Below are positions 1 to 64,000 of a DNA stretch of 64,000 nucleotides, piece by piece (position 1 is the stretch's first letter; every line of letters starts with the position of its first letter). Under the pieces are notes generated by a model. The model did no database searches. It was not told the origin of the DNA and worked only from the letters and a program-made list of their open reading frames with translations. The position numbers and the translations under genes were made by a program. Source of the DNA: Pseudomonas entomophila (lineage in GTDB: Bacteria > Pseudomonadota > Gammaproteobacteria > Pseudomonadales > Pseudomonadaceae); NCBI RefSeq assembly GCF_018417595.1, contig NZ_CP070982.1:372001-436000 (forward strand), in the 5' to 3' direction.

Positions 1-728
1 GGTTGCTCCAGTGGCTTGCGCGCCACCACGTTGACCAGGGTTTCCTCGCGCTGGCCAACCGGTGGCGGCTTGCGCAGGCCCAGGCGTTCGAGCAGGCCGA
101 AGTCCTTCGAGCGGCTCCACCATAGATAAGGGTAGGACACGTTGTGCGCGGCAAATTCGAAGCCTTGGTCGCGCAGCATCTGCAGGTAGCCTTCAGCGCT
201 TTTCTGCACATGCATGGGGTGGCGGAACAGCCAGCGGATCACCCAGGTGTCGATGTAGGCTTCGGTGGACTCGGCGAACAGCAGGTAGCCACCGGGCTTG
301 AGCACACGGTGGAACTCGGCCAGGGCCTTCTCCTGCTCCACCAGGTGGTGGAAGGTCTGGTGGCAGAACAGGATGTCGACGCTGGCGTCGGGGAACTGCA
401 GCGCCGCGCAGTCGCTGCCGCGCAGCTCCACTTCGACACCCAACCGTTGCGCCTCGGCGGCGCTCAGCGCCAGGCTGTGCGGGTCGGCGTCGGTGCCCAG
501 CAGGCGTGACGGTGCGAATGTTTGCACCAGGTGCTTGAACGACTTGCCCTGGCCGCAGCCGGCGTCCAGCAGCACCGGCGCCTGGGGCGGTTCGCCGTCG
601 AACAGCCGGCGCAGGTCGTTGATCGCCACGCGCAGCACATGGTGCTGCCAGGTGTGGCTGCGCAGGAACCAGAAGCCGATGCGGGTCTCTTCGACGTAGG
701 TGTCGCTCAGGTAAGGCTGTTGGCTCAT
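1..728 (-). CDS. Class I SAM-dependent methyltransferase (partial, C-terminus beyond window)
   Basis: The frame is open from its ATG to the left edge (242 codons seen, no stop). Motif I reads DAGCGQGKSF (about residues 54-63), followed by an acidic post-I region (GTDADPH) and FHRVLKPGGYLLF, as in class I methyltransferases of the UbiE/Methyltransf_11 type. The ATG overlaps the TGA of the upstream flavoprotein gene (ATGA), so it is translationally coupled and belongs to the aryl-polyene-type operon. Known aryl polyenes often carry O- or C-methyl groups on the aryl head, so methylation of the head group is the likely role. The substrate is inferred from context and cannot be read from the sequence. 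Confidence 0.85.
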   Translation of the reverse strand, partial: MSQQPYLSDTYVEETRIGFWFLRSHTWQHHVLRVAINDLRRLFDGEPPQAPVLLDAGCGQGKSFKHLVQTFAPSRLLGTDADPHSLALSAAEAQRLGVEVELRGSDCAALQFPDASVDILFCHQTFHHLVEQEKALAEFHRVLKPGGYLLFAESTEAYIDTWVIRWLFRHPMHVQKSAEGYLQMLRDQGFEFAAHNVSYPYLWWSRSKDFGLLERLGLRKPPPVGQREETLVNVVARKPLEQ

Positions 729-1972
729 GCCGGCTCCCTCGCGCACAGCTCGGCCAGGGTGCGCAGGCGGCGCTTGGGCTCGGCGACGAACGGGTTGCGC
801 AAGTCCCAGGCGTAACCGGCCAGGATCGAGCTGATCATGGCGCGGATCTCCGGCGAGCTGCCGGGGTGGTAGATCACATCCTGGAAGCTGCCGTCGTACC
901 AGCCTTCGACATAGGCGCGGAAGGTGTCGACGCCGCGCTTGAGCGGCGTGGCGAACTCGGCCTGCCAGTCCACCGCCTCGCCCTCCAGCTGACGGTGCAG
1001 CAGGTTGGCGGCCATGCTCGCCGAGCGCATGGCGATGGTCACGCCCGAGGAGAACACCGGGTCGAGGAACTCGGCGGCATTGCCCAGCAGGGCGAAGCCC
1101 GGGCCGTGCAGGGTGCTGACGTTGGCCGAGTAGCCACCGATGGTACGCGCCGGGGTGTCCCACACGGCGTTGGCCAGCACCTTGGCCAGGCTTGGGGTCT
1201 GGGCCACGAAGTGCTTGAGGCAGGCGTCCAGGTCGGCCGGTGCCTCGGCGAAGCGCTCGGCGGCGGCGACCACGCCGAGAGACGTGCGGCCATTGCTGAA
1301 CGGGATGGTCCAGAACCAGATGTCACGGTGTTCGGGGTGGGTGGTGATGAGGATCTTGTCGCGGTCGAAACCGGGGTGGTCGATGCGGTCCTCGATATGG
1401 GTGAACACCGCCTGGCGCACCGGGAAGTTCGACGGTGCTTCCAGTTCCAGCAGGCGTGGCAGCACGCGGCCGTAACCGCTGGCGTCGAGCACGAAGGCGC
1501 TTTCCACTTCATATTCGTCACCCTCGGGGCGGCGCACCCGCACACGCGGGCAGTCACCGCCCATGTCGACGCTGACGATCTCGTGCTCGTAGCGGATCTC
1601 CACGCCCTGGGCTTGCGCCTGGTCGGCGAGCAACTGGTCAAACTGCGCACGCTGCACCTGGAAGGTGCTCGGCTTGCCCTGGGAGAAGGTCAGGCCGAAG
1701 TCGAACGCGCTGTATTCTTCGCCCCAGGCGAAGGCGGCGCCGTTCTTGTGCTGGAAGCCCGCCGCTTGCACGGCCTCGAGCATCCCGGCCTCTTCGACGA
1801 AGTCCAGGCAGTGGGACAGCAGGCTCTCGCCGATGGAGAAGCGGGGGAAGCGCTGGCGCTCCAGCACCAGCACATCGTGGCCCTTGCGCTTGAGCAGGGC
1901 GGCGGCGATGGCGCCGGAAGGCCCGGCGCCGATCACCAGCACCTGGCGTTGTTGCAGTTCACAGTTCGGCAT
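725..1972 (-). CDS. FAD-dependent oxidoreductase with flavin-halogenase signatures
   Basis: This is a 415-residue flavoprotein. An N-terminal dinucleotide-binding GAGPSG (residues 15-20) is followed by FPRFSIGESL, typical of the tryptophan-halogenase/geranylgeranyl-reductase superfamily. Two features of FADH2-dependent halogenases are visible: WFWTIP at 219-224, which fits the WxWxIP signature, and a lysine (K76) in GFQHKNGAAF, the position of the catalytic lysine in carrier-protein-dependent halogenases. Its start overlaps the end of the antiporter gene by 14 bp and its stop overlaps the methyltransferase start. It could halogenate the aryl head (xanthomonadins are brominated aryl polyenes) or be a non-halogenating oxidase or reductase. 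Family assignment is firm; the reaction is inferred. Confidence 0.85.
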   Translation of the reverse strand: MPNCELQQRQVLVIGAGPSGAIAAALLKRKGHDVLVLERQRFPRFSIGESLLSHCLDFVEEAGMLEAVQAAGFQHKNGAAFAWGEEYSAFDFGLTFSQGKPSTFQVQRAQFDQLLADQAQAQGVEIRYEHEIVSVDMGGDCPRVRVRRPEGDEYEVESAFVLDASGYGRVLPRLLELEAPSNFPVRQAVFTHIEDRIDHPGFDRDKILITTHPEHRDIWFWTIPFSNGRTSLGVVAAAERFAEAPADLDACLKHFVAQTPSLAKVLANAVWDTPARTIGGYSANVSTLHGPGFALLGNAAEFLDPVFSSGVTIAMRSASMAANLLHRQLEGEAVDWQAEFATPLKRGVDTFRAYVEGWYDGSFQDVIYHPGSSPEIRAMISSILAGYAWDLRNPFVAEPKRRLRTLAELCAREPA

Positions 1973-3116
1973 GAGGGCTCCTTGCCGTCGGGGCAGTATT
2001 CAGGGGAATCCGGTGCAGGCCGGCCAATGCCGGCATCAGGGTGGCGACCAGGCTCATCAGCATCAGGGCGAAGTACAGCGCCGGGCCGATCAGCCCCTGT
2101 TGCAGCAGCAGGTTGAGAAAAACGATTTCGCTCAGGCCGCGGATGTTCAGCAGCAGGCTCTCGCGCCACTTGCTCGCGCCGGCGAACGACGGGGCGGCCC
2201 AGCACAAGCCCAGCCAGTTGCCCAGCAGCTTGCTGGCGATCGGCAGGGCCAGCAGGGCGGCCAGTTGCAGCGCATCGAAGCCTTGCAGGGCGTGGTGCAC
2301 GTCGATTTGCACCACGCCGTAGGTGAGGATCAACGGCACCGCCACGCCCTGTTGCAGGCGGCGGTTCCAGGTGCTCGACAGTGGCAGGCGCATCGGGACC
2401 TTGAGCCAGGCCAGGCAGGCCAGGTAACCGATACCGAAGACCAGGGCGTTGAGCCGGTAGTGCTCGGCGACGAACAAGAGTGTCAGGAACAGCGCCCCAT
2501 ACACCTTGGGCGCTCGCAGGCCGATAAAGTGCAGCGGCACGGGCAGGACCGCGGCCAGCAGCGGCCAGGCCAGGCTGCCTGGTTGCAGGCTGCCCTGGCC
2601 GAGCCCCAGCAGCAGCCAGCAGGCCAGGTCGATGAGGATCGCCGCCTGCAACAGGCGCCGGCTGGCCGCGGGTGGATAGTCGATGGCGCGCAGGTACAGG
2701 TACAGCACCGGGATCGCGGTGATGGCGAACACCAGGCCCAGGGCCAGCGCGGTGAGGCCGCCCTGGTCCAGCAGCCACAGCGCGCAGGCCAGGCCGCAGG
2801 CGAAGGGTACCAGGAAACTGGGTATGGCGAGTTTCAGCGCCTCGCGGTCGACGCGCAGCTCGGCGACGTCGGCGAGGATGTGCCCCAGCAGCAGGGCGAA
2901 GCTGCAGCCGTACAGGGTCTTGAGCCAGCCCGGCGCGACCAGCGCGGCGCCGTCGAGCTGCCAGTGCGGCTCGACCCACAGCAGCATCAGCAGCGGCAGT
3001 ACAAGGGTCGCCAGCAGCAGCTGGCTGACGATCGGGATCAGCCCCACGCGCTTGCCGAGCGCGCAGGCCAGCGCGAACAGCAGCAGGGCCAGGGCCCAGA
3101 ACAACAACACGGTCAT
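1959..3116 (-). CDS. CPA2-type cation/proton antiporter-like membrane protein
   Basis: A 385-residue polytopic protein with 10 or more hydrophobic helices over its whole length. Two stretches match the Na+/H+ exchanger (PF00999, KefB/NhaS branch) fold: FAITAIPVLYLYLRA, corresponding to the TAFPV helix, and NIRGLSEIVFLNLLLQQGL, corresponding to the TRGL-EL-LN region near the C-terminus. The chosen ATG lies 2 bp beyond the exporter stop; a longer frame upstream would overlap that gene. Lying inside the operon, between an MMPL exporter and the halogenase-like gene, it may support proton-coupled export or supply a counter-ion. That role is speculative. Confidence 0.8.
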   Translation of the reverse strand: MTVLLFWALALLLFALACALGKRVGLIPIVSQLLLATLVLPLLMLLWVEPHWQLDGAALVAPGWLKTLYGCSFALLLGHILADVAELRVDREALKLAIPSFLVPFACGLACALWLLDQGGLTALALGLVFAITAIPVLYLYLRAIDYPPAASRRLLQAAILIDLACWLLLGLGQGSLQPGSLAWPLLAAVLPVPLHFIGLRAPKVYGALFLTLLFVAEHYRLNALVFGIGYLACLAWLKVPMRLPLSSTWNRRLQQGVAVPLILTYGVVQIDVHHALQGFDALQLAALLALPIASKLLGNWLGLCWAAPSFAGASKWRESLLLNIRGLSEIVFLNLLLQQGLIGPALYFALMLMSLVATLMPALAGLHRIPLNTAPTARSPHAEL

Positions 3117-3118
3117 GA

Positions 3119-5434
3119 TCAGCTGTGCGCTCCTTCGCGCGACGCGGCCCAAGGGGCCAGGATGAAGCTCATTGCCAGGCCCAGGCTCACCGCCAGGCCG
3201 AAATTGCTCACCGCCGGGGTGTTCGACAGGGCCAGCAGGCCGAACGACAGCCAGGTGGTCAGTGCCGCCAGCAGGGTGCCCAGCAGGCTCACCGCCTCGC
3301 CGCCGACACGCTCATGCATGAGGATCGCGTAGTCGACGCCGATGGCGGTCACCAGCAGCAGGCCGAACAGGCTGAACAGCGTCAGCGGCTGGCCGAACCA
3401 ACCCAGCAGGGCCAGGCTGCACAGCGCGGCGAGCAGGGGCAGGGCGACAATGCGCAAGGCTCCGCGCAGGCCGAACGGCAGCACCAGCAGCACCAGGATC
3501 AGCGCGCACGACAACAGCTTGAGCTCGGCGGCGCTGACCTGGGTGGCGGCGAACAGCTGGTTCAACTCACCCAGCCGGTCCACCAGTTGCACGCCGGGCA
3601 GGCCATCGGCTTGCAGGCGCAGCAAGGCAGTGTCGTTCAGCCCCTGGAGGCTGACGACGGCGGCCACGCCCTGGTCCACCTGGCCCAGCCACAAGGCGCG
3701 CCAGGGCTCACCCAAGGGGCCGGCGAGGACATCGTCGATGGACTGGATCGGCAGTTGGCGCAATTGCTTGAGCTCGGCCTGCAACGCGGTTTCCGGAACG
3801 CCCTGGGCCAGCAACGGTTGCCAGTGTTCGGGCAGGCGTTCCAGTGCCTGGAGGGTGCGCGCCTGCTCGGCGGGGCTGGCAACCAGGCGGTCGAGGGACA
3901 TGTAGCCCTTGAGCTTGCCCAGGTCGACCAGCTCGTCGAGTTTTTCCGACAACGCCCGCAGGCGCTCCAGCAGTTGCTGCGGGTTGGCGCCGCGTACCAG
4001 GTAGAACTGGCTGGTGGGCTGGTAACCGGTGACGCGCGCGACTGCCTGGGCTTCTTCCAGCAGTTGGGGCGGGCTGCCGACCCACTGGCGCACGTCGTTG
4101 CGGCTGTCCAGACGCCACAGCCCGGCGGCGCAGAACAGCACCAGCAGGGCCAGCAGCGCGGCGCTGGGGACACGGCGCAGCAGGCCGGCGCGCAGCTCGG
4201 TCAGCCATTGCGCGACCCGCAGCGGCCACTGGGCCGGGCGCAGCTCGACGCCGCCGAGCAAGGCCGGCAGCAGGCACACGGCGCTGAGGTAGGCGCCGAC
4301 CAGGCCGGCGGCCGAGAACGCGGCGATCTGGGTCAGCGCGGGGAACGGCGTGAAGGCCAGGGCCAGGTAGCCGATGCAACTGGTCGCCAGGCTCAGGCTC
4401 AGCCCCGGTAGCGTGAGGCGCACGGCCGGCCAGCTGCGCCAGGGTTGCAGGCTCCAGCTCTTGGACAGGTAGTGCAGCGGGTAGTCGACGGCCACACCGA
4501 TCAGGCTGGAGCCGAGCACCAGGGTCATCACGTGCATCTGCCCGAACAGCGCCACGCACACCACCGAGCCGAACAGCATGCCCACCAGCACTGGCACGAA
4601 GGCCAGCAGCACGCGCCAGCGGCGGAAGGCCAGCAGCAACAGCAGCAGGATGCCCACGGTGGCGCCGCCGCCGACCCAGGTGATCTCGCGGCTGGCCTGT
4701 TGCTGGCCGGCCGCGGCGTAGAGCAGGCCGCTGGCCGCCAGCAGCTGGGCGCCTTGCTGGCTGGCCTCGACGCGGGCGTGGGCCAGCAGGTCGGCCACCT
4801 GCAAGGGCAGGTGCATGTCGAAAGCGTTGCCCAGGGTGCGGGCGCGCAGCAGCACCCACTGCTGGCCGTCGGCTTCGGCGACCAGCGCGCCGCTGGCGGT
4901 GTCCAGTTGCACGTTGACCGGCTTGGGTTGGCTTTGCTGGATGCGGCCGGTCAGGCCGAGCCAGTCATCCTGGCTGGCCACCAGGCTGAAGCCGGCGAAG
5001 GGGTCGAACAGGCTTTGCAGGCGTTGTTCGATGAAAGTGTCGGGCTGCTCGGCCAGCAACTGGCGGTCGCGGGCCGCGAGCATCGCCAGGCGTCCTTGCA
5101 GCAGTTGCCCGCGCAGGGCCTGCAGGTCGGTCTGCACACTCCACTGCACCTTCTCGAACAGGCCACTGGCCTGCCACTGGGCGGCCAGATGTTCGGCCAG
5201 GGCGACGGCCTGTTCGCGTTGGGGGTGGCCGACCAGCACCAGCAGCTCGCGGTTGAGCGGCTCCTGCATGCGTTGCTCGGCTTGCTGGACCAGCGGGTCC
5301 TGGGTGGCGCCCGGTACCAGGGTCATCAGGTCGGCCGACAGCGGCGCGCCCCGATGCCATTGCCAGCCGGCCACGGCGAGCATGATCAGCAGCAGGCCCG
5401 CGAACAGGCGCGGCAACAGGCGTTCAGTCGGCAA
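3119..5434 (-). CDS. MMPL/RND-superfamily exporter
   Basis: This 771-residue inner-membrane protein has the two-fold RND layout: one N-terminal helix, a large periplasmic loop (about residues 35-250), five to six helices (250-430), a second periplasmic loop (about 440-640) and a second helical bundle to the C-terminus. The acidic GVAVDYPLHYLSK and GVDYAILMHE helices carry the aspartates used for proton coupling in MMPL proteins. Homologous exporters occur in aryl polyene and xanthomonadin clusters and are thought to move the lipidated pigment toward the outer membrane. The start overlaps the LolA-like gene by 11 bp. Confidence 0.88.
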   Translation of the reverse strand: MPTERLLPRLFAGLLLIMLAVAGWQWHRGAPLSADLMTLVPGATQDPLVQQAEQRMQEPLNRELLVLVGHPQREQAVALAEHLAAQWQASGLFEKVQWSVQTDLQALRGQLLQGRLAMLAARDRQLLAEQPDTFIEQRLQSLFDPFAGFSLVASQDDWLGLTGRIQQSQPKPVNVQLDTASGALVAEADGQQWVLLRARTLGNAFDMHLPLQVADLLAHARVEASQQGAQLLAASGLLYAAAGQQQASREITWVGGGATVGILLLLLLAFRRWRVLLAFVPVLVGMLFGSVVCVALFGQMHVMTLVLGSSLIGVAVDYPLHYLSKSWSLQPWRSWPAVRLTLPGLSLSLATSCIGYLALAFTPFPALTQIAAFSAAGLVGAYLSAVCLLPALLGGVELRPAQWPLRVAQWLTELRAGLLRRVPSAALLALLVLFCAAGLWRLDSRNDVRQWVGSPPQLLEEAQAVARVTGYQPTSQFYLVRGANPQQLLERLRALSEKLDELVDLGKLKGYMSLDRLVASPAEQARTLQALERLPEHWQPLLAQGVPETALQAELKQLRQLPIQSIDDVLAGPLGEPWRALWLGQVDQGVAAVVSLQGLNDTALLRLQADGLPGVQLVDRLGELNQLFAATQVSAAELKLLSCALILVLLVLPFGLRGALRIVALPLLAALCSLALLGWFGQPLTLFSLFGLLLVTAIGVDYAILMHERVGGEAVSLLGTLLAALTTWLSFGLLALSNTPAVSNFGLAVSLGLAMSFILAPWAASREGAHS

Positions 5435-6113
5435 AGTCGCTGCGCTCCGCGTCGCTGAGGGCGCTGGCGCCTTGGCTCTCGGGCATACGCAGCACGGTGC
5501 TGTCGCCCTGGGTCTCGCTCAGTTCGATGCGCTCGACGTAACGCCCGCCGGCGATGTCGATGCGGGTGAATACTTGCTTGAGCAGCAGCGAGCGCGGGGT
5601 CAGGCGCAGTTGCCAGTGCGTGGCGTCGCCCGACAGCGCCAGTTCGAAGTCGCGTTGCAGGCCGCTGCTGTCGCCTTGCAGCACGGCGAAGAACAGGCGG
5701 TTCTGCTCGGCGCCGGCACTGCGTGCGGGCAGCGTTTGCCAGCCGCTCGGGTCGCGGCGGGCGATGCCTTGGGTGTCGATGCGGTAGTCCTGGCGCAGCG
5801 GGGTCTGCAGCAGCCAGAGCAGGCCGTGGTCGCGGGCCAGGACGAAGCGGCCCTTGCTGGTCAGTGGCTGGGGCAGGGCGCGCAGGTGTTTTTCCTGGAT
5901 GAACGGGCCGCTGACCACGGCGGGTTCGCTGAGCTGCTTTTGCAGGTCGTCGAGGGTGAAAGCGAGGGTCAGCGGGCTAACGAACAGCAGCAACAGGGTG
6001 AGCAGTGTCGGGACCTTCGCGGGCAAACCCGCTCCCACAGCTTTCGAGGTGCCTGTGGGAGCGGGTTTACCCGCGAAGAGGCTGGCAATGCCAGTGCGCA
6101 GGCCGAGGCTCAT
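5424..6113 (-). CDS. LolA-like outer-membrane lipoprotein carrier family protein with REP-encoded N-terminus
   Basis: This 229-residue protein has a LolA/LolB-like beta-barrel body. After a hydrophobic signal core (PTLLTLLLLFVSPLTLA) come FTLDDLQKQL, GPFIQEKHL and RFVLARDHGLLW, as in the LolA-related proteins of aryl polyene clusters. It is presumably periplasmic and a partner of the MMPL exporter. The ATG overlaps the thioesterase TGA (ATGA), which supports this start. Residues about 12-33 (FAGKPAPTG...VGAGLPAK) are the in-frame translation of a REP palindrome pair, so the signal peptide has an unusually long n-region. No other good start codon exists between the REP and the hydrophobic core. 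Confidence 0.82.
   Translation of the reverse strand: MSLGLRTGIASLFAGKPAPTGTSKAVGAGLPAKVPTLLTLLLLFVSPLTLAFTLDDLQKQLSEPAVVSGPFIQEKHLRALPQPLTSKGRFVLARDHGLLWLLQTPLRQDYRIDTQGIARRDPSGWQTLPARSAGAEQNRLFFAVLQGDSSGLQRDFELALSGDATHWQLRLTPRSLLLKQVFTRIDIAGGRYVERIELSETQGDSTVLRMPESQGASALSDAERSDFAD
6015..6081. repeat. REP palindrome pair inside a coding region
   Basis: Two copies of the REP unit (GCGGGCAAACCCGCTCCCACAG and its inverse) flank an 11-base spacer. Together they form a near-perfect inverted repeat. The same unit lies intergenically at 17321-17395, 42138-42210, 43391-43482 and 48634-48730. Here it falls within the N-terminal codons of the LolA-like gene and is read in frame without a stop. Confidence 0.9.
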
Positions 6114-6535
6114 GGCAGCACCTTGGCGACGGCGTCGAGCATGGCCTGGGGGGAGGCCAGTTGCATCTCGCCGCTTTCGATGTGCACGGCCACCTGCACG
6201 GTGCTGGCGCGGGTCATGCGCTCGCCGGTGGTGGCATCGCTGATCAGGTAGTGGATCTTCAGGCGGTTCTCCCACTCCACCAGGCTGGCGCGCACGGTCA
6301 GGCGCTGGCCGAAGGTGGCGCCGCGGATGTAGCGCAATTGCAGGTCGATCACCGGCCAGGCATAGCCGCTGGCCTGCATCCGCAGGTAGTCGTGCTCCAG
6401 GCGGTCGAGCAGCGCGCAGCGGGCGACTTCCAGGTACTTCACATAGTGGCCGTGCCAGACGATGTGCATGCTGTCGACGTCGAAGAACGGCACGACGATC
6501 TCGCTGTCGACGTGGAACACCCCGGGGTTACGCAT
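6110..6535 (-). CDS. 4HBT-family acyl-CoA/acyl-ACP thioesterase
   Basis: A 141-residue single hotdog domain. Near the N-terminus DVDSMHIVWHGHYVKYLE is the YbgC/4-hydroxybenzoyl-CoA thioesterase signature, with the catalytic Asp in FFDVDSMHIVWH. The gene overlaps the ammonia-lyase upstream by 8 bp and the LolA-like gene downstream by the ATGA arrangement. Thioesterases of this type are standard in aryl polyene clusters (ApeK-like) and probably proofread or release acyl chains from the two ACPs. The exact substrate is not visible. Confidence 0.88.
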   Translation of the reverse strand: MRNPGVFHVDSEIVVPFFDVDSMHIVWHGHYVKYLEVARCALLDRLEHDYLRMQASGYAWPVIDLQLRYIRGATFGQRLTVRASLVEWENRLKIHYLISDATTGERMTRASTVQVAVHIESGEMQLASPQAMLDAVAKVLP

Positions 6536-8072
6536 GCAGCCTCCAGTGGCGCTGGCCGATACGGGCCAGGCACAGGCGCAGGTCGTGCTCGAGGGCACGG
6601 TCCTCGGTGACCGGCGCGAAGTCTTCCAGCAGCGCCGCATGCATCTGCGCCAGGGCTGGCGGCAGGGCGTGGGCATCGGCCAGGCGCTGGCGCAGCCAGA
6701 CGCCCTGGTTGGCGGCCAGCAGGGTGGCGGCGGCGACCTGTTCGGTCAGTTCCAGCACGCGCAGGGCGTCGCGGGCGGCGATGGTGCCCATACTCACCTT
6801 GTCCTGGTTGTGGCACTCGGTGGAGCGGGAGAACACGCTGGCCGGCATGGTCTGCTTGAGCGCCTCGGCGGTCCAGGCGCTGGCGCCGATCTGCACGGCC
6901 TTGAAACCGTGGTTGAGCATGGCGCGCTCGGCCTCGGCACCCGAGAGGTTGCTCGGCAGGCCATGGTTGTAGCGCACATCCACCAGCAGGGCGAGTTGGC
7001 GGTCGAGCAGGTCGGCGACGTTGGCCACCAGGTTCTTCAGGCTGTCCATGGCGAAGGCGATGTGCCCGCCATAGAAGTGCCCGCCATGCAGCACGCGCTC
7101 GGCGTCGCCGTCGATGATCGGGTTGTCGTTGGCGCTGTTGAGCTCGGTTTCGATGAACCCGCGCAGCCAGCCCAGGCTGTCGGCCAGCACGCCCAGCACA
7201 TGGGGCGCGCAGCGCAGCGAGTAGCGGTCCTGCAGGCGGTGCAGCGGCGGCAGCGGGGCGTCGATGGCCAGGTCCTGGCGCAGCCAGGCGGCGACTTGTG
7301 TCTGGCCGGGGTGCGGCTTGGCGGCGAACAGGCGCTCGTCGAAGTGCTCGGGGTTGCCCTGCAGGGCGATGACATTGAGCGCGGTGATGCGCGTGGCCAG
7401 CTTGAGCAGGTAGTCGGCGCGGGCGAAGGCCAGGCAGGCCAGGCCGGTCATTACCGCAGTGCCGTTCATCAGCGCCAGGGCTTCCTTGGGGCGCAGCACC
7501 AGGGGCTGCCAGCCCAGTTCGCGGTGCACGTCGGCGCTGGTGCGGCGTTCGCCGCGGTACATCACTTCGCGCTCACCCGACAGGGCCGCCGCCACGTACG
7601 ACAGCGGCGTCAGGTCGCCGCTGGCGCCGACCGAGCCTTCCTCGGGGATCAGCGGCAGGATGTCGTGCTCGATGAAGGCCTGCAGGCGCTCCAGCAGTTC
7701 CAGGCGCACGCCGGACACGCCATGGCTCAGCGAGCGCAGGCGCGCGGCCAGCACGGCGCGGGTGGCCGGTGCGTCGAGCAGTCGGCCCAGGCCGCAGCCG
7801 TGGAAGGTGTAGAGGTGGCGGGGCAGGGCCTCGACATGCTCCAGCGGCACGGCCACCACGCAGGAGTCGCCGTAGCCGGTGGTCACGCCATAGATCACCC
7901 CTTCCTTGTCCAGCAAGGTGTCGAGGAAGCGCGCGCCACGGGCGATGCGCTCGCGGTAGGCGGCGTCGGCCTGCAGGCGCGACGGGGCGCGGCGCTCGGC
8001 CAGGGCCAGGACGTCTTCGATCGCCAGCGGCGTTTCGCCGAAGGTTACAGGCTCATGCGGATGCATCGTCAT
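6528..8072 (-). CDS. Aromatic amino acid ammonia-lyase (HAL/PAL/TAL family)
   Basis: A 514-residue MIO enzyme. The self-cyclising Ala-Ser-Gly lies at residues 150-152 within EEGSVGASGDLTPLS, and YGVTTGYGD carries the catalytic tyrosine loop. It would deaminate Phe, Tyr or His to the corresponding acrylate, giving an aryl starter for the polyene. The substrate-selectivity pair, aligned with Ser-His of histidine ammonia-lyases, is Phe90-His91. That matches neither the usual HAL (SH), TAL (HL) nor PAL (FL) pattern, so specificity is open. It is not the histidine-utilisation hutH: no hut genes are nearby. Start: ATG with a second in-frame ATG two codons later. Confidence 0.9.
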   Translation of the reverse strand: MTMHPHEPVTFGETPLAIEDVLALAERRAPSRLQADAAYRERIARGARFLDTLLDKEGVIYGVTTGYGDSCVVAVPLEHVEALPRHLYTFHGCGLGRLLDAPATRAVLAARLRSLSHGVSGVRLELLERLQAFIEHDILPLIPEEGSVGASGDLTPLSYVAAALSGEREVMYRGERRTSADVHRELGWQPLVLRPKEALALMNGTAVMTGLACLAFARADYLLKLATRITALNVIALQGNPEHFDERLFAAKPHPGQTQVAAWLRQDLAIDAPLPPLHRLQDRYSLRCAPHVLGVLADSLGWLRGFIETELNSANDNPIIDGDAERVLHGGHFYGGHIAFAMDSLKNLVANVADLLDRQLALLVDVRYNHGLPSNLSGAEAERAMLNHGFKAVQIGASAWTAEALKQTMPASVFSRSTECHNQDKVSMGTIAARDALRVLELTEQVAAATLLAANQGVWLRQRLADAHALPPALAQMHAALLEDFAPVTEDRALEHDLRLCLARIGQRHWRLHA

Positions 8073-8991
8073 CGGTCTTCCAGAAGGGGTAGAAATTGAA
8101 CCATTGCAGCGGTGCCTGGGCGCAGTAGTGGCCCAGGCGTTCTGCGTAGCGGGCGGCCCACTCGGCGATCACCGCGTCGCGCTGGCCACGGCGCCACTGC
8201 AGGCGCTCGACGAACGGCTCGAGGGTGACCTGGTAGCGGCCCTGTTGCTTGAGGCAGAACAGCAGGTTGAGCGGGCAACCCAGCAGCCCGGCCAGCAACC
8301 ACGGCCCCTGGGGGAACGCCGCCGGGTGGCCGAGGAAGTCCACCTCCACGGTGCGCCCGCCGTGCAGCGGCACGCGGTCGCCGGCGATCGCCAGCCATTC
8401 ACCGCGTTCCAGGCGCTCGGACAGTTGCAGCATCACTGCCGGGTCCAGTTCGCTGACCTGGATCAGACGCAGGTGGCTGGCGCCGGCTTCGCCCAGCAGG
8501 CGGTTGAAGTGTTCGGCGTGGCGAGTGTGCACCAGCACGTTCATGGTCACCTGCTCGCCGATCTCGGCCAGGGCCCGGCACACTTCCAGGTTGCCCAGGT
8601 GCGCGCCCACCAGCATCTGGCCGCGCTCGCCACGCAACTGCTGGCGCAGGTTGGCCGGATCGACGATGTCGATCTGCGAAAGCGCCAGCCGGCCGTTCCA
8701 CACGTCGAGCTTGTCCAGCAGGGCTTCGGCGAAGGCCATGAACTGGCGAAACACGCGCCACTGGCCGGGGGCCTGGACCTGGCCGGCGCTCCAGCGGTGC
8801 AGGCGCTGCTGGTACTGCCAGGCGCTGCGCCGGGCGCGGCCACCGAAGACGAAGAAGTAGGCGACGATTACATGGATCAGCGGGCTGAGCACGCGCCGCC
8901 CGAGGAGGCGGGCGAGGGTGGCGGTGAGCTTCATCAGCCAGAAGCTGCCGCGCTCCTGGTGCTCGGCCCAGTGTTGCGGGCGCTCGTTCAT
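8053..8991 (-). CDS. LpxL/HtrB-family lipid acyltransferase
   Basis: A 312-residue protein of the lysophospholipid/lipid A acyltransferase superfamily. GAHLGNLEV provides the HX4E catalytic motif and a membrane-anchoring stretch (PLIHVIVAYFFVF) lies near the N-terminus. The ATG overlaps the glycosyltransferase stop (ATGA), so the pair is coupled. In several aryl polyene clusters a glycosyltransferase and an acyltransferase are fused in one polypeptide; here they are separate. It probably acylates the glyco-lipid anchor to which the polyene is attached in the envelope. That role is inferred. Confidence 0.85.
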   Translation of the reverse strand: MNERPQHWAEHQERGSFWLMKLTATLARLLGRRVLSPLIHVIVAYFFVFGGRARRSAWQYQQRLHRWSAGQVQAPGQWRVFRQFMAFAEALLDKLDVWNGRLALSQIDIVDPANLRQQLRGERGQMLVGAHLGNLEVCRALAEIGEQVTMNVLVHTRHAEHFNRLLGEAGASHLRLIQVSELDPAVMLQLSERLERGEWLAIAGDRVPLHGGRTVEVDFLGHPAAFPQGPWLLAGLLGCPLNLLFCLKQQGRYQVTLEPFVERLQWRRGQRDAVIAEWAARYAERLGHYCAQAPLQWFNFYPFWKTDDDASA

Positions 8992-9722
8992 CCACGCCAC
9001 CTGCGCCAGAGGATCAGCGGGGCGCGCAGGAGCATGCCGAAGAACAGCTTGGCGTGCATCTTCGAGATCAGCGCGTTGTCGTGAAACAGGCGAAAGTGCG
9101 ACAGGCCGTCCTGGGGGTAGTGGACCTTGGTCGGCAGCCAGCGCATCGGCTGGTTGCGCCACGACAGGCGCACCAGGATTTCCGGGTCGAAGTCCATGCG
9201 CCGGCCGAGGCTGACGCTGTCGATCATCGCCAGGGTCGCGGGCAGCGGGTAGACGCGAAAGCCGCACATCGAATCCGGGATACGCAGCGACAGGCTGTTG
9301 ATCCACACCCAGACGTGGGTCAGGTAGCGGGCATACAACCGGCCCTTGGGCACGCTGGCGTCGTACTGTGGATAACCGCACACCAGGGCCTGCGGGTAAG
9401 CCTGCGACTGTTCCAGGAACCGGCTGACATCAGCCAGGTCATGCTGGCCGTCGGCGTCCACCTGCAGGGCGTGGCTGAAGCCCAGTCGCGCGGCTTCGCG
9501 CAGGCCGGCCATCACCGCGCCGCCCTTGCCCTGGTTGACCGCCAGGGTGACCAGGTGAACGTCGTCGCGTTCGGCCAGTTGGCCCAGTACCCGGGCGCAG
9601 GGGGCATGGCTGGCGTCGTCGACCAGCACGCAGGGCAGGCCGGCGCGCAGCAGGTCGTCGACCACCTGGGGCACCGCCTGCTCGTGGTTGTACACCGGGA
9701 TCACCGCGCAGGGCTTATGCAT
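8988..9722 (-). CDS. Glycosyltransferase family 2 protein
   Basis: A 244-residue GT-A fold protein. It starts with PCAVIPVYNHEQAVPQVV, has VLVDDAS for the nucleotide and LQVDADGQHD as the DXD metal site, then typical GT2 features (FRVYPL, RMDFDPEILVRLSW). It resembles dolichol-phosphate-mannose-synthase-like transferases. It overlaps the AMP-ligase gene by 8 bp. Its presumed role is transfer of a sugar to the lipid or aryl part of the aryl polyene conjugate; donor and acceptor cannot be told from sequence. Confidence 0.88.
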   Translation of the reverse strand: MHKPCAVIPVYNHEQAVPQVVDDLLRAGLPCVLVDDASHAPCARVLGQLAERDDVHLVTLAVNQGKGGAVMAGLREAARLGFSHALQVDADGQHDLADVSRFLEQSQAYPQALVCGYPQYDASVPKGRLYARYLTHVWVWINSLSLRIPDSMCGFRVYPLPATLAMIDSVSLGRRMDFDPEILVRLSWRNQPMRWLPTKVHYPQDGLSHFRLFHDNALISKMHAKLFFGMLLRAPLILWRRWRG

Positions 9723-11385
9723 GAGCGGCCTCCAGCACGATGCGGCCACTGGAGCAAGGCTGCCCGGCGCAGGTGTAGGCGAAGTAGAGCTTGCCGCGGG
9801 CGGTGTCGAAGCGCAGGGTCAGCAGCAGCTCGTCGCCGGGGCGCACCAGTTGCTGGAACTTGAGCACTTCCATGCCGGCGAAACGTCGGGCCAGTCGCAG
9901 GTGCGAGGCAGCCAGGGCGATTGCCCAATCGATCTGGACCACACCCGGGAGCACGGGCGTTTGCGGGAAGTGCCCGGGGAAGCAGGCCAGGTCCAGGGGG
10001 ATGGCCAGACGCAGATGCAGTTCTTCGCCTTGCTGCGTCTGCTCCAGCACCTCTGGTGCCATGCTGCGCGGGGCCAGCAGCAGGGCCTGCAGCTCGGCCT
10101 GGGGCAGTTTGCCCTGAGTGTTGAGCGGCAACTGGCGTGCCAGGCGCCAGCGCCGTGGCAGGGCCAGTGCCTCGCAGTGGCCGGCCAGGTGCTGGCGCAG
10201 CCCATCGATCACGGCGCGGCGGCCCTGGTTGCGCAGGGCGTGCAGGCCGGCCGGGGTCAGGGCTACCAGGGCGCCGAGATAGGCGCGGCCTTCCTCGATT
10301 ACCCCCAGGCGCGTCTCGGCGACCCAGGCATGGGCGCACAGGGCCTGCTCGAGCATGGGCAGCGAGATGCGTTTTTCTTCGAGCTTGACGATGCGGTCCA
10401 GCCGGCCGAGCAGGCGGAAGCGCCCGTCGTCGCTGAACTCGGCGGCATCGGCGCTCTGCTCGATGTGCCCGGCAGGCAGGTAGGGGGATGCGATGCGCAG
10501 GGCGCCGTGTTCATCCTGGCTCAAGCGCACGTCGGCGAACGGTTGCCACAGGGGTTGGCCCTGGCGCCAGGCGATACCGCCGGTCTCCGAACTGCCGAGG
10601 ATCTCGGTCGGCCACTGGCCCAGGCGTTGTTGCAGGCACTCGGCAGCGGCCATAGGCAGTTCGCCGCCTGAAGAGAATACCCGCCGCACCGGGCTCAGGG
10701 CCGGCCAATCGAGGTTGTCGCCCATGCGTTTGAGCAGCGCCGGGCTGGCCACCCAGGCGAACGCCGTGTGCTCTCGGCTGGCGCGCTGCAGGTCCTCGGG
10801 GAACGGCAGTTGGCGGCGCTCTAAACCGCGTCCGGCGCACAGTGGCCAGAGCACGCGGAACAGCAGGCCGTAGATGTGCTGGGTGGCGACGCTGCCGATG
10901 ATCCAGGCGCTGCCCAGGTCCTGGCCCCAGAGCTGTTCCAGGGCATTCACTTCGTTGGCCAGCTGGCGCAGGCGCTTGTCGATGCGCTTGGGCTCGCCGC
11001 TGGAACCGGAGGTGCACAGGCTGATGCGGCAGGCGTCGAGGTCAAGGTCGGCAGGGGCGAGCGCTAGCCCCAGCAGCTCGTCGAGCTGCTCGTCGGTGGT
11101 CAGCCACAGGTCGACCTGGGTATGCCAGCGCTCACGGGTGGCGGGTTGCAGGTCGGCGGGCAGCAGCACGTCCACGCCTGCGCGCCAGGCACCGAGCAGG
11201 GCGACGGCCAGCGCCGCGGCGTCTTCCAGGTGCACGGCCAGGCACCGGACCCCACGCTGGCGCAGGCCACCAGCCAGGCGCAGGGCCTGCTGGCACAGCT
11301 CGGCGTGGTCCAGGGCCGGCGCTTGGGTCACCAGGCGCGGCGCGTCCAGCGGGCGCAGCAGGTGTTCGAGGTTGATCCAGTTCAT
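9715..11385 (-). CDS. Fused AMP-ligase (acyl/aryl-ACP synthetase) and FabZ-like hotdog dehydratase
   Basis: A 556-residue fusion. Residues about 1-440 form an ANL-superfamily ligase: ATP-binding [11 protein letters not shown] at 124-134, then SSGGELP, GSSETGG, the hinge [17 protein letters not shown] and a C-terminal LPLNTQGK lysine. Residues about 450-556 form a hotdog domain with [11 protein letters not shown], the FabZ/FabA-type active-site histidine motif. The ligase would activate the arylacrylate and load it on an ACP; the second domain would dehydrate 3-hydroxyacyl intermediates. In other aryl polyene clusters these are often separate genes (ApeH and ApeI). The ATG overlaps the upstream stop. 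Confidence 0.9.
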
Positions 11386-11927
11386 GAGCGTCCTCGCACA
11401 CGTTGTCTTATCAGCCATTCGACGGCGAACAGCAGGCCCATCGCGGCGTAGGCGATCAGGCCGTTGTACAGGGTCCACCAGGCCAGTGGCGCCCACAGAG
11501 TGAGGCTGGCGGCGATCAGGCCGTTGCCCAGGAAGAACAGGCACCACACCTGGGTCACGCGGCGGGTGTAACGCACGGCGTGGGGCGGTAGGTCGGGGTC
11601 GCGCAGGCGCGCCAGGCGTTCTGCCACCGGCATGCCGCGCAGCAGGCTGGCGCCGAACAGGGCCAGCATGAAGGCGCTGATCAGCACCGGGTACCAGCGC
11701 AGCAGCTGCGGGCTGTCGGACAGCCCCAGCAGGGCGCAGAACGCCAGCGCCACCAGCGCCATCCACAGGTTGCCCGGGCGGCGCGGCGTGCTCAGTGCAC
11801 GGGCCAGCCACAGGCCACCGAGCAGCAGGCCGAATTGCCAGGGGGCGAAATGGGCCATGCCGAAGTGCACCGCGAAGGGGTACAGCAGCCCGGCCAGCAG
11901 CAGGCCGAGGCCGATCAGGCGCTTCAT
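11382..11927 (-). CDS. COG4648-type integral membrane protein
   Basis: A 181-residue hydrophobic protein with about five to six membrane helices, beginning MKRLIGLGLLLAGLLYPF and ending in a basic tail. A protein of this size and type is a constant member of aryl polyene clusters next to the AMP-ligase and ACPs (ApeG-like), where its function is unknown. Both ends overlap their neighbours by four bases (ATGA), so expression is tightly coupled to the ACP and ligase genes. Confidence 0.82.
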   Translation of the reverse strand: MKRLIGLGLLLAGLLYPFAVHFGMAHFAPWQFGLLLGGLWLARALSTPRRPGNLWMALVALAFCALLGLSDSPQLLRWYPVLISAFMLALFGASLLRGMPVAERLARLRDPDLPPHAVRYTRRVTQVWCLFFLGNGLIAASLTLWAPLAWWTLYNGLIAYAAMGLLFAVEWLIRQRVRGRS

Positions 11928-12178
11928 GCCGCCGGGTTGACCAGGCGGTGCACCGCCTCTACCACGTCATTGACGGTACGCACCGACTTGAAGTCGTCGG
12001 CGGCGATCTTCTTGCCGGTCTGGCGCTTGATGTGGTCGATCAGGTCGACGGCGTCGATGCTGTCGATTTCCAGGTCCTGGTACAGGTTGGCGTCCAGGGT
12101 GACGCGCTCGGGTTCCAGTTCGAACAGCTCGACCAGGGCGTCGCGCAGGATGTTGAAGATATCTTCACGGGTTTGCAT
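11924..12178 (-). CDS. Acyl carrier protein
   Basis: An 84-residue ACP. The phosphopantetheine serine is Ser40 in LEIDSIDAVDL, a canonical DSxxxxD context. It is the second of two consecutive ACP genes (9 bp after the first). In characterised aryl polyene systems one ACP takes the aryl starter and the other the malonyl extender units. Which is which here cannot be decided by eye. Confidence 0.93.
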   Translation of the reverse strand: MQTREDIFNILRDALVELFELEPERVTLDANLYQDLEIDSIDAVDLIDHIKRQTGKKIAADDFKSVRTVNDVVEAVHRLVNPAA

Positions 12179-12187
12179 GGTGCGGTC

Positions 12188-12460
12188 TCAGGCTGCCTGG
12201 CGAGCGGTGACGAACGCCGCGAGGGTGGCGACGTTGGTGAAATGGTTGCGGGTATCCTTGGCGTCGGCGTCGATCTTGATGCCGTAGCGCTTCTGGATCG
12301 CCAGGCCGAGTTCGAGGGCGTCCACCGAGTCCAGGCCCAGGCCTTCGCCGAACAGGGTCTGCTGGTCGTCGATGTCCTGCACGCTGATGTCTTCCAGGCC
12401 GAGGGCGTCGATGATCAGTTGCTTGAGGTCATGGTGCAGGTGTTGCTGTGCATCGCTCAT
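12188..12460 (-). CDS. Acyl carrier protein
   Basis: A 90-residue ACP with the attachment serine at Ser45 in GLGLDSVDALEL. It is acidic and helical. Its ATG lies within the end of the acyltransferase gene (32 bp overlap), which marks it as part of the same operon. It pairs with the ACP gene just downstream as a two-carrier set, the arrangement of aryl polyene clusters (ApeE/ApeF-like). Confidence 0.93.
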   Translation of the reverse strand: MSDAQQHLHHDLKQLIIDALGLEDISVQDIDDQQTLFGEGLGLDSVDALELGLAIQKRYGIKIDADAKDTRNHFTNVATLAAFVTARQAA

Positions 12461-13247
12461 CGGCGGCGAGCTCCTTTATGTAGTGCTGGTGCAGAAAATC
12501 GTTGAGGCGGCGCGAGGCGATCGGCGCCGGGCCCATGGCGGCGTAGGCCTGGGGGTCGATATCGGTACCGACGCGCAGGCTGAAGTGCACGCGACGGCAG
12601 GGGATGCGATACCAGGGCTCGTGCTTGGTCAGGGTGGTGGGGCTGACGCGGATGGTCACCGGTGTGATGATCTTCGCACCGCGCAGGGCGATGGCCGCGG
12701 CGCCGCGATGAAAGGCGGGGGCCTGGCCGGGCGCGGTGCGCGTACCCTCGGGGAAGATGATCAATGGTTGGCCTTGCTGCAGCGCGGCGACGGCGTTGTC
12801 GAGCATGTCCATGCTGCCGTCGTTGCCGATGTACTGGGCCTCGCTCACCGGGCCGCGGGTGAACGGGTTGGTGAACAGGCTGTGCTTGACCACACAGTTG
12901 GCCTGGCGCACCAGGCCGATGAGGAACACCACGTCGATCAGCGACGGATGGTTGGCGATGATCATCTGCCCGGGCCGGCCCAGGCGCTCGGCGCCTTCGA
13001 CTTCATAGGTGAGCACGCCGGCTGTGTGCATGAAGCGGATGAAGCGCCAGAACAGCCAGCCGATGGTGCGTCGGGCGCGCTGGCGGTGGCGCGCGGCGTC
13101 ACCTGGCAGGAAGGCGAGCAGGGGGAAGACCAGCAGGCGCAGGCACAGGCCGCCCAGGCCGAACAGGCCGAAGCTCAGGGCGGTGGCCAGCAGGCGCCAG
13201 TGATAGGCGTCCCGCGGGCGCTCTATGGCTGTCGTTGCCAGTTCCAT
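12429..13247 (-). CDS. PlsC-type 1-acylglycerol-3-phosphate acyltransferase family protein
   Basis: A 272-residue membrane-associated acyltransferase. A hydrophobic helix lies at about 21-47. The catalytic NHPSLID (N99-D105) is the NHX4D motif, and FPEGTRT is the substrate-binding block III. The start used (MELATTAIER) overlaps the upstream ketosynthase-like gene by 25 bp; upstream in-frame codons would only be antisense-free readthrough of that gene. It is a second acyltransferase in the cluster besides the LpxL-type one and likely helps build the lipid anchor of the pigment. Confidence 0.86.
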   Translation of the reverse strand: MELATTAIERPRDAYHWRLLATALSFGLFGLGGLCLRLLVFPLLAFLPGDAARHRQRARRTIGWLFWRFIRFMHTAGVLTYEVEGAERLGRPGQMIIANHPSLIDVVFLIGLVRQANCVVKHSLFTNPFTRGPVSEAQYIGNDGSMDMLDNAVAALQQGQPLIIFPEGTRTAPGQAPAFHRGAAAIALRGAKIITPVTIRVSPTTLTKHEPWYRIPCRRVHFSLRVGTDIDPQAYAAMGPAPIASRRLNDFLHQHYIKELAADERCTATPAP

Positions 13248-13945
13248 GTGCGACGGTTCCAGGTGTGAGTAAAGGAGGGGGTGTTGCCCAGCGAGGCTTT
13301 CAACCAGCTCAGGGCGTGAGGCAGCGGGGTGTGCGGCGCGTCCGGAGAGGAATGGTGGCTTAGTGCTAGCCTCCATTGTCGCCCAGCTGTGAGGCGTAAC
13401 GCCAGCGCATAGGCGAAGGGCACGTCGTCGATCCAGGGGCCGTACACCGGTGGCGGCAGTTCCTCGGCGATGATCAACAGCACTGCCGGGGCGCCTTCTT
13501 GCAACAGGCCGGCGGCTTCGAGCAGGCCTTGTTCGAAGCCGTCGCCGGCTGCGGCCAGGGCGGTCATCTCGCAGGTTTCGCCGCGCAGGATCGACCACAG
13601 GCCGATCACGGCATTGTGCACCGACAGGCTGAACTGGGTGGGCGAAAGTGGCTGCTGGTCAGCCAGGTCGCTGAGAATCGAGAAGGTGCGGGGTGTTTCA
13701 CCGTGGCGCGAGACGAATACCAGCGGCATCGGCGCGCAGCCCTCGGCCAGCGGCCAGCCCACGGCGAACGCCATGCGCGCCAGCTGGCTGAGGCGGCGAC
13801 GCTGCATGGCGGGCAGAAACGATACGTCCGGCACCTGCGCTTCGGCAGAGGGGCGTGCGCCGGTGGCGGCCCAGGATTGCCAGTCGGCGGGCGTCGGCAG
13901 GCCGGGGGCCCAGGCGCGCCATTGGCTGATATCAAAGGTGATCAT
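13223..13945 (-). CDS. Beta-ketoacyl synthase N-terminal-like / chain-length-factor-like protein
   Basis: A 240-residue protein similar to the ketoacyl-synt_2 family found at the head of aryl polyene operons. It contains FVSRHGE, PTQFSLSVHNAVIGLWSI and a ketosynthase-like GDGFEQGLLEAA strand. The position of the nucleophilic cysteine of true ketosynthases reads Ala (TALAAAGDG), so it should not condense by itself. It probably acts as a chain-length factor or partner of a ketosynthase encoded outside the window. It is the first gene of the operon; the ATG at 13945 is preferred over upstream in-frame codons that lie in the divergent promoter region. Confidence 0.8.
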   Translation of the reverse strand: MITFDISQWRAWAPGLPTPADWQSWAATGARPSAEAQVPDVSFLPAMQRRRLSQLARMAFAVGWPLAEGCAPMPLVFVSRHGETPRTFSILSDLADQQPLSPTQFSLSVHNAVIGLWSILRGETCEMTALAAAGDGFEQGLLEAAGLLQEGAPAVLLIIAEELPPPVYGPWIDDVPFAYALALRLTAGRQWRLALSHHSSPDAPHTPLPHALSWLKASLGNTPSFTHTWNRRTWNWQRQP

Positions 13946-14264
13946 GGTGCTTGTTACTTCCCGCTCTGTGGGACTTCCTTGCCTTGGGAATGACTCGGAA
14001 CACAGACCTTGCAGGGTGGCGCTTTGCCGAGTGGCGCGCATTATCCCGGTGACGGAGATGTGTAGCAATTAGTCGTTACATTCTTGCCAGTCAGACATTG
14101 CATTCTCGAAGAAGTATCGAGTTGGATGATCCGGGTAGGCATTTTCCGACGGCTGGTCAGAGACAGGTTGTCGGTCGCACACGCTGCAACTTGAGCGAAG
14201 AGTGCTGGCCAATACCGGTGCGGCGCCACATACTCGGGCATTCGTTGATACACGGAGGTCTGTC
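13946..14264. other. Divergent intergenic region (aryl polyene operon / ParA-like gene)
   Basis: These 319 bases separate two divergent genes and must hold the promoter of the long minus-strand operon and that of the ParA-like gene. Only a small dyad (CTCGA-N7-TCGAG, 14105-14121) and a good Shine-Dalgarno (GGAGG at about 14253-14257) before the ParA-like ATG were noted. No convincing sigma-70 hexamer pair or small gene was seen. Confidence 0.5.
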
Positions 14265-15041
14265 ATGCGGCGCGTGGTGTTCAATCAGAAAGGTGGCGTG
14301 GGCAAATCGAGCATTGCCTGCAATCTGGCGGCGGTGAGTGCCAGCGAAGGCTACCGGACCCTGCTGATCGACCTGGATGCCCAGGCCAACTCGACCCAGT
14401 ACCTGACCGGCCTGACCGGCGACGACATTCCCATGGGCATCGCCGACTTCTTCAAGCAGTCGCTGTCCAGCGGGCCGTTCGCCAAGAAGAACAAGGTCGA
14501 TATCTATGAAACCCCTTTCGACAACCTGCACGTGGTCACCGCCACGGCGGAGCTGGCCGACCTGCAGCCCAAGCTCGAGGCCAAGCACAAGATCAACAAG
14601 CTGCGCAAACTGCTGGAAGAGCTGGACGAGGACTACGATCGTATCTACATCGATACCCCGCCAGCCTTGAATTTCTATGCGGTTTCCGCGTTGATCGCCG
14701 CTGATCGTGTGCTCATTCCCTTCGATTGCGACAGTTTCTCGCGCCAGGCGCTGTACGGCCTGCTGGCCGAGATCGACGAGTTGAAGGACGACCACAACGA
14801 AGAGCTGGTGGTCGAGGGCATCGTGGTCAACCAGTTCCAGTCACGCGCCAGCCTGCCGCAGCAGATGCTCGACGAGCTGCTGGCCGAGGGGTTGCCGGTG
14901 CTGCCGGTGTACCTCGGCAGCTCGGTGAAGATGCGCGAGTCCCACCATGCCAGCCTGCCGCTGATCCATCTTGAGCCACGGCACAAGCTGACCCAGCAGT
15001 TCGTCGAGTTGCATTCGTTGCTCGAGGAGAATGCTGGATAA
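14265..15041 (+). CDS. Orphan ParA/MinD-family ATPase
   Basis: A 258-residue ParA-type ATPase. Deviant Walker A is KGGVGKSS (residues 9-16); [12 protein letters not shown] and IYIDTPP follow as the A' and Walker B regions. No parB gene or parS-like site is next to it, so it is not the chromosome-partition parA. Solitary ParA-like proteins position protein clusters or other cargo. The ATG at 14265 has GGAGG eight bases upstream; a longer frame from 14202 lacks a ribosome site. A REP-type inverted repeat follows the gene. Confidence 0.88.
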
Positions 15042-15074
15042 GGTTTGGTGGGGTTGGAGTTGTCTGGTGCCTGG

Positions 15075-15290
15075 GCGATCGAGCGCCGCCCGCGCCGCAC
15101 ATCGCGGATGAATCCGCTCCTACATTTTTTGCATCGTGGCCATGACAGATAGGCCATGGTTCGCCGACGCCATCCACCTGCCTGAAGCCCTGCACCTAGG
15201 CTGGCAACCACGACCTCACAGGTGCGGCACGTTGCAACGAATGTAGGAGCGGATTCATCCGCGATGCGCCGCGCGGGCGGCGCTCGGTCT
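15075..15290. repeat. Inverted pair of CTCCTACA-type REP elements
   Basis: GAGCGCCGCCCGCGC followed by ATCGCGGATGAATCCGCTCC lies at about 15080-15123. Its inverse, GTAGGAGCGGATTCATCC then GCGCGGGCGGCGCTC, lies at about 15243-15285. The arms are long (over 40 bases) and about 110 bases apart. The region between carries no gene. It lies between the convergent ends of the ParA-like gene and trxC. Confidence 0.85.
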
Positions 15291-15321
15291 CATAGGCGCC
15301 AGAAATCTCAAACCATGCTCC

Positions 15322-15756
15322 CTAAACCCCCTGGCCGCGCAACCATTCCAGCAGCGACTGGAGCGGGAAGGCGCCGGCCTGGCGCGCCACTTCGCGGCCA
15401 TTCCTGAACAGGATCAGGCTGGGGATCGAACGGATGCCCAGCTGCCCGGCGAGGTTGCGGTTGGCCTCGCTGTCGAGCTTGGCCAGGCGGCAGCGACCGG
15501 CCAGCTGCCGCGCAGCCTGTTCGAAGGTCGGGGCGAAGCTCTTGCACGGGCCGCACCAGTCGGCCCAGACATCCAGCAGCAACGGCAGGTCGCCCTTGAT
15601 CTGGGCGGCGTAGGTGCTTTCGGTCAGCTCGAAGGGGCGGGCGAGCAGCACCTCCTGCTTGCAGCGGCCGCATTTCGGGTTGTCGCCCAGGCGCTCGGTG
15701 GGCAGGCGGTTGAGGCCGTTGCAGTGGGGGCAGGGGATTACCAGGGGTGCGGACAT
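15322..15756 (-). CDS. trxC: Thioredoxin 2
   Basis: A 144-residue thioredoxin with an N-terminal zinc-binding segment (CPHC near residue 9 and CGRC near residue 29) before the thioredoxin fold. The active site is WADWCGPCK. The two CxxC pairs plus WCGPC distinguish TrxC from TrxA. It reduces protein disulfides in the cytoplasm and is usually induced by oxidative stress. It is monocistronic, separated from selO by 66 bp holding a single REP-like half (about 15782-15812). Confidence 0.95.
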   Translation of the reverse strand: MSAPLVIPCPHCNGLNRLPTERLGDNPKCGRCKQEVLLARPFELTESTYAAQIKGDLPLLLDVWADWCGPCKSFAPTFEQAARQLAGRCRLAKLDSEANRNLAGQLGIRSIPSLILFRNGREVARQAGAFPLQSLLEWLRGQGV

Positions 15757-15822
15757 GGGGGCTCCAGTTGATTTAGGCGTGTGGCCCGTTTGCCGGCTTG
15801 CCGGCGAACCAGGGTTTCATGT

Positions 15823-17421
<1,599 letters not shown>

Positions 17422-17441
17422 TCAGGCCTGCTGGCGTCCAG

Positions 17442-20771
<3,330 letters not shown>

Positions 20772-20807
20772 AGGCTGACTACATTGGGTACGGGGCAGGG
20801 ATGCAGT

Positions 20808-22550
20808 TTAGAGGAACAACCCAGGGCCGGGTCGAGTACCTTCGGGGAATCTGACGCCCACTTTCTGGATCTTGTTCCCGTCCATGACCGCGACGGTCCA
20901 GATCGTGCCGTGCCATTCGATCTGGTCGCCTACTACTGGCGCGCCTCCGACCTTCTGTCGGATGAACTGCGCCAGCGGCATTTTCGCGTCCAGGCCGTCG
21001 AGTTTCAGGCCATAAAGCGCGGCCACCGCGCCCAGCTCGGCATCGCCTTCGAGGACGAAGTCGCCGAAGAAGCGCAGGTCCAGGCCACGCTGTGGCGCCT
21101 GGCTGAACAGTTTGCCCAGGGCTGGCAGGTTGTGTTCGTGGCCGATCACGCAGAGCATGTCGCCGACTTCAAGCACGGTACTGCCCGAGGGGTGCAGCAA
21201 CTGCTCCTTGCGGAACAACGCGGCGATGCGCGTGCCCTCAGGCATCTTCAGCTCCCGCAGGGCCGCGCCGATGCACCATTTCTCGGCGCCCAGGCGGTAG
21301 ACGAACAGCTCCCACTCGCTGGTGACATGCACTTCGAGCGCGGAGCGGGAAATCGGTGCCGGATCCGGTGGCACGGTAACCTTCAGCAGCTTGGCCATCC
21401 ACGGCAGGCTGGTGCCTTGCACCAGCAGCGACACCAGCACGATGAAGAATGCCAGGTTGAAGAACAGCTGGGCGTCCGGCAGGCCGGCCATCAGCGGGAA
21501 CACCGCCAGGATGATCGGTACCGCGCCGCGCAGGCCGACCCAGCTGATGAAGCCTTTCTCGCGGCCATGGAAGGCCTTGAACGGCAGCAGGGCGGCGACC
21601 ACCGACAGCGGCCGGGCGAACAGGATCATCCACAGCGCCAGGCCCAGCGCCGGCAAGGCGATGGGCAGCAGGTCGTGGGGCGTGACCAGCAGGCCCAGTA
21701 CCAGGAACATGCCGATCTGCGCCAGCCAGGCCATGCCGTCGAGCATGTGCAGGATGCCGTGGCGGCTGCGGATCGGCCTGTTGCCCAACACCAGGCCGCA
21801 CAGGTAGACGGCGAGGAAACCGCTGCCGTGCAGGGCGTTGGTCAGGGAGAAAACCACCAGGCCGCCAGCCACCACCAGGATCGGGTACAGGCCGCCGGCC
21901 AGGTTGATGCGGTTGACCAGTTGCAGCATCAGCCAGCCGCCGCCCAGGCCCATCAACCCGCCGATACCGAACTCGCGCAGCAGGTGAGTGAGCAGGCTCC
22001 AGTGCAGGCCGGTCTGGCCGCTGGCGATCATGTCGATCAGGGTGACGGTGAGGAACACCGCCATGGGGTCGTTACTGCCCGACTCGATCTCCAGCGTGGC
22101 GGTGACCCGCTCGTTCAGGCCCTTGCCGCCGAGCAGCGAGAACACCGCCGCAGCGTCGGTGGAACCGACGATGGCGCCGATCAGCAGGCCCTGGATCAGG
22201 CTCAGGTCGAACAGCCAGGCGGCGACCATGCCGGTCAGCCCGGTGGTGATCAGCACCCCCACCGTGGCCAGCGACAACGCCGGCCACAGGGCCACGCGGA
22301 AACTCGCCACCCGCGTGCGCAAGCCGCCGTCGAGCAGGATCACCGCCAGTGCCAGGTTGCCCACCAGGTAGGCGGTCGGGTAATTGTTGAAGATGATGCC
22401 GCCGCCATCGACCCCGGCGATCATGCCGACCGCGAGGATGATGACGAGAATGGGGATGCCCAGGCGCGATGACAGCGAGCTGACCAGGATACTTGCCCCT
22501 ACCAGCAAAGCGCCGATCAGGAACAGGCTGTTGATGGTGCTCGCATCCAA
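20808..22550 (-). CDS. nhaP2: K+/H+ antiporter NhaP2 (CvrA)
   Basis: A 580-residue CPA1 antiporter. About twelve helices include [26 protein letters not shown] (the acidic transport site) and [17 protein letters not shown]. They are followed by a cytoplasmic TrkA-C-like domain ([13 protein letters not shown] onward) and a CorC/HlyC-like C-terminal part. The start is taken as TTG at 22550 ([10 protein letters not shown]) with CCGGAG eight bases upstream. This gives the length usual for the family; an in-frame extension upstream to 22661 is basic and unlike the family. It exports K+ in exchange for H+ and helps cells at low osmolarity. Confidence 0.92.
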
Positions 22551-22666
22551 ATGGCAGTACTCCGGTACATCGCGGGAAAAGGACCTGAAGCGTGAACTAG
22601 CAGGTCGCGTGCCAATCGATTCTAACCTGATGAATTGGCAGGCTGTAAAGCGTTTCCGCATATGAA

Positions 22667-22692
22667 AAAAGGCACCTCGAGAGGTGCCTTTT
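22667..22692 (-). terminator. Rho-independent terminator (betA side, bidirectional)
   Basis: GGCACCTC at 22671-22678 pairs with GAGGTGCC at 22681-22688. A runs on the left and TTTTCTT on the right make it usable from either side. For the minus strand it lies about 90 bases after the betA stop. Confidence 0.85.
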
Positions 22693-22716
22693 CTTGTGTG
22701 GGGCAGTGCTGGCCCT

Positions 22717-22765
22717 TCGCGGATAAATCCGCTCCTACAGTCTGTAGGAGCGGATTTATCCGCGA
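22717..22765. repeat. REP palindrome, CTCCTACA type
   Basis: A perfect 23-base inverted repeat: CGCGGATAAATCCGCTCCTA and its complement, with a 3-base centre. It lies between the betA stop and the terminator. It is the same type as the pair at 15075-15290 but closed into one hairpin. Confidence 0.9.
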
Positions 22766-22781
22766 TTGAGCCGGCGCAGGT

Positions 22782-24479
22782 TCAACCCTGCTTCACTTCA
22801 CGCAGCGCCTTGCCCTTCACTGGTGCATCACCCGCCACATAGTACTTGGCGGTGCTGCGCGGCAGCGGCTTGCGGCCACGGATCTTGTCCGAGATCTTCT
22901 CGGCGATCATGATCGTGGTGGCGTTCAGGTTGCCGGTGATGATCAGCGGCATGATCGACGCGTCGACCACGCGCAGGCCCTGCATGCCGTGCACACGGCC
23001 TTCGCCGTCTACCACCGCCATGTCGTCGGTGCCCATCTTGCACGAGCAGGACGGGTGGAAGGCGGTTTCGGCGTGCTCGCGGATGAACTTGTCCAGTTCT
23101 TCGTCGGTTTGCACATGGGCGCCCGGGCTGATCTCGCGACCACGGAATGCGTCCAGCGCCGGTTGGGCCATGATTTCACGGGTCAGGCGGATGCCGTCGC
23201 GGAATTCCTGCCAGTCCTGCTCGGTGGACATGTAGTTGAACAGGATGCTTGGGTGCTGGCGTGGGTCTTTCGACTTGGCCTGGATGCGACCACGGGCCGG
23301 CGAGCGCATGGAGCCCATGTGCGCCTGGAAGCCGTGCTCTTTCACGCCGTTGGAGCCGTTGTAGTTAATGGCGACCGGCAGGAAGTGGTACTGGATGTTC
23401 GGCCACTTGAACTCAGGACGGGTGCGGATGAAACCACCGGCCTCGAACTGGTTGCTGGCGCCGATACCGGTGCCGTTGAACAGCCACTCGGCACCGATTT
23501 TCGGCTGATTCCACCACAGCAGCGATGGGTACAGCGACACTGGCTGGGTGCAAGCGTACTGCAGGTACAGCTCCAGGTGGTCCTGCAGGTTCTCGCCGAC
23601 ACCCGGCAGGTCGTGGACCACCGGGATGTCGAGGCTTTCCAGCAGGGCGCGCGGGCCGACGCCGGAACGCTGCAGCAACTGCGGCGAGGCGATGGCGCCG
23701 GAGGAAACGATGACTTCCTTGCGGGCGCGGGCTTCGACGCGCTCTTCGCTGTCACCCACCAGGTAGGTCACGCCAACGGCACGCTTGCCGTCGAACAGTA
23801 CGCGGTCGCTCAGGGCGTGGGTGACGATGGTCAGGTTCGGGCGCTTCTTGGCCTGGTCCAGGTAGCCGCGGGCGGTGCTGGAGCGACGGCCGTTCTTGGT
23901 GACCGAACGGTCCATCGGGCCGAAGCCTTCCTGCTGGTAGCCGTTGAGGTCTTCGGTGCGCGGGTAGCCGGCCTGCACGCCGGCTTCGACCATGGCGTGG
24001 AACAGCGGGTTGTTGCCGGGTTTCGGCGTGGCCACGCTGACCGGGCCTTCACCACCGTGGTAGTCGTTCGGGCCGATGTCGCGGGTTTCCGCTTTGCGGA
24101 AGTATGGCAGGCAGTCCAGGTAGGTCCAGTCTTCCAGGCCTGGCAGTTGCGCCCAGCCGTCGAAGTCCATGGCGTTGCCGCGGATGTAGCACATGCCGTT
24201 GATCAGCGAGGAGCCACCCAGGCCCTTGCCGCGGCCACACTCCATGCGGCGGCCGTCCATGAACGGCTCCGGGTCGGTCTCGTAGGCCCAGTTGTAGCGG
24301 CGGCCCTGCAGCGGGAAGGCCAGGGCGGCAGGCATCTGGGTGCGGAAGTCGAAGCGGTAGTCGGGGCCACCGGCTTCCAGCAGCAGCACGGAGACGCTGG
24401 CGTCTTCGGTCAGGCGGGTGGCCAGGGTGTTACCGGCCGAGCCGGCACCGACGATGATGTAGTCGAATTCTTGGGACAT
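22782..24479 (-). CDS. betA: Choline dehydrogenase
   Basis: A 565-residue GMC-family FAD enzyme that oxidises choline to betaine aldehyde. The N-terminal [16 protein letters not shown] is the FAD-binding site. [21 protein letters not shown] is GMC signature 1 (only part quoted here: [11 protein letters not shown]), and [17 protein letters not shown] is signature 2. The C-terminal HPSCSCKMG carries the catalytic histidine region. It is the last gene of betI-betB-betA, 77 bp after betB, and is followed by a REP and a terminator. Confidence 0.96.
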
Positions 24480-24556
24480 GGAAGTACCCTCGTGTTGGCG
24501 GTGATCAGGGAGCGGAAACGCCCGTGCGCGAAGGCACGGGCGTGGCTAGACAGGGT

Positions 24557-26029
24557 TTAGAAAACCGAGTTGTAGCCGCCCAGCTCGACCTGGACCGACT
24601 TGATGCGAGTGTATTGAGCCAGCGAGCTGACACCGTTCTCACGGCCGACGCCCGACTGCTTGTAGCCGCCAACCGGCATCTCTGCCGGCGACTCGCCCCA
24701 GGCGTTGATCCAGCAGATGCCGGCTTCGAGCTTGTGGATGATGCGGTGGGCGCGGCTGATGTCGTTGGTGCAGACGCCAGCGGCCAGGCCGTATTCGGTG
24801 TCGTTGGCGCGGCGGATGACTTCTTCTTCGGTTTCGTAGGTGAGAATGCTCATCACCGGGCCGAAGATCTCTTCCTTGACGATGGTCATGTCGTCGGTGC
24901 AGTCGGTGAACACGGTCGGGGCCACGAAGGCACCCTTGGCGAAGTCACCGGCAGTCAGACGCTCACCGCCGCACAGAACGCGGGCGCCTTCTTCTTTACC
25001 CTTGGCGATGTAGCCCAGCACGCTTTCCATGTGCTGGAAGCTGACCAGCGGGCCGAAGTTGGTGTTCTCGTCTTCCGGGTTGCCGGCACGGATGCGGGCG
25101 ACGCGCTCGGCGATCTTGGCTTCGAAGGCGGCTTTCATGGCTGCCGGTACGAACACGCGGGTGCCGTTGGTGCAGACCTGACCGGAGCTGTAGAAGTTGG
25201 CCATCATGGCGATGTCGGCGGCCTTGTCCAGGTCGGCGTCGTCGCAGATGATCAGCGGCGACTTGCCGCCCAGTTCCATGGTCACTTCCTTCAGCGAGGA
25301 GCTGGAGGCGCTGGCCATGACTTTCTTGCCGGTGGTGGTGCCGCCGGTGAAGGAGACTTTCTCGATGCGCGGGTGCTCGGTCAGCCAGGTGCCGACTTCG
25401 CGGCCGCTGCCGGTCAGCACGTTGAACACGCCGTTCGGCAAACCAGCTTCGGTGAAGATCTCGGCCAGTTTCAGGGTGGTCAGCGAGGTGACTTCCGATG
25501 GTTTGAAGATCATCGCGTTGCCGGCGGCCAGGGCCGGGGCGGATTTCCACAGGGCGATCTGGATCGGGTAGTTCCAGGCACCGATACCGGCGGTCACGCC
25601 CAGCGGCTCGCGGCGGGTGTAGACGAAGGACGATTCGCGCAGCGGGATCTGCTCACCTTCGATGGCCGGTACCAGGCCTGCGTAGTACTCGAGCACGTCG
25701 GCGCCGGTGACGATGTCGACGTAGCGGGTTTCCGAGTACGACTTGCCGGTGTCCAGGGTTTCCAGCATGGCCAGCTCGTCGTTGCGTTCGCGCAGGATGT
25801 CGACGGCGCGGCGCAGGATGCGCGAACGCTGCATGGCGGTCATCGCGGCCCAGACCTTCTGGCCGCGCTCGGCGCTTTCGACGGCCTTTTCGACGTCGGC
25901 TTGGGTCGCGCGCTGCACATGGGCGAGGACTTCGCCGGTGGCCGGGTTGATGGCTTCGAAGGTGGCGTCGCTGCCAGCGTCGACGTAAGCGCCATCAATG
26001 TAGAGTTTTTGCGTTCCGAAACGGGCCAT
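24557..26029 (-). CDS. betB: Betaine aldehyde dehydrogenase
   Basis: A 490-residue NAD(P)-dependent aldehyde dehydrogenase making glycine betaine. Catalytic glutamate in [10 protein letters not shown] and catalytic cysteine in [13 protein letters not shown]; the cofactor loop is [12 protein letters not shown]. The start [13 protein letters not shown] is used; a few codons upstream are open but lie in the betI-betB spacer. It is the middle gene of the bet operon, 38 bp after betI. Confidence 0.96.
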
Positions 26030-26067
26030 AGTGTCCTCGCAAGTGCAGTGTGTGGTTGGCTGCCGCG

Positions 26068-26724
26068 TCACGCTCCTGCCGGTTGGCTGGTCGCTGCGCG
26101 CGGCTGTTCAGAGGCCTGGTCGGTTGTGCCCAGGGACTGCTGTTTAGCCAGTTGTAGATCCATGTATTCGTAAGCGATGCGTATCGCCTGGTCGGTGTCG
26201 AATGCATCCCCCGACAGGGCGCCACGCAACCACAGGCCGTCGATCAAGGCTGCCAGTCCGCGGGCTGCCTTGCGCGCATGGTAGAGCGGCAGGACGCGGC
26301 GGAACTGGCAGCACAGGTTGGAGTACAGGCGGTGATCGTTGATCCGCTGCAACCTGTGCAAAGACGGCTGGTGCATGCTGGAGGCCCAGAAGGCCAGCCA
26401 GGTTTTCATTGCCGGGCCATTCACCTGGCTCGCATCGAAGTTGCCTTCGATGATCACCTTGAGGTGGGCACGCGGGCTGTCGTCCGTGAGTGCCTGACGA
26501 CGCGCAATCACACCCTCGTTGAGCATGTTCATGATGTGGCGCATCGTCGCTGCGATCAGGCCGTTCTTGTCCTGAAAGTAGTGACTGATGATGCCGTTCG
26601 ACACACCGGCCAAACGGGCAATCAGCGCAATGCTGGCATCGCCCAGTCCGACCTGATCGACCGCCTGTAACGTGGCTTCGATCAACTGCTGGCGGCGGAT
26701 GGGTTGCATACCGACCTTGGGCAT
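26068..26724 (-). CDS. betI: TetR-family transcriptional repressor BetI
   Basis: A 218-residue repressor. The N-terminal HTH spans about residues 10-56 ([34 protein letters not shown]) and [19 protein letters not shown] is the conserved ligand-domain core. BetI represses the bet genes and is released by choline. The protein is about 20 residues longer at the C-terminus than the usual 195-197: the tail after DLQLAKQQ is rich in Gln, Ala, Thr and Ser and looks unstructured. A perfect palindromic operator lies 70 bp upstream at 26794-26813. Confidence 0.95.
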
Positions 26725-26793
26725 CTTGCTATCTCCTCAGGCCTGCGGGCAGACGACGAGCGGCTGCCTCGGCGAAGGCCAGTCTATTTTGTT

Positions 26794-26813
26794 TTGATTG
26801 AACGTTCAATCAA
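26794..26813. promoter_or_regulatory. BetI operator (perfect 20-bp palindrome)
   Basis: TTGATTGAAC followed by GTTCAATCAA is a perfect dyad of the TetR-family type, 70 bp upstream of betI. Its half-site TTGAACGTTCAA core fits known BetI boxes. It would autoregulate betIBA. Confidence 0.85.
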
Positions 26814-26824
26814 TAAAGAATAAG

Positions 26825-27203
26825 CTCTGCGACAATTTGTGCCATTGACAGTTTTCAGGACGGTCAAGAGGACACGAATCGACACCCCAGGAAATCGTGT
26901 AACCCCCGGAATACAAGGCGTTGACGGGCATGAGCGATGCAAAGGACAGATTCTGCCGAGCGGTCATGGACTGCGCGGTCGGCCCTTGGAGCGGGCCAGG
27001 TGGTCTGTGGCGAATGCGCGCACCTTCTGCTGAGTGCGTGGCAAGGCGACAGGCGGCCGGTCTGTTTTTTTTGCAGCGTTTCGATTCGGGATCACGGTTT
27101 CCAGGGTGCTTTTATAACACCTTGCGCAGTAGGGCTATTGCACCAATTGCGTGGGAAATAACTGTTTAGCCTCCACTGCCGCACTGCCCGGAGCATTCGA
27201 GCA
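26825..27203. other. betI-betT divergent intergenic region, rightward part
   Basis: About 380 bases with no credible gene. It must contain the betT promoter and leader. GGAG at 27190-27193 serves as ribosome site for betT. A second full BetI palindrome was searched for and not found, so betT regulation is not explained by sequence here. Confidence 0.5.
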
Positions 27204-29207
27204 ATGAGTTCTGCTTCCCTGACAAAGCCTCCCGCCGAGCGGGTACGGGTCAATCGCGTGGTGTTCTTCACCTCGGCGATGATGATCCTCGTTCTGACTG
27301 CCTTGCTGATCGCTGTACCCGAAACCGCCGGCCAGGTGCTGGGCGTCGCCCAGAAATGGCTGACCCGTACCTTCGGCTGGTACTACATGCTGGTGATCTG
27401 CGGTTACCTGCTGTTCGTCGTCTACCTGGCCTTCTCCGACTTCGGCAAGCTCAAGCTGGGCGGCAAGGACGACACCCCCGACTTCAGCTACGGCGCCTGG
27501 GCCGGCATGCTGTTCTCCTCGGGCATCGGTATCTCGCTGCTGTACTTCGGCGCCTCCGAGCCGCTGGACCACTACTTCAACCCACCGGAAGGCACTCCAG
27601 CCAGCCTCGAGGCCGCGCGCCAGGGCCTGCAGCTGACCTTCCTGCACTGGGGCCTGCACGGCTGGGCGATCTACGCCCTGGTCGGCCTGGCCGTGGGTTA
27701 TTTCGCCTACCGCCACAACCAGCCGCTGGCACTGCGCTCGGCGCTGTACCCGCTGGTCGGTGAGCGTTGGGTCAAGGGCGGTGCCGGCCATGCCGTGGAC
27801 ATCTTCGGCATGTTCGTCACCCTGCTGGGCCTGGTGACCAACCTCGGCATCGGCTCGATGCAGGTGGCTTCCGGTCTGGAATACCTGTTTGGTATGGACC
27901 ACAGCAAGACCAACCTGCTGGTGGTGATCCTGGTCATGGCCGGCGTTGCCACCGTGGCTGCAGTGTCGGGCGTGGAAAACGGCATCCGCCGCCTGTCCAA
28001 CCTGAACATCCTGCTGTTCAGCGGCTTGCTGATCTTCGTGCTGCTGGCCGGTAACACCCTGCACCTGCTAAACGGCTTCGTGCAGAACATCGGTGACTAC
28101 CTCAACGGTGTCGTGCTGAAGACCTTCGACCTGTATGTCTATGAAGGCGACAACGACAAGTCCGAGCGCTGGCTGGGCCTGTGGACCGTGTTCTACTGGG
28201 CCTGGTGGATCTCCTGGGGCCCGTTCGTCGGCATGTTCATTGCCCGTATCTCCAAGGGCCGTACCGTGCGCCAGCTGGTCAGCGGCGTGCTGCTGATCCC
28301 GCTGGGCTTCACCCTGGCCTGGCTGTCGATCTTCGGTAACACCGCATTGGACCTGGTGATCAACCAGGGTGCGGTGGAGCTGGGCAAGACGGCGCTCGAA
28401 CAGCCGTCGATGTCGATCTACCAGCTGCTGGAATTCTTCCCGGCCGCCAAGATTGTCATCGGTGTAGCCGTGTTCGTCGGCTTCGTGCTGTTCCTGACTC
28501 CCGCCGACTCCGGCGCGGTGATGATGGCCAACCTGTCGTGCAAAGGCGGCAAGGTCGACGAGGACGCCCCGCACTGGATGGTGGTGTTCTGGTCGGTGGT
28601 CATCACCCTGGTCACCATCGGTTTGCTGTTCGCCGGTAACTTCGAGGCCATGCAGACCATGGTGGTACTGGCCGGCCTGCCGTTCTCGGTGGTCCTGGTG
28701 CTGTTCATGTTCGGCCTGATGAAGGCCATGAAGCAGGATGTCGCGGTCGAGAGCGAGCGCGCCGAGCTGGCCGCCCGTGGCCGTCGCGGCTTCAGCGAGC
28801 GCCTGAGCCAGCTGGACCTGCAACCGACCCAAGCGGTGGTGCAGCGCTTCATGGACAAGCAGGTCAGCCCGGCGCTGAAAGAAGCCGCCGAGCAGCTGCG
28901 TACCCTGGGCTTCGAGGTCGAGACCCGTGTTGGCCAGTCGCGCAACATGATGGGCCTGCGGGTGATGATGGAAGAGGGCAACCCCTTCGTCTACGAAGCC
29001 AGCCTGGACGGTTACATGGCTGCGCCGAGCGAGGCGCCGGTCGAGGGCGAGCCGGAAGTGCGCCAGCGCTTCTACCGTGCCGAGGTGTACCTGCACGATG
29101 GCAGCCAGGAGTACGACCTGATGGGCTTCACCCGCGAGCAGATCGTGCGTGACGTGCTTGATCAGTTCGAGAGTCACCGCCAGTTGCTGGGGCGTGTGTA
29201 CAGCTGA
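27204..29207 (+). CDS. betT: BCCT-family choline transporter BetT
   Basis: A 667-residue betaine/choline/carnitine transporter with twelve helices (about residues 18-505). The BCCT signature region reads FYWAWWISWGPFVGMFIARISKGRT, shown here in part as WAWWISWGPFVGMF, with GIGISLLYFGASEP upstream. A cytoplasmic C-terminal domain of about 160 residues follows, as in osmosensing BetT proteins. It supplies choline to the divergent betIBA operon. Terminator directly downstream. Confidence 0.95.
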   Translation: MSSASLTKPPAERVRVNRVVFFTSAMMILVLTALLIAVPETAGQVLGVAQKWLTRTFGWYYMLVICGYLLFVVYLAFSDFGKLKLGGKDDTPDFSYGAWAGMLFSSGIGISLLYFGASEPLDHYFNPPEGTPASLEAARQGLQLTFLHWGLHGWAIYALVGLAVGYFAYRHNQPLALRSALYPLVGERWVKGGAGHAVDIFGMFVTLLGLVTNLGIGSMQVASGLEYLFGMDHSKTNLLVVILVMAGVATVAAVSGVENGIRRLSNLNILLFSGLLIFVLLAGNTLHLLNGFVQNIGDYLNGVVLKTFDLYVYEGDNDKSERWLGLWTVFYWAWWISWGPFVGMFIARISKGRTVRQLVSGVLLIPLGFTLAWLSIFGNTALDLVINQGAVELGKTALEQPSMSIYQLLEFFPAAKIVIGVAVFVGFVLFLTPADSGAVMMANLSCKGGKVDEDAPHWMVVFWSVVITLVTIGLLFAGNFEAMQTMVVLAGLPFSVVLVLFMFGLMKAMKQDVAVESERAELAARGRRGFSERLSQLDLQPTQAVVQRFMDKQVSPALKEAAEQLRTLGFEVETRVGQSRNMMGLRVMMEEGNPFVYEASLDGYMAAPSEAPVEGEPEVRQRFYRAEVYLHDGSQEYDLMGFTREQIVRDVLDQFESHRQLLGRVYS

Positions 29208-29227
29208 TCGTCGCTGATGTCCGGCAA

Positions 29228-29257
29228 GGGCCTGGTTCGTGAGAACCAGGCCCTTTT
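29228..29257 (+). terminator. Rho-independent terminator after betT
   Basis: GGGCCTGGTTC (29228-29238) pairs with GAACCAGGCCC (29243-29253), followed by TTTT. It is 20 bases after the betT stop and 12 before the convergent protease stop. Confidence 0.9.
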
Positions 29258-29268
29258 CGTTTGGCCGC

Positions 29269-30681
29269 TCAGCGGGCCTGGAGCAGGTCTGTCCTGGGGG
29301 CCGAGCGCTGCTTTGTGGCATCCTCGGCCTGGCTGCACAGTTTCATCGGCAGCTCGACCTGTTTGAACACGAATTGTTCGTGGCGCAACAAGCGATAGCC
29401 GGCCGGGTCGGCGCAGTCGACCTGCTCCGGCTTGCCTTTCTTGACCCGGTAGCGCTGCAGGTGGGGAGGAGCGGTTCGCCAGGCTACCCGAATGTCGCCG
29501 TTTTCCAGATGTTCGATGTCCAGGTCTGGCGATGGTACTGGCAGCGCTGGCAGCAGTTCCACAGCGATGCTCAGGGCGTTGCGCATAAGGCCGCGCCAAG
29601 CCAGACCCTCGGCCGAGACGACACCGACGATGCACAGGTAGTGCCAGCCAGGATCCGGGCCGATAGGGGCGTCGATCAGCACCGTTCCCTCGGCTGGCAA
29701 GGTGCCGCTGTAGTCTTCGGGGTTTTCGCAGGCCCGTGCGTCGCGCGTGGTTTTGTAGCGGTAGCGCGGGGTGTCCAGGGTGAAACCGAAGTTCCAACGG
29801 GGTAATGGCGTATGCGCCTGCGCATCCAGGCTGAGTTTGTGCAAGGTCTTGAAGTCACTGCGTTGCTGATGAAGCTGGAAGCCGGGCAGCAGGTGGCAGC
29901 GATCCACGCTCAGGTCGGCTTGGCCATCGCTGAAGCAGTCGAGTAAACGGTTCACCGGTGTCGACTCGATCTGCTGGCCATTGCTGTGGTTGGCCACGCC
30001 CACGATCCGGTTGCTGGCACGGTCCAGTATCGGGCTCCCCGAGGCACCTTCGGCGACCCTGGGGCAGTCGGCGCCTTTCAGGTTGCGCAGTACCGACGGT
30101 GGGGTGCGCGAAACGGGCAGATCGTGTTCGGTGCACGCCCAACGTCGCAGGCCGACATTCATTGCGACCACTTCGCCGACCAGCAGCACGCCACTGCCGG
30201 ATGGCAGTGGCGGGGCAAGCGCCAGCGGTTCGATGCCGCTGTCGAGCAGGTGCTGCAGCGGGGCTTGCAGTTCCAGCAGCGCCAGGTCACTGCCTTGGAT
30301 GCTGCTCCAGAGCGTCCGGCGGGTGGCGAACCGCCGACGGTCGTCGAGGGTGTCGGCAAAGTAGTTGAACGTGATGCTGGCCTGCAGGGGCTGGTCGTGG
30401 ACGATCACGCCATTTTGCTTGCTGACGCAGTGGCCGGCGGTTACCACGTACGCCGGACCATCCGCTTGTCCGTCAGGCCGACGGGTGTCGATCAGCGAGC
30501 CGATGCAATGGCCGTTGCCGGGTAGCTCGAGGCGGCCAATACCACTCCAGTGATGGTTCTGTCCTTGGCTGTTGGCGAGCAGCACAGGGTCGGAGCGGGT
30601 GGGCTGGCCTTGCCCGTAATCCATCGCCACGGCTGGAAATGAGAGGGCTAGCCCAAGGCAGAGGGGGCGCAGGTCGATCAT
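29269..30681 (-). CDS. Secreted trypsin-like serine protease
   Basis: A 470-residue protein. It has a signal peptide (MIDLRPLCLGLALSFPAVA, cut near residue 19) and a chymotrypsin-fold domain. The triad is visible: His84 in VVTAGHCVS, Asp132 in QGSDLALLEL and Ser214 in EGASGSPILD. A C-terminal region of about 230 residues follows with FGFTLDTPRYRYKTTRDARAC and an apparent immunoglobulin-like or other binding domain; its fold is not recognised. Cysteines occur at spacing fit for periplasmic or extracellular disulfides. The gene is divergent from the giant protein gene at 30844, and the two may act together. Confidence 0.85.
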   Translation of the reverse strand: MIDLRPLCLGLALSFPAVAMDYGQGQPTRSDPVLLANSQGQNHHWSGIGRLELPGNGHCIGSLIDTRRPDGQADGPAYVVTAGHCVSKQNGVIVHDQPLQASITFNYFADTLDDRRRFATRRTLWSSIQGSDLALLELQAPLQHLLDSGIEPLALAPPLPSGSGVLLVGEVVAMNVGLRRWACTEHDLPVSRTPPSVLRNLKGADCPRVAEGASGSPILDRASNRIVGVANHSNGQQIESTPVNRLLDCFSDGQADLSVDRCHLLPGFQLHQQRSDFKTLHKLSLDAQAHTPLPRWNFGFTLDTPRYRYKTTRDARACENPEDYSGTLPAEGTVLIDAPIGPDPGWHYLCIVGVVSAEGLAWRGLMRNALSIAVELLPALPVPSPDLDIEHLENGDIRVAWRTAPPHLQRYRVKKGKPEQVDCADPAGYRLLRHEQFVFKQVELPMKLCSQAEDATKQRSAPRTDLLQAR

Positions 30682-30843
30682 GGTGGAGCCTCGTGAGGGG
30701 GAGGCGCTCACTTTCGGCCTGAGCCGCTGGCCCGCGGCGGTAGATAGTGCTGGGGCCCGCGTGTGGCGCTACCAATATGTAACGCCTCTCGGCGTCCTCC
30801 GACCAAGACCCTTGTGTCTTCATTTCTCAAGGGCAAATACAAC

Positions 30844-33800
30844 ATGGTATCCGCACCCCCTTCCCCCTTCGATTTCAGGGCAGCTGTTGCCAGGCAGTTC
30901 GCCGATCGGCCGACCTTGCGCGCGGTGGCAAGCCAGCAACTGCTGGCGCTGTTGCGCAAGCAGCTTCCCTATATCGCCGGAGTCCAACCCGAACTGTCAT
31001 CCGCCGACGCGCTGATGCTCGATTCGCCGGAGCCTGGCGTGTCCTGGTGGACGACCCAGCCCTTGGTCGATGCCGTGCTCGAGGCCATGGCACAAGGGCA
31101 GCCCATGAACCTCGAACCGCTCGAGCAGCGTGACTACAAGCTGGGGCTTTCGGGACCGTATCGTTTCCCGGGGTCGCACAGTGAGTGGGAAACACGGGCG
31201 TTGAAGGGGCTCAGCGAGCCGTTGAATGAATTGATCGAGCAACTTCCCGGTCATTTCGCCAAGGCCCAGGTGGATTTCTGGGCGGCGCAGGGTGACGCTG
31301 CTGTCAGCCGTGACCGTTGCCTGGCAATGCTGCTGCGGCTGGCTTTACTGCGCAATTTGCCGCTGCAAGGGCTGGATGCGCGGCAGAAGGCGTGCATGCA
31401 GGGGTTGCTGCTCGGCGAAACGACACCGTCGGTGTTTGTCGTGAACGTGCAACTGTGTCTTGGAAAGCAGCAGTTCAGCCTGGTCCGCAGCAACCTGTTG
31501 GTGGTTGGTGAGTGGGATGAACGCGAAGTGGTGTTGTGGTGCTCGGCGTCGAGCGTCGTGCAAGCCTTCGCGTCGCTCGACGAGTTTGCGCTGGCGCTGC
31601 GTGATGAGCTCGCCGCGGATTACCAGTTCGATGACCTGGCCTGGGATCGTCACTTGCTCGAAGGCGATGTGTTCGCGCAGCAGGCGGCCTTGCTGCTCGA
31701 TGGCATGCTCGAGCGTATCGGACAGGTTCGTTATTCGCAGGTGCAGGGGCTGGCGGCGTTGGAGCACCTGTTCGCCACGCTCAGCGACCCCGCGCAATAC
31801 TTCCATAACGGCTACTTCGTCGATCAGCAGGTGCAGCCGGCGCTGCCGCCGGGTCTGGCGACGGCGGGTGGCGTTGACAGTTTCGCCTGGCAGCAGGCGT
31901 TGCTGGTGCTTGCCCTGAACCAACTCGAGTCGGGGGGGCACGCGGCGCTGGATGGAGTACTGGATCTGCGCAGCTATACCCGTGAGCAGCTGCGGGCGTA
32001 CCTGGAAAAGGCCTTCCCGGATGAAGAAACGATCCCGTCATCCGATGATGTCCTGCTGAAGCTGTCGGCCGCCGCAGGCATGCCTGGCGGGGCAGCGGTG
32101 GGCACGGGAGGCGGGGAGCCCTTGGTGCCCATCGGTGACAAGAGTCTGACCGAGTTTGCCATCGACAACCTGGCATCGCTTGGCGACAGGATCATCAGCG
32201 GCGTCGCGCGCCGAGATGGTACAGCCTTGCCTGACTGGCTGGATGTGGCCTTCGTCAAAGCGCTGGTGGCCCGCGTCGATATCGGTGGTGGTTACCCCAG
32301 TTACGTGGCTGCGCAGCTCGATGAGCGTGGCCGGCGTCCGCAGCGGGTGGCATGTTTCGCTCGGGAATGGCGTGCTGGGCTGTTGTTTGCGGCGCTGCGC
32401 GCGAAGCTGGCTGGCCGCCTGAGCGACAGTGCGCTGCAGTGCGTGACCGATTACTGCAACGGCCACGTGGACACCACCGCGCCCGCCGTCTCCTTGCTGC
32501 CACTTGCTTTCAAGCGACGGCCGGACGCAACGGTACACGACACGGTTGCCGGCATGTATGTGCTGCTGTGCAGCGAGCCTGCGGTCGTCGTGCTGTACAG
32601 GCCCTTGGTGCAGCATGACACAGTCATGGGTTTCGCCAGCGAGGCGGCGATGATGGCGGCGATCTGCCAGGATCCGGTCTTGCAGCAGAGCCTGCTGGAC
32701 TGGATGGCACCCTCCGCCAGGGCGATCTATGACAATGGCGGTTTTGCCGAGCCGCATATCAGCCGGATCGGGGTCGACCCCTTTCTCAATTTCGAGCCGC
32801 CAGCTCCCGCGAGCCTTGGCGTCAAGCTGTGGGAAACCAATGTCGACGAACAACTGTACCAGGCCAATCGCGACCTGCTGGTGGCGTTGGCCGACCTTCA
32901 GTCCACTTCCGATGCGCAAAGCCGCTGGGCCCTTCTGGTCAAGGGTGGCTGGTTGCTGTTCAACACCGCTGCCCTGTTTCTCCGGGGGCCTGTCACTGCT
33001 GTCACCTGGCTGGTGCAGGCCGTCGAGACGCTTGAAAGTGATCTGCAGGCCATCAGTCAGGCCGGACCCTTCGACCGCTCCGCCGCCTGTGTCGATGTGA
33101 TGCTGACGTTGGGGGGGATGCTGGCGGACCTTCGCTTGCCCAGGAACTCTGCCGCGCAAGCTGGGCGCTTGCCGGACGTCAGCGGATTCGATGGCCCGCC
33201 TGCAGCGGGGTTGGCCAGGCACCGGGTCGACGTGATGCCCCGACAAGGTCGGGTCGAACTGGAGGGAACGTTGGCTCGTCTTCCGGGGCGGCAGCTGGAT
33301 TTCTCCTGGCGTGGCAACCAGGGGTTCAACTGGCTGACTCCGTCCCAGCGTTCGGCTCTTCTGGCCTTGCGCGCGGATATCAACCTCAAGGGGCTGGCGC
33401 CGCTGGCGAGTGGCGACGCTATGGGTACCTACCAGGTGGGTAGCCGGCATTACGTTGTACTGTCGGGGGATCCGTATGAAGTCAGTGTTTCCAGCGCAGG
33501 TGTACAGGTTCTGGGGCCGAAGGGCATGCCTGGCCCGTGGCTGACACGTCAGTGGCAGGCGTGGCGGGTCGATGCGCGGTTGCGCTTGCAGGCGGGCATG
33601 CCACGCCAGGCGACGCGGGCCAGGCTCGAGGCTGCCTACCTGTCGATGCGGCAGGCGGCCGACGCCCTCACCGAGCAGTCCAGCGAGACCTCGGCGATGT
33701 TCGCCGGTCAGGGCCAGGACGTCTTGCGGGTACAGGGCCAGATCGACAAGCTCGAAGCACTCATGCAGGCCGAGGCGGCGAAAGCGCAGGCCGATTCGAC

Positions 33801-35502
33801 CGTGATCGCACTCTATGCCACGCGCCAGGCCAGCCTGCGCACACAGTTGCAGGAACTGCGCTTGCAAGCCGTCGCGACCGTCGAGAAGGCGGTCAGGCTC
33901 GACAATGAGAAGCTCACGGTGCTCGAGCGGATGCTCGAGCCTAAGTATGGCGTTGCCCAACGAGCACAAATGGCAGGCATTCTCCGGGAGGAGGTCGCGA
34001 CCCTGCGCAGCTCCTTGATCATCAACAACGATTTCATTTTCAACGAATTGTGGCGGCTGGCCGAATACCCCGAGCTCAATGCCCTGGCCGATGCCTTGCG
34101 GGCAAAGGCTTTGCATCAGGCCACGCTGCAGTATCAGCGGTACAAGAAGGCGCTCGAGCGGGTCGTTGCCTTGCAGGAGCGCATGCTGGTCGCCAATGCA
34201 CAGTTGGATGATTTGCTTACGCAGGCCTCCCCTGAGCTGCAACTTACCGTAGGCAACGATATGCGCACGGTGGCGCAACTCATCGAGCACAGAACCTTCA
34301 CGACCCAGGACCTGCGCTTTCATCATGCGCTCAACCTGGCGGATCTGGCATTGCACATGGACTCGACAAGTGGCTGGCGGCAGCTTGCGGACTACAAGGC
34401 CGACCTGGGCGGCAAGAGCCTGCAGGGCGCCGCCAATGCCCATGGTGAGTCGATCACGGCCAATCTCGCGGTGTCTGACCGGGTGAGCATTCTGCAAGAG
34501 GCCTGGGACGAGTACAGTGCTGCGATCATCAATAGCGAGCTTGCCGCAGTGGAAGGGGGCAAGCTGGTGGTGCCGGCCATGCTGGCGCGCTACAAAGCGC
34601 ATATGCAGTTGCTCAAAGAGGATGCTGGGCGTCGGCTGGTGGAGGCACGGGATGTGCTGGAAGGTCGGCTAGACCCGGCGCTCAGTACGCCGGCCTACCC
34701 GCGCTCCAGTGAAACCCAGCATGTGATCCGCGACGCCGAGGGCGTCATTGCCATTGCCAGCGAAGTGCTGGAGGAGGGGCGTACCGTGCTGGTGGTGCGC
34801 GACCCTCTGCGCAAGGCCGTGGTGCAGCGCTTTGACCTTGTGGACGGGACCTGGATCGAGCGGGTCGAGACACCAGGCGAGGCGACGCCGGCCTTGGCGG
34901 CCACGTTGGCAAGCGTCAAGGCCGCCCTCGAGGGTAACGAAAGCGTGCGTGCCCATGCCGCGCGCTTTGTGCAGCAAGATATCAGCGGCAAGCGTCTGAC
35001 CCGGCTGTTCGACACGCAAATTGCCAGGCTTCGAGCACTGCAAGGTGTACTACCGGCCACCGACACGCAAGCTGCGGAGCTGTTGAAGACAGGTCTTGAG
35101 TCTTTGCAGGCCGACAAGACCGAGCATTTGACCGAGCTCTACACACATACCGCGTACCCCACCGCCGAGGCGCTGCGCTTTCTGCATGAGCGGCAGTTGC
35201 TCAAGGTTGAGTACGTGGGCCCGCGAAGGACCATGGCCGATGGTAGTGCGTTCGACGAGTACAAGGTCATGCGGCTGAAGGCGCCGGGTGAGCACAAGGG
35301 CAGGGCTCTGTGGGCCGCCCACTTTCATCTGCCCAGCGGCGATGCCATGGCCAGCGCGTTTACGCGCGGCCACTTGAAGTTATGGGCCCAGCGTTTCGAC
35401 AGCAACCGCAATATGGCCGCTGGAGCGCAGGCCGTGCCTGGGAGGCGGGTGCATTATGGCCCGCTGACCCTCGCCGACGCGCAGGGGATCATTGCGTTTT
35501 GA
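30844..35502 (+). CDS. Giant dermonecrotic-toxin-like (DUF6543-type) protein
   Basis: A 1552-residue protein from ATG 30844 (MVSAPPSPF); an in-frame start at 30763 is less likely. The N-terminus (FRAAVARQFADRPTLRAVAS, then WWTTQPLVDAVLEAMAQGQP) resembles the N-terminal region of large Pseudomonas proteins annotated as dermonecrotic-toxin-like. A hydrophobic, pore-like segment lies at about 695-730 (KGGWLLFNTAALFLRGPV). A long alpha-helical, coiled-coil-rich part follows at about 910-1120 (IDKLEALMQAEAAKAQ and onward). No signal peptide, LRR, Rhs repeat or catalytic motif was recognised. Family similarity is from memory of such proteins, so it is tentative. It could be an insect or competitor toxin; function is unknown. 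The 3' end overlaps the convergent yibQ-type gene by 14 bp. Confidence 0.75.
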   Translation: MVSAPPSPFDFRAAVARQFADRPTLRAVASQQLLALLRKQLPYIAGVQPELSSADALMLDSPEPGVSWWTTQPLVDAVLEAMAQGQPMNLEPLEQRDYKLGLSGPYRFPGSHSEWETRALKGLSEPLNELIEQLPGHFAKAQVDFWAAQGDAAVSRDRCLAMLLRLALLRNLPLQGLDARQKACMQGLLLGETTPSVFVVNVQLCLGKQQFSLVRSNLLVVGEWDEREVVLWCSASSVVQAFASLDEFALALRDELAADYQFDDLAWDRHLLEGDVFAQQAALLLDGMLERIGQVRYSQVQGLAALEHLFATLSDPAQYFHNGYFVDQQVQPALPPGLATAGGVDSFAWQQALLVLALNQLESGGHAALDGVLDLRSYTREQLRAYLEKAFPDEETIPSSDDVLLKLSAAAGMPGGAAVGTGGGEPLVPIGDKSLTEFAIDNLASLGDRIISGVARRDGTALPDWLDVAFVKALVARVDIGGGYPSYVAAQLDERGRRPQRVACFAREWRAGLLFAALRAKLAGRLSDSALQCVTDYCNGHVDTTAPAVSLLPLAFKRRPDATVHDTVAGMYVLLCSEPAVVVLYRPLVQHDTVMGFASEAAMMAAICQDPVLQQSLLDWMAPSARAIYDNGGFAEPHISRIGVDPFLNFEPPAPASLGVKLWETNVDEQLYQANRDLLVALADLQSTSDAQSRWALLVKGGWLLFNTAALFLRGPVTAVTWLVQAVETLESDLQAISQAGPFDRSAACVDVMLTLGGMLADLRLPRNSAAQAGRLPDVSGFDGPPAAGLARHRVDVMPRQGRVELEGTLARLPGRQLDFSWRGNQGFNWLTPSQRSALLALRADINLKGLAPLASGDAMGTYQVGSRHYVVLSGDPYEVSVSSAGVQVLGPKGMPGPWLTRQWQAWRVDARLRLQAGMPRQATRARLEAAYLSMRQAADALTEQSSETSAMFAGQGQDVLRVQGQIDKLEALMQAEAAKAQADSTVIALYATRQASLRTQLQELRLQAVATVEKAVRLDNEKLTVLERMLEPKYGVAQRAQMAGILREEVATLRSSLIINNDFIFNELWRLAEYPELNALADALRAKALHQATLQYQRYKKALERVVALQERMLVANAQLDDLLTQASPELQLTVGNDMRTVAQLIEHRTFTTQDLRFHHALNLADLALHMDSTSGWRQLADYKADLGGKSLQGAANAHGESITANLAVSDRVSILQEAWDEYSAAIINSELAAVEGGKLVVPAMLARYKAHMQLLKEDAGRRLVEARDVLEGRLDPALSTPAYPRSSETQHVIRDAEGVIAIASEVLEEGRTVLVVRDPLRKAVVQRFDLVDGTWIERVETPGEATPALAATLASVKAALEGNESVRAHAARFVQQDISGKRLTRLFDTQIARLRALQGVLPATDTQAAELLKTGLESLQADKTEHLTELYTHTAYPTAEALRFLHERQLLKVEYVGPRRTMADGSAFDEYKVMRLKAPGEHKGRALWAAHFHLPSGDAMASAFTRGHLKLWAQRFDSNRNMAAGAQAVPGRRVHYGPLTLADAQGIIAF

Positions 35503-36271
35503 GCGGTGGGGCATTGGCGTAGCGCCCCTGCCTGCCATGAGCCGGCATGGCCTGATTGGCCCGTTCGGCGATCAGCTGGGGCAGGGCGACCAACTCGATC
35601 CCTTGGCTGTTGAGCCGAGGGATCTCGCGTTCCAGCACTTCGAGCGTCTGCGGGTAAGGGTGGCCGATCAGTACCGCCGAGCCCTGTCTGCGTGCCAACT
35701 CGATCCCTTGGCGCAGTTGGCCAGCAATCGCTTCGCGGGTGCGCACGTCATCCAGGAATACATCCCGGGAGACATGCGCCAGCCCTTGCGCCTGTGCTTG
35801 TGCTCCCGCCACGGTGGCTGCGCTGGTACGGCTGTCGACGAAGAACAGGTGACGGCGCTGCAGTTCCTCCATCAGCCAGTGCATCGGCTCACGCTGGGCA
35901 GTCATGCGGCTGCCCATGTGGTTGTTGATGCCGGTGGCGTAGGGCACCTTGGCCAGCGCGGCGTCCAGGCGTCGGGCCAGTTCCTCGATGGCTGTGCCGG
36001 GGTGCCAGGCGTAAGGGCCGGTGGCCGGGTCCATGGGCATGTGCAGGATCACCGTGCGCCCGGCCTTGTGGGCCTGGCGGGCGAAGTCGGTGGCGTGGGG
36101 CGTGTCGGGCATGATCGCCATCGTGACCGGGCCGGGCAGGGCGAGGGTGCGGCTGTCGCGCTCGTCGCTCTGGCCCAGGTCGTCGATGATGATGCTCATG
36201 TAGGCCTTGCCTGGCGCCGCCTGGGCGGCGCCGAGCATGAGGCAGAACAGCGTGAACAGCAGATAACGCAT
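35489..36271 (-). CDS. Divergent polysaccharide deacetylase family protein (YibQ)
   Basis: A 260-residue exported protein with a signal peptide (MRYLLFTLFCLMLGAAQA). The domain is the divergent polysaccharide deacetylase type (DUF610): MSIIIDDLGQ with two aspartates, VILHMPMDP, GINNHMGSRMT and FFVDSRTSA. Its action in the periplasm is not well known. It follows ctpA by 9 bp and forms with envC and ctpA a conserved envelope gene set. Its stop lies inside the convergent giant gene. Confidence 0.9.
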   Translation of the reverse strand: MRYLLFTLFCLMLGAAQAAPGKAYMSIIIDDLGQSDERDSRTLALPGPVTMAIMPDTPHATDFARQAHKAGRTVILHMPMDPATGPYAWHPGTAIEELARRLDAALAKVPYATGINNHMGSRMTAQREPMHWLMEELQRRHLFFVDSRTSAATVAGAQAQAQGLAHVSRDVFLDDVRTREAIAGQLRQGIELARRQGSAVLIGHPYPQTLEVLEREIPRLNSQGIELVALPQLIAERANQAMPAHGRQGRYANAPPLKTQ

Positions 36272-36280
36272 GGGAAGCGG

Positions 36281-37612
36281 TCAGTTGCCCTTGGTGATGT
36301 TCAGGCCCTTGAGCAGGCTGAGGGCCTGGCTGAGCTGGAAGTCGTTGTCCTGTGGGCGATCCTTGCGCTTGCTGCTGCCGGTCGGGCGATCGGCGCCGCC
36401 GTTGCCGTTGCCCAGGTGGCCTTGCAGGTCGGCTTCCTTGAAGTTGTCGTTGTCGGCTTCCGTGGTGAGCTTGGCCGGACGCACTTCGATGTCGGGGACA
36501 ATGCCCTGGGCCTGGATCGAGCGGCCGTTGGGCGTGAAGTACAGTGCGGTGGTGAGCTTGAGCGCACGGTCGTTGGCCAGCGGCAGCACGGTCTGCACCG
36601 AGCCCTTGCCGAAGCTGTCGGTACCCATCAGCACGGCGCGTTTCTGGTCCTGCAGGGCGCCGGCGACGATCTCCGAGGCCGAGGCGCTGCCGCCGTTGAT
36701 CAGCACCACCAGTGGCACGCCTTCGCTGGCGTCGGCCGGGTCGGCGGAGAAGCGCAGCTCGGAGTTGGCGATACGGCCCTTGGTGTAGACGATCAGGCCT
36801 TTGGTGAGGAAGTGGTCGGCCACTTCCACCGCAGCCTGCAGCACGCCGCCTGGGTTGTTGCGCAGGTCGAGCACCACGCCGCGCAGCTTCTTGCCGTTAT
36901 CCTTGCGCAGCTTGGCCAGGGCCTTGCCCACCTCGTCACCGGTCTTGACCTGGAACTGGGTGATGCGGATGTAGCCGTAGTCGTTCTCCAGCAACTGGCT
37001 TTTCACGCTCTTGACCTGTATCACCGCGCGGGCCAGGGTCACGTCGAAAGGCGTGCCGCCATCGCGAACCAGCGTCAGGGTGATCTTCTCGCCGACCTTG
37101 CCGCGCATCTTGTCGACCGCTTCGGTCATGGTCTGGCCGCGGGTCGGGGCGCCGTTGATCTTGACGATCAGGTCGCCGGCCTGCACGCCAGCGCGGGAGG
37201 CCGGAGTGTCGTCGATGGGCGAGACCACCTTGATGAAGCCGTCTTCCTGGCCGACTTCGATGCCCAGCCCGCCGAACTCGCCGCTGGTGCTCTCCTGCAG
37301 CTCCTGGAAATCCTCGGGGCCGAGGTAGGCCGAATGCGGGTCGAGGTTGCTGAGCATGCCCTTGATGGCGTTCTCCAGCAGCGTCTTGTCATCCACAGGC
37401 TCGACATAGGCGGCCTTGATGCGGTCCATGACCTCGGCGAAGGTGCGTAGCTCCTCAAGCGGCAACGGCGCCTTGGCGGTCACCTCTGTGGCTGGCACTG
37501 TGGCCGGCTTGGCGGCGACTGGCTTGGCCGGCTCGGCGGCAATGGCCAGGGGCGCGCCGACGACCAGGGCGATGGTCAGGGCCAGTTGAGAGAGGCGAGG
37601 CGAGTACAGCAT
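36281..37612 (-). CDS. ctpA: S41-family carboxyl-terminal processing protease
   Basis: A 443-residue periplasmic serine protease. Signal peptide (LALTIALVVGAPLAIAA), PDZ domain at about 105-185 (GGLGIEVGQEDGFIKVVSPI) and the Ser-Lys dyad: Ser in INGGSASASEIVAGAL and Lys in DSFGKGSVQT. The tail (about 380-443) is polar with NGNGGADRPTGSS. CtpA proteases degrade peptidoglycan hydrolases and other envelope proteins. It lies 88 bp after envC, in line with a role in cell-wall turnover. Confidence 0.93.
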   Translation of the reverse strand: MLYSPRLSQLALTIALVVGAPLAIAAEPAKPVAAKPATVPATEVTAKAPLPLEELRTFAEVMDRIKAAYVEPVDDKTLLENAIKGMLSNLDPHSAYLGPEDFQELQESTSGEFGGLGIEVGQEDGFIKVVSPIDDTPASRAGVQAGDLIVKINGAPTRGQTMTEAVDKMRGKVGEKITLTLVRDGGTPFDVTLARAVIQVKSVKSQLLENDYGYIRITQFQVKTGDEVGKALAKLRKDNGKKLRGVVLDLRNNPGGVLQAAVEVADHFLTKGLIVYTKGRIANSELRFSADPADASEGVPLVVLINGGSASASEIVAGALQDQKRAVLMGTDSFGKGSVQTVLPLANDRALKLTTALYFTPNGRSIQAQGIVPDIEVRPAKLTTEADNDNFKEADLQGHLGNGNGGADRPTGSSKRKDRPQDNDFQLSQALSLLKGLNITKGN

Positions 37613-37700
37613 GTCGAACGAACTCCTGATCCTGTTGGCGCTCCTGCGGGGAGCATCGGTGCGTCACATTGGATGTGCCGCGCCGTAAAAATAGTCGAAC

Positions 37701-38999
37701 CTAGCCTCGGCACCATTGCGCGGGGTCGGAGGGCCGGCCCTGCTGGCGAATCGCGAAGTACAACCCGGCGCTGTCCTGGCCGCCACTGTCGCCGACGGTC
37801 GAGATCGCTTCGCCGGCCTTGACGATGTCGCCGGCGCTCTTGAGCAGGCTCTGGTTGTGGCCGTACAGGCTCAGGTAACCATTGCCATGGTCGAGGATGA
37901 CCAGAAGTCCGGCGCCACGCAACCAGTCGGCGAACACCACGCGCCCGCCATGCACGGCGCGCACCTGGGTGCCTGCGCTGGCGCCGATCATCACGCCGTC
38001 CCACTTGGCCCGGGCATCGCCACCGCGTGCATCGCCAAAGCGTGCCAACAGTCGACCATTGACCGGCCACGGAAGTTTTCCCCTGGCCGCGGAAAATGCG
38101 CCGCCATAACTGGCTCCGTCACTGGAAACCACTGGCCCCAGCGTGGTGCGGGCTTTTTTCGGGGTTTCTTCGGGCGTGTTGTCGCGGGCGGCGGCCAGGG
38201 CTTGTTCCTTGAGCCTTTTTTCTTCTTCCTGCTTGGCCAGCAGGGCGCGTTGGCGGGCTTCTTCAGCCTCGCGGGCCTGGCGGGCGAGGGTTTCCTCGAT
38301 GGTTTTGAGCACCTTGCCCAGGTCGGCCTGGTCCTGCTCGCGGGCCTGGAGCTTCTGGTCGCGCTCCTTCATGTCGCTGTTGAGCTTGGCCAGCACCTGC
38401 TGGCGCTTGCCGCGCTCGCTTTCGAGGGCCTGGCGCTGGCTGTCGAGGTCGGCGCGTTGCGCCAGCAGCTGTTCCTGCTGACGGCCGATGTCCTGCTCGA
38501 CATTGGCCAGTTGGCGCAGTGTCTCATTGAAGGTGCGCAGTTGTTCGGTGCGCGCCTTGCTCAGGTAGTCGTAGTAAGAGAGGGTGCGGGCGAACTTTTC
38601 CGGGTTCTGCTGGTTGAGCAGCAGCTTGAGGTATTCCTCGCGGCCGTTGTTCTGGTAGGCGGAACGGGCCTGGATGGCGATCAGTCGCTGTTGTTCACTG
38701 CGGGCGCTCTGGAGTTTTTTTTTCTCGTGGTCAAGGCGCTCCAGCTCGCCCTCGGTCTTTTTTAGTTCTTGCTGCAGTGCCTCCACTTGCTTTTCGAGGT
38801 TGCCGATGTCGGTCTCGGTGGCCTTGAGGTCTTTCTGCACGCCGGACTTCTCCTCCTGGAGCTTGCCCAACATTTTTTTCAGCTCGGCGATGTCCTGGCG
38901 GGTGGCGTCCAGCTGTTGCTGGGTCTGCGCGCGCTCGTCGGCAGCGAAGGCCGGGGCGAGCAGGCATGACAGGGCTAGTAGGAAGAGGGCGCGGAGCAT
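37701..38999 (-). CDS. envC: Murein hydrolase activator EnvC
   Basis: A 432-residue protein: signal peptide (MLRALFLLALSCLLAPAFA), long coiled coil (about 22-290; repeated LEKQVEALQQELKKTEGELE-like heptads) and a C-terminal LytM domain (about 310-432). The LytM zinc ligands are lost: RAKWDGVMIGA replaces the HxxxD site and LYFAIR replaces LHFEIR. This is the degenerate, activator-type LytM of EnvC, which switches on amidases at the division septum. The frame extends upstream to 39143, but those codons cross the gpmI terminator. Confidence 0.93.
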   Translation of the reverse strand: MLRALFLLALSCLLAPAFAADERAQTQQQLDATRQDIAELKKMLGKLQEEKSGVQKDLKATETDIGNLEKQVEALQQELKKTEGELERLDHEKKKLQSARSEQQRLIAIQARSAYQNNGREEYLKLLLNQQNPEKFARTLSYYDYLSKARTEQLRTFNETLRQLANVEQDIGRQQEQLLAQRADLDSQRQALESERGKRQQVLAKLNSDMKERDQKLQAREQDQADLGKVLKTIEETLARQAREAEEARQRALLAKQEEEKRLKEQALAAARDNTPEETPKKARTTLGPVVSSDGASYGGAFSAARGKLPWPVNGRLLARFGDARGGDARAKWDGVMIGASAGTQVRAVHGGRVVFADWLRGAGLLVILDHGNGYLSLYGHNQSLLKSAGDIVKAGEAISTVGDSGGQDSAGLYFAIRQQGRPSDPAQWCRG

Positions 39000-39052
39000 G
39001 AGGTTTGGCGTACCGGGGATGGAGACTGGCCTAGTATGCCCGCGTGGGCCTG

Positions 39053-39088
39053 CAAAAAAAACGCCCCGCGGCGTGTGCGGCGGGGCGT
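39053..39088 (-). terminator. Rho-independent terminator after gpmI
   Basis: On the minus strand AACGCCCCGCCGC...GCGGGGCGTT is followed by a run of eight T. A second hairpin (GGGGTCGC-AAA-GCGACCCC, 39111-39130) precedes it, just after the gpmI stop. The terminator separates gpmI from envC. Confidence 0.88.
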
Positions 39089-39139
39089 TGGTCTGGAATT
39101 CATGTGTTTTGGGGTCGCAAAGCGACCCCGAAACACGGA

Positions 39140-40675
39140 TCAAGCGTCAACCAGAATGGACGTACCGGTCATTTCCGCAGGCTTCTCCAGCCCCAGCAGC
39201 TTGAGCATGGTCGGTGCTACATCCGCCAGTACGCCGCCTTCGCGGACCTTGACGCTGCGCTTGCCGACATAGATGAACGGCACCGGCTCGCTGGTATGGG
39301 CGGTGTGCGCCTGGCCGGTACATTCGTCTTCCATCTGCTCGACGTTGCCGTGGTCGGCGGTGATCAGCGCTTCGCCGCCCACCTTGCCCAGCGCCTCGAC
39401 GATGCGCCCGACACAACTGTCCAGGGCTTCGACGGCTTTGACCGCCGCTTCGAATACGCCGGTATGGCCGACCATGTCGCCGTTGGCGTAGTTGACCACG
39501 ATCACGTCAAAGCGCTGCTGCTCGATGGCTTCGACGATGCGGTCGGTCACTTGCGGAGCGTTCATTTCCGGCTGCAGGTCGTAGGTGGCGACCTTCGGCG
39601 ACGGGATCAGGATGCGCTCTTCGCCTTCGAACGGCTCTTCGCGGCCACCGGAGAAGAAGAACGTGACATGCGCGTATTTTTCGGTTTCGGCGATGCGCAG
39701 CTGGGTCTTGCCGTTCTTCGCCAGGTATTCGCCGAGAACGTTGTCCAAGCTGGACGGAGCAAATGCGGCAGGCGCCGGGATTTTCGCCGAATACTGGGTC
39801 AGGCCGATGTACGCCGCCAGCTTGGGCAGGCGTGCGCGTGGGAATTCGTTGAAGTCCGCTTCGACGAACGCGCGCGACAGCTCGCGGGCGCGGTCGGCGC
39901 GGAAGTTCATGAAGATGACCGCGTCGCCATCCTCTACCTTGACGGCTTCGCCAATGCGCGTGGCCTTGACGAACTCGTCGTTCTCCTCGCGGGCGTAGGC
40001 GGCTTGCAGGCCGGCAAGGGCGTTGTCGGCGGTGTATTCGGCGGCGCTGTCGACGATCAGGTTGTAGGCGGCGCTGACGCGGTCCCAGCGGTTGTCGCGG
40101 TCCATGGCGTAGTAGCGGCCGATCAGGCTGGCGATGCGGCCCTTGCCGAGCTTGGCGAAGGTGGCGTCGAGCAGTTCGATGGAGGACTGGGCGCTGCGCG
40201 GCGGCGTGTCGCGGCCGTCGAGGAAGGCGTGCAGGTAGATCTTCTCGGCGCCGCGCTGCGCGGCCAGTTCGGCCATGGCGATCAGGTGGTCCTGGTGGCT
40301 GTGCACGCCGCCGTCGGAGAGCAGGCCGAGGATGTGCACGGCCTTGCCGGCACTGGCCGCCTTGTCCACCGCGCCGGTGAGCACCGGGTTTTCGAAGAAC
40401 TCGCCGTCACGGATGGCCTTGGTCACCCGGGTGAAGTCCTGGTACACCACGCGGCCGGCGCCGAGGTTCATGTGACCGACTTCGGAGTTGCCCATCTGCC
40501 CGTCGGGCAGGCCCACGTCCATGCCGGAACCGGAGATCAAACCGTGCGGCTGGGTGGCGCGCAGGCGGTCGTAGACCGGTGTGTTGGCGGCGAAGATGGC
40601 GTTGTATTCGGGGCTTTCGCTGTGACCGAAGCCATCCAGGATGATCAGGACCAGGGGTTTAGGCGTACTCGTCAT
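39140..40675 (-). CDS. gpmI: 2,3-bisphosphoglycerate-independent phosphoglycerate mutase
   Basis: A 511-residue alkaline-phosphatase-superfamily enzyme of glycolysis and gluconeogenesis. [11 protein letters not shown] carries the first metal aspartate, [17 protein letters not shown] the nucleophilic serine, and [11 protein letters not shown] the C-terminal metal site; it uses Mn2+. The ATG at 40675 (MTSTPKP) is used rather than the TTG one codon upstream. It is divergent from the rhodanese-grxC-secB operon. Confidence 0.96.
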
Positions 40676-40881
40676 CAATCAAACTCACGGTTGTTCAAAG
40701 ATGATAAAGACACGCATTTTAGGGCAAATCCGCCAGCGGCGGCGAATATTCCTCCCCTTGCCCGACCAGCGCGGTCGGATATGGAACATGAAGGTGGTTT
40801 TCCGGCCGGCCCGGTGGGCTTTGGCGGTCATGGGGGGCTGTGTATACTGGCCGCCATTTTCAATCGCCTGGAACACCCCTG

Positions 40882-41295
40882 ATGGTTGCTCACCTGATTC
40901 AATTCGCGACAGATCACTTCATCCTGGTGGCGATCTTCGTCGTCCTGCTGATCCTGCTGCTGATCAACGAAGTCCGCCGTGGCGGCCAGAGCCTGAGCAA
41001 CGGCCAGCTGACCGCCCTGGTCAATTCGGAGAAGGCCGTGGTGATCGATATTCGCCCCTCGAAGGAGTATTCGGCCGGGCATATCGTCGGTGCGCTGAAC
41101 ATTCCGCAGGACAAAGTGGCCAGCCGCATGAGCGAGCTGGAAAAGCACAAAGACAAGACCCTGATCGTCGTCGACGCGATGGGCCAGCAGTCCGGCACCC
41201 TGTGCCGCGAGCTGCTCAAGGCTGGTTTCACCGCCGCCAAGCTCAGCGGTGGCGTTTCCAGCTGGAAAGCCGATAACCTGCCCCTGGTGAAGTGA
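40882..41295 (+). CDS. Membrane-anchored rhodanese-like protein (YibN)
   Basis: A 137-residue protein with one N-terminal membrane helix (HFILVAIFVVLLILLLI) and a rhodanese fold (VVIDIRPSKEYSAGHIVGALNIP). The active-site loop that normally starts with Cys (CxxGxRS) reads DAMGQQSG, so the sulfurtransferase cysteine is missing; the only nearby Cys is farther on in GTLCREL. It is probably a binding or regulatory rhodanese. It is the first gene of the conserved yibN-grxC-secB operon, one base from grxC. A TATACT -10-like box is seen at about 40851-40856. Confidence 0.9.
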   Translation: MVAHLIQFATDHFILVAIFVVLLILLLINEVRRGGQSLSNGQLTALVNSEKAVVIDIRPSKEYSAGHIVGALNIPQDKVASRMSELEKHKDKTLIVVDAMGQQSGTLCRELLKAGFTAAKLSGGVSSWKADNLPLVK

Positions 41296-41296
41296 T

Positions 41297-41551
41297 ATGA
41301 AGCCCGTCATCGTCTATTCCAGCGACTACTGCCCCTACTGCATGCGCGCCAAGTACCTGCTCGAGAGCAAGGGCGTGGCGTTCGAGGAGATCAAGGTCGA
41401 CGGCAAACCCCAGGTTCGCGCCGAAATGAGCCAGAAGGCCGGGCGCACCTCGGTGCCGCAGATCTGGATCGGCAGCACGCACGTCGGTGGATGCGATGAC
41501 CTCTATGCCCTGGAGCGCGCGGGCAAGCTCGACGCGCTGCTGGCGGCCTGA
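41297..41551 (+). CDS. grxC: Glutaredoxin 3
   Basis: An 84-residue glutaredoxin with active site CPYC (residues 12-15, SSDYCPYCMRAK), TSVPQIWIG with the cis-proline and GGCDDL for glutathione binding. It reduces disulfides and mixed glutathione disulfides. It is one base after the rhodanese-like gene and 39 bp before secB. Confidence 0.96.
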   Translation: MKPVIVYSSDYCPYCMRAKYLLESKGVAFEEIKVDGKPQVRAEMSQKAGRTSVPQIWIGSTHVGGCDDLYALERAGKLDALLAA

Positions 41552-41590
41552 TTCGCACTGCATTCAAGAACATTAGGAAAAGGATCTGCC

Positions 41591-42073
41591 ATGACCGAGC
41601 AACAGACCAACGGCGCCACTGACGCCAACGCCCCACAATTCTCCCTGCAGCGCATCTACGTGCGTGATCTGTCGTTCGAGGCCCCGAAAAGCCCGCAGAT
41701 CTTCCGCCAGCAGTGGGAGCCGAGCGTTTCGCTGGACCTGAACACCCGCCAGAAAGCCCTGGAAGGTGACTTCCACGAAGTGGTGCTGACCCTGTCGGTG
41801 ACCGTCAAGAACGGTGACGAAGTGGCCTTCATCGCCGAAGTGCAGCAAGCCGGCATCTTCCTGATCGCCAACCTCGACGCCGCTTCCATGAGCCACACCC
41901 TCGGCGCGTTCTGCCCGAACATCCTGTTCCCGTACGCCCGTGAAACCCTGGACAGCCTGGTGACCCGTGGTTCGTTCCCGGCTCTGATGCTGTCGCCGGT
42001 CAACTTCGACGCCCTGTACGCGCAAGAGATGCAGCGCATGCAGGAAGCGGGTGAAGTGCCGACTGTTCAGTAA
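41591..42073 (+). CDS. secB: Protein-export chaperone SecB
   Basis: A 160-residue SecB with the typical core: [38 protein letters not shown] and [17 protein letters not shown]. SecB holds preproteins unfolded and hands them to SecA. Last gene of the operon, followed by a strong terminator and a REP pair. Confidence 0.97.
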
Positions 42074-42088
42074 TTTCTGCGGCAAATG

Positions 42089-42117
42089 AAAAAGGCGACC
42101 TTCACGGTCGCCTTTTT
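42089..42117 (+). terminator. Rho-independent terminator after secB
   Basis: AAAAGGCGACC pairs with GGTCGCCTTTTT around a TTCAC loop, directly after the secB stop. The A/T flanks would allow use from either side. Confidence 0.92.
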
Positions 42118-42137
42118 CATGGTGTATCGCCTGCCCC

Positions 42138-42210
42138 GGCCCCTTCGCGGGTAAACCCGCTCCCACAGGCTCCCGATATCTGTGGGAGCGGGTTTACCCG
42201 CGAAAGGGCC
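42138..42210. repeat. REP palindrome pair
   Basis: GGCCCCTTCGCGGGTAAACC...CTCCCACAG (42138-42168) is inverted at 42180-42210 (CTGTGGGAGCGGGTTTACCC...GGGCC). It lies between the convergent secB and trmL ends. Confidence 0.92.
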
Positions 42211-42225
42211 AGTGCGATCAACGCA

Positions 42226-42687
42226 TCAACTCCCGGCAAACCCCTGCTGCCGCCACGCTTCATAGACCGTCACCGCCACGGTGTTGGACAGGTTCAAGCT
42301 GCGGCAGCCCGGGCGCATCGGCAGGCGCAGGCGCTGCTCTGCCGGCAAGCTGTCCAGCACTTCCGCTGGCAGGCCGCGACTCTCGGGGCCGAACAGGAAG
42401 GCATCACCGGGTTGGTAGGCGACCTCGTGGAACGGGTGCGAGCCCTTGGTGGTAAAGGCGAACAGCCGCGGATTGCCCAGGCTTTCCAGGCAGCTGGCCA
42501 GGCTCTCGTGGCGCTTGAGCGTGGCATACTCGTGGTAATCCAGCCCTGCCCGGCGCAGGCGCTTGTCGTCCAGTTCGAAGCTGATGGGCTCGATCAGGTG
42601 CAGGGCGCAGCCGCTGTTGGCGCAGAGGCGGATGATGTTGCCGGTGTTCGGCGGAATTTCTGGTTGAAAAAGGATGACGTGAAACAT
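42226..42687 (-). CDS. trmL: tRNA (cytidine(34)-2'-O)-methyltransferase
   Basis: A 153-residue SPOUT-class methyltransferase that modifies the wobble base of tRNA-Leu. MFHVILFQPEIPPNTGNIIRLC, quoted here as PEIPPNTGNIIRLC, is the family N-terminus. FLFGPESRGLP and RLPMRPGCRSLNLSNTVAV form the knot that binds AdoMet. The ATG is at 42687; the frame stays open far upstream but without family similarity. Its start codon shares two bases with the start of the divergent gene at 42686. Confidence 0.94.
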   Translation of the reverse strand: MFHVILFQPEIPPNTGNIIRLCANSGCALHLIEPISFELDDKRLRRAGLDYHEYATLKRHESLASCLESLGNPRLFAFTTKGSHPFHEVAYQPGDAFLFGPESRGLPAEVLDSLPAEQRLRLPMRPGCRSLNLSNTVAVTVYEAWRQQGFAGS

Positions 42688-43123
42688 GCACGGCTCCAGG
42701 CGTGAAGATGACGAGCATTCTACCCTCGAACCGGACCTGCGTTCGAAGGCCTTCCCGCGGGTGATCCTGTCCCTGGCCATTGTCGGGCTGATGGTCGGCC
42801 TGATGATCGGCCGCCTGACCACGCCCGAGGAGCGGGTGCTGGAGCAGGTAATGGTGGTGCAGGACGGCCTCGACCTGTGGTTCAACGAGGAACCCAAGCT
42901 GCACGGTGAGAATGTCGAAGGCACCGTGGCGGTGGTGTTCGAGGCCCAGGGCAAGGCCCAGCGCGGCCAGCTGACGATGCAGGGCAAGCCGGTGGGCTGG
43001 CGCCTGCAGAAAAGCGAAGAGGGGCTGGTGCTGAGCGTGGTGGCCGCCCGCCCCCTGCACGGTGAGTGGACCGTTGCAGAGGACGAGGGGCGCTGGCGGG
43101 TGCAGGTGAGGCTGCACGAATAA
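42686..43123 (+). CDS. Small membrane-anchored protein of unknown function
   Basis: A 145-residue protein, not recognised. A polar, charged N-terminus (about 25 residues) is followed by one glycine-rich helix (VILSLAIVGLMVGLMIGRL) and then a 95-residue soluble part, probably periplasmic, rich in Glu, Val and Trp with no cysteine. No other start codon would preserve the helix, so the ATG in the CATG shared with trmL is the best choice. Codon use is like that of neighbouring genes. Confidence 0.72.
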   Translation: MHGSRREDDEHSTLEPDLRSKAFPRVILSLAIVGLMVGLMIGRLTTPEERVLEQVMVVQDGLDLWFNEEPKLHGENVEGTVAVVFEAQGKAQRGQLTMQGKPVGWRLQKSEEGLVLSVVAARPLHGEWTVAEDEGRWRVQVRLHE

Positions 43124-43228
43124 AAGAGGGGATGTCCCGGCCTGCCTGTACCAGGGTCCCCGAAACTTGCGCGAGGGCGAAGTAAAGAGGGGGTATCCCG
43201 GCCTGCCTGTACCGAGGCCCCCGAAACT
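43121..43228 (+). repeat. Two imperfect direct repeats (about 46 bp, period 62)
   Basis: Copy 1 (43121-43167) and copy 2 (43183-43228) share TCCCGGCCTGCCTGTACC followed by GGGTCCCCGAAAC or AGGCCCCCGAAAC. Copy 1 includes the stop codon of the preceding gene. Each copy has a G-rich start and a C-rich end and could form a weak hairpin. The 160 bases after it (to 43390) hold no recognisable gene. Confidence 0.8.
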
Positions 43229-43390
43229 GGAGATACGGTGTCTATTGCAGGGGTTGTGCCAAGTTTCCCCAATCCAGTGAATACTAGGGGTGATGACGGT
43301 TTTGCCAGAATCTACGGTTTTTTTTGCCTTCGCACGGTGCAGGCGGCACAAGTTCGGTGCATGGCGGGCAAGACAAGACGGACCTCAGCA

Positions 43391-43482
43391 ACGCATTCGC
43401 GGGCAAGCCCGCTCCCACAGGATGACCGCGGCTATTTGAAGCCGCGTTGAGCCTGTGGGAGCGGGCTTGCCCGCGAATGCGT
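43391..43482. repeat. REP pair with inner hairpin
   Basis: ACGCATTCGCGGGCAAGCCC...CACAGG (43391-43421) is inverted at 43452-43482. The spacer itself holds a hairpin (CGCGGCT-N6-AGCCGCG, about 43428-43447). It lies just downstream of the ntrC stop. Confidence 0.9.
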
Positions 43483-43501
43483 CAGTTCAGGCAGTCAGGG
43501 C

Positions 43502-44934
<1,433 letters not shown>

Positions 44935-44938
<4 letters not shown>

Positions 44939-46020
44939 GGGACGGTGGCTCCTTGTTCCAGGGGCAGGTAGATCGAGAAGGCGGTATGGCCGGGGTGGCT
45001 TTCACACTCGATCAGGCCCTGGTGCTGGCTGATGATGTTCTGGGTGATGGCCAGGCCCAGCCCGGTACCGTCCGGGCGGCCGCTGACCATGGGGTAGAAG
45101 AGGGTGTCCTGCAGCTCCGGGGGAATGCCCGGGCCGTTGTCGACGATCTCGACCCGGGCCACCAGGCGGTGGCGCACATGGCCGATGGTGAACTGGCGCA
45201 CCGCGCGGCTGCGCAGCGCAATACGCCCCAGGCGCAGCTCGTTCTGGCTGCCGATGGCCTGCATGGCGTTGCGCACGATGTTGAGCACGGCCTGGATCAT
45301 CTGTTCGCGGTCGATCAGCACGTCCGGCAGGCTCGGGTCGTAGTCGCGCACCAACGTGATGCAGCCCTGGCTTTCGGCTTCGACCAGGCTGCATACCCGC
45401 TCGAGCACTTCGTGGATGTTGGTCATGGCCAGCGACGGCAGCTTGTTCGAACCGAGCATGCGGTCGACCAGGTTACGCAGGCGGTCGGCTTCCTCGATGA
45501 TCACGTTGGTGTAGTCGCGCAGGTCGTCTTCAGGGAGCTCTCGGGCCAGCAACTGCGCCGCGCCACGGATCCCGCCCAGCGGGTTCTTGATCTCGTGGGC
45601 CAGGCCGCGCACCAGCATCTTGGTGGTTTCCTGCTTGCTCAGCTGGGCTTCTTCCTTGGTGATGCGCAGCAGGCGATCACGGGGGTGGACTTCGAGCAGC
45701 AGCAAGGTCTGGCCCTGATGCAGGATGGGGGTGACGGCGTAGTCGACGGTGATGGTCTGACCGGTCAGCGAGGTCAACTGGGCTTCGCGCTTGGTGAATG
45801 GATGCGCCTGCTCGACCGCCTGGCGCAGTGAATTGAGCGCCTCGGTCGATTCGGTGAACAGCTCGCTGATGAACTGCCCATGGCTGCGCTGGCCGCTGAC
45901 GGCCAGGAGCATTTCCGCGGCCGGATTCATGTACTCAAGGCGCAGCTCGGCGTTGAGCAGGAGCGTGGCCGTGGTCAGGTTGTCCAGGAGCAGACGGTGC
46001 TGTGCATCGCTGATGGTCAT
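44935..46020 (-). CDS. ntrB: Nitrogen regulation sensor kinase NtrB
   Basis: A 361-residue histidine kinase: PAS domain at about 10-115, DHp helix with the phosphorylated His in VRGLAHEIKNPLGG, and an ATPase domain with NIVRNAMQAIG (N box), VDNGPGIP (G1) and GRPDGTGLGLAI (G2). There is no membrane segment, as expected of the cytosolic, PII-controlled NtrB. The start MTISDAQHRLLLDN at 46020 fits the family. It forms ntrBC with the downstream gene. Confidence 0.96.
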
Positions 46021-46248
46021 AAGGCGTCGTTGACCTCTTTTGGCACATGGGCGCCCCGAGGCTGGCCAGGGGCGCGCACGGATAACGTGCTGGATGCTGT
46101 GAAAATGCAAGAACCAAACCAAGGCTCCGAAAAGAAGCGGAATATCCGGATAAAGCCCTGGTTATGCGCAAATACAGACCAGAAAGCCCTGGTTTATCGA
46201 TTCTTGTGACCCATATTGGGGTGCATGATGGGGCGCTCGATCTGATCG

Positions 46249-46265
46249 TGCACCAATATGGAGCA
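46249..46265. promoter_or_regulatory. Probable NtrC-binding site upstream of ntrBC
   Basis: TGCACCA-ATA-TGGAGCA differs from the palindromic NtrC consensus (TGCACCA-N3-TGGTGCA) by one base. It lies about 230 bp before ntrB and just after the chorismate mutase stop. A related inverse copy, CCATATTGGGGTGCA, is at 46211-46225, so the two could also form a hairpin. Confidence 0.65.
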
Positions 46266-46273
46266 TAGAGCGG

Positions 46274-46813
46274 TCACGGCGTTTTGCACAGCTGGCCGCT
46301 GGCGCGGACCAAGGCAAGGTGACGAACCGGGTTGTGCGTGCGCTGTTGCAGGGCGTCGGCCAGCTGAGTGGCGCAGTCGCGTGGCATCGCCTGGTCGAAG
46401 CGGGCAAGGGCGGCGAGCAGTTGCTCTTGCAGTCGGTCCAGTTCGGGGCGCACCTCATTGCCGAGGTCCCGTCGGGCGAGGCTGGGCGCTTGCCGTGCGA
46501 GGTGCCAGCTGTCGAGCAGCTGATACTGCAGCAGTTTATTGGCCTCCATCTGGTCGGCGAAGAACGCTGCAGCGCGCACCGGATCAAGCTGATGAGCAGG
46601 TGCAGCCTGGCGTGCACTGGCCAGCACTTGTTCTTCGCGGGCGCTGGCCTGAACCGCCTGGCGCTGGTCCCACTTGTGCAGGGCGACTGTCTCGGCCAGG
46701 TCCAGGCGCCGATCGATGGTGTCGAGCAGGTGGCCAAGTGCAGGGGAGGGAGGTGGTGGGGTGGCGCAGCCGGACAAGGCAATGCACCAGGTCAGGGCAA
46801 GGGGGATACGCAT
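46274..46813 (-). CDS. Exported lipoprotein chorismate mutase (AroQ gamma type)
   Basis: A 179-residue protein. The N-terminus has a lipoprotein signal (LALTWCIALSGC, lipobox LSGC with the modified cysteine at about 16). The rest is all-helical and matches secreted AroQ gamma-class chorismate mutases: LLDTIDRRLDLAETVALHKW, SAREEQVLASARQ and FFADQMEANKLLQYQLLDSW, each a family landmark. It would turn chorismate into prephenate in the periplasm. It sits between glnA and ntrBC; the latter genes are adjacent in many pseudomonads. Confidence 0.85.
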   Translation of the reverse strand: MRIPLALTWCIALSGCATPPPPSPALGHLLDTIDRRLDLAETVALHKWDQRQAVQASAREEQVLASARQAAPAHQLDPVRAAAFFADQMEANKLLQYQLLDSWHLARQAPSLARRDLGNEVRPELDRLQEQLLAALARFDQAMPRDCATQLADALQQRTHNPVRHLALVRASGQLCKTP

Positions 46814-46904
46814 GGCGGTCTCCTGAGATAGATGGAGACTGAAGTCTCTGTATAGGTTCGAAGGCGGCAATAGGTTTAGTCCTGTCTTGCCGTTGTGCAA
46901 ATAG

Positions 46905-46930
46905 AAACGGCCTCCCGAGGGAGGCCGTTT
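46905..46930 (-). terminator. Rho-independent terminator after glnA
   Basis: AAACGGCCTCC and GGAGGCCGTTT form a perfect stem about 35 bases after the glnA stop. A short T-rich tract follows on the minus strand. Confidence 0.88.
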
Positions 46931-46965
46931 CAGATCGATGTCGGCGACGCCAGGCGTCGGCTACA

Positions 46966-48372
46966 TCAAACGCTGTAGTACAGGTCGTATTCCAGCGGGT
47001 GAACGAAGGTGCGGACCTTGATCTCTTCTTCCGACTTCAGCTCGATGTAGGCATCGATGAAGTCGTCGGAGAACACGCCGCCCTTGGTCAGGAACGCACG
47101 GCCCTTGTCCAGCTCTTCCAGGGCTTCTTTCAGGCTGCCGCAAACCTGCGGGATTTCTTTGGCCTCTTCAGGCGGCAGGTCGTACAGGTTCTTGTCGGCG
47201 GCATCGCCTGGGTGGATCTTGTTCTGGATACCGTCCAGGCCGGCCATCAGCAGGGCGGCGAAGCACAGGTACGGGTTGGCCGCCGGGTCCGGGAAGCGCG
47301 CTTCGATACGGCGGGCTTTCGGGCTGGAAACGTAAGGGATACGGATCGAGGCCGAGCGGTTGCGAGCCGAGTAGGCCAGCATTACCGGGGCTTCGAAGCC
47401 AGGTACCAGACGCTTGTAGGAGTTGGTGGCCGGGTTGGTGAAGCCGTTCAGGGCCTTGCCATGCTTGATGATGCCGCCGATGAAGTACAGGGCGGTATCG
47501 GACAGGCCGGCATAGCCTTCGCCCGAGAAGGTATTCTTGCCGTCTTTGGAGATCGACATGTGCACGTGCATGCCCGAACCGTTGTCGCCGTACAGCGGCT
47601 TCGGCATGAAGGTGGCGGTCTTGCCGTAGGCATCAGCCACGTTGTGCACGCAGTACTTGAGGGTCTGGACTTCGTCAGCCTTGGTGACCAGGGTGTTGAA
47701 CTTCACACCGATCTCGTTCTGGCCGGCAGTCGCCACTTCGTGGTGGTGGACTTCGATGACCAGGCCCATCTCTTCCATGGCGTTGCACATGGCGGTACGG
47801 ATTTCGTGGTCGTGGTCGCACGGCGGAACCGGGAAGTAGCCGCCTTTGACGGCTGGGCGGTGGCCCTTGTTGCCGCCTTCGACGTCCTGGTCGGTCATCC
47901 AGGAGCCTTGCTCGGAGTAGATCTTGAACATCGAGCCGGAGATGTCCGACTTGAACTTGACCTGGTCGAAGATGAAGAACTCAGGCTCCGGGCCGACGAA
48001 GACGGTGTCACCGATACCGGTGGTCTTCAGGTACTCTTCGGCACGCTTGGCGATGGCGCGTGGGTCGCGGTCGTAGCCCTGCATGGTGGACGGCTCGATC
48101 ACGTCGCAGACCAGGATCAGGGTCGGCTCTTCGGTGAACGGGTCCAGCACGGCGGAGGCGTCATCCGGCAGCAGGATCATGTCGGAGGCTTCGATGCCTT
48201 TCCAGCCTTCGATCGACGAGCCGTCGAACATCTTGCCGATTTCGAAGAAGTCGTCTTCCAGCGCATCGCGAGCCGGCATGGTGACGTGGTGCTGCTTGCC
48301 TTTGGTGTCCGTGAAACGCAGATCAATCCACTTGACGTCATGATCTTTGATGAGTTGAACCGACTTCGACAT
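46966..48372 (-). CDS. glnA: Type I glutamine synthetase
   Basis: A 468-residue [14 protein letters not shown] near the N-terminus, [26 protein letters not shown] and [11 protein letters not shown] form the active site. [10 protein letters not shown] carries the tyrosine adenylylated by GlnE. It makes glutamine from glutamate and ammonia with ATP. Its upstream region holds a sigma-54 promoter and an NtrC site, so it is nitrogen-regulated. Confidence 0.98.
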
Positions 48373-48478
48373 GTTGTCCTCCGGATGGTCTAGGGCGCGG
48401 TTGGCCGCTGCCCTGGAAAAAGGGTGTCGCTGGGCGCGGATAGTCGGCCAAGCTTACCTGCCTCACAAGGGAGCAAAT

Positions 48479-48495
48479 TGCATGCCAGTGCCCAA
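48479..48495 (-). promoter_or_regulatory. Sigma-54 promoter of glnA
   Basis: On the minus strand TTGGGCACTGGCATGCA has GG and GC exactly ten bases apart, as in the -24/-12 consensus. It lies about 107 bases upstream of the glnA ATG. Confidence 0.75.
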
Positions 48496-48591
48496 AAATG
48501 GCGAGGCCGGGATAAAACCCGGCGTTGACGGGCATTTAGCGTAGCTGTGCCTTGGAAATGTGCACGTATAAGGGGCGTAGTCGTGAGGTTT

Positions 48592-48608
48592 TGCACCAAC
48601 ATGGTGCG
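48592..48608. promoter_or_regulatory. NtrC-binding site upstream of glnA
   Basis: TGCACCA-ACA-TGGTGCG matches the NtrC palindrome at all but the last base. It is about 110 bp upstream of the sigma-54 promoter, a usual enhancer distance. Confidence 0.85.
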
Positions 48609-48633
48609 CTACTAGGTGTTGCGCTGATTTGTA

Positions 48634-48730
48634 CGGCCCATTCGCGGGCAAGCCCGCTCCCACAGGGTTCGGTGTCGTTCTTGGGGCTGGGGAGTCATCT
48701 GTGGGAGCGGGCTTGCCCGCGAATGGGCCG
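48634..48730. repeat. REP palindrome pair between glnA and thiI
   Basis: CGGCCCATTCGCGGGCAAGC...CCCACAG (48634-48665) is inverted at 48699-48730. It lies between the NtrC enhancer and the thiI promoter of the divergent gene, perhaps insulating the two. Confidence 0.92.
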
Positions 48731-48774
48731 TGACAGGCACTGCACAAACCTTCCTCGAACCTTCTGTACAAAAG

Positions 48775-48806
48775 TTGCTCAAACCTTGAGCAATTTCCGC
48801 TATAAT
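48775..48806 (+). promoter_or_regulatory. thiI promoter region with a perfect dyad
   Basis: TTGCTCAA-ACC-TTGAGCAA (48775-48793) is a perfect inverted repeat. A TATAAT box follows at 48801-48806, seven bases later and 45 bases before the thiI ATG. The dyad covers the -35 region. Confidence 0.7.
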
Positions 48807-48851
48807 TCGCGCCCCTCATTTTCGGCAGGCCCTGCGCGCGCTGTTAAACCA

Positions 48852-50306
48852 ATGAAACTTATCGTCAAAGTCTTCCCAGAGATCACCATCAAGAGCCGGC
48901 CGGTGCGCAAGCGCTTCATCCGCCAGCTCGCCAAGAACATCCGCAACGTGCTCAAGGACCTGGATCCCGAGCTCGCGGTTGATGGTGTCTGGGACAACCT
49001 CGAGGTGGTCACCCGCGTCGAGGACGAGAAGGTCCAGCGCGAAATGATCGAGCGCCTCACCTGCACCCCGGGTATCGCCCACTTCCTGCAGGTCGAGGAG
49101 TACCCGCTGGGCGACTTCGACGACATCGTCGCCAAGTGCAAGCACCACTTCGGCCACCTGCTGGCCGGCAAGCACTTCGCCGTGCGCTGCAAGCGCGGCG
49201 GCCACCACGACTTCACCTCGATGGATGTCGACCGCTACGTCGGCAGCCAGTTGCGCCAGCAGTGCGGTGCCGCCGGCATCGAGCTGAAGCAGCCCGAAGT
49301 GCTGGTGCGCATCGAGATCCGCGACCAGCGCCTGTACGTGATCCACAACCAGCACAACGGCATCGGCGGCTACCCGCTGGGTGCGCTGGAGCAAACGCTG
49401 GTGCTGATGTCCGGTGGCTTCGACTCCACCGTGGCGGCCTACCAGATGATGCGTCGCGGCCTGATGACCCACTTCTGCTTCTTCAATCTCGGTGGCCGCG
49501 CCCACGAACTGGGCGTGATGGAAGTGGCCCACTTCCTGTGGAAGAAGTACGGCAGCAGCCAGCGCGTACTGTTCATCAGCGTGCCGTTCGAAGAAGTGGT
49601 CGGCGAGATTCTCAACAAGGTCGACAACAGCTACATGGGCGTGACGCTCAAGCGCATGATGCTGCGCGCGGCCGCACGCATGGCCGACCGCCTGGAAATC
49701 GATGCCCTGGTCACCGGCGAGGCGATCTCCCAGGTTTCCAGCCAGACCCTGCCCAACCTGTCGATCATCGACTCGGCCACCGAAAAGCTGGTGCTGCGCC
49801 CGCTGCTGGCCAGCCACAAGCAGGACATCATCGACCAGGCCACCGAAATCGGCACCGCCGACTTCGCCAAGCACATGCCTGAGTACTGCGGCGTGATCTC
49901 GGTGAACCCGACCACCCATGCCAAGCGTCACCGCATGGAGCACGAAGAGAAACAATTCGAGATGGAAGTGCTGGAGCGTGCCCTGGAGCGCGCCAAGTTC
50001 ATTTCCATCGACCACGTGATCGATGAGTTGGGCAAGGACATCGAAGTCGAGGAAGTGGCCGAGGCGCTGCCCGGTCAGATCGTCATCGACATTCGTCACC
50101 CCGATGCCCAGGAAGACGAGCCTCTGGCACTGGCCGGTATCGAAGTCCAGGCCATGCCGTTCTATGCGATCAACAGCAAGTTCAAGCACCTGGACCCTAC
50201 GCGCCAGTACTTGCTGTATTGCGACAAGGGTGTGATGAGCCGTCTGCACGCACACCACCTGCTCAGTGAGGGACATGCCAATGTGCGTGTTTATCGTCCG
50301 ACATAA
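48852..50306 (+). CDS. thiI: tRNA 4-thiouridine synthase / sulfur-transfer protein ThiI
   Basis: A 484-residue protein. N-terminal ferredoxin-like and THUMP domains (about 1-165), PP-loop ATPase with [12 protein letters not shown] (about 180), and a C-terminal rhodanese domain (about 400-484) with the sulfur-carrying cysteine in [11 protein letters not shown]. It thiolates U8 of tRNA; forms with the rhodanese domain also serve thiamine thiazole synthesis. The start [20 protein letters not shown] agrees with the family; a longer frame from 48552 crosses the REP and promoter. Confidence 0.96.
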
Positions 50307-50433
50307 GACGCCAGGGCTGTATGGCGGCAGCATCCGCCATCGCCCTCCCGACCACCGGGCCCGCTGAGCCTCAAACCGTACATATTGGCCACCTAAACTG
50401 GTGGCAACCGAATCCTCTGATCGAGATACAGTT

Positions 50434-52254
50434 GTGATCGAAAATCTGCGTAACATCGCCATCATCGCCCACGTTGACCATGGTAAAACCACCCTGGTCG
50501 ACAAACTCCTGCGCCAGTCCGGCACCCTGGAGCGTAACGAGCTCAACGACGAGCGCGTCATGGACTCCAACGACCAGGAAAAAGAGCGCGGCATTACCAT
50601 CCTGGCGAAAAACACCGCCATCAACTGGAACGGCTACCACATCAACATCGTCGACACCCCCGGCCACGCCGACTTCGGTGGCGAGGTTGAGCGTGTAATG
50701 TCGATGGTCGACTCCGTGCTGCTGCTGGTCGACGCCCAGGACGGCCCGATGCCGCAAACCCGCTTCGTGACGAAGAAGGCTTTCGAAGCTGGCCTGAAGC
50801 CGATCGTCGTGATCAACAAGGTCGACCGTCCGGGCGCGCGTCCTGACTGGGTTCTGGACCAGATCTTCGACCTGTTCGACAACCTCGGCGCCACCGACGA
50901 CCAGCTGGACTTCCAGGTTGTCTACGCCTCGGCCCTGAACGGCATCGCCGGTCTGGACCACACCGCCATGGCCGAAGACATGACCCCGCTGTACCAGTCG
51001 ATCGTCGACAACGTGCCAGCGCCAAGCGTTGACGTCGATGGCCCGTTCCAGATGCAGATCTCCGCACTGGACTACAACAGCTTCCTCGGCGTTATCGGCG
51101 TTGGCCGTATCGCCCGTGGTCGCATCAAGCCGAACACTCCGGTTGTCGCCATCGATGTCGACGGCAAGAAGCGTAACGGCCGTATCCTCAAGCTGATGGG
51201 CCACCACGGCCTGCACCGCGTCGACGTCGAAGAAGCCCAGGCTGGCGACATCGTCTGCATCAGCGGTTTCGACGAGCTGTTCATTTCCGACACCCTGTGC
51301 GACATGAACAACGTCGAGGCGATGAAGCCCCTGACCGTCGACGAACCAACCGTTTCGATGACCTTCCAGGTCAACGACTCGCCGTTCTGCGGCAAGGAAG
51401 GCAAGTTCGTGACCTCCCGCAACATCAAGGAGCGTCTGGACAAAGAGCTGCTGTACAACGTTGCTCTGCGCGTTGAAGAAGGCGACTCGGCTGACAAGTT
51501 CAAGGTTTCCGGCCGTGGTGAGCTGCACCTGTCGGTACTGATCGAAACCATGCGTCGCGAAGGCTTCGAGATGGCCGTTGGCCGTCCTGAAGTGATCATC
51601 CGCGAAGTGAACGGCGTCAAGCAGGAGCCGTTCGAGAACGTCACCATCGACATCCCTGAAGAATCCCAGGGCAAGGTCATGGAAGAGATGGGCCTGCGTA
51701 AGGGCGACCTGACCAACATGGCGCCGGATGGCAAAGGCCGTGTGCGTCTGGAGTACAACGTACCGGCTCGCGGTCTGATCGGTTTCCGTAACCAGTTCCT
51801 GACCCTGACCAACGGTGCCGGCATCCTGACCTCGATCTTCGATCGCTACGACACCATGAAGCCAGGCACCATGTCCGGCCGCCTGAACGGTGTTCTGGTT
51901 TCGATCGAGACCGGCAAGGCGCTGACCTACTCGCTGGAAACCCTGCAGGCGCGCGGCAAGCTGTTCATCGAACACGGCCAGGACATCTACAACGGCCAGA
52001 TCATCGGCCTGAACAGCCGTGACAACGACCTGGGCGTGAACCCGACCAAAGGCAAGAAGCTCGACAACATGCGTGCTTCGGGCAAGGACGAAGTCATCGC
52101 CCTGGTTCCGCCGGTTCGCCACACTCTCGAGCAGGCCCTGGAATTCATCCAGGACGACGAGCTGTGCGAAGTCACCCCTAAGTCGATCCGTCTGCGCAAG
52201 AAGATCCTCGACGAAGGCGAGCGTACCCGCGCTGCCAAGAAAGCCAAGAACTGA
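50434..52254 (+). CDS. typA: Translational GTPase TypA (BipA)
   Basis: A 606-residue ribosome-associated GTPase. G1 is AHVDHGKTT, the switch II region is [16 protein letters not shown] and G4 is [14 protein letters not shown]-like domains and the TypA-specific C-terminal part ([17 protein letters not shown]) follow. The start is GTG at 50434 ([18 protein letters not shown]), the usual family N-terminus; an in-frame GTG at 50401 would add eleven residues. A hairpin (ATGGCGG-N6-CCGCCAT) lies between thiI and typA at 50321-50340. TypA helps ribosome assembly and stress growth. Confidence 0.96.
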
Positions 52255-52273
52255 TTAGTTTCAGGCTGAACTG

Positions 52274-52309
52274 AAAACGCCCCCGGTCGAAAGGCCGGGG
52301 GCGTTTTTG
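52274..52309 (+). terminator. Rho-independent terminator after typA
   Basis: AAAACGCCCCCGG pairs with CCGGGGGCGTTTTT, loop TCGAAAGG, 19 bases after the typA stop. Confidence 0.93.
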
Positions 52310-52334
52310 TTTATGGATGTGGGCACCGCGTCGG

Positions 52335-52410
52335 CCGCTTCGCGGGTAAACCCGCTCCCACAGGAACTGCGCAATCCCTGCAGGAGCCAGCCTTGCTGGC
52401 GAAGCCGGGT
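52335..52410. repeat. Unpaired REP plus a different REP-like unit
   Basis: GCTTCGCGGGTAAACCCGCT...CACAGG at about 52336-52363 is a single, unpaired unit of the CTCCCACAG type. It is followed by CTGCAGGAGCCAGCCTTGCT...GGCGAAGCCGG (52378-52408), which belongs to another REP class. Confidence 0.7.
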
Positions 52411-52425
52411 CGGCTGCGCTGGTGT

Positions 52426-54234
52426 TTACCGGCCAAGCACCCGGCAATAGAACTTCCACTCCTCCTCCAGCGCATGTGCCAGGTTCTCCGCCTGGCGGAA
52501 TCCATGCCGCTCACCCGCATAGAAATGCCCCTCGGCCTCGATACCGTTGGCTTTCAGCGCCTCCAGCATGCTGCGCGTCTGCTCCGGTACCACCACTGCG
52601 TCCAGCTCACCCTGGAAGAAGATCACCGGCACCCGAATCCGTTCGGCATGCAGCAATGGCGTGCGCTGGCGATAGCGTTCGGCATCCCGCTCCGGGTCGC
52701 CGATCAGCCAGTCGAGGTAGTCGCCCTCGAACTTGTGGGTCGCCCGCCCCAGCGCCAGCGGATCACTCACGCCATACAGGCTGGCCCCGGCGCGGAACAC
52801 ATCGTGGAAGGCGAGGGCGCACAGCGTGGTGTAGCCGCCGGCGCTGCCGCCGCGAATGAACGCCTGGCCGGCGTCGGCCAGCCCCTGCCCGGCAAGATGA
52901 GCGACCGCGGCACAGGCATCCGCCACGTCACTTTCACCCCAGCGCAGGTGCAAGGCCTGGCGGTAGGCGCGCCCGTAGCAGCTGCTGCCCCGGTAGTTGA
53001 GGTCGGCGACGGCAAAGCCGCGCTGGGTCCAATACTGGATGCGCGTATCCAGCACCGGATAGCAGGCCGACGTCGGCCCGCCGTGGATGAATACCACCAG
53101 TGGTGGTGGGTTTTTTTTGTCGATGGCGGGGTAGAAGAAACCATAGGCTTGCCCATCGCCGCTGTTGTAGCGGATGGATTGGGGAAGGCTGATCGACCCG
53201 CTGGGCAGTACCTCTGCGCCGCCTGCCAGGACGCGTACCTCGTGGTTGCCACGGTTGATGGCAATTACCGCGGGAGGGCTGATCGGCGATGCCGCGATGG
53301 CATAGATGTACCCGCTGTCCATCGCCAGGCTGCGGAACCGGGTATAGGCGCTGGCGAAACGTTCCACTTCACCGTCTGTGTCGCGCAGGCCCAACTGCCC
53401 GAAGCCATCTTCGAACCAACTGGCCAGGTAATGCCCGGGCCCAAGTGCCAGCCAGGTGCTGGCGCCCATTTGCCAAGGGGCTCCGGCATGGTCGGCGGGG
53501 GTGGCGGGCAGGGCTTGCCAGTGCTTGCCTACTTCGCCCCAGGGTTGCCAGAAGCCGTGACGATCGGAGAGGCAATACAGGCGGCCATCGGCATCGAAAC
53601 GAGGTTGCTGCAGCGACTCGTCGAGCCCGGCGATACAGCGCGCTGCGCCCCATGCGCCGTCAGTCTCCCGCTCACGACACATCAAGCGGGTTGCCGTCCA
53701 GGGTTGTGCCGGGCGGTCCCACTCGATCCAGGCCAGGCGTCGGCCATCGTCGCTCAATGTGGGAGAGGTGTAGAAATCCGCACCTTCGGCGAGAACTGCG
53801 CGGCGACCTTCCTCGAAGGCAACCAGGCGATGCTCGACGCGTTCGCCGTGGCCTTCCTCGACCGCCAGCAGCATCCCGTCATGCCACTGCACATCACCAT
53901 AGCGGCACTGCTCGTCATGGGTCACTGGATGTGGCATCGAGCCATCCAGCGCCTGGCGGTAGACCTGCTGGTCCTTTTCGTTGACGAACAGCACCGCGTC
54001 GCCCGCCAGGCAGAAGCTGCCGCCGCCATATTCATAGACCCGGCTGCGTATGCTGAACCCGTCCGGCGTCAGGCAGCGCGCCTGCTGATCGCGCCAATGC
54101 CAGATCCGACAGGCGCCATCGGCCGGGCGGAACTCGTTCCAGAACAGGCCGTGCTCGCTGACCTTGAGTTCGGCGAAGTCAGTGCCGGCGGCCACCGCCT
54201 GGGCGGCGCTGAACTCAGCCGCGGGCGATGACAT
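52426..54234 (-). CDS. S9-family (prolyl oligopeptidase-like) peptidase of the pqq cluster
   Basis: A 602-residue protein with an N-terminal beta-propeller-like part (about 1-350) and a C-terminal alpha/beta hydrolase. The triad is Ser in [12 protein letters not shown], Asp in [10 protein letters not shown] and His in [22 protein letters not shown] forms the oxyanion region. It overlaps pqqE by 20 bp and is the last gene of the pqq operon, as the PqqM/PqqG-type peptidase of other pseudomonads. It may process peptide fragments left from PqqA; this is not established. Confidence 0.88.
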
Positions 54235-55363
54235 GGGAATTGCGCTCGTTGCGGAAGGTCATCTGTTCGATCTCCAGTGTCGCCTGTTCGGCTTCCTCGC
54301 GTGCCTTGAGGATGATGCCGTGGTCCGGTGACTTGCCACACACCGGGTCTGCCTTGCTGGCGTCGCCGGTGAGCATGAAGGCCTGGCAGCGGCAGCCGCC
54401 GAAGTCCTTCTCCTTCTCGTCGCACGAGCGGCACGGCTCGGGCATCCATTCATAGCCGCGGAAGCGGTTGAAGCCAAACGAGTCGTACCAGATGTGTCGC
54501 AGGTCGAGGTCGCGCACGTTGGGGAACTGCACCGGCAGCTGCCGCGCACCATGGCAGGGCAGCGCGGTGCCGTCCGGGGTGATGGTCAGGAACAGGCTGC
54601 CCCAGCCGTTCATGCAGGCTTTGGGGCGCTCTTCGTAGTAGTCCGGGGTGACGAAGATCAGCTTGCACGGGCTACCTTCGGCCTTGAGCTTGGCACGGTA
54701 CTCGTTGGTGATGCGCTCGGCTCGCTCAAGCTGCGCGCGGGTCGGTAGCAGGCCCAGGCGGTTGAGGTGCGCCCAGCCGTAGAACTGGCAGGTGGCGAGC
54801 TCGACGAAATCGGCTTCGAGCGCGATGCACAGCTCGATGATGCGGTCGATCTTGTCGATGTTGTGCCGGTGGGTGACGAAGTTCAGCACCATCGGATAGC
54901 CATGGGCTTTCACCGCCCTGGCCATTTCCAGCTTCTGCGCGAAGGCCTTCTTCGACCCGGCCAGCAGGTTGTTCACCTGTTCGTCGCTGGCCTGGAAGCT
55001 GATCTGGATATGGTCCAGCCCGGCCTGCTTGAACGCGGTGATTTTCTGTTCGGTCAGGCCGATGCCGGAGGTGATCAGGTTGGTGTAGTAACCCAGGCGG
55101 CGGGCTTCGCCGATCAGTTCGGCGAGGTCCTGGCGCACCAGCGGTTCGCCACCGGAGAAACCGATTTGCGCGGCGCCCATCTCGCGGGCCTCGGCCATCA
55201 CCTTGAACCACTGCTCGGTGGTCAGCTCCTTGCCCTGCTCGGCGAAATCCAGCGGGTTGGAGCAGTACGGGCACTGCAGCGGGCAGCGGTAGGTGAGCTC
55301 GGCCAGCAGCCACAGCGGCAGGCCGACCGGCACCTCAGGCGAGGGTGATCCAGTGTTCGGCAC
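54215..55363 (-). CDS. pqqE: PqqA peptide cyclase (radical SAM)
   Basis: A 382-residue radical SAM/SPASM enzyme. CxxxCxxC is at residues 27-34 ([12 protein letters not shown]), GFSGGEPL follows, and C-terminal cysteines ([20 protein letters not shown]) bind auxiliary clusters. It joins Glu and Tyr of PqqA. The start is taken as GTG at 55363, overlapping pqqD by 29 bp; another GTG ten codons later (about 55333) is possible and would place the start just after the pqqD stop. Confidence 0.94.
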
Positions 55364-55610
55364 GGGCCACCTCCATGAATTGCTCGATGTCGTCGGCGAC
55401 TTCGGGCACACCGGGGAATTGCCGCTGCAGCTCATCGATGATCGCCGCGACGCTGCGCTGCCCGTCGATCAGCCCGCCGATCAGGCCGGCGCTGTCGTTG
55501 AGCTTGATCATGCCTTCGGGGTACAGCAACACATGGCCCTTCTGCGCCGGCTCGTACTGGAAGCGGTAGCCGGGGCGCCAGCTGGGCACCTGTTGACGGT
55601 CGAAACTCAT
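55335..55610 (-). CDS. pqqD: PQQ biosynthesis peptide chaperone PqqD
   Basis: A 91-residue RRE-type chaperone that binds PqqA and presents it to PqqE. Typical are [27 protein letters not shown] and [14 protein letters not shown]. The ATG overlaps the pqqC stop (ATGA). Confidence 0.96.
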
Positions 55611-56362
55611 AGGGCGATCCCCTTGTGCCAGACCCGCTCGTTGGTGACGCTGTGATAGGGCGGGCGGTTCAGTTCATAGGCCATGCTCATGGCATCGAGC
55701 ATGCTCCAGAGGATATCCAGCTTGAACTGCAGGATCTCCAGCATGCGCTCCTGGCCCTCGCGGGTGGTGTAGTGCGCCAGGGTGATCGCCAGGCCGTGCT
55801 CGACATCGCGACGGGCCTGGCCCAGGCGTGTGCGGAAGTACTCGTAGCCGGCCGGGTCGATCCACGGGTAATGCTGCGGCCAGCTGTCCAGGCGCGACTG
55901 GTGGATCTGCGGGGCGAACAGTTCGGTCAGCGAGCTGCTGGCGGCCTCCTGCCAGCTGGCGCGGCGGGCGAAGTTGACGTAGGCGTCGACGGCGAAGCGC
56001 ACGCCGGGCAGTACCAGCTCCTGGCTGCGTAGCTGGCCCGGGTCCAGGCCAACGGCCTGGCCGAGACGCAGCCAGGCTTCGATGCCACCGTCCTCGCCCG
56101 GGGCGCCGTCATGGTCGAGCAGGCGCTGGACCCACTCGCGACGGACCTCGCGGTCCGGGCAGTTGGCCAGGATCGCCGCATCCTTCATCGGGATGTTCAC
56201 CTGGTAGTAGAAGCGGTTCGCCACCCAGCCCTGGATCTGCTCCCGGGTGGCGCGGCCTTCATACATCGCCACGTGGTAGGGGTGGTGGATGTGGTAGAAG
56301 GCGCCCTTGGCGCGCAGGGCCTGCTCGAACTCGGCAGGTGACATTGGTGCGGTGTCATTCAT
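55607..56362 (-). CDS. pqqC: Pyrroloquinoline-quinone synthase
   Basis: A 251-residue all-helical oxidase that closes the ring and performs the last oxidation to PQQ without metal or cofactor. [37 protein letters not shown] and [19 protein letters not shown] are family blocks with the active-site His, Arg and Tyr residues. The start [12 protein letters not shown] lies 24 bp after the pqqB stop. Confidence 0.97.
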
Positions 56363-56386
56363 CAAGCGGACTCCTGTGGCCAGCAC

Positions 56387-57298
56387 TCACAGCTCGATGC
56401 TCATGCCATCGAAGGCGACTTCCACCCCGCGGCGGATCACTTCCGTACGCTCGGGGGAGTCCTCATCGAGAATCGGGTTGGTGTTGTTGATATGGATGAG
56501 CACCTTGCGCTGGCGCGGGAAGCCATCCAGCACCTCGAGCATGCCGCCCGGTCCGTTCTGCGCCAGATGGCCCATCTCGCGGCCGGTACGGGTGCCGACA
56601 CCGCGGCGTTGCATTTCATCATCCTCCCACAGGGTGCCGTCGACCAGCAGGCAGTCGGCGTCGCCCATCATCTGCAGCAGCTTGTCGTCGACCTGGCCCA
56701 GGCCCGGGGCATAGAACAGCTTGCCGCCGGTGCGGGTGTCTTCCACCAGCAGCCCCAGGTTGTCGCCCGGATGCGGGTCGAAACGGTGCGGCGAGTAGGG
56801 CGGTGCGGCGCTGCGCAGGGGGAAGGGAGTGAACCTGAGGTTCGGGCAGGCCTCGATGACAAAGCTGCCTTCCAGCTCGATGCGGTTCCACACCAGTCCA
56901 CCGTTCCAGTGGCTGAGCATGTTGAACAGCGGGAAGCCCGTGGTCAGGTCCTGATGGACCATGTCGGTGCACCATACCTGATGCGGGCAGCCCTCACGCA
57001 GGCTGAGCAGGCCGGTGGTGTGGTCGATCTGGCTGTCGAGCAGGACGATGGCGCTGATGCCGGTGTCACGCAGGGCGCGGGCCGGTTGCATCGGCGCGAA
57101 TGCCTGCAGTTGGGCGCGGATGTCCGGCGAGGCGTTGCAGAGGATCCAGTGCTCGCCGTCGTCGGACAGGGCGATGGACGACTGGGTGCGCGCGCTGGCG
57201 CGCAGGCTGCCGTCGCGATAACCCTTGCAGTTGACGCAGTTGCAGTTCCACTGGGGGAACCCGCCACCGGCGGCGGAACCGAGAATCTGGATGTACAT
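56387..57298 (-). CDS. pqqB: PQQ biosynthesis protein PqqB (metallo-hydrolase fold)
   Basis: A 303-residue protein of the metallo-beta-lactamase superfamily. [19 protein letters not shown] carries a zinc-site CxCxx[17 protein letters not shown] holds the degenerate metal motif. It is thought to hydroxylate the tyrosine-derived part of the intermediate. It lies 73 bp after pqqA, beyond a hairpin at 57331-57354. Confidence 0.96.
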
Positions 57299-57330
57299 GG
57301 CGACCCTTCTCAAACCGTATCCGAAAAACG

Positions 57331-57354
57331 ACAACGCCCCGGCAGGCCGAGGCG
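57331..57354 (-). terminator. Hairpin between pqqA and pqqB
   Basis: On the minus strand ACGCCTCGG-CCTG-CCGGGGCGT is followed by TGTCGTTTTT. It is a terminator-like hairpin just after pqqA and may reduce readthrough, giving more pqqA than downstream transcript. That effect is inferred. Confidence 0.65.
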
Positions 57355-57371
57355 TCTGACCGCGCTGTTGC

Positions 57372-57443
57372 TTAGCGGTTGGCGAAGTACATGGTCACTT
57401 CGAAGCCGATACGCAGGTCGGTGTATGCAGGTTTGGTCCACAT
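57372..57443 (-). CDS. pqqA: PQQ precursor peptide PqqA
   Basis: A 23-residue peptide, [20 protein letters not shown] followed by ANR. Glu15 and Tyr19 (E-x3-Y) are the residues crosslinked by PqqE and converted to PQQ. A strong Shine-Dalgarno (GGAAGGAG on the minus strand) lies eight to nine bases before the ATG. It is the first gene of pqqABCDE; pqqF lies upstream on the same strand. Confidence 0.98.
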
Positions 57444-57590
57444 GGGATGACTCCTTCCGGATGGGTTTTGGGTTGAACGGTGACGGCTGGATATCGCCTG
57501 TATTTGGCGATTCCATTGACCGAGATTGCGCTATCTTACAAGAAAAATTTGTACCGAAAGGTTAATTCTTCGAAAAGCGCCATTGCATTC

Positions 57591-59927
57591 TCAGTAACAA
57601 TCCAATGCTGTTGCCTGCCACTGGTGGTCGGGGGCGCCGGCATTGGCCAGGCACAGCCAACCGTGTTCGGCGGCAAGCAATTGCTGCAACAAGGCATCCA
57701 GTTGCGGCTGCTCGACAGAGAGAATAGACCGCTTCATTTCGCAAAGATCCGGATTTTGTGTCGCCATATGTGCTTGCCAGGCCCACTCGGCGACTTCTGC
57801 GTTTGGCATGGCGGCCTCGTCGAACTGCTCGGCAAGCTGTTGGCGGGCACCGATGTCGAGGTGCACGCCATCGTTCAGCAGCGTGAGCAGGTGGTCGAGG
57901 ATCTGCCCATGGCTGGCGTGAGGTGACTGCACGCCAAACAGCAGGCCGCAGTGTCCCTCGACCTGGCGAAACGCGCTGAACACCGCATACCCCAGTTGCA
58001 GTTCGACCCGCAGGCGTTGGTAGACCGGCCCCTGCAGCAAATGTGCAAGCAGGCGGCCGCAGGCATGCAGTGCTGCTGGCAGCGGGCAGAACAGCAGCAG
58101 GGCGGGTTCGCTGCCTTGGGTGGGGACCTGGCGCCACTGGCGCCCGTGAACGCCCGCTGGAGGGTGCCCTTCGCCGGGCAACCCCATGACATTCGCCAAG
58201 GCCGCGCCCAGTGCGTCGAGCTGTGCGCCGTCGAAACCAACCGCCAGGCCGCGCCAGCGGGCCTGTTGCCAGAGTGCGTCGAGCAGTGACGAATCGAGGA
58301 GGCAGGATGGCTGAGCTTGTGTCTCACCAGGCAGCAACGCATTCGGGAGTGCCGTGAGCAGAGTGCGTATCGGGATCAGCGTCGGTTGCACGGCTGCTGG
58401 CGCATGCCAGTACTTTGTGGCCGGGGCACGCATGATCCCGAGGGCTTCCTCGGCGCACCTGATCACCGCCACGGGTTGTCCGGCGACACGTAGTTGCCAG
58501 TACTCGCCGCTGGCGCCGAAAGCGAATTGTAGCGACACCCGCTCGGCGCGCTCCTGCAGCGGTTGCAAGGCGCGTTCGAGAACTGCCTGAAAGCGCCGGC
58601 GCAGGGGCGAGGGGATGTGCCAGCGCAGGTACAGGGCGGCGAACTGTCGCGCGGATGGCAGGTTGTTGTCGATGGACAGGCCCAGCGGCGGTTGAGCGGT
58701 GCCAGCGGCTGGCGAAGCATCCAGCAAGGGTTCTGCGGGCGGCAGTTGCCAGCGGCCTGAGCGCTGGTGTTGCAAGGCCTCCAGGAGCTTGCCGAACGCT
58801 GCCAGGCCCTGTTCGTCGAGCCCTTGGAACGGCTGGCCGGTACTGTCACGCCGGGCCAGGTCGAGGGCGCTGCCAGCCTGTTCGCGGCGTTGTTGCAGGT
58901 GGCTGTAGGCGTTGTTCAGCTGTTGCAGCGATTGCTGCCGGATGAAGCCCAGCCAGCCCTGCAGCAAGGCCTGCGTGGTGCGTGGTGAAGCATTGGGAGA
59001 CAGTTGCAACTGGATATGCCAAAGCAACTGCCCTGAGAAGGCGTACAACACCTGTGTTCGGCAGCCTTGCAGCCAGCCACGTTGACGTAGTTCGGCCAGC
59101 CAGCCACCGGGGCGGCTGTCATTCAGCATGGCCAGCAGCAGATCCAGCGCCTGCTCCGCGGCGGGGGGCAGGCCCTCATGGGCGAACAGCAGGTCGTGGC
59201 GTGATCCGCGGGTCACGGGTGGCCGCAGGGGCCCGTCGAGCAAGGCTGGTGGCGCTTGCTGCTCGTGTCGAGCGCCCGCTGCGAACAGCTCGCCGAATTG
59301 CCGGCCGAGTTGCTCCAGCGCGTCCAATGATTGTGGCCCGGCCAGGCTCAGGGTGATCTGCCCGCCCTGGTAAAAGTGCCGATGAAAATGTTCCAGTGCC
59401 CGCTGGAAGGCGCCGTCCTGCAAAGGCAGGCTGTGTCGGTTGCCGGCATGGAATCCGCTGAGGGGGTGGCGTGGTGACACGGACTGGAGCAGGGCAAACT
59501 GGTGCTGTGCTTCGCGGTTGCGCGACCAGGCGATAAATTCGGCATGGATCACCTCGCGCTCGCGGTGCTGGCGGTCCCGGCCGAGGTCGGGCTCGGCAAG
59601 CATCTGGCACAGGCGCTCGAGCGCACCGGCCAGGGCGCTGGGCGGCACCTCGAAGAAGAAGTCGGTCGTGCGTTCGCGGGTGCTGGCATTGACCTGGCCA
59701 CCCAGGCTCTGGACATGGCGCATCAGGCCGTCTTCCAGCGGGAAGCGTGCCGTGCCGAGGAAAAACAGGTGTTCGAGGAAGTGGGCCAGGCCGGGCCATT
59801 TCGCCGGGGCATCGTGGCTGCCGGCATGCACCCGCAGTGCCGCGGCCGCACGCTTGAGGCGCGGTGCGTGGCGCAGGGTCAGTTGCAGGCCGTTGGCGAG
59901 GGTGAGGTGGCGGAGGGTGTCTGGCAT
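57591..59927 (-). CDS. pqqF: PQQ biosynthesis M16 metalloprotease PqqF
   Basis: A 778-residue M16 (insulinase-like) peptidase. The inverted zinc motif HFLEH is at residues 49-53, with the downstream glutamate in REREVIHAEF. The C-terminal half is the typical non-catalytic M16 part. It cleaves the crosslinked PqqA so that the Glu-Tyr product can be used. It lies 148 bp before pqqA; the gap holds the pqqA promoter. Confidence 0.94.
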   Translation of the reverse strand: MPDTLRHLTLANGLQLTLRHAPRLKRAAAALRVHAGSHDAPAKWPGLAHFLEHLFFLGTARFPLEDGLMRHVQSLGGQVNASTRERTTDFFFEVPPSALAGALERLCQMLAEPDLGRDRQHREREVIHAEFIAWSRNREAQHQFALLQSVSPRHPLSGFHAGNRHSLPLQDGAFQRALEHFHRHFYQGGQITLSLAGPQSLDALEQLGRQFGELFAAGARHEQQAPPALLDGPLRPPVTRGSRHDLLFAHEGLPPAAEQALDLLLAMLNDSRPGGWLAELRQRGWLQGCRTQVLYAFSGQLLWHIQLQLSPNASPRTTQALLQGWLGFIRQQSLQQLNNAYSHLQQRREQAGSALDLARRDSTGQPFQGLDEQGLAAFGKLLEALQHQRSGRWQLPPAEPLLDASPAAGTAQPPLGLSIDNNLPSARQFAALYLRWHIPSPLRRRFQAVLERALQPLQERAERVSLQFAFGASGEYWQLRVAGQPVAVIRCAEEALGIMRAPATKYWHAPAAVQPTLIPIRTLLTALPNALLPGETQAQPSCLLDSSLLDALWQQARWRGLAVGFDGAQLDALGAALANVMGLPGEGHPPAGVHGRQWRQVPTQGSEPALLLFCPLPAALHACGRLLAHLLQGPVYQRLRVELQLGYAVFSAFRQVEGHCGLLFGVQSPHASHGQILDHLLTLLNDGVHLDIGARQQLAEQFDEAAMPNAEVAEWAWQAHMATQNPDLCEMKRSILSVEQPQLDALLQQLLAAEHGWLCLANAGAPDHQWQATALDCY

Positions 59928-60004
59928 GACGCCATGCTAGCGCGCCAAGGCGAGGTTGTCTGTGTTCACCGGCAAAGCCATCCCATTGATCTGACGTGAC
60001 CTCT

Positions 60005-60070
60005 GTAGGAGCGGCTTTAGCCGCGATCGCCAGACACCGCGATACCTGCATCGCGGCTAAAGCTGCTCCT
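60005..60070. repeat. REP-like palindrome (GGCTTTAGCC type)
   Basis: TGTAGGAGCGGCTTTAGCCG (60004-60023) is inverted at about 60050-60070 as CGCGGCTAAAGCTGCTCCT. It lies between the pqqF start and the davA stop. One mismatch in the stem. Confidence 0.85.
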
Positions 60071-60083
60071 GCGTGACAGGGTG

Positions 60084-60878
60084 TCAGCCCCGGCGCCCGT
60101 GCAGTTCCTGGCGCAGGTCGGTGAGATACGGAAACGCCGCACGTCCGTTCAGGACACGCTCGCGCTGCAGGTCCGCCAGCAACTGGCACTCCTCGTGCCC
60201 CGCCATCGCCAGCACATCGCCATCCGGCCCGACGATGCTGCTCTGCCCGCAGTAGCGGATCTCGCTCTCGCTACCGCAATAGTTGGCATACACCAGGTAG
60301 CACTGGTTCTCTTGCGCCCGCGAGCGAACAGTCACCTGGCAGACGAAGTCGTAGGGCGCCATGTTCGCCGTCGGCACCAGGATCAGCTCGGCGCCCTCAA
60401 GTGCCAGGCGCCGGGCGTTTTCCGGGAACTCGATGTCGTAGCAGATCAGCATCCCGACTTTCCAGCCGTTCAGCTCGACCACCGGAAAGTGGTCGGCACC
60501 GGGGCTGAACATCGAGCGGTCGAGCTCACCGAACAGGTGGGTCTTGCGGTAGTTGCACAGGCTGCTGCCGTGGGCATCGATCAGTTGCACGCTGTTGTAG
60601 ATCGCACCGTCCTCGCCACGCTCCGGGTAGCCATAGATGATGGCGATCCGGTGCGTCTGGGCGATCTCCACCACGGTCATCGCCGATGGCCCATCGACGG
60701 CCTCGGCCAGGCGCTCTACCTGGTCCGGGCCGATGTTGTAGCCGCTGAGGAACATCTCCGGGCACACCAGTAACTGCGCGCCCTGGGCGGCAGCCTGCTG
60801 GGCCTGGTGGTGCAGGCGATCGAGGTTGCCGGGCACGTCCAGCGGGGCTGGCGTACCCTGGAACAGGGCGATGCGCAT
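60084..60878 (-). CDS. davA: 5-aminopentanamidase (delta-aminovaleramidase)
   Basis: A 264-residue nitrilase-superfamily amidase. The triad is Glu in LLVCPEMFLSGYN, Lys in NYRKTHLFGE and Cys in LICYDIEFPE. It converts 5-aminopentanamide to 5-aminovalerate in lysine breakdown. It follows davB by 16 bp, as in P. putida. The start MRIALFQGTPAPLD is used; upstream codons lie in davB. Confidence 0.95.
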   Translation of the reverse strand: MRIALFQGTPAPLDVPGNLDRLHHQAQQAAAQGAQLLVCPEMFLSGYNIGPDQVERLAEAVDGPSAMTVVEIAQTHRIAIIYGYPERGEDGAIYNSVQLIDAHGSSLCNYRKTHLFGELDRSMFSPGADHFPVVELNGWKVGMLICYDIEFPENARRLALEGAELILVPTANMAPYDFVCQVTVRSRAQENQCYLVYANYCGSESEIRYCGQSSIVGPDGDVLAMAGHEECQLLADLQRERVLNGRAAFPYLTDLRQELHGRRG

Positions 60879-60894
60879 GGCACTACTCCTTCGC

Positions 60895-62577
60895 TCAGTC
60901 GGCCAGGGCGATCGGTCCGATCTCGTGGAACACATCGCCTGGGCCGGGGTTGTCCGGGTGGGTCTGGCCACCGAAGTGGTTCATGATACCCCACACCGCA
61001 TTCAGCGAAGTCTGCACCGCGCCTTCCACCCAGGCCGGGGTCCACGACACGTCGTCGCCGGCGATGAAGATGCCGCGCTGTTCAGCAGGCATGTCCTGCT
61101 GCATGAAGTGCGCGTACATGCGCTGGTTGTAGCGGTAGTGGCCCGGCAGCGCGCCCTTGAAGGCGCCGAGGAAGTGCGGGTCGGCCTCCCACGAAATGGT
61201 GATCGGGTCGCCGATGATGTGCCCGGCGATATCGGTCTTCGGGTAGATCTTCTTCAGCGCGTCGAGGGCCAGCTGCACGCGCTTTTCCGTCGGGTGGGGC
61301 AGCATCTTCAGGGCGTCGCTCATCCAGGCGTAGGACAGGCAGATCACCCCCGGCTTGTCGTCGCCGTTGTCGAACAGGTAGGTGCCGCGGGTCAGCCGGT
61401 CGGTGAGGGTCATGCTCATCAGGTCGCGGCCGGTCTCCGGGTCCTTGTCCTTCCAGAACGGCCGGTCGACCATCACGAAGGTCTTCGACGACTGCATGTA
61501 GCGGGTGCGGTCCAGGGCCATCCACATCTTCTGCGAGAACAGCGATTCCTCGCAGTCGATCTGGGTGGTCAGCAGCCAGCTCTGGCAGGTGGTGAGCACC
61601 GCCGCATAGTGGCGGGTGTCGCCATAGTTGTCGGTGACCGCCAGGCGGCCATCGGTGGCACGGGCGATGCGCTTGACCCCGGCACGTGGTGCACCGCTGT
61701 GCAGGGTTTTCAGGCTGGTGCCGGCCGGCCAGTGGGCGCAGCGCTCCGGCGCATGGCGCCAGATCCCTTGTGGTACCTGCTCGACACCGCCCACCACCAG
61801 GTGCTGGTGATCGTCGCAGTTGGTCATCACCACGCGGAAGATTTCCAGCATCGAGTTGGGGAAGTCGGAGTCCCAGCCACCGGTGCCGAAGCCCACCTGG
61901 CCGAACACTTCGCGGTGCTGGAAGCTCAGCTTGGCGAACGAGCGCGAGGTGGCGACGAAGTCGTAGAAGGTGCGGTCGTCCCACAGTGGCACCAGCTTGT
62001 TCCACAGGTCCTTCAGGCGTGGCACATCGCGGTCGCGGATGGCCTGCTGGATATCGCCGAACTGCGCGCCGCTCTCCAGGGCGTCGGCCCAGGCGTCGGC
62101 CACTTCGTGGAACAGCTGCGGCAGATCGGCGGACTTCTCGGCGTAGTAGGTCTGGCCCTCCAGGTCGATCACCGTGCTGCCCGAGGCGGGGGTGAGCGGG
62201 TTGGGGAAGGGCTTGGTCTCAAGGCCCAGCTTGTCGACGTAGTGGTAGAACGCCGTGGACGAGACCGGGAAGCGCATGCCGCCCAGTTCGGCGACGATAC
62301 CATCGGTGCCGTTGAAGGCCTGGGAGCGCAGCCGGCCGCCCAGTTTGGAGGCCTCGTACACCACGGGCTTGAGGCCTAGCTTCATCAGTTCGTAGGCCGC
62401 CACCAGCCCGGCGATGCCGCCACCGACGATCGCCACTTCCTCGCCATGCCGTTCCTTGGGGATGCTGCCCAGGCCGGCCGGGTGTTCCAGCCAGTCATCG
62501 AAGGCGAAAGGGAAGTCCGGGCCGAAGATGGTGATGGGTTTCTTGCCGTCGGCGGGGTGGCGGTTTTTCTTGTTCAT
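60895..62577 (-). CDS. davB: L-lysine 2-monooxygenase
   Basis: A 560-residue FAD enzyme of the amine-oxidase type. VAIVGGGIAGLVAAYELMKL binds FAD, GGRLRSQ and ELGGMRFP follow, and the C-terminal FIAGDDVSWTPAWVEGAVQT is the second FAD contact (part: WTPAWVEGA). It turns L-lysine into 5-aminopentanamide with loss of CO2. The start MNKKNRHPADGKKPITIFGP fits the P. putida enzyme in length. Confidence 0.96.
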   Translation of the reverse strand: MNKKNRHPADGKKPITIFGPDFPFAFDDWLEHPAGLGSIPKERHGEEVAIVGGGIAGLVAAYELMKLGLKPVVYEASKLGGRLRSQAFNGTDGIVAELGGMRFPVSSTAFYHYVDKLGLETKPFPNPLTPASGSTVIDLEGQTYYAEKSADLPQLFHEVADAWADALESGAQFGDIQQAIRDRDVPRLKDLWNKLVPLWDDRTFYDFVATSRSFAKLSFQHREVFGQVGFGTGGWDSDFPNSMLEIFRVVMTNCDDHQHLVVGGVEQVPQGIWRHAPERCAHWPAGTSLKTLHSGAPRAGVKRIARATDGRLAVTDNYGDTRHYAAVLTTCQSWLLTTQIDCEESLFSQKMWMALDRTRYMQSSKTFVMVDRPFWKDKDPETGRDLMSMTLTDRLTRGTYLFDNGDDKPGVICLSYAWMSDALKMLPHPTEKRVQLALDALKKIYPKTDIAGHIIGDPITISWEADPHFLGAFKGALPGHYRYNQRMYAHFMQQDMPAEQRGIFIAGDDVSWTPAWVEGAVQTSLNAVWGIMNHFGGQTHPDNPGPGDVFHEIGPIALAD

Positions 62578-62739
62578 TGGGTGACCTTGCCAGGGAGGCT
62601 GCGCAGGGGGCGGAGCCTGAGTATAGAAAATGACTAGTGGCCATTTTATGAAGCGCGGCGGTCGTAATTAAGATGCAGAGTGGTGTCGTTATGCAGCTTG
62701 TTTCGTCTAAATGACCTAATGATTTTCAAGAGTGACGAG

Positions 62740-63054
62740 CTACCGCAAAGTAGACAGGTGCTCGACGGTTTCCGGGTACTTTTGCACCAGTCGGATAAGG
62801 GCCACGGCCTGGGCGTTGGGCTTGGAGCGCCCCTGTTCCCAGTTTTCAAGGGTGCGAACGTTGGTACGCAAGTAAGCGGCGAACACCGCGCGCGACATGT
62901 TGAGCTGCTGGCGCAGGTCGGTAAGCTCGTTCGGGGCCAAGGGGGCCAGTTCCTCGAAGGCGACCTTGTGCGAACGCAAGGTCAGCTTGCCGGTACGTTC
63001 CTCGGCCAGGGCGTCGAAGCCTTCGGTGAGCTCAGTGAAGATGTTGCGTGGCAT
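62740..63054 (-). CDS. HigA2-type antitoxin (XRE-family HTH)
   Basis: A 104-residue protein. An N-terminal toxin-binding segment (FTELTEGFDALAEERTGKLT) is followed by an HTH (DLRQQLNMSRAVFAAYLRTN, then RTLENWEQGRSKPN), as in HigA2 of Vibrio. It should neutralise the upstream toxin and repress the operon. Its ATG lies 26 bp after the present toxin stop; in the undamaged reading frame the toxin would overlap it by about 23 bp. Confidence 0.9.
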   Translation of the reverse strand: MPRNIFTELTEGFDALAEERTGKLTLRSHKVAFEELAPLAPNELTDLRQQLNMSRAVFAAYLRTNVRTLENWEQGRSKPNAQAVALIRLVQKYPETVEHLSTLR

Positions 63055-63080
63055 TGGTCGTCCTCATCAGGTATTCGTGC

Positions 63081-63395
63081 TCAAGCAGCTGTTTCAGCGC
63101 TTGGCACTGCTGTGGCGTCAAGGTCGTCCTGGACTTCCTTGCCGCAGAGCGTGAAGAGCCAGAACTGCTGCCCGGTGGACCACCAGTAGTAGATGATCCG
63201 GATTCCGCCTCGCTTGCCTTTGTGGCGCATTGTGTTGGCGAAGCGCATTTTCCTGAGACCACCTGTGCCCTTGATGACATCACCGATGTGGGGATGCATG
63301 AGGAGCAATCGTTGCAGCAGGCGGAAATCGGTGTCGTCGAGGTATTGGCTGCGGTGGCGCTCGAAAGCAGGTAGTTCAACGAATAGGGCGTCCAT
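63081..63395 (-). CDS. HigB2/RelE-type toxin with shifted C-terminus
   Basis: A 104-residue product as now encoded. The body is HigB2-like: FVELPAFERHRSQYLDD, HPHIGDVIKGTGGLRKMRF, KGKRGGIRIIYYW and FTLCGKEVQDDL. Family members go on after this with DL-(N/T)-x-x-Q-(x)n-L. That continuation (TPQQCQALKQLLEHEYLM) is present in the next frame, joined by removal of one T at 63120-63121. So a one-base insertion swaps the last residues for DATAVPSAETAA. The core ribonuclease fold is largely kept; activity is uncertain. Start at 63395 (MDALFVEL). Confidence 0.82.
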   Translation of the reverse strand: MDALFVELPAFERHRSQYLDDTDFRLLQRLLLMHPHIGDVIKGTGGLRKMRFANTMRHKGKRGGIRIIYYWWSTGQQFWLFTLCGKEVQDDLDATAVPSAETAA

Positions 63396-63404
63396 ATTTT
63401 GTAC

Positions 63405-63420
63405 GCTATCTACGTATAGC
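63405..63420. promoter_or_regulatory. Probable operator of the toxin-antitoxin operon
   Basis: GCTAT-N6-ATAGC lies 10 bases before the toxin ATG. Antitoxins of this family bind such dyads to autoregulate. Within the spacer sits CTACGT. Confidence 0.55.
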
Positions 63421-63676
63421 TTCTGATGGGATGGCCGGCGCGTCAATAGGGCGAGCCCGTTTCAGCCTAAGCGCAGATCTGGCGAGGAGGAGTGGGGGAG
63501 AATTGCTGGATGTGTCGTGAAACCGTGGGTTTAGAGGGGGGCAGGCCGGTGTAAGACGTTGGATCCTGTGGGTCCTCTCAGCCATTTCCTACATATGAGA
63601 TTTTGATTGGGACCTATCCTACAAGCCGTGCCGTCTCGGTCCGGCTTCCAAGGTATCTATTCGCGGTTAACTTTTG
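63421..63676. other. Intergenic region without recognised gene
   Basis: About 255 bases between the toxin operator and the structured RNA region. No open frame with family similarity, tRNA or repeat was seen. The promoter of the downstream leader and gene probably lies near its right end (TTGATT at about 63604-63609 is a possible -35-like element). Confidence 0.4.
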
Positions 63677-63822
63677 CCGGTCACCGCACATTCGGTGACC
63701 GGGCGTGAGAACCCGATACCAACTTGAGCGCCGAGGCGTGCGTTATGGCAGCCCTGCGCGGGCAGGCTTTTGCCTGGCCGGTTTCCAAGTTGGCCGGATT
63801 CTCACCCCGCGTATGGCTGCCA
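63677..63822 (+). ncRNA. Candidate structured leader RNA with pseudoknot
   Basis: A perfect 10-bp hairpin, CCGGTCACCG/CGGTGACCGG (63677-63686 with 63693-63702), is followed by nested helices: GTGAGAA (63705-63711) with TTCTCAC (63799-63805) and CCAACTTG (63719-63726) with CAAGTTGG (63786-63793). Inside lies a CAGGC-TTTT-GCCTG hairpin (about 63763-63776). Another pairing, TGGCAGCC-CTG-CGCGGG (63746-63762) with CCCGCG-TAT-GGCTGCCA (63806-63822), crosses these helices, so it is a pseudoknot or an alternative fold. It lies about 60 bases before the gene at 63885. No known riboswitch consensus was recognised. Confidence 0.65.
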
Positions 63823-63884
63823 CCTTGATCCCGTGAGAAGGATGCAGAGGGCAGTTATCCCAGACTCAACTTGGATACTGCGCT

Positions 63885-64000
63885 ATGAAAAAGATCGTCC
63901 CAGACCCACCCCTGAAGTTGAACCCCACCACCGAGCAGTCCTTCTGCACCTGCCAGTCCAGCCACCCACCGATCTTCACCGTCCGCCCCGGCGTCGACGC
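63885..64000 (+). CDS. DUF3077/DUF6124-type small protein (partial, cut by right edge)
   Basis: Thirty-eight codons are visible from ATG 63885: MKKIVPDPPLKLNP, then cysteines in FCTCQSS and FTVRPGVDA. The KKIVPDPP start and FxVRPGV motif are typical of a family of small Pseudomonas proteins of unknown function that usually occur in several copies per genome. The ATG follows a structured leader by about 60 bases. The remainder lies beyond the window. Confidence 0.75.
   Translation, partial: MKKIVPDPPLKLNPTTEQSFCTCQSSHPPIFTVRPGVD

Follow-up and report, generated by a model that had tools for sequence, protein, structure and literature searches.

The RNA encoded in front of the p1 gene of Pseudomonas entomophila belongs to the C4 antisense RNA family (RF01695), and the locus is very probably a self-silencing unit that resembles c4-icd-ant of phage P1 and has settled in the chromosome. 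The two loops of this C4 RNA, a' and b', pair twice: upstream with a1 and b1, and again downstream with a2 and b2 of the p1 leader. As judged from sequence, the RNA is probably an antisense repressor of the p1 start. Coordinates of the features (Table 1) refer to the window, i.e. the whole stretch of 64,000 nucleotides that was analysed.

Structure and family assignment of the RNA

The initial annotation described at 63677-63884 a folded RNA combining a perfect 10-bp hairpin, two nested helices of 7-8 bp, an inner hairpin and a crossing helix of 14 bp, and offered no named RNA class for it; a match to a known Rfam family was to count against the proposal. The structural elements are all present in the sequence. 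The nested helices correspond to a1/a' (7 bp) and b1/b' (8 bp), the inner hairpin to P2 of C4, and the crossing helix to the C4 stem P1, which in the fold of C4 alone consists of 16 pairs (one G-U) and one mismatch instead of 14 pairs. The RNA does belong to a named class, with a C4 match over the Rfam gathering cut-off (70.4 bits versus 45). The folded RNA was correctly recognized; the last part of its span, 63828-63884, is instead the a2/b2 leader of the gene. The upstream segment resembles the c4-a1b1 leader (RF03163), with a score 0.2 bits under the cut-off, and its a1 and b1 are complementary to a' and b'. A second candidate for this leader, the Gifsy-1 prophage RNA isrK (RF01394), was rejected, the weak likeness (27.1 bits) being far under the cut-off of 50.

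Table 1. Features of the C4 locus, in window coordinates
Feature	Position	Strand	Basis or remark
Direct repeat TCCTACA, two copies 30 bases apart	63587-63623	+	only such pair found in the window
c4-a1b1 leader, with the 10-bp hairpin and a1	63667-63719	+	RF03163, 46.5 bits (cut-off 46.7)
Perfect 10-bp hairpin	63677-63686 with 63693-63702	+	loop CACATT
a1/a' helix, 7 bp	a1 63705-63711, a' 63799-63805	+	complementarity
b1/b' helix, 8 bp	b1 63719-63726, b' 63786-63793	+	complementarity and predicted fold
C4 antisense RNA	63741-63827	+	RF01695 match, 70.4 bits (cut-off 45); covariation across 23 paralogues
C4 stem P1	63746-63762 with 63806-63822	+	fold of C4 alone
C4 hairpin P2	63763-63776	+	C4 family layout
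C4 P3 with b' loop	loop 63784-63793	+	C4 family layout
a2	63833-63839	+	complementary to a', 7 bp
b2	63866-63875	+	complementary to b', 10 pairs, one G-U
p1, 96-aa DUF3077-type gene	63885-64000, runs past the window (L018:3145-3435)	+	ATG at 63885

The folding of 63677-63884 is beyond chance, as had been proposed: its energy of -103.6 kcal/mol compares with a mean of -76.5 (sd 4.5, z -5.98), and none of 200 dinucleotide shuffles was as good. C4 alone (-48.5 kcal/mol, z -5.12 versus shuffles) folds into the family shape. The signal is weaker for 63703-63827 (z -2.85, 4 of 200 shuffles as good) and for the leader 63828-63890 (z -1.97, 7 of 200). With the upstream segment attached to C4, the minimum-energy fold has a1/a' and b1/b' paired and the stem P1 open. 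Since C4 alone forms this stem and the longer RNA opens it, the crossing helices are two exclusive states rather than one pseudoknot. Among the two possibilities put forward initially, the predicted folds thus retain the exclusive folds; the reading as a single pseudoknot was dropped after the Rfam match to C4.

The C4 helices are retained via compensatory changes, which the annotation had taken as the property to look for. Across 23 paralogues of the same genome, 95.1% of the cells are paired and a two-sided change is observed at 18 of the 27 C4 pairs, a proportion reached by none of 500 shuffles; the weakest stem is P3 (85.1% of cells paired). A TGG at the expected 5' site of RNase P is invariant in these 23 paralogues, an observation that is compatible with cleavage by this enzyme and goes no further. 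A leader with two predicted exclusive folds could also be expected of a ligand-sensing riboswitch, a ribozyme or some other cis leader, the first two of which had been suggested initially. We consider this extremely improbable: the RNA belongs to a known antisense family, and its loops vary among loci yet still match b1 and b2, unlike a ligand pocket. Nothing points to a riboswitch or a ribozyme, and the evidence points to an antisense RNA with the downstream gene as its target.

Genes and genomes associated with C4

The p1 gene lies directly behind the RNA, b2 ending nine bases upstream of its ATG, and the proposed tie to a DUF3077-type gene is borne out by a weak match: p1 scores 22.6 bits against DUF3077 (PF11275), barely over the cut-off of 21 and for residues 19-65 only, and 21.1 bits against DUF6124, under the cut-off of 27. 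The dN/dS ratio is 0.08-0.12 versus five relatives, and dN is 0 versus a sixth; on these sequence comparisons p1 is under purifying selection. Among the 54 relatives of p1 that were found, two are labelled Pantoea; all others that carry a species or genus name are Pseudomonas. The predicted structure (mean pLDDT 80.1, pTM 0.62) comprises a loose N-terminus and a soluble-looking helical hairpin, and this model had no PDB match at E <= 0.001. No match was obtained with PADLOC, and NCBIfam gave nothing useful.

The C4 RNA of the window is one of 23 C4 matches dispersed over the chromosome of its genome, 22 of them over the cut-off. Matches to c4-a1b1 number 22 in the same genome; 20 are located at C4 loci, and 9 exceed the cut-off. 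A small ORF with a (I/V/L)(V/I)PDPP motif, most often starting M(L/K)KIVPDPP, is present behind 21 of the 23 C4s and absent downstream of the remaining two, C03 and C04. The corresponding DNA pattern has 19 matches in the genome, all at C4 loci, versus 0 for a reversed-pattern control. As to DUF3077, 17 of its 22 matches in the genome are located at most 2 kb downstream of a C4, on the same strand; one of the other five is behind a broken C4 (L031) and four are elsewhere, including one 2.3 kb behind C21. At six of the 21 loci the PDPP-motif ORF and a second small ORF share four bases; at two of these six, C08 and C20, the first ORF has just 18 or 25 aa. In phage P1, icd overlaps ant, and there is coupled termination of downstream genes; by analogy, a short first ORF overlapping a second recalls the c4-icd-ant operon.

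Two C4s of this genome, C15 and C22 (L023), are 1.6 kb apart. The broken locus, L031:3001-3548 (G000:C1:4974085-4974632), contains an a1b1 leader, an apparent 5' half of C4 and a DUF3077 gene, and no full C4; a second a1b1 match is present about 1 kb further on the opposite strand, and a nearby ORF resembles a transposase.

C4 is widespread in the genus, with a match in 92 of the 99 sampled genomes. Eight of these 99 contain at least 39 C4 matches each, and one of the eight (G005), scored more fully, contains 42 (39 over the cut-off). Sampling of the order gave C4 in 14 of 96 genomes, including that of the window; the remaining 13 lie outside the genus and contain between one and six matches each. 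The association was also examined starting from the protein. We kept the best 80 of 128 stretches encoding relatives of the p1 alignment, all labelled Pseudomonas; a C4 was present 43-68 bases before the start at all 79 loci with upstream sequence, L140 being left out as this sequence is missing. The position of the window locus is conserved: its neighbours are the same in records labelled P. entomophila COR5, P. mosselii, P. soli, P. peradeniyensis, P. sichuanensis and P. reidholzensis.

The PDPP-motif pattern is present in 59 of the 99 genomes and occurs three times in G005, so not every C4 has a p1-type protein. To categorize the genes behind C4 more widely, we considered 60 C4s of other Pseudomonas genomes, taken from the top of the score-ordered matches listed and hence biased to high-scoring C4s. 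Their first ORFs comprise 18 matches to DUF6124, 6 to DUF3077 and 5 to Bro-N (one protein may match several families), the rest being without Pfam family. In 20 of the 60 cases the first ORF is no longer than 57 aa and overlaps the second via ATGA; 23 second ORFs were scanned, yielding 2 DUF3077 and 1 DUF6124. Bro-N and KilA-N are phage antirepressor domains, and for Bro-N the annotation of the matches agrees. The original P1/P7 setting of C4, an immunity role over an antirepressor gene, does not apply at the window, where the target is DUF3077-type; Bro-N targets are present at five of these 60 loci.

High-scoring C4s precede a Bro-N protein at L039, L041, L042, L044, L045 and L048; the protein has 175 aa, except in L044 (62 aa). 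Of the loci found, these come closest to the arrangement with ant in phages. Outside the genus, at L232 and L233, C4 precedes KilA-N proteins of 190 aa. Tandem C4s were also observed, three in L187 and two each in L152 and L175.

Carriage of the window locus type by phages or plasmids was considered and rejected, there being no p1 match in plasmids or viral contigs and no p2 match in phages: p1 had no tblastn match in plasmids, none of the 27 stretches of viral contigs with the pattern was confirmed as a p1 relative, and two p2 proteins had no tblastn match in phages. One DUF6124-type relative is found in a phage-collection record (EU982300), and PHROGs gave one strong match for a p2, to a family of unknown function.

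The TCCTACA repeat upstream of the leader is possibly a shared regulator site, as far as its recurrence suggests. TCCTAC-N24-TCCTAC is present upstream of 18 of the 79 named loci, and in 48 of them TCCTAC falls in a 26-base bin that starts 130 bases upstream of C4. TCCTAC is also located 113-124 bases before C4 in 7 of the 23 loci of the window's genome, and is rare upstream of the 60 C4s of other genomes. Adjoining the C4 locus, on the minus strand (62740-63446), are two small ORFs that on visual inspection resemble a toxin-antitoxin pair of the HigA/HigB type; this stretch is not aligned in some relatives. The window also contains NrsZ, a nitrogen-regulated small RNA (RF02695, 43093-43234, minus strand, 84 bits versus a cut-off of 76.9).

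An antisense RNA that covers the start region of a small gene, with many paralogues per genome, is reminiscent of type I toxin-antitoxin systems, in which an RNA would likewise block translation of a small protein. Each locus could then be a type I-like module, with C4 as the RNA antitoxin of a growth-arresting p1 or overlapping second gene; Icd, encoded at the same place in phage P1, is described as an inhibitor of cell division (PMC8198154). We nevertheless hold this to be unlikely. Unlike the small toxins of type I systems, the p1 protein is not hydrophobic, its highest 19-residue hydropathy being 0.90 (two of 19 paralogues exceed 1.6), its model is that of a soluble-looking helical hairpin, and PADLOC is without match. 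Moreover, C4 is located on the same strand as the gene and before it, and not opposite to it as in type I systems.

Matching of C4 loops with their own leaders

Each b' loop was compared with its own leader and with the leaders of the other loci, using a permutation test. Because all compared leaders precede genes, the control includes any generic pairing with ribosome-binding sequences; the pairing energies take no account of accessibility, and the loops were delimited by hand for the 23 C4s of the window's genome and by a heuristic script otherwise. In that genome, the mean energy of b' with its own leader is -12.94 kcal/mol versus -6.93 for the others (0 of 20,000 permutations), and the own leader ranks first for 18 of the 23 loops. 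The b'/b2 pair of the window is first of 23 in both directions. With b1, 7 of the 23 loops rank their own site first (0 of 20,000). The ranks depend on how the segments are cut: 16 of 23 loops are first with a fixed 80-base leader, and 5 of 23 are first versus b2 when the loop window includes stem bases, the mean still beating all 20,000 permutations. Seen from the leaders, the own C4 is the best partner in just 11 of 23 cases, so that cross-talk between loci is not excluded.

The same tendency was observed in the other sets, each with 0 of 10,000 permutations. The 60 high-scoring C4s of other Pseudomonas genomes provide 38 distinct loops, of which 30 rank first; 30 of the 42 C4s of G005 provide 29, of which 17 rank first; and the 79 named loci provide 56, of which 23 rank first and 34 are among the top three (9 rank first versus b1). 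Outside the genus, 15 C4s rank first among 19 of the 20 that were fetched; L225 is left out, as no loop or leader was detected there by the script. For a', 6 of the 23 loops of the window's genome rank first versus a2 and 6 versus a1 (0 of 10,000 each); few a' rank alone because some seven kinds of a' exist. By sequence complementarity, then, most C4s appear to suit their own gene best, and the b sites appear for the most part to have changed in step among paralogues.

Single loci were followed through their orthologues. In four orthologues of the window locus (L135-L138), the b' loop has diverged strongly, with matching differences in b1 and b2. Taken alone, the orthologues of the window locus give no significant result for b2 (949 of 10,000 permutations) and a weak one for b1 (322 of 10,000), this test having only 5 distinct loops, including some that are one loop cut in different ways. 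At C13 (25 orthologues, 17 loops), 0 of 10,000 permutations were obtained for both b2 and b1, with 8 and 10 loops first, respectively; for the C11 locus (14 orthologues, 5 loops), the counts are 184 of 10,000 for b2 and 439 of 10,000 for b1.

These comparisons bear on the proposal that chromosomal C4s act mainly in trans, silencing C4-regulated genes of incoming phages, the gene behind them being secondary. C4 confers immunity in P1/P7, and a role of this kind is among the possibilities raised for Acinetobacter (PMC5320573). It is however quite improbable as the main function here, where b' loops track their own downstream leader, the ORF is under purifying selection, and no p1 relative was found in plasmids or viral contigs.

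Proposed mechanism and relation to known systems

For the self-silencing unit that we favour, we infer that a1b1, C4 and p1 lie on one transcript, from which RNase P would cut out C4, by analogy with the C4 of phage P1, whose processing and pairing are described in PMC5320573. In the free C4, a' would pair with a2 and b' with b2, covering the ribosome-binding region. Translation of p1 would then be blocked, and at other loci also that of the overlapping second gene; any action of p1 is putative as well. In the uncut precursor, a1 and b1 could pair with a' and b' instead, opening the stem P1.

The locus shares with the C4 and c4-a1b1 of phages P1/P7 the layout of stems P1, P2 and P3, the a' and b' loops, a1 and b1 upstream and a2/b2 at the start region of the gene, and at other loci the short first ORF overlapping a second (organisation of the c4-icd-ant operon: PMC8198154). 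It differs from them in its gene, which is DUF3077-type and neither icd nor ant, and in being chromosomal, with a position kept between species and tens of paralogues per genome. Group 1 C4-like sRNAs of Acinetobacter baumannii, compared by description, likewise form a multicopy chromosomal set, of 21 members, with an upstream stem-loop whose loop is CACAUU as in the window; their targets are left open in that description, whereas here the gene behind is a matched candidate target (PMC5320573). C4 itself, listed for Proteobacteria and phages (PMC2864571), its presence in Pseudomonadales (PMC5320573, citing Weinberg 2010) and the multicopy Acinetobacter set are thus already known. DUF3077 is mentioned in PMC9630843 as a mutated pseudogene. 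Our literature search, in which subscription papers were mostly outside scope, yielded no paper that links C4 with DUF3077 or DUF6124 or describes the Pseudomonas set.

A broader reading can be offered tentatively, as speculation that we consider somewhat unlikely: in Pseudomonas, the phage immunity switch would have become a host-wide set of about 20-40 largely insulated antisense switches, which hold small proteins silent and act as sentinels. If this is true, the silenced proteins would be DUF3077, DUF6124 and others. The natural trigger would be removal of C4, because C4 would share the transcript of its target; it could be e.g. a foreign RNA with a matching a/b site, or blocked RNase P processing. 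An invader titrating one C4 would then release small effector proteins, and b1, b' and b2 would change together because of selection against cross-talk.

At the level of the self-silencing unit, the association described here would give a regulatory context to DUF3077 and DUF6124, two protein families of unknown function, and would provide a rule for locating the targets of C4 RNAs outside phages, namely at the start of the gene that follows. Since a single cell contains tens of such paralogous pairs of RNA and target, diverged and mostly matched, the evolution of antisense specificity and of cross-talk can be tested directly.
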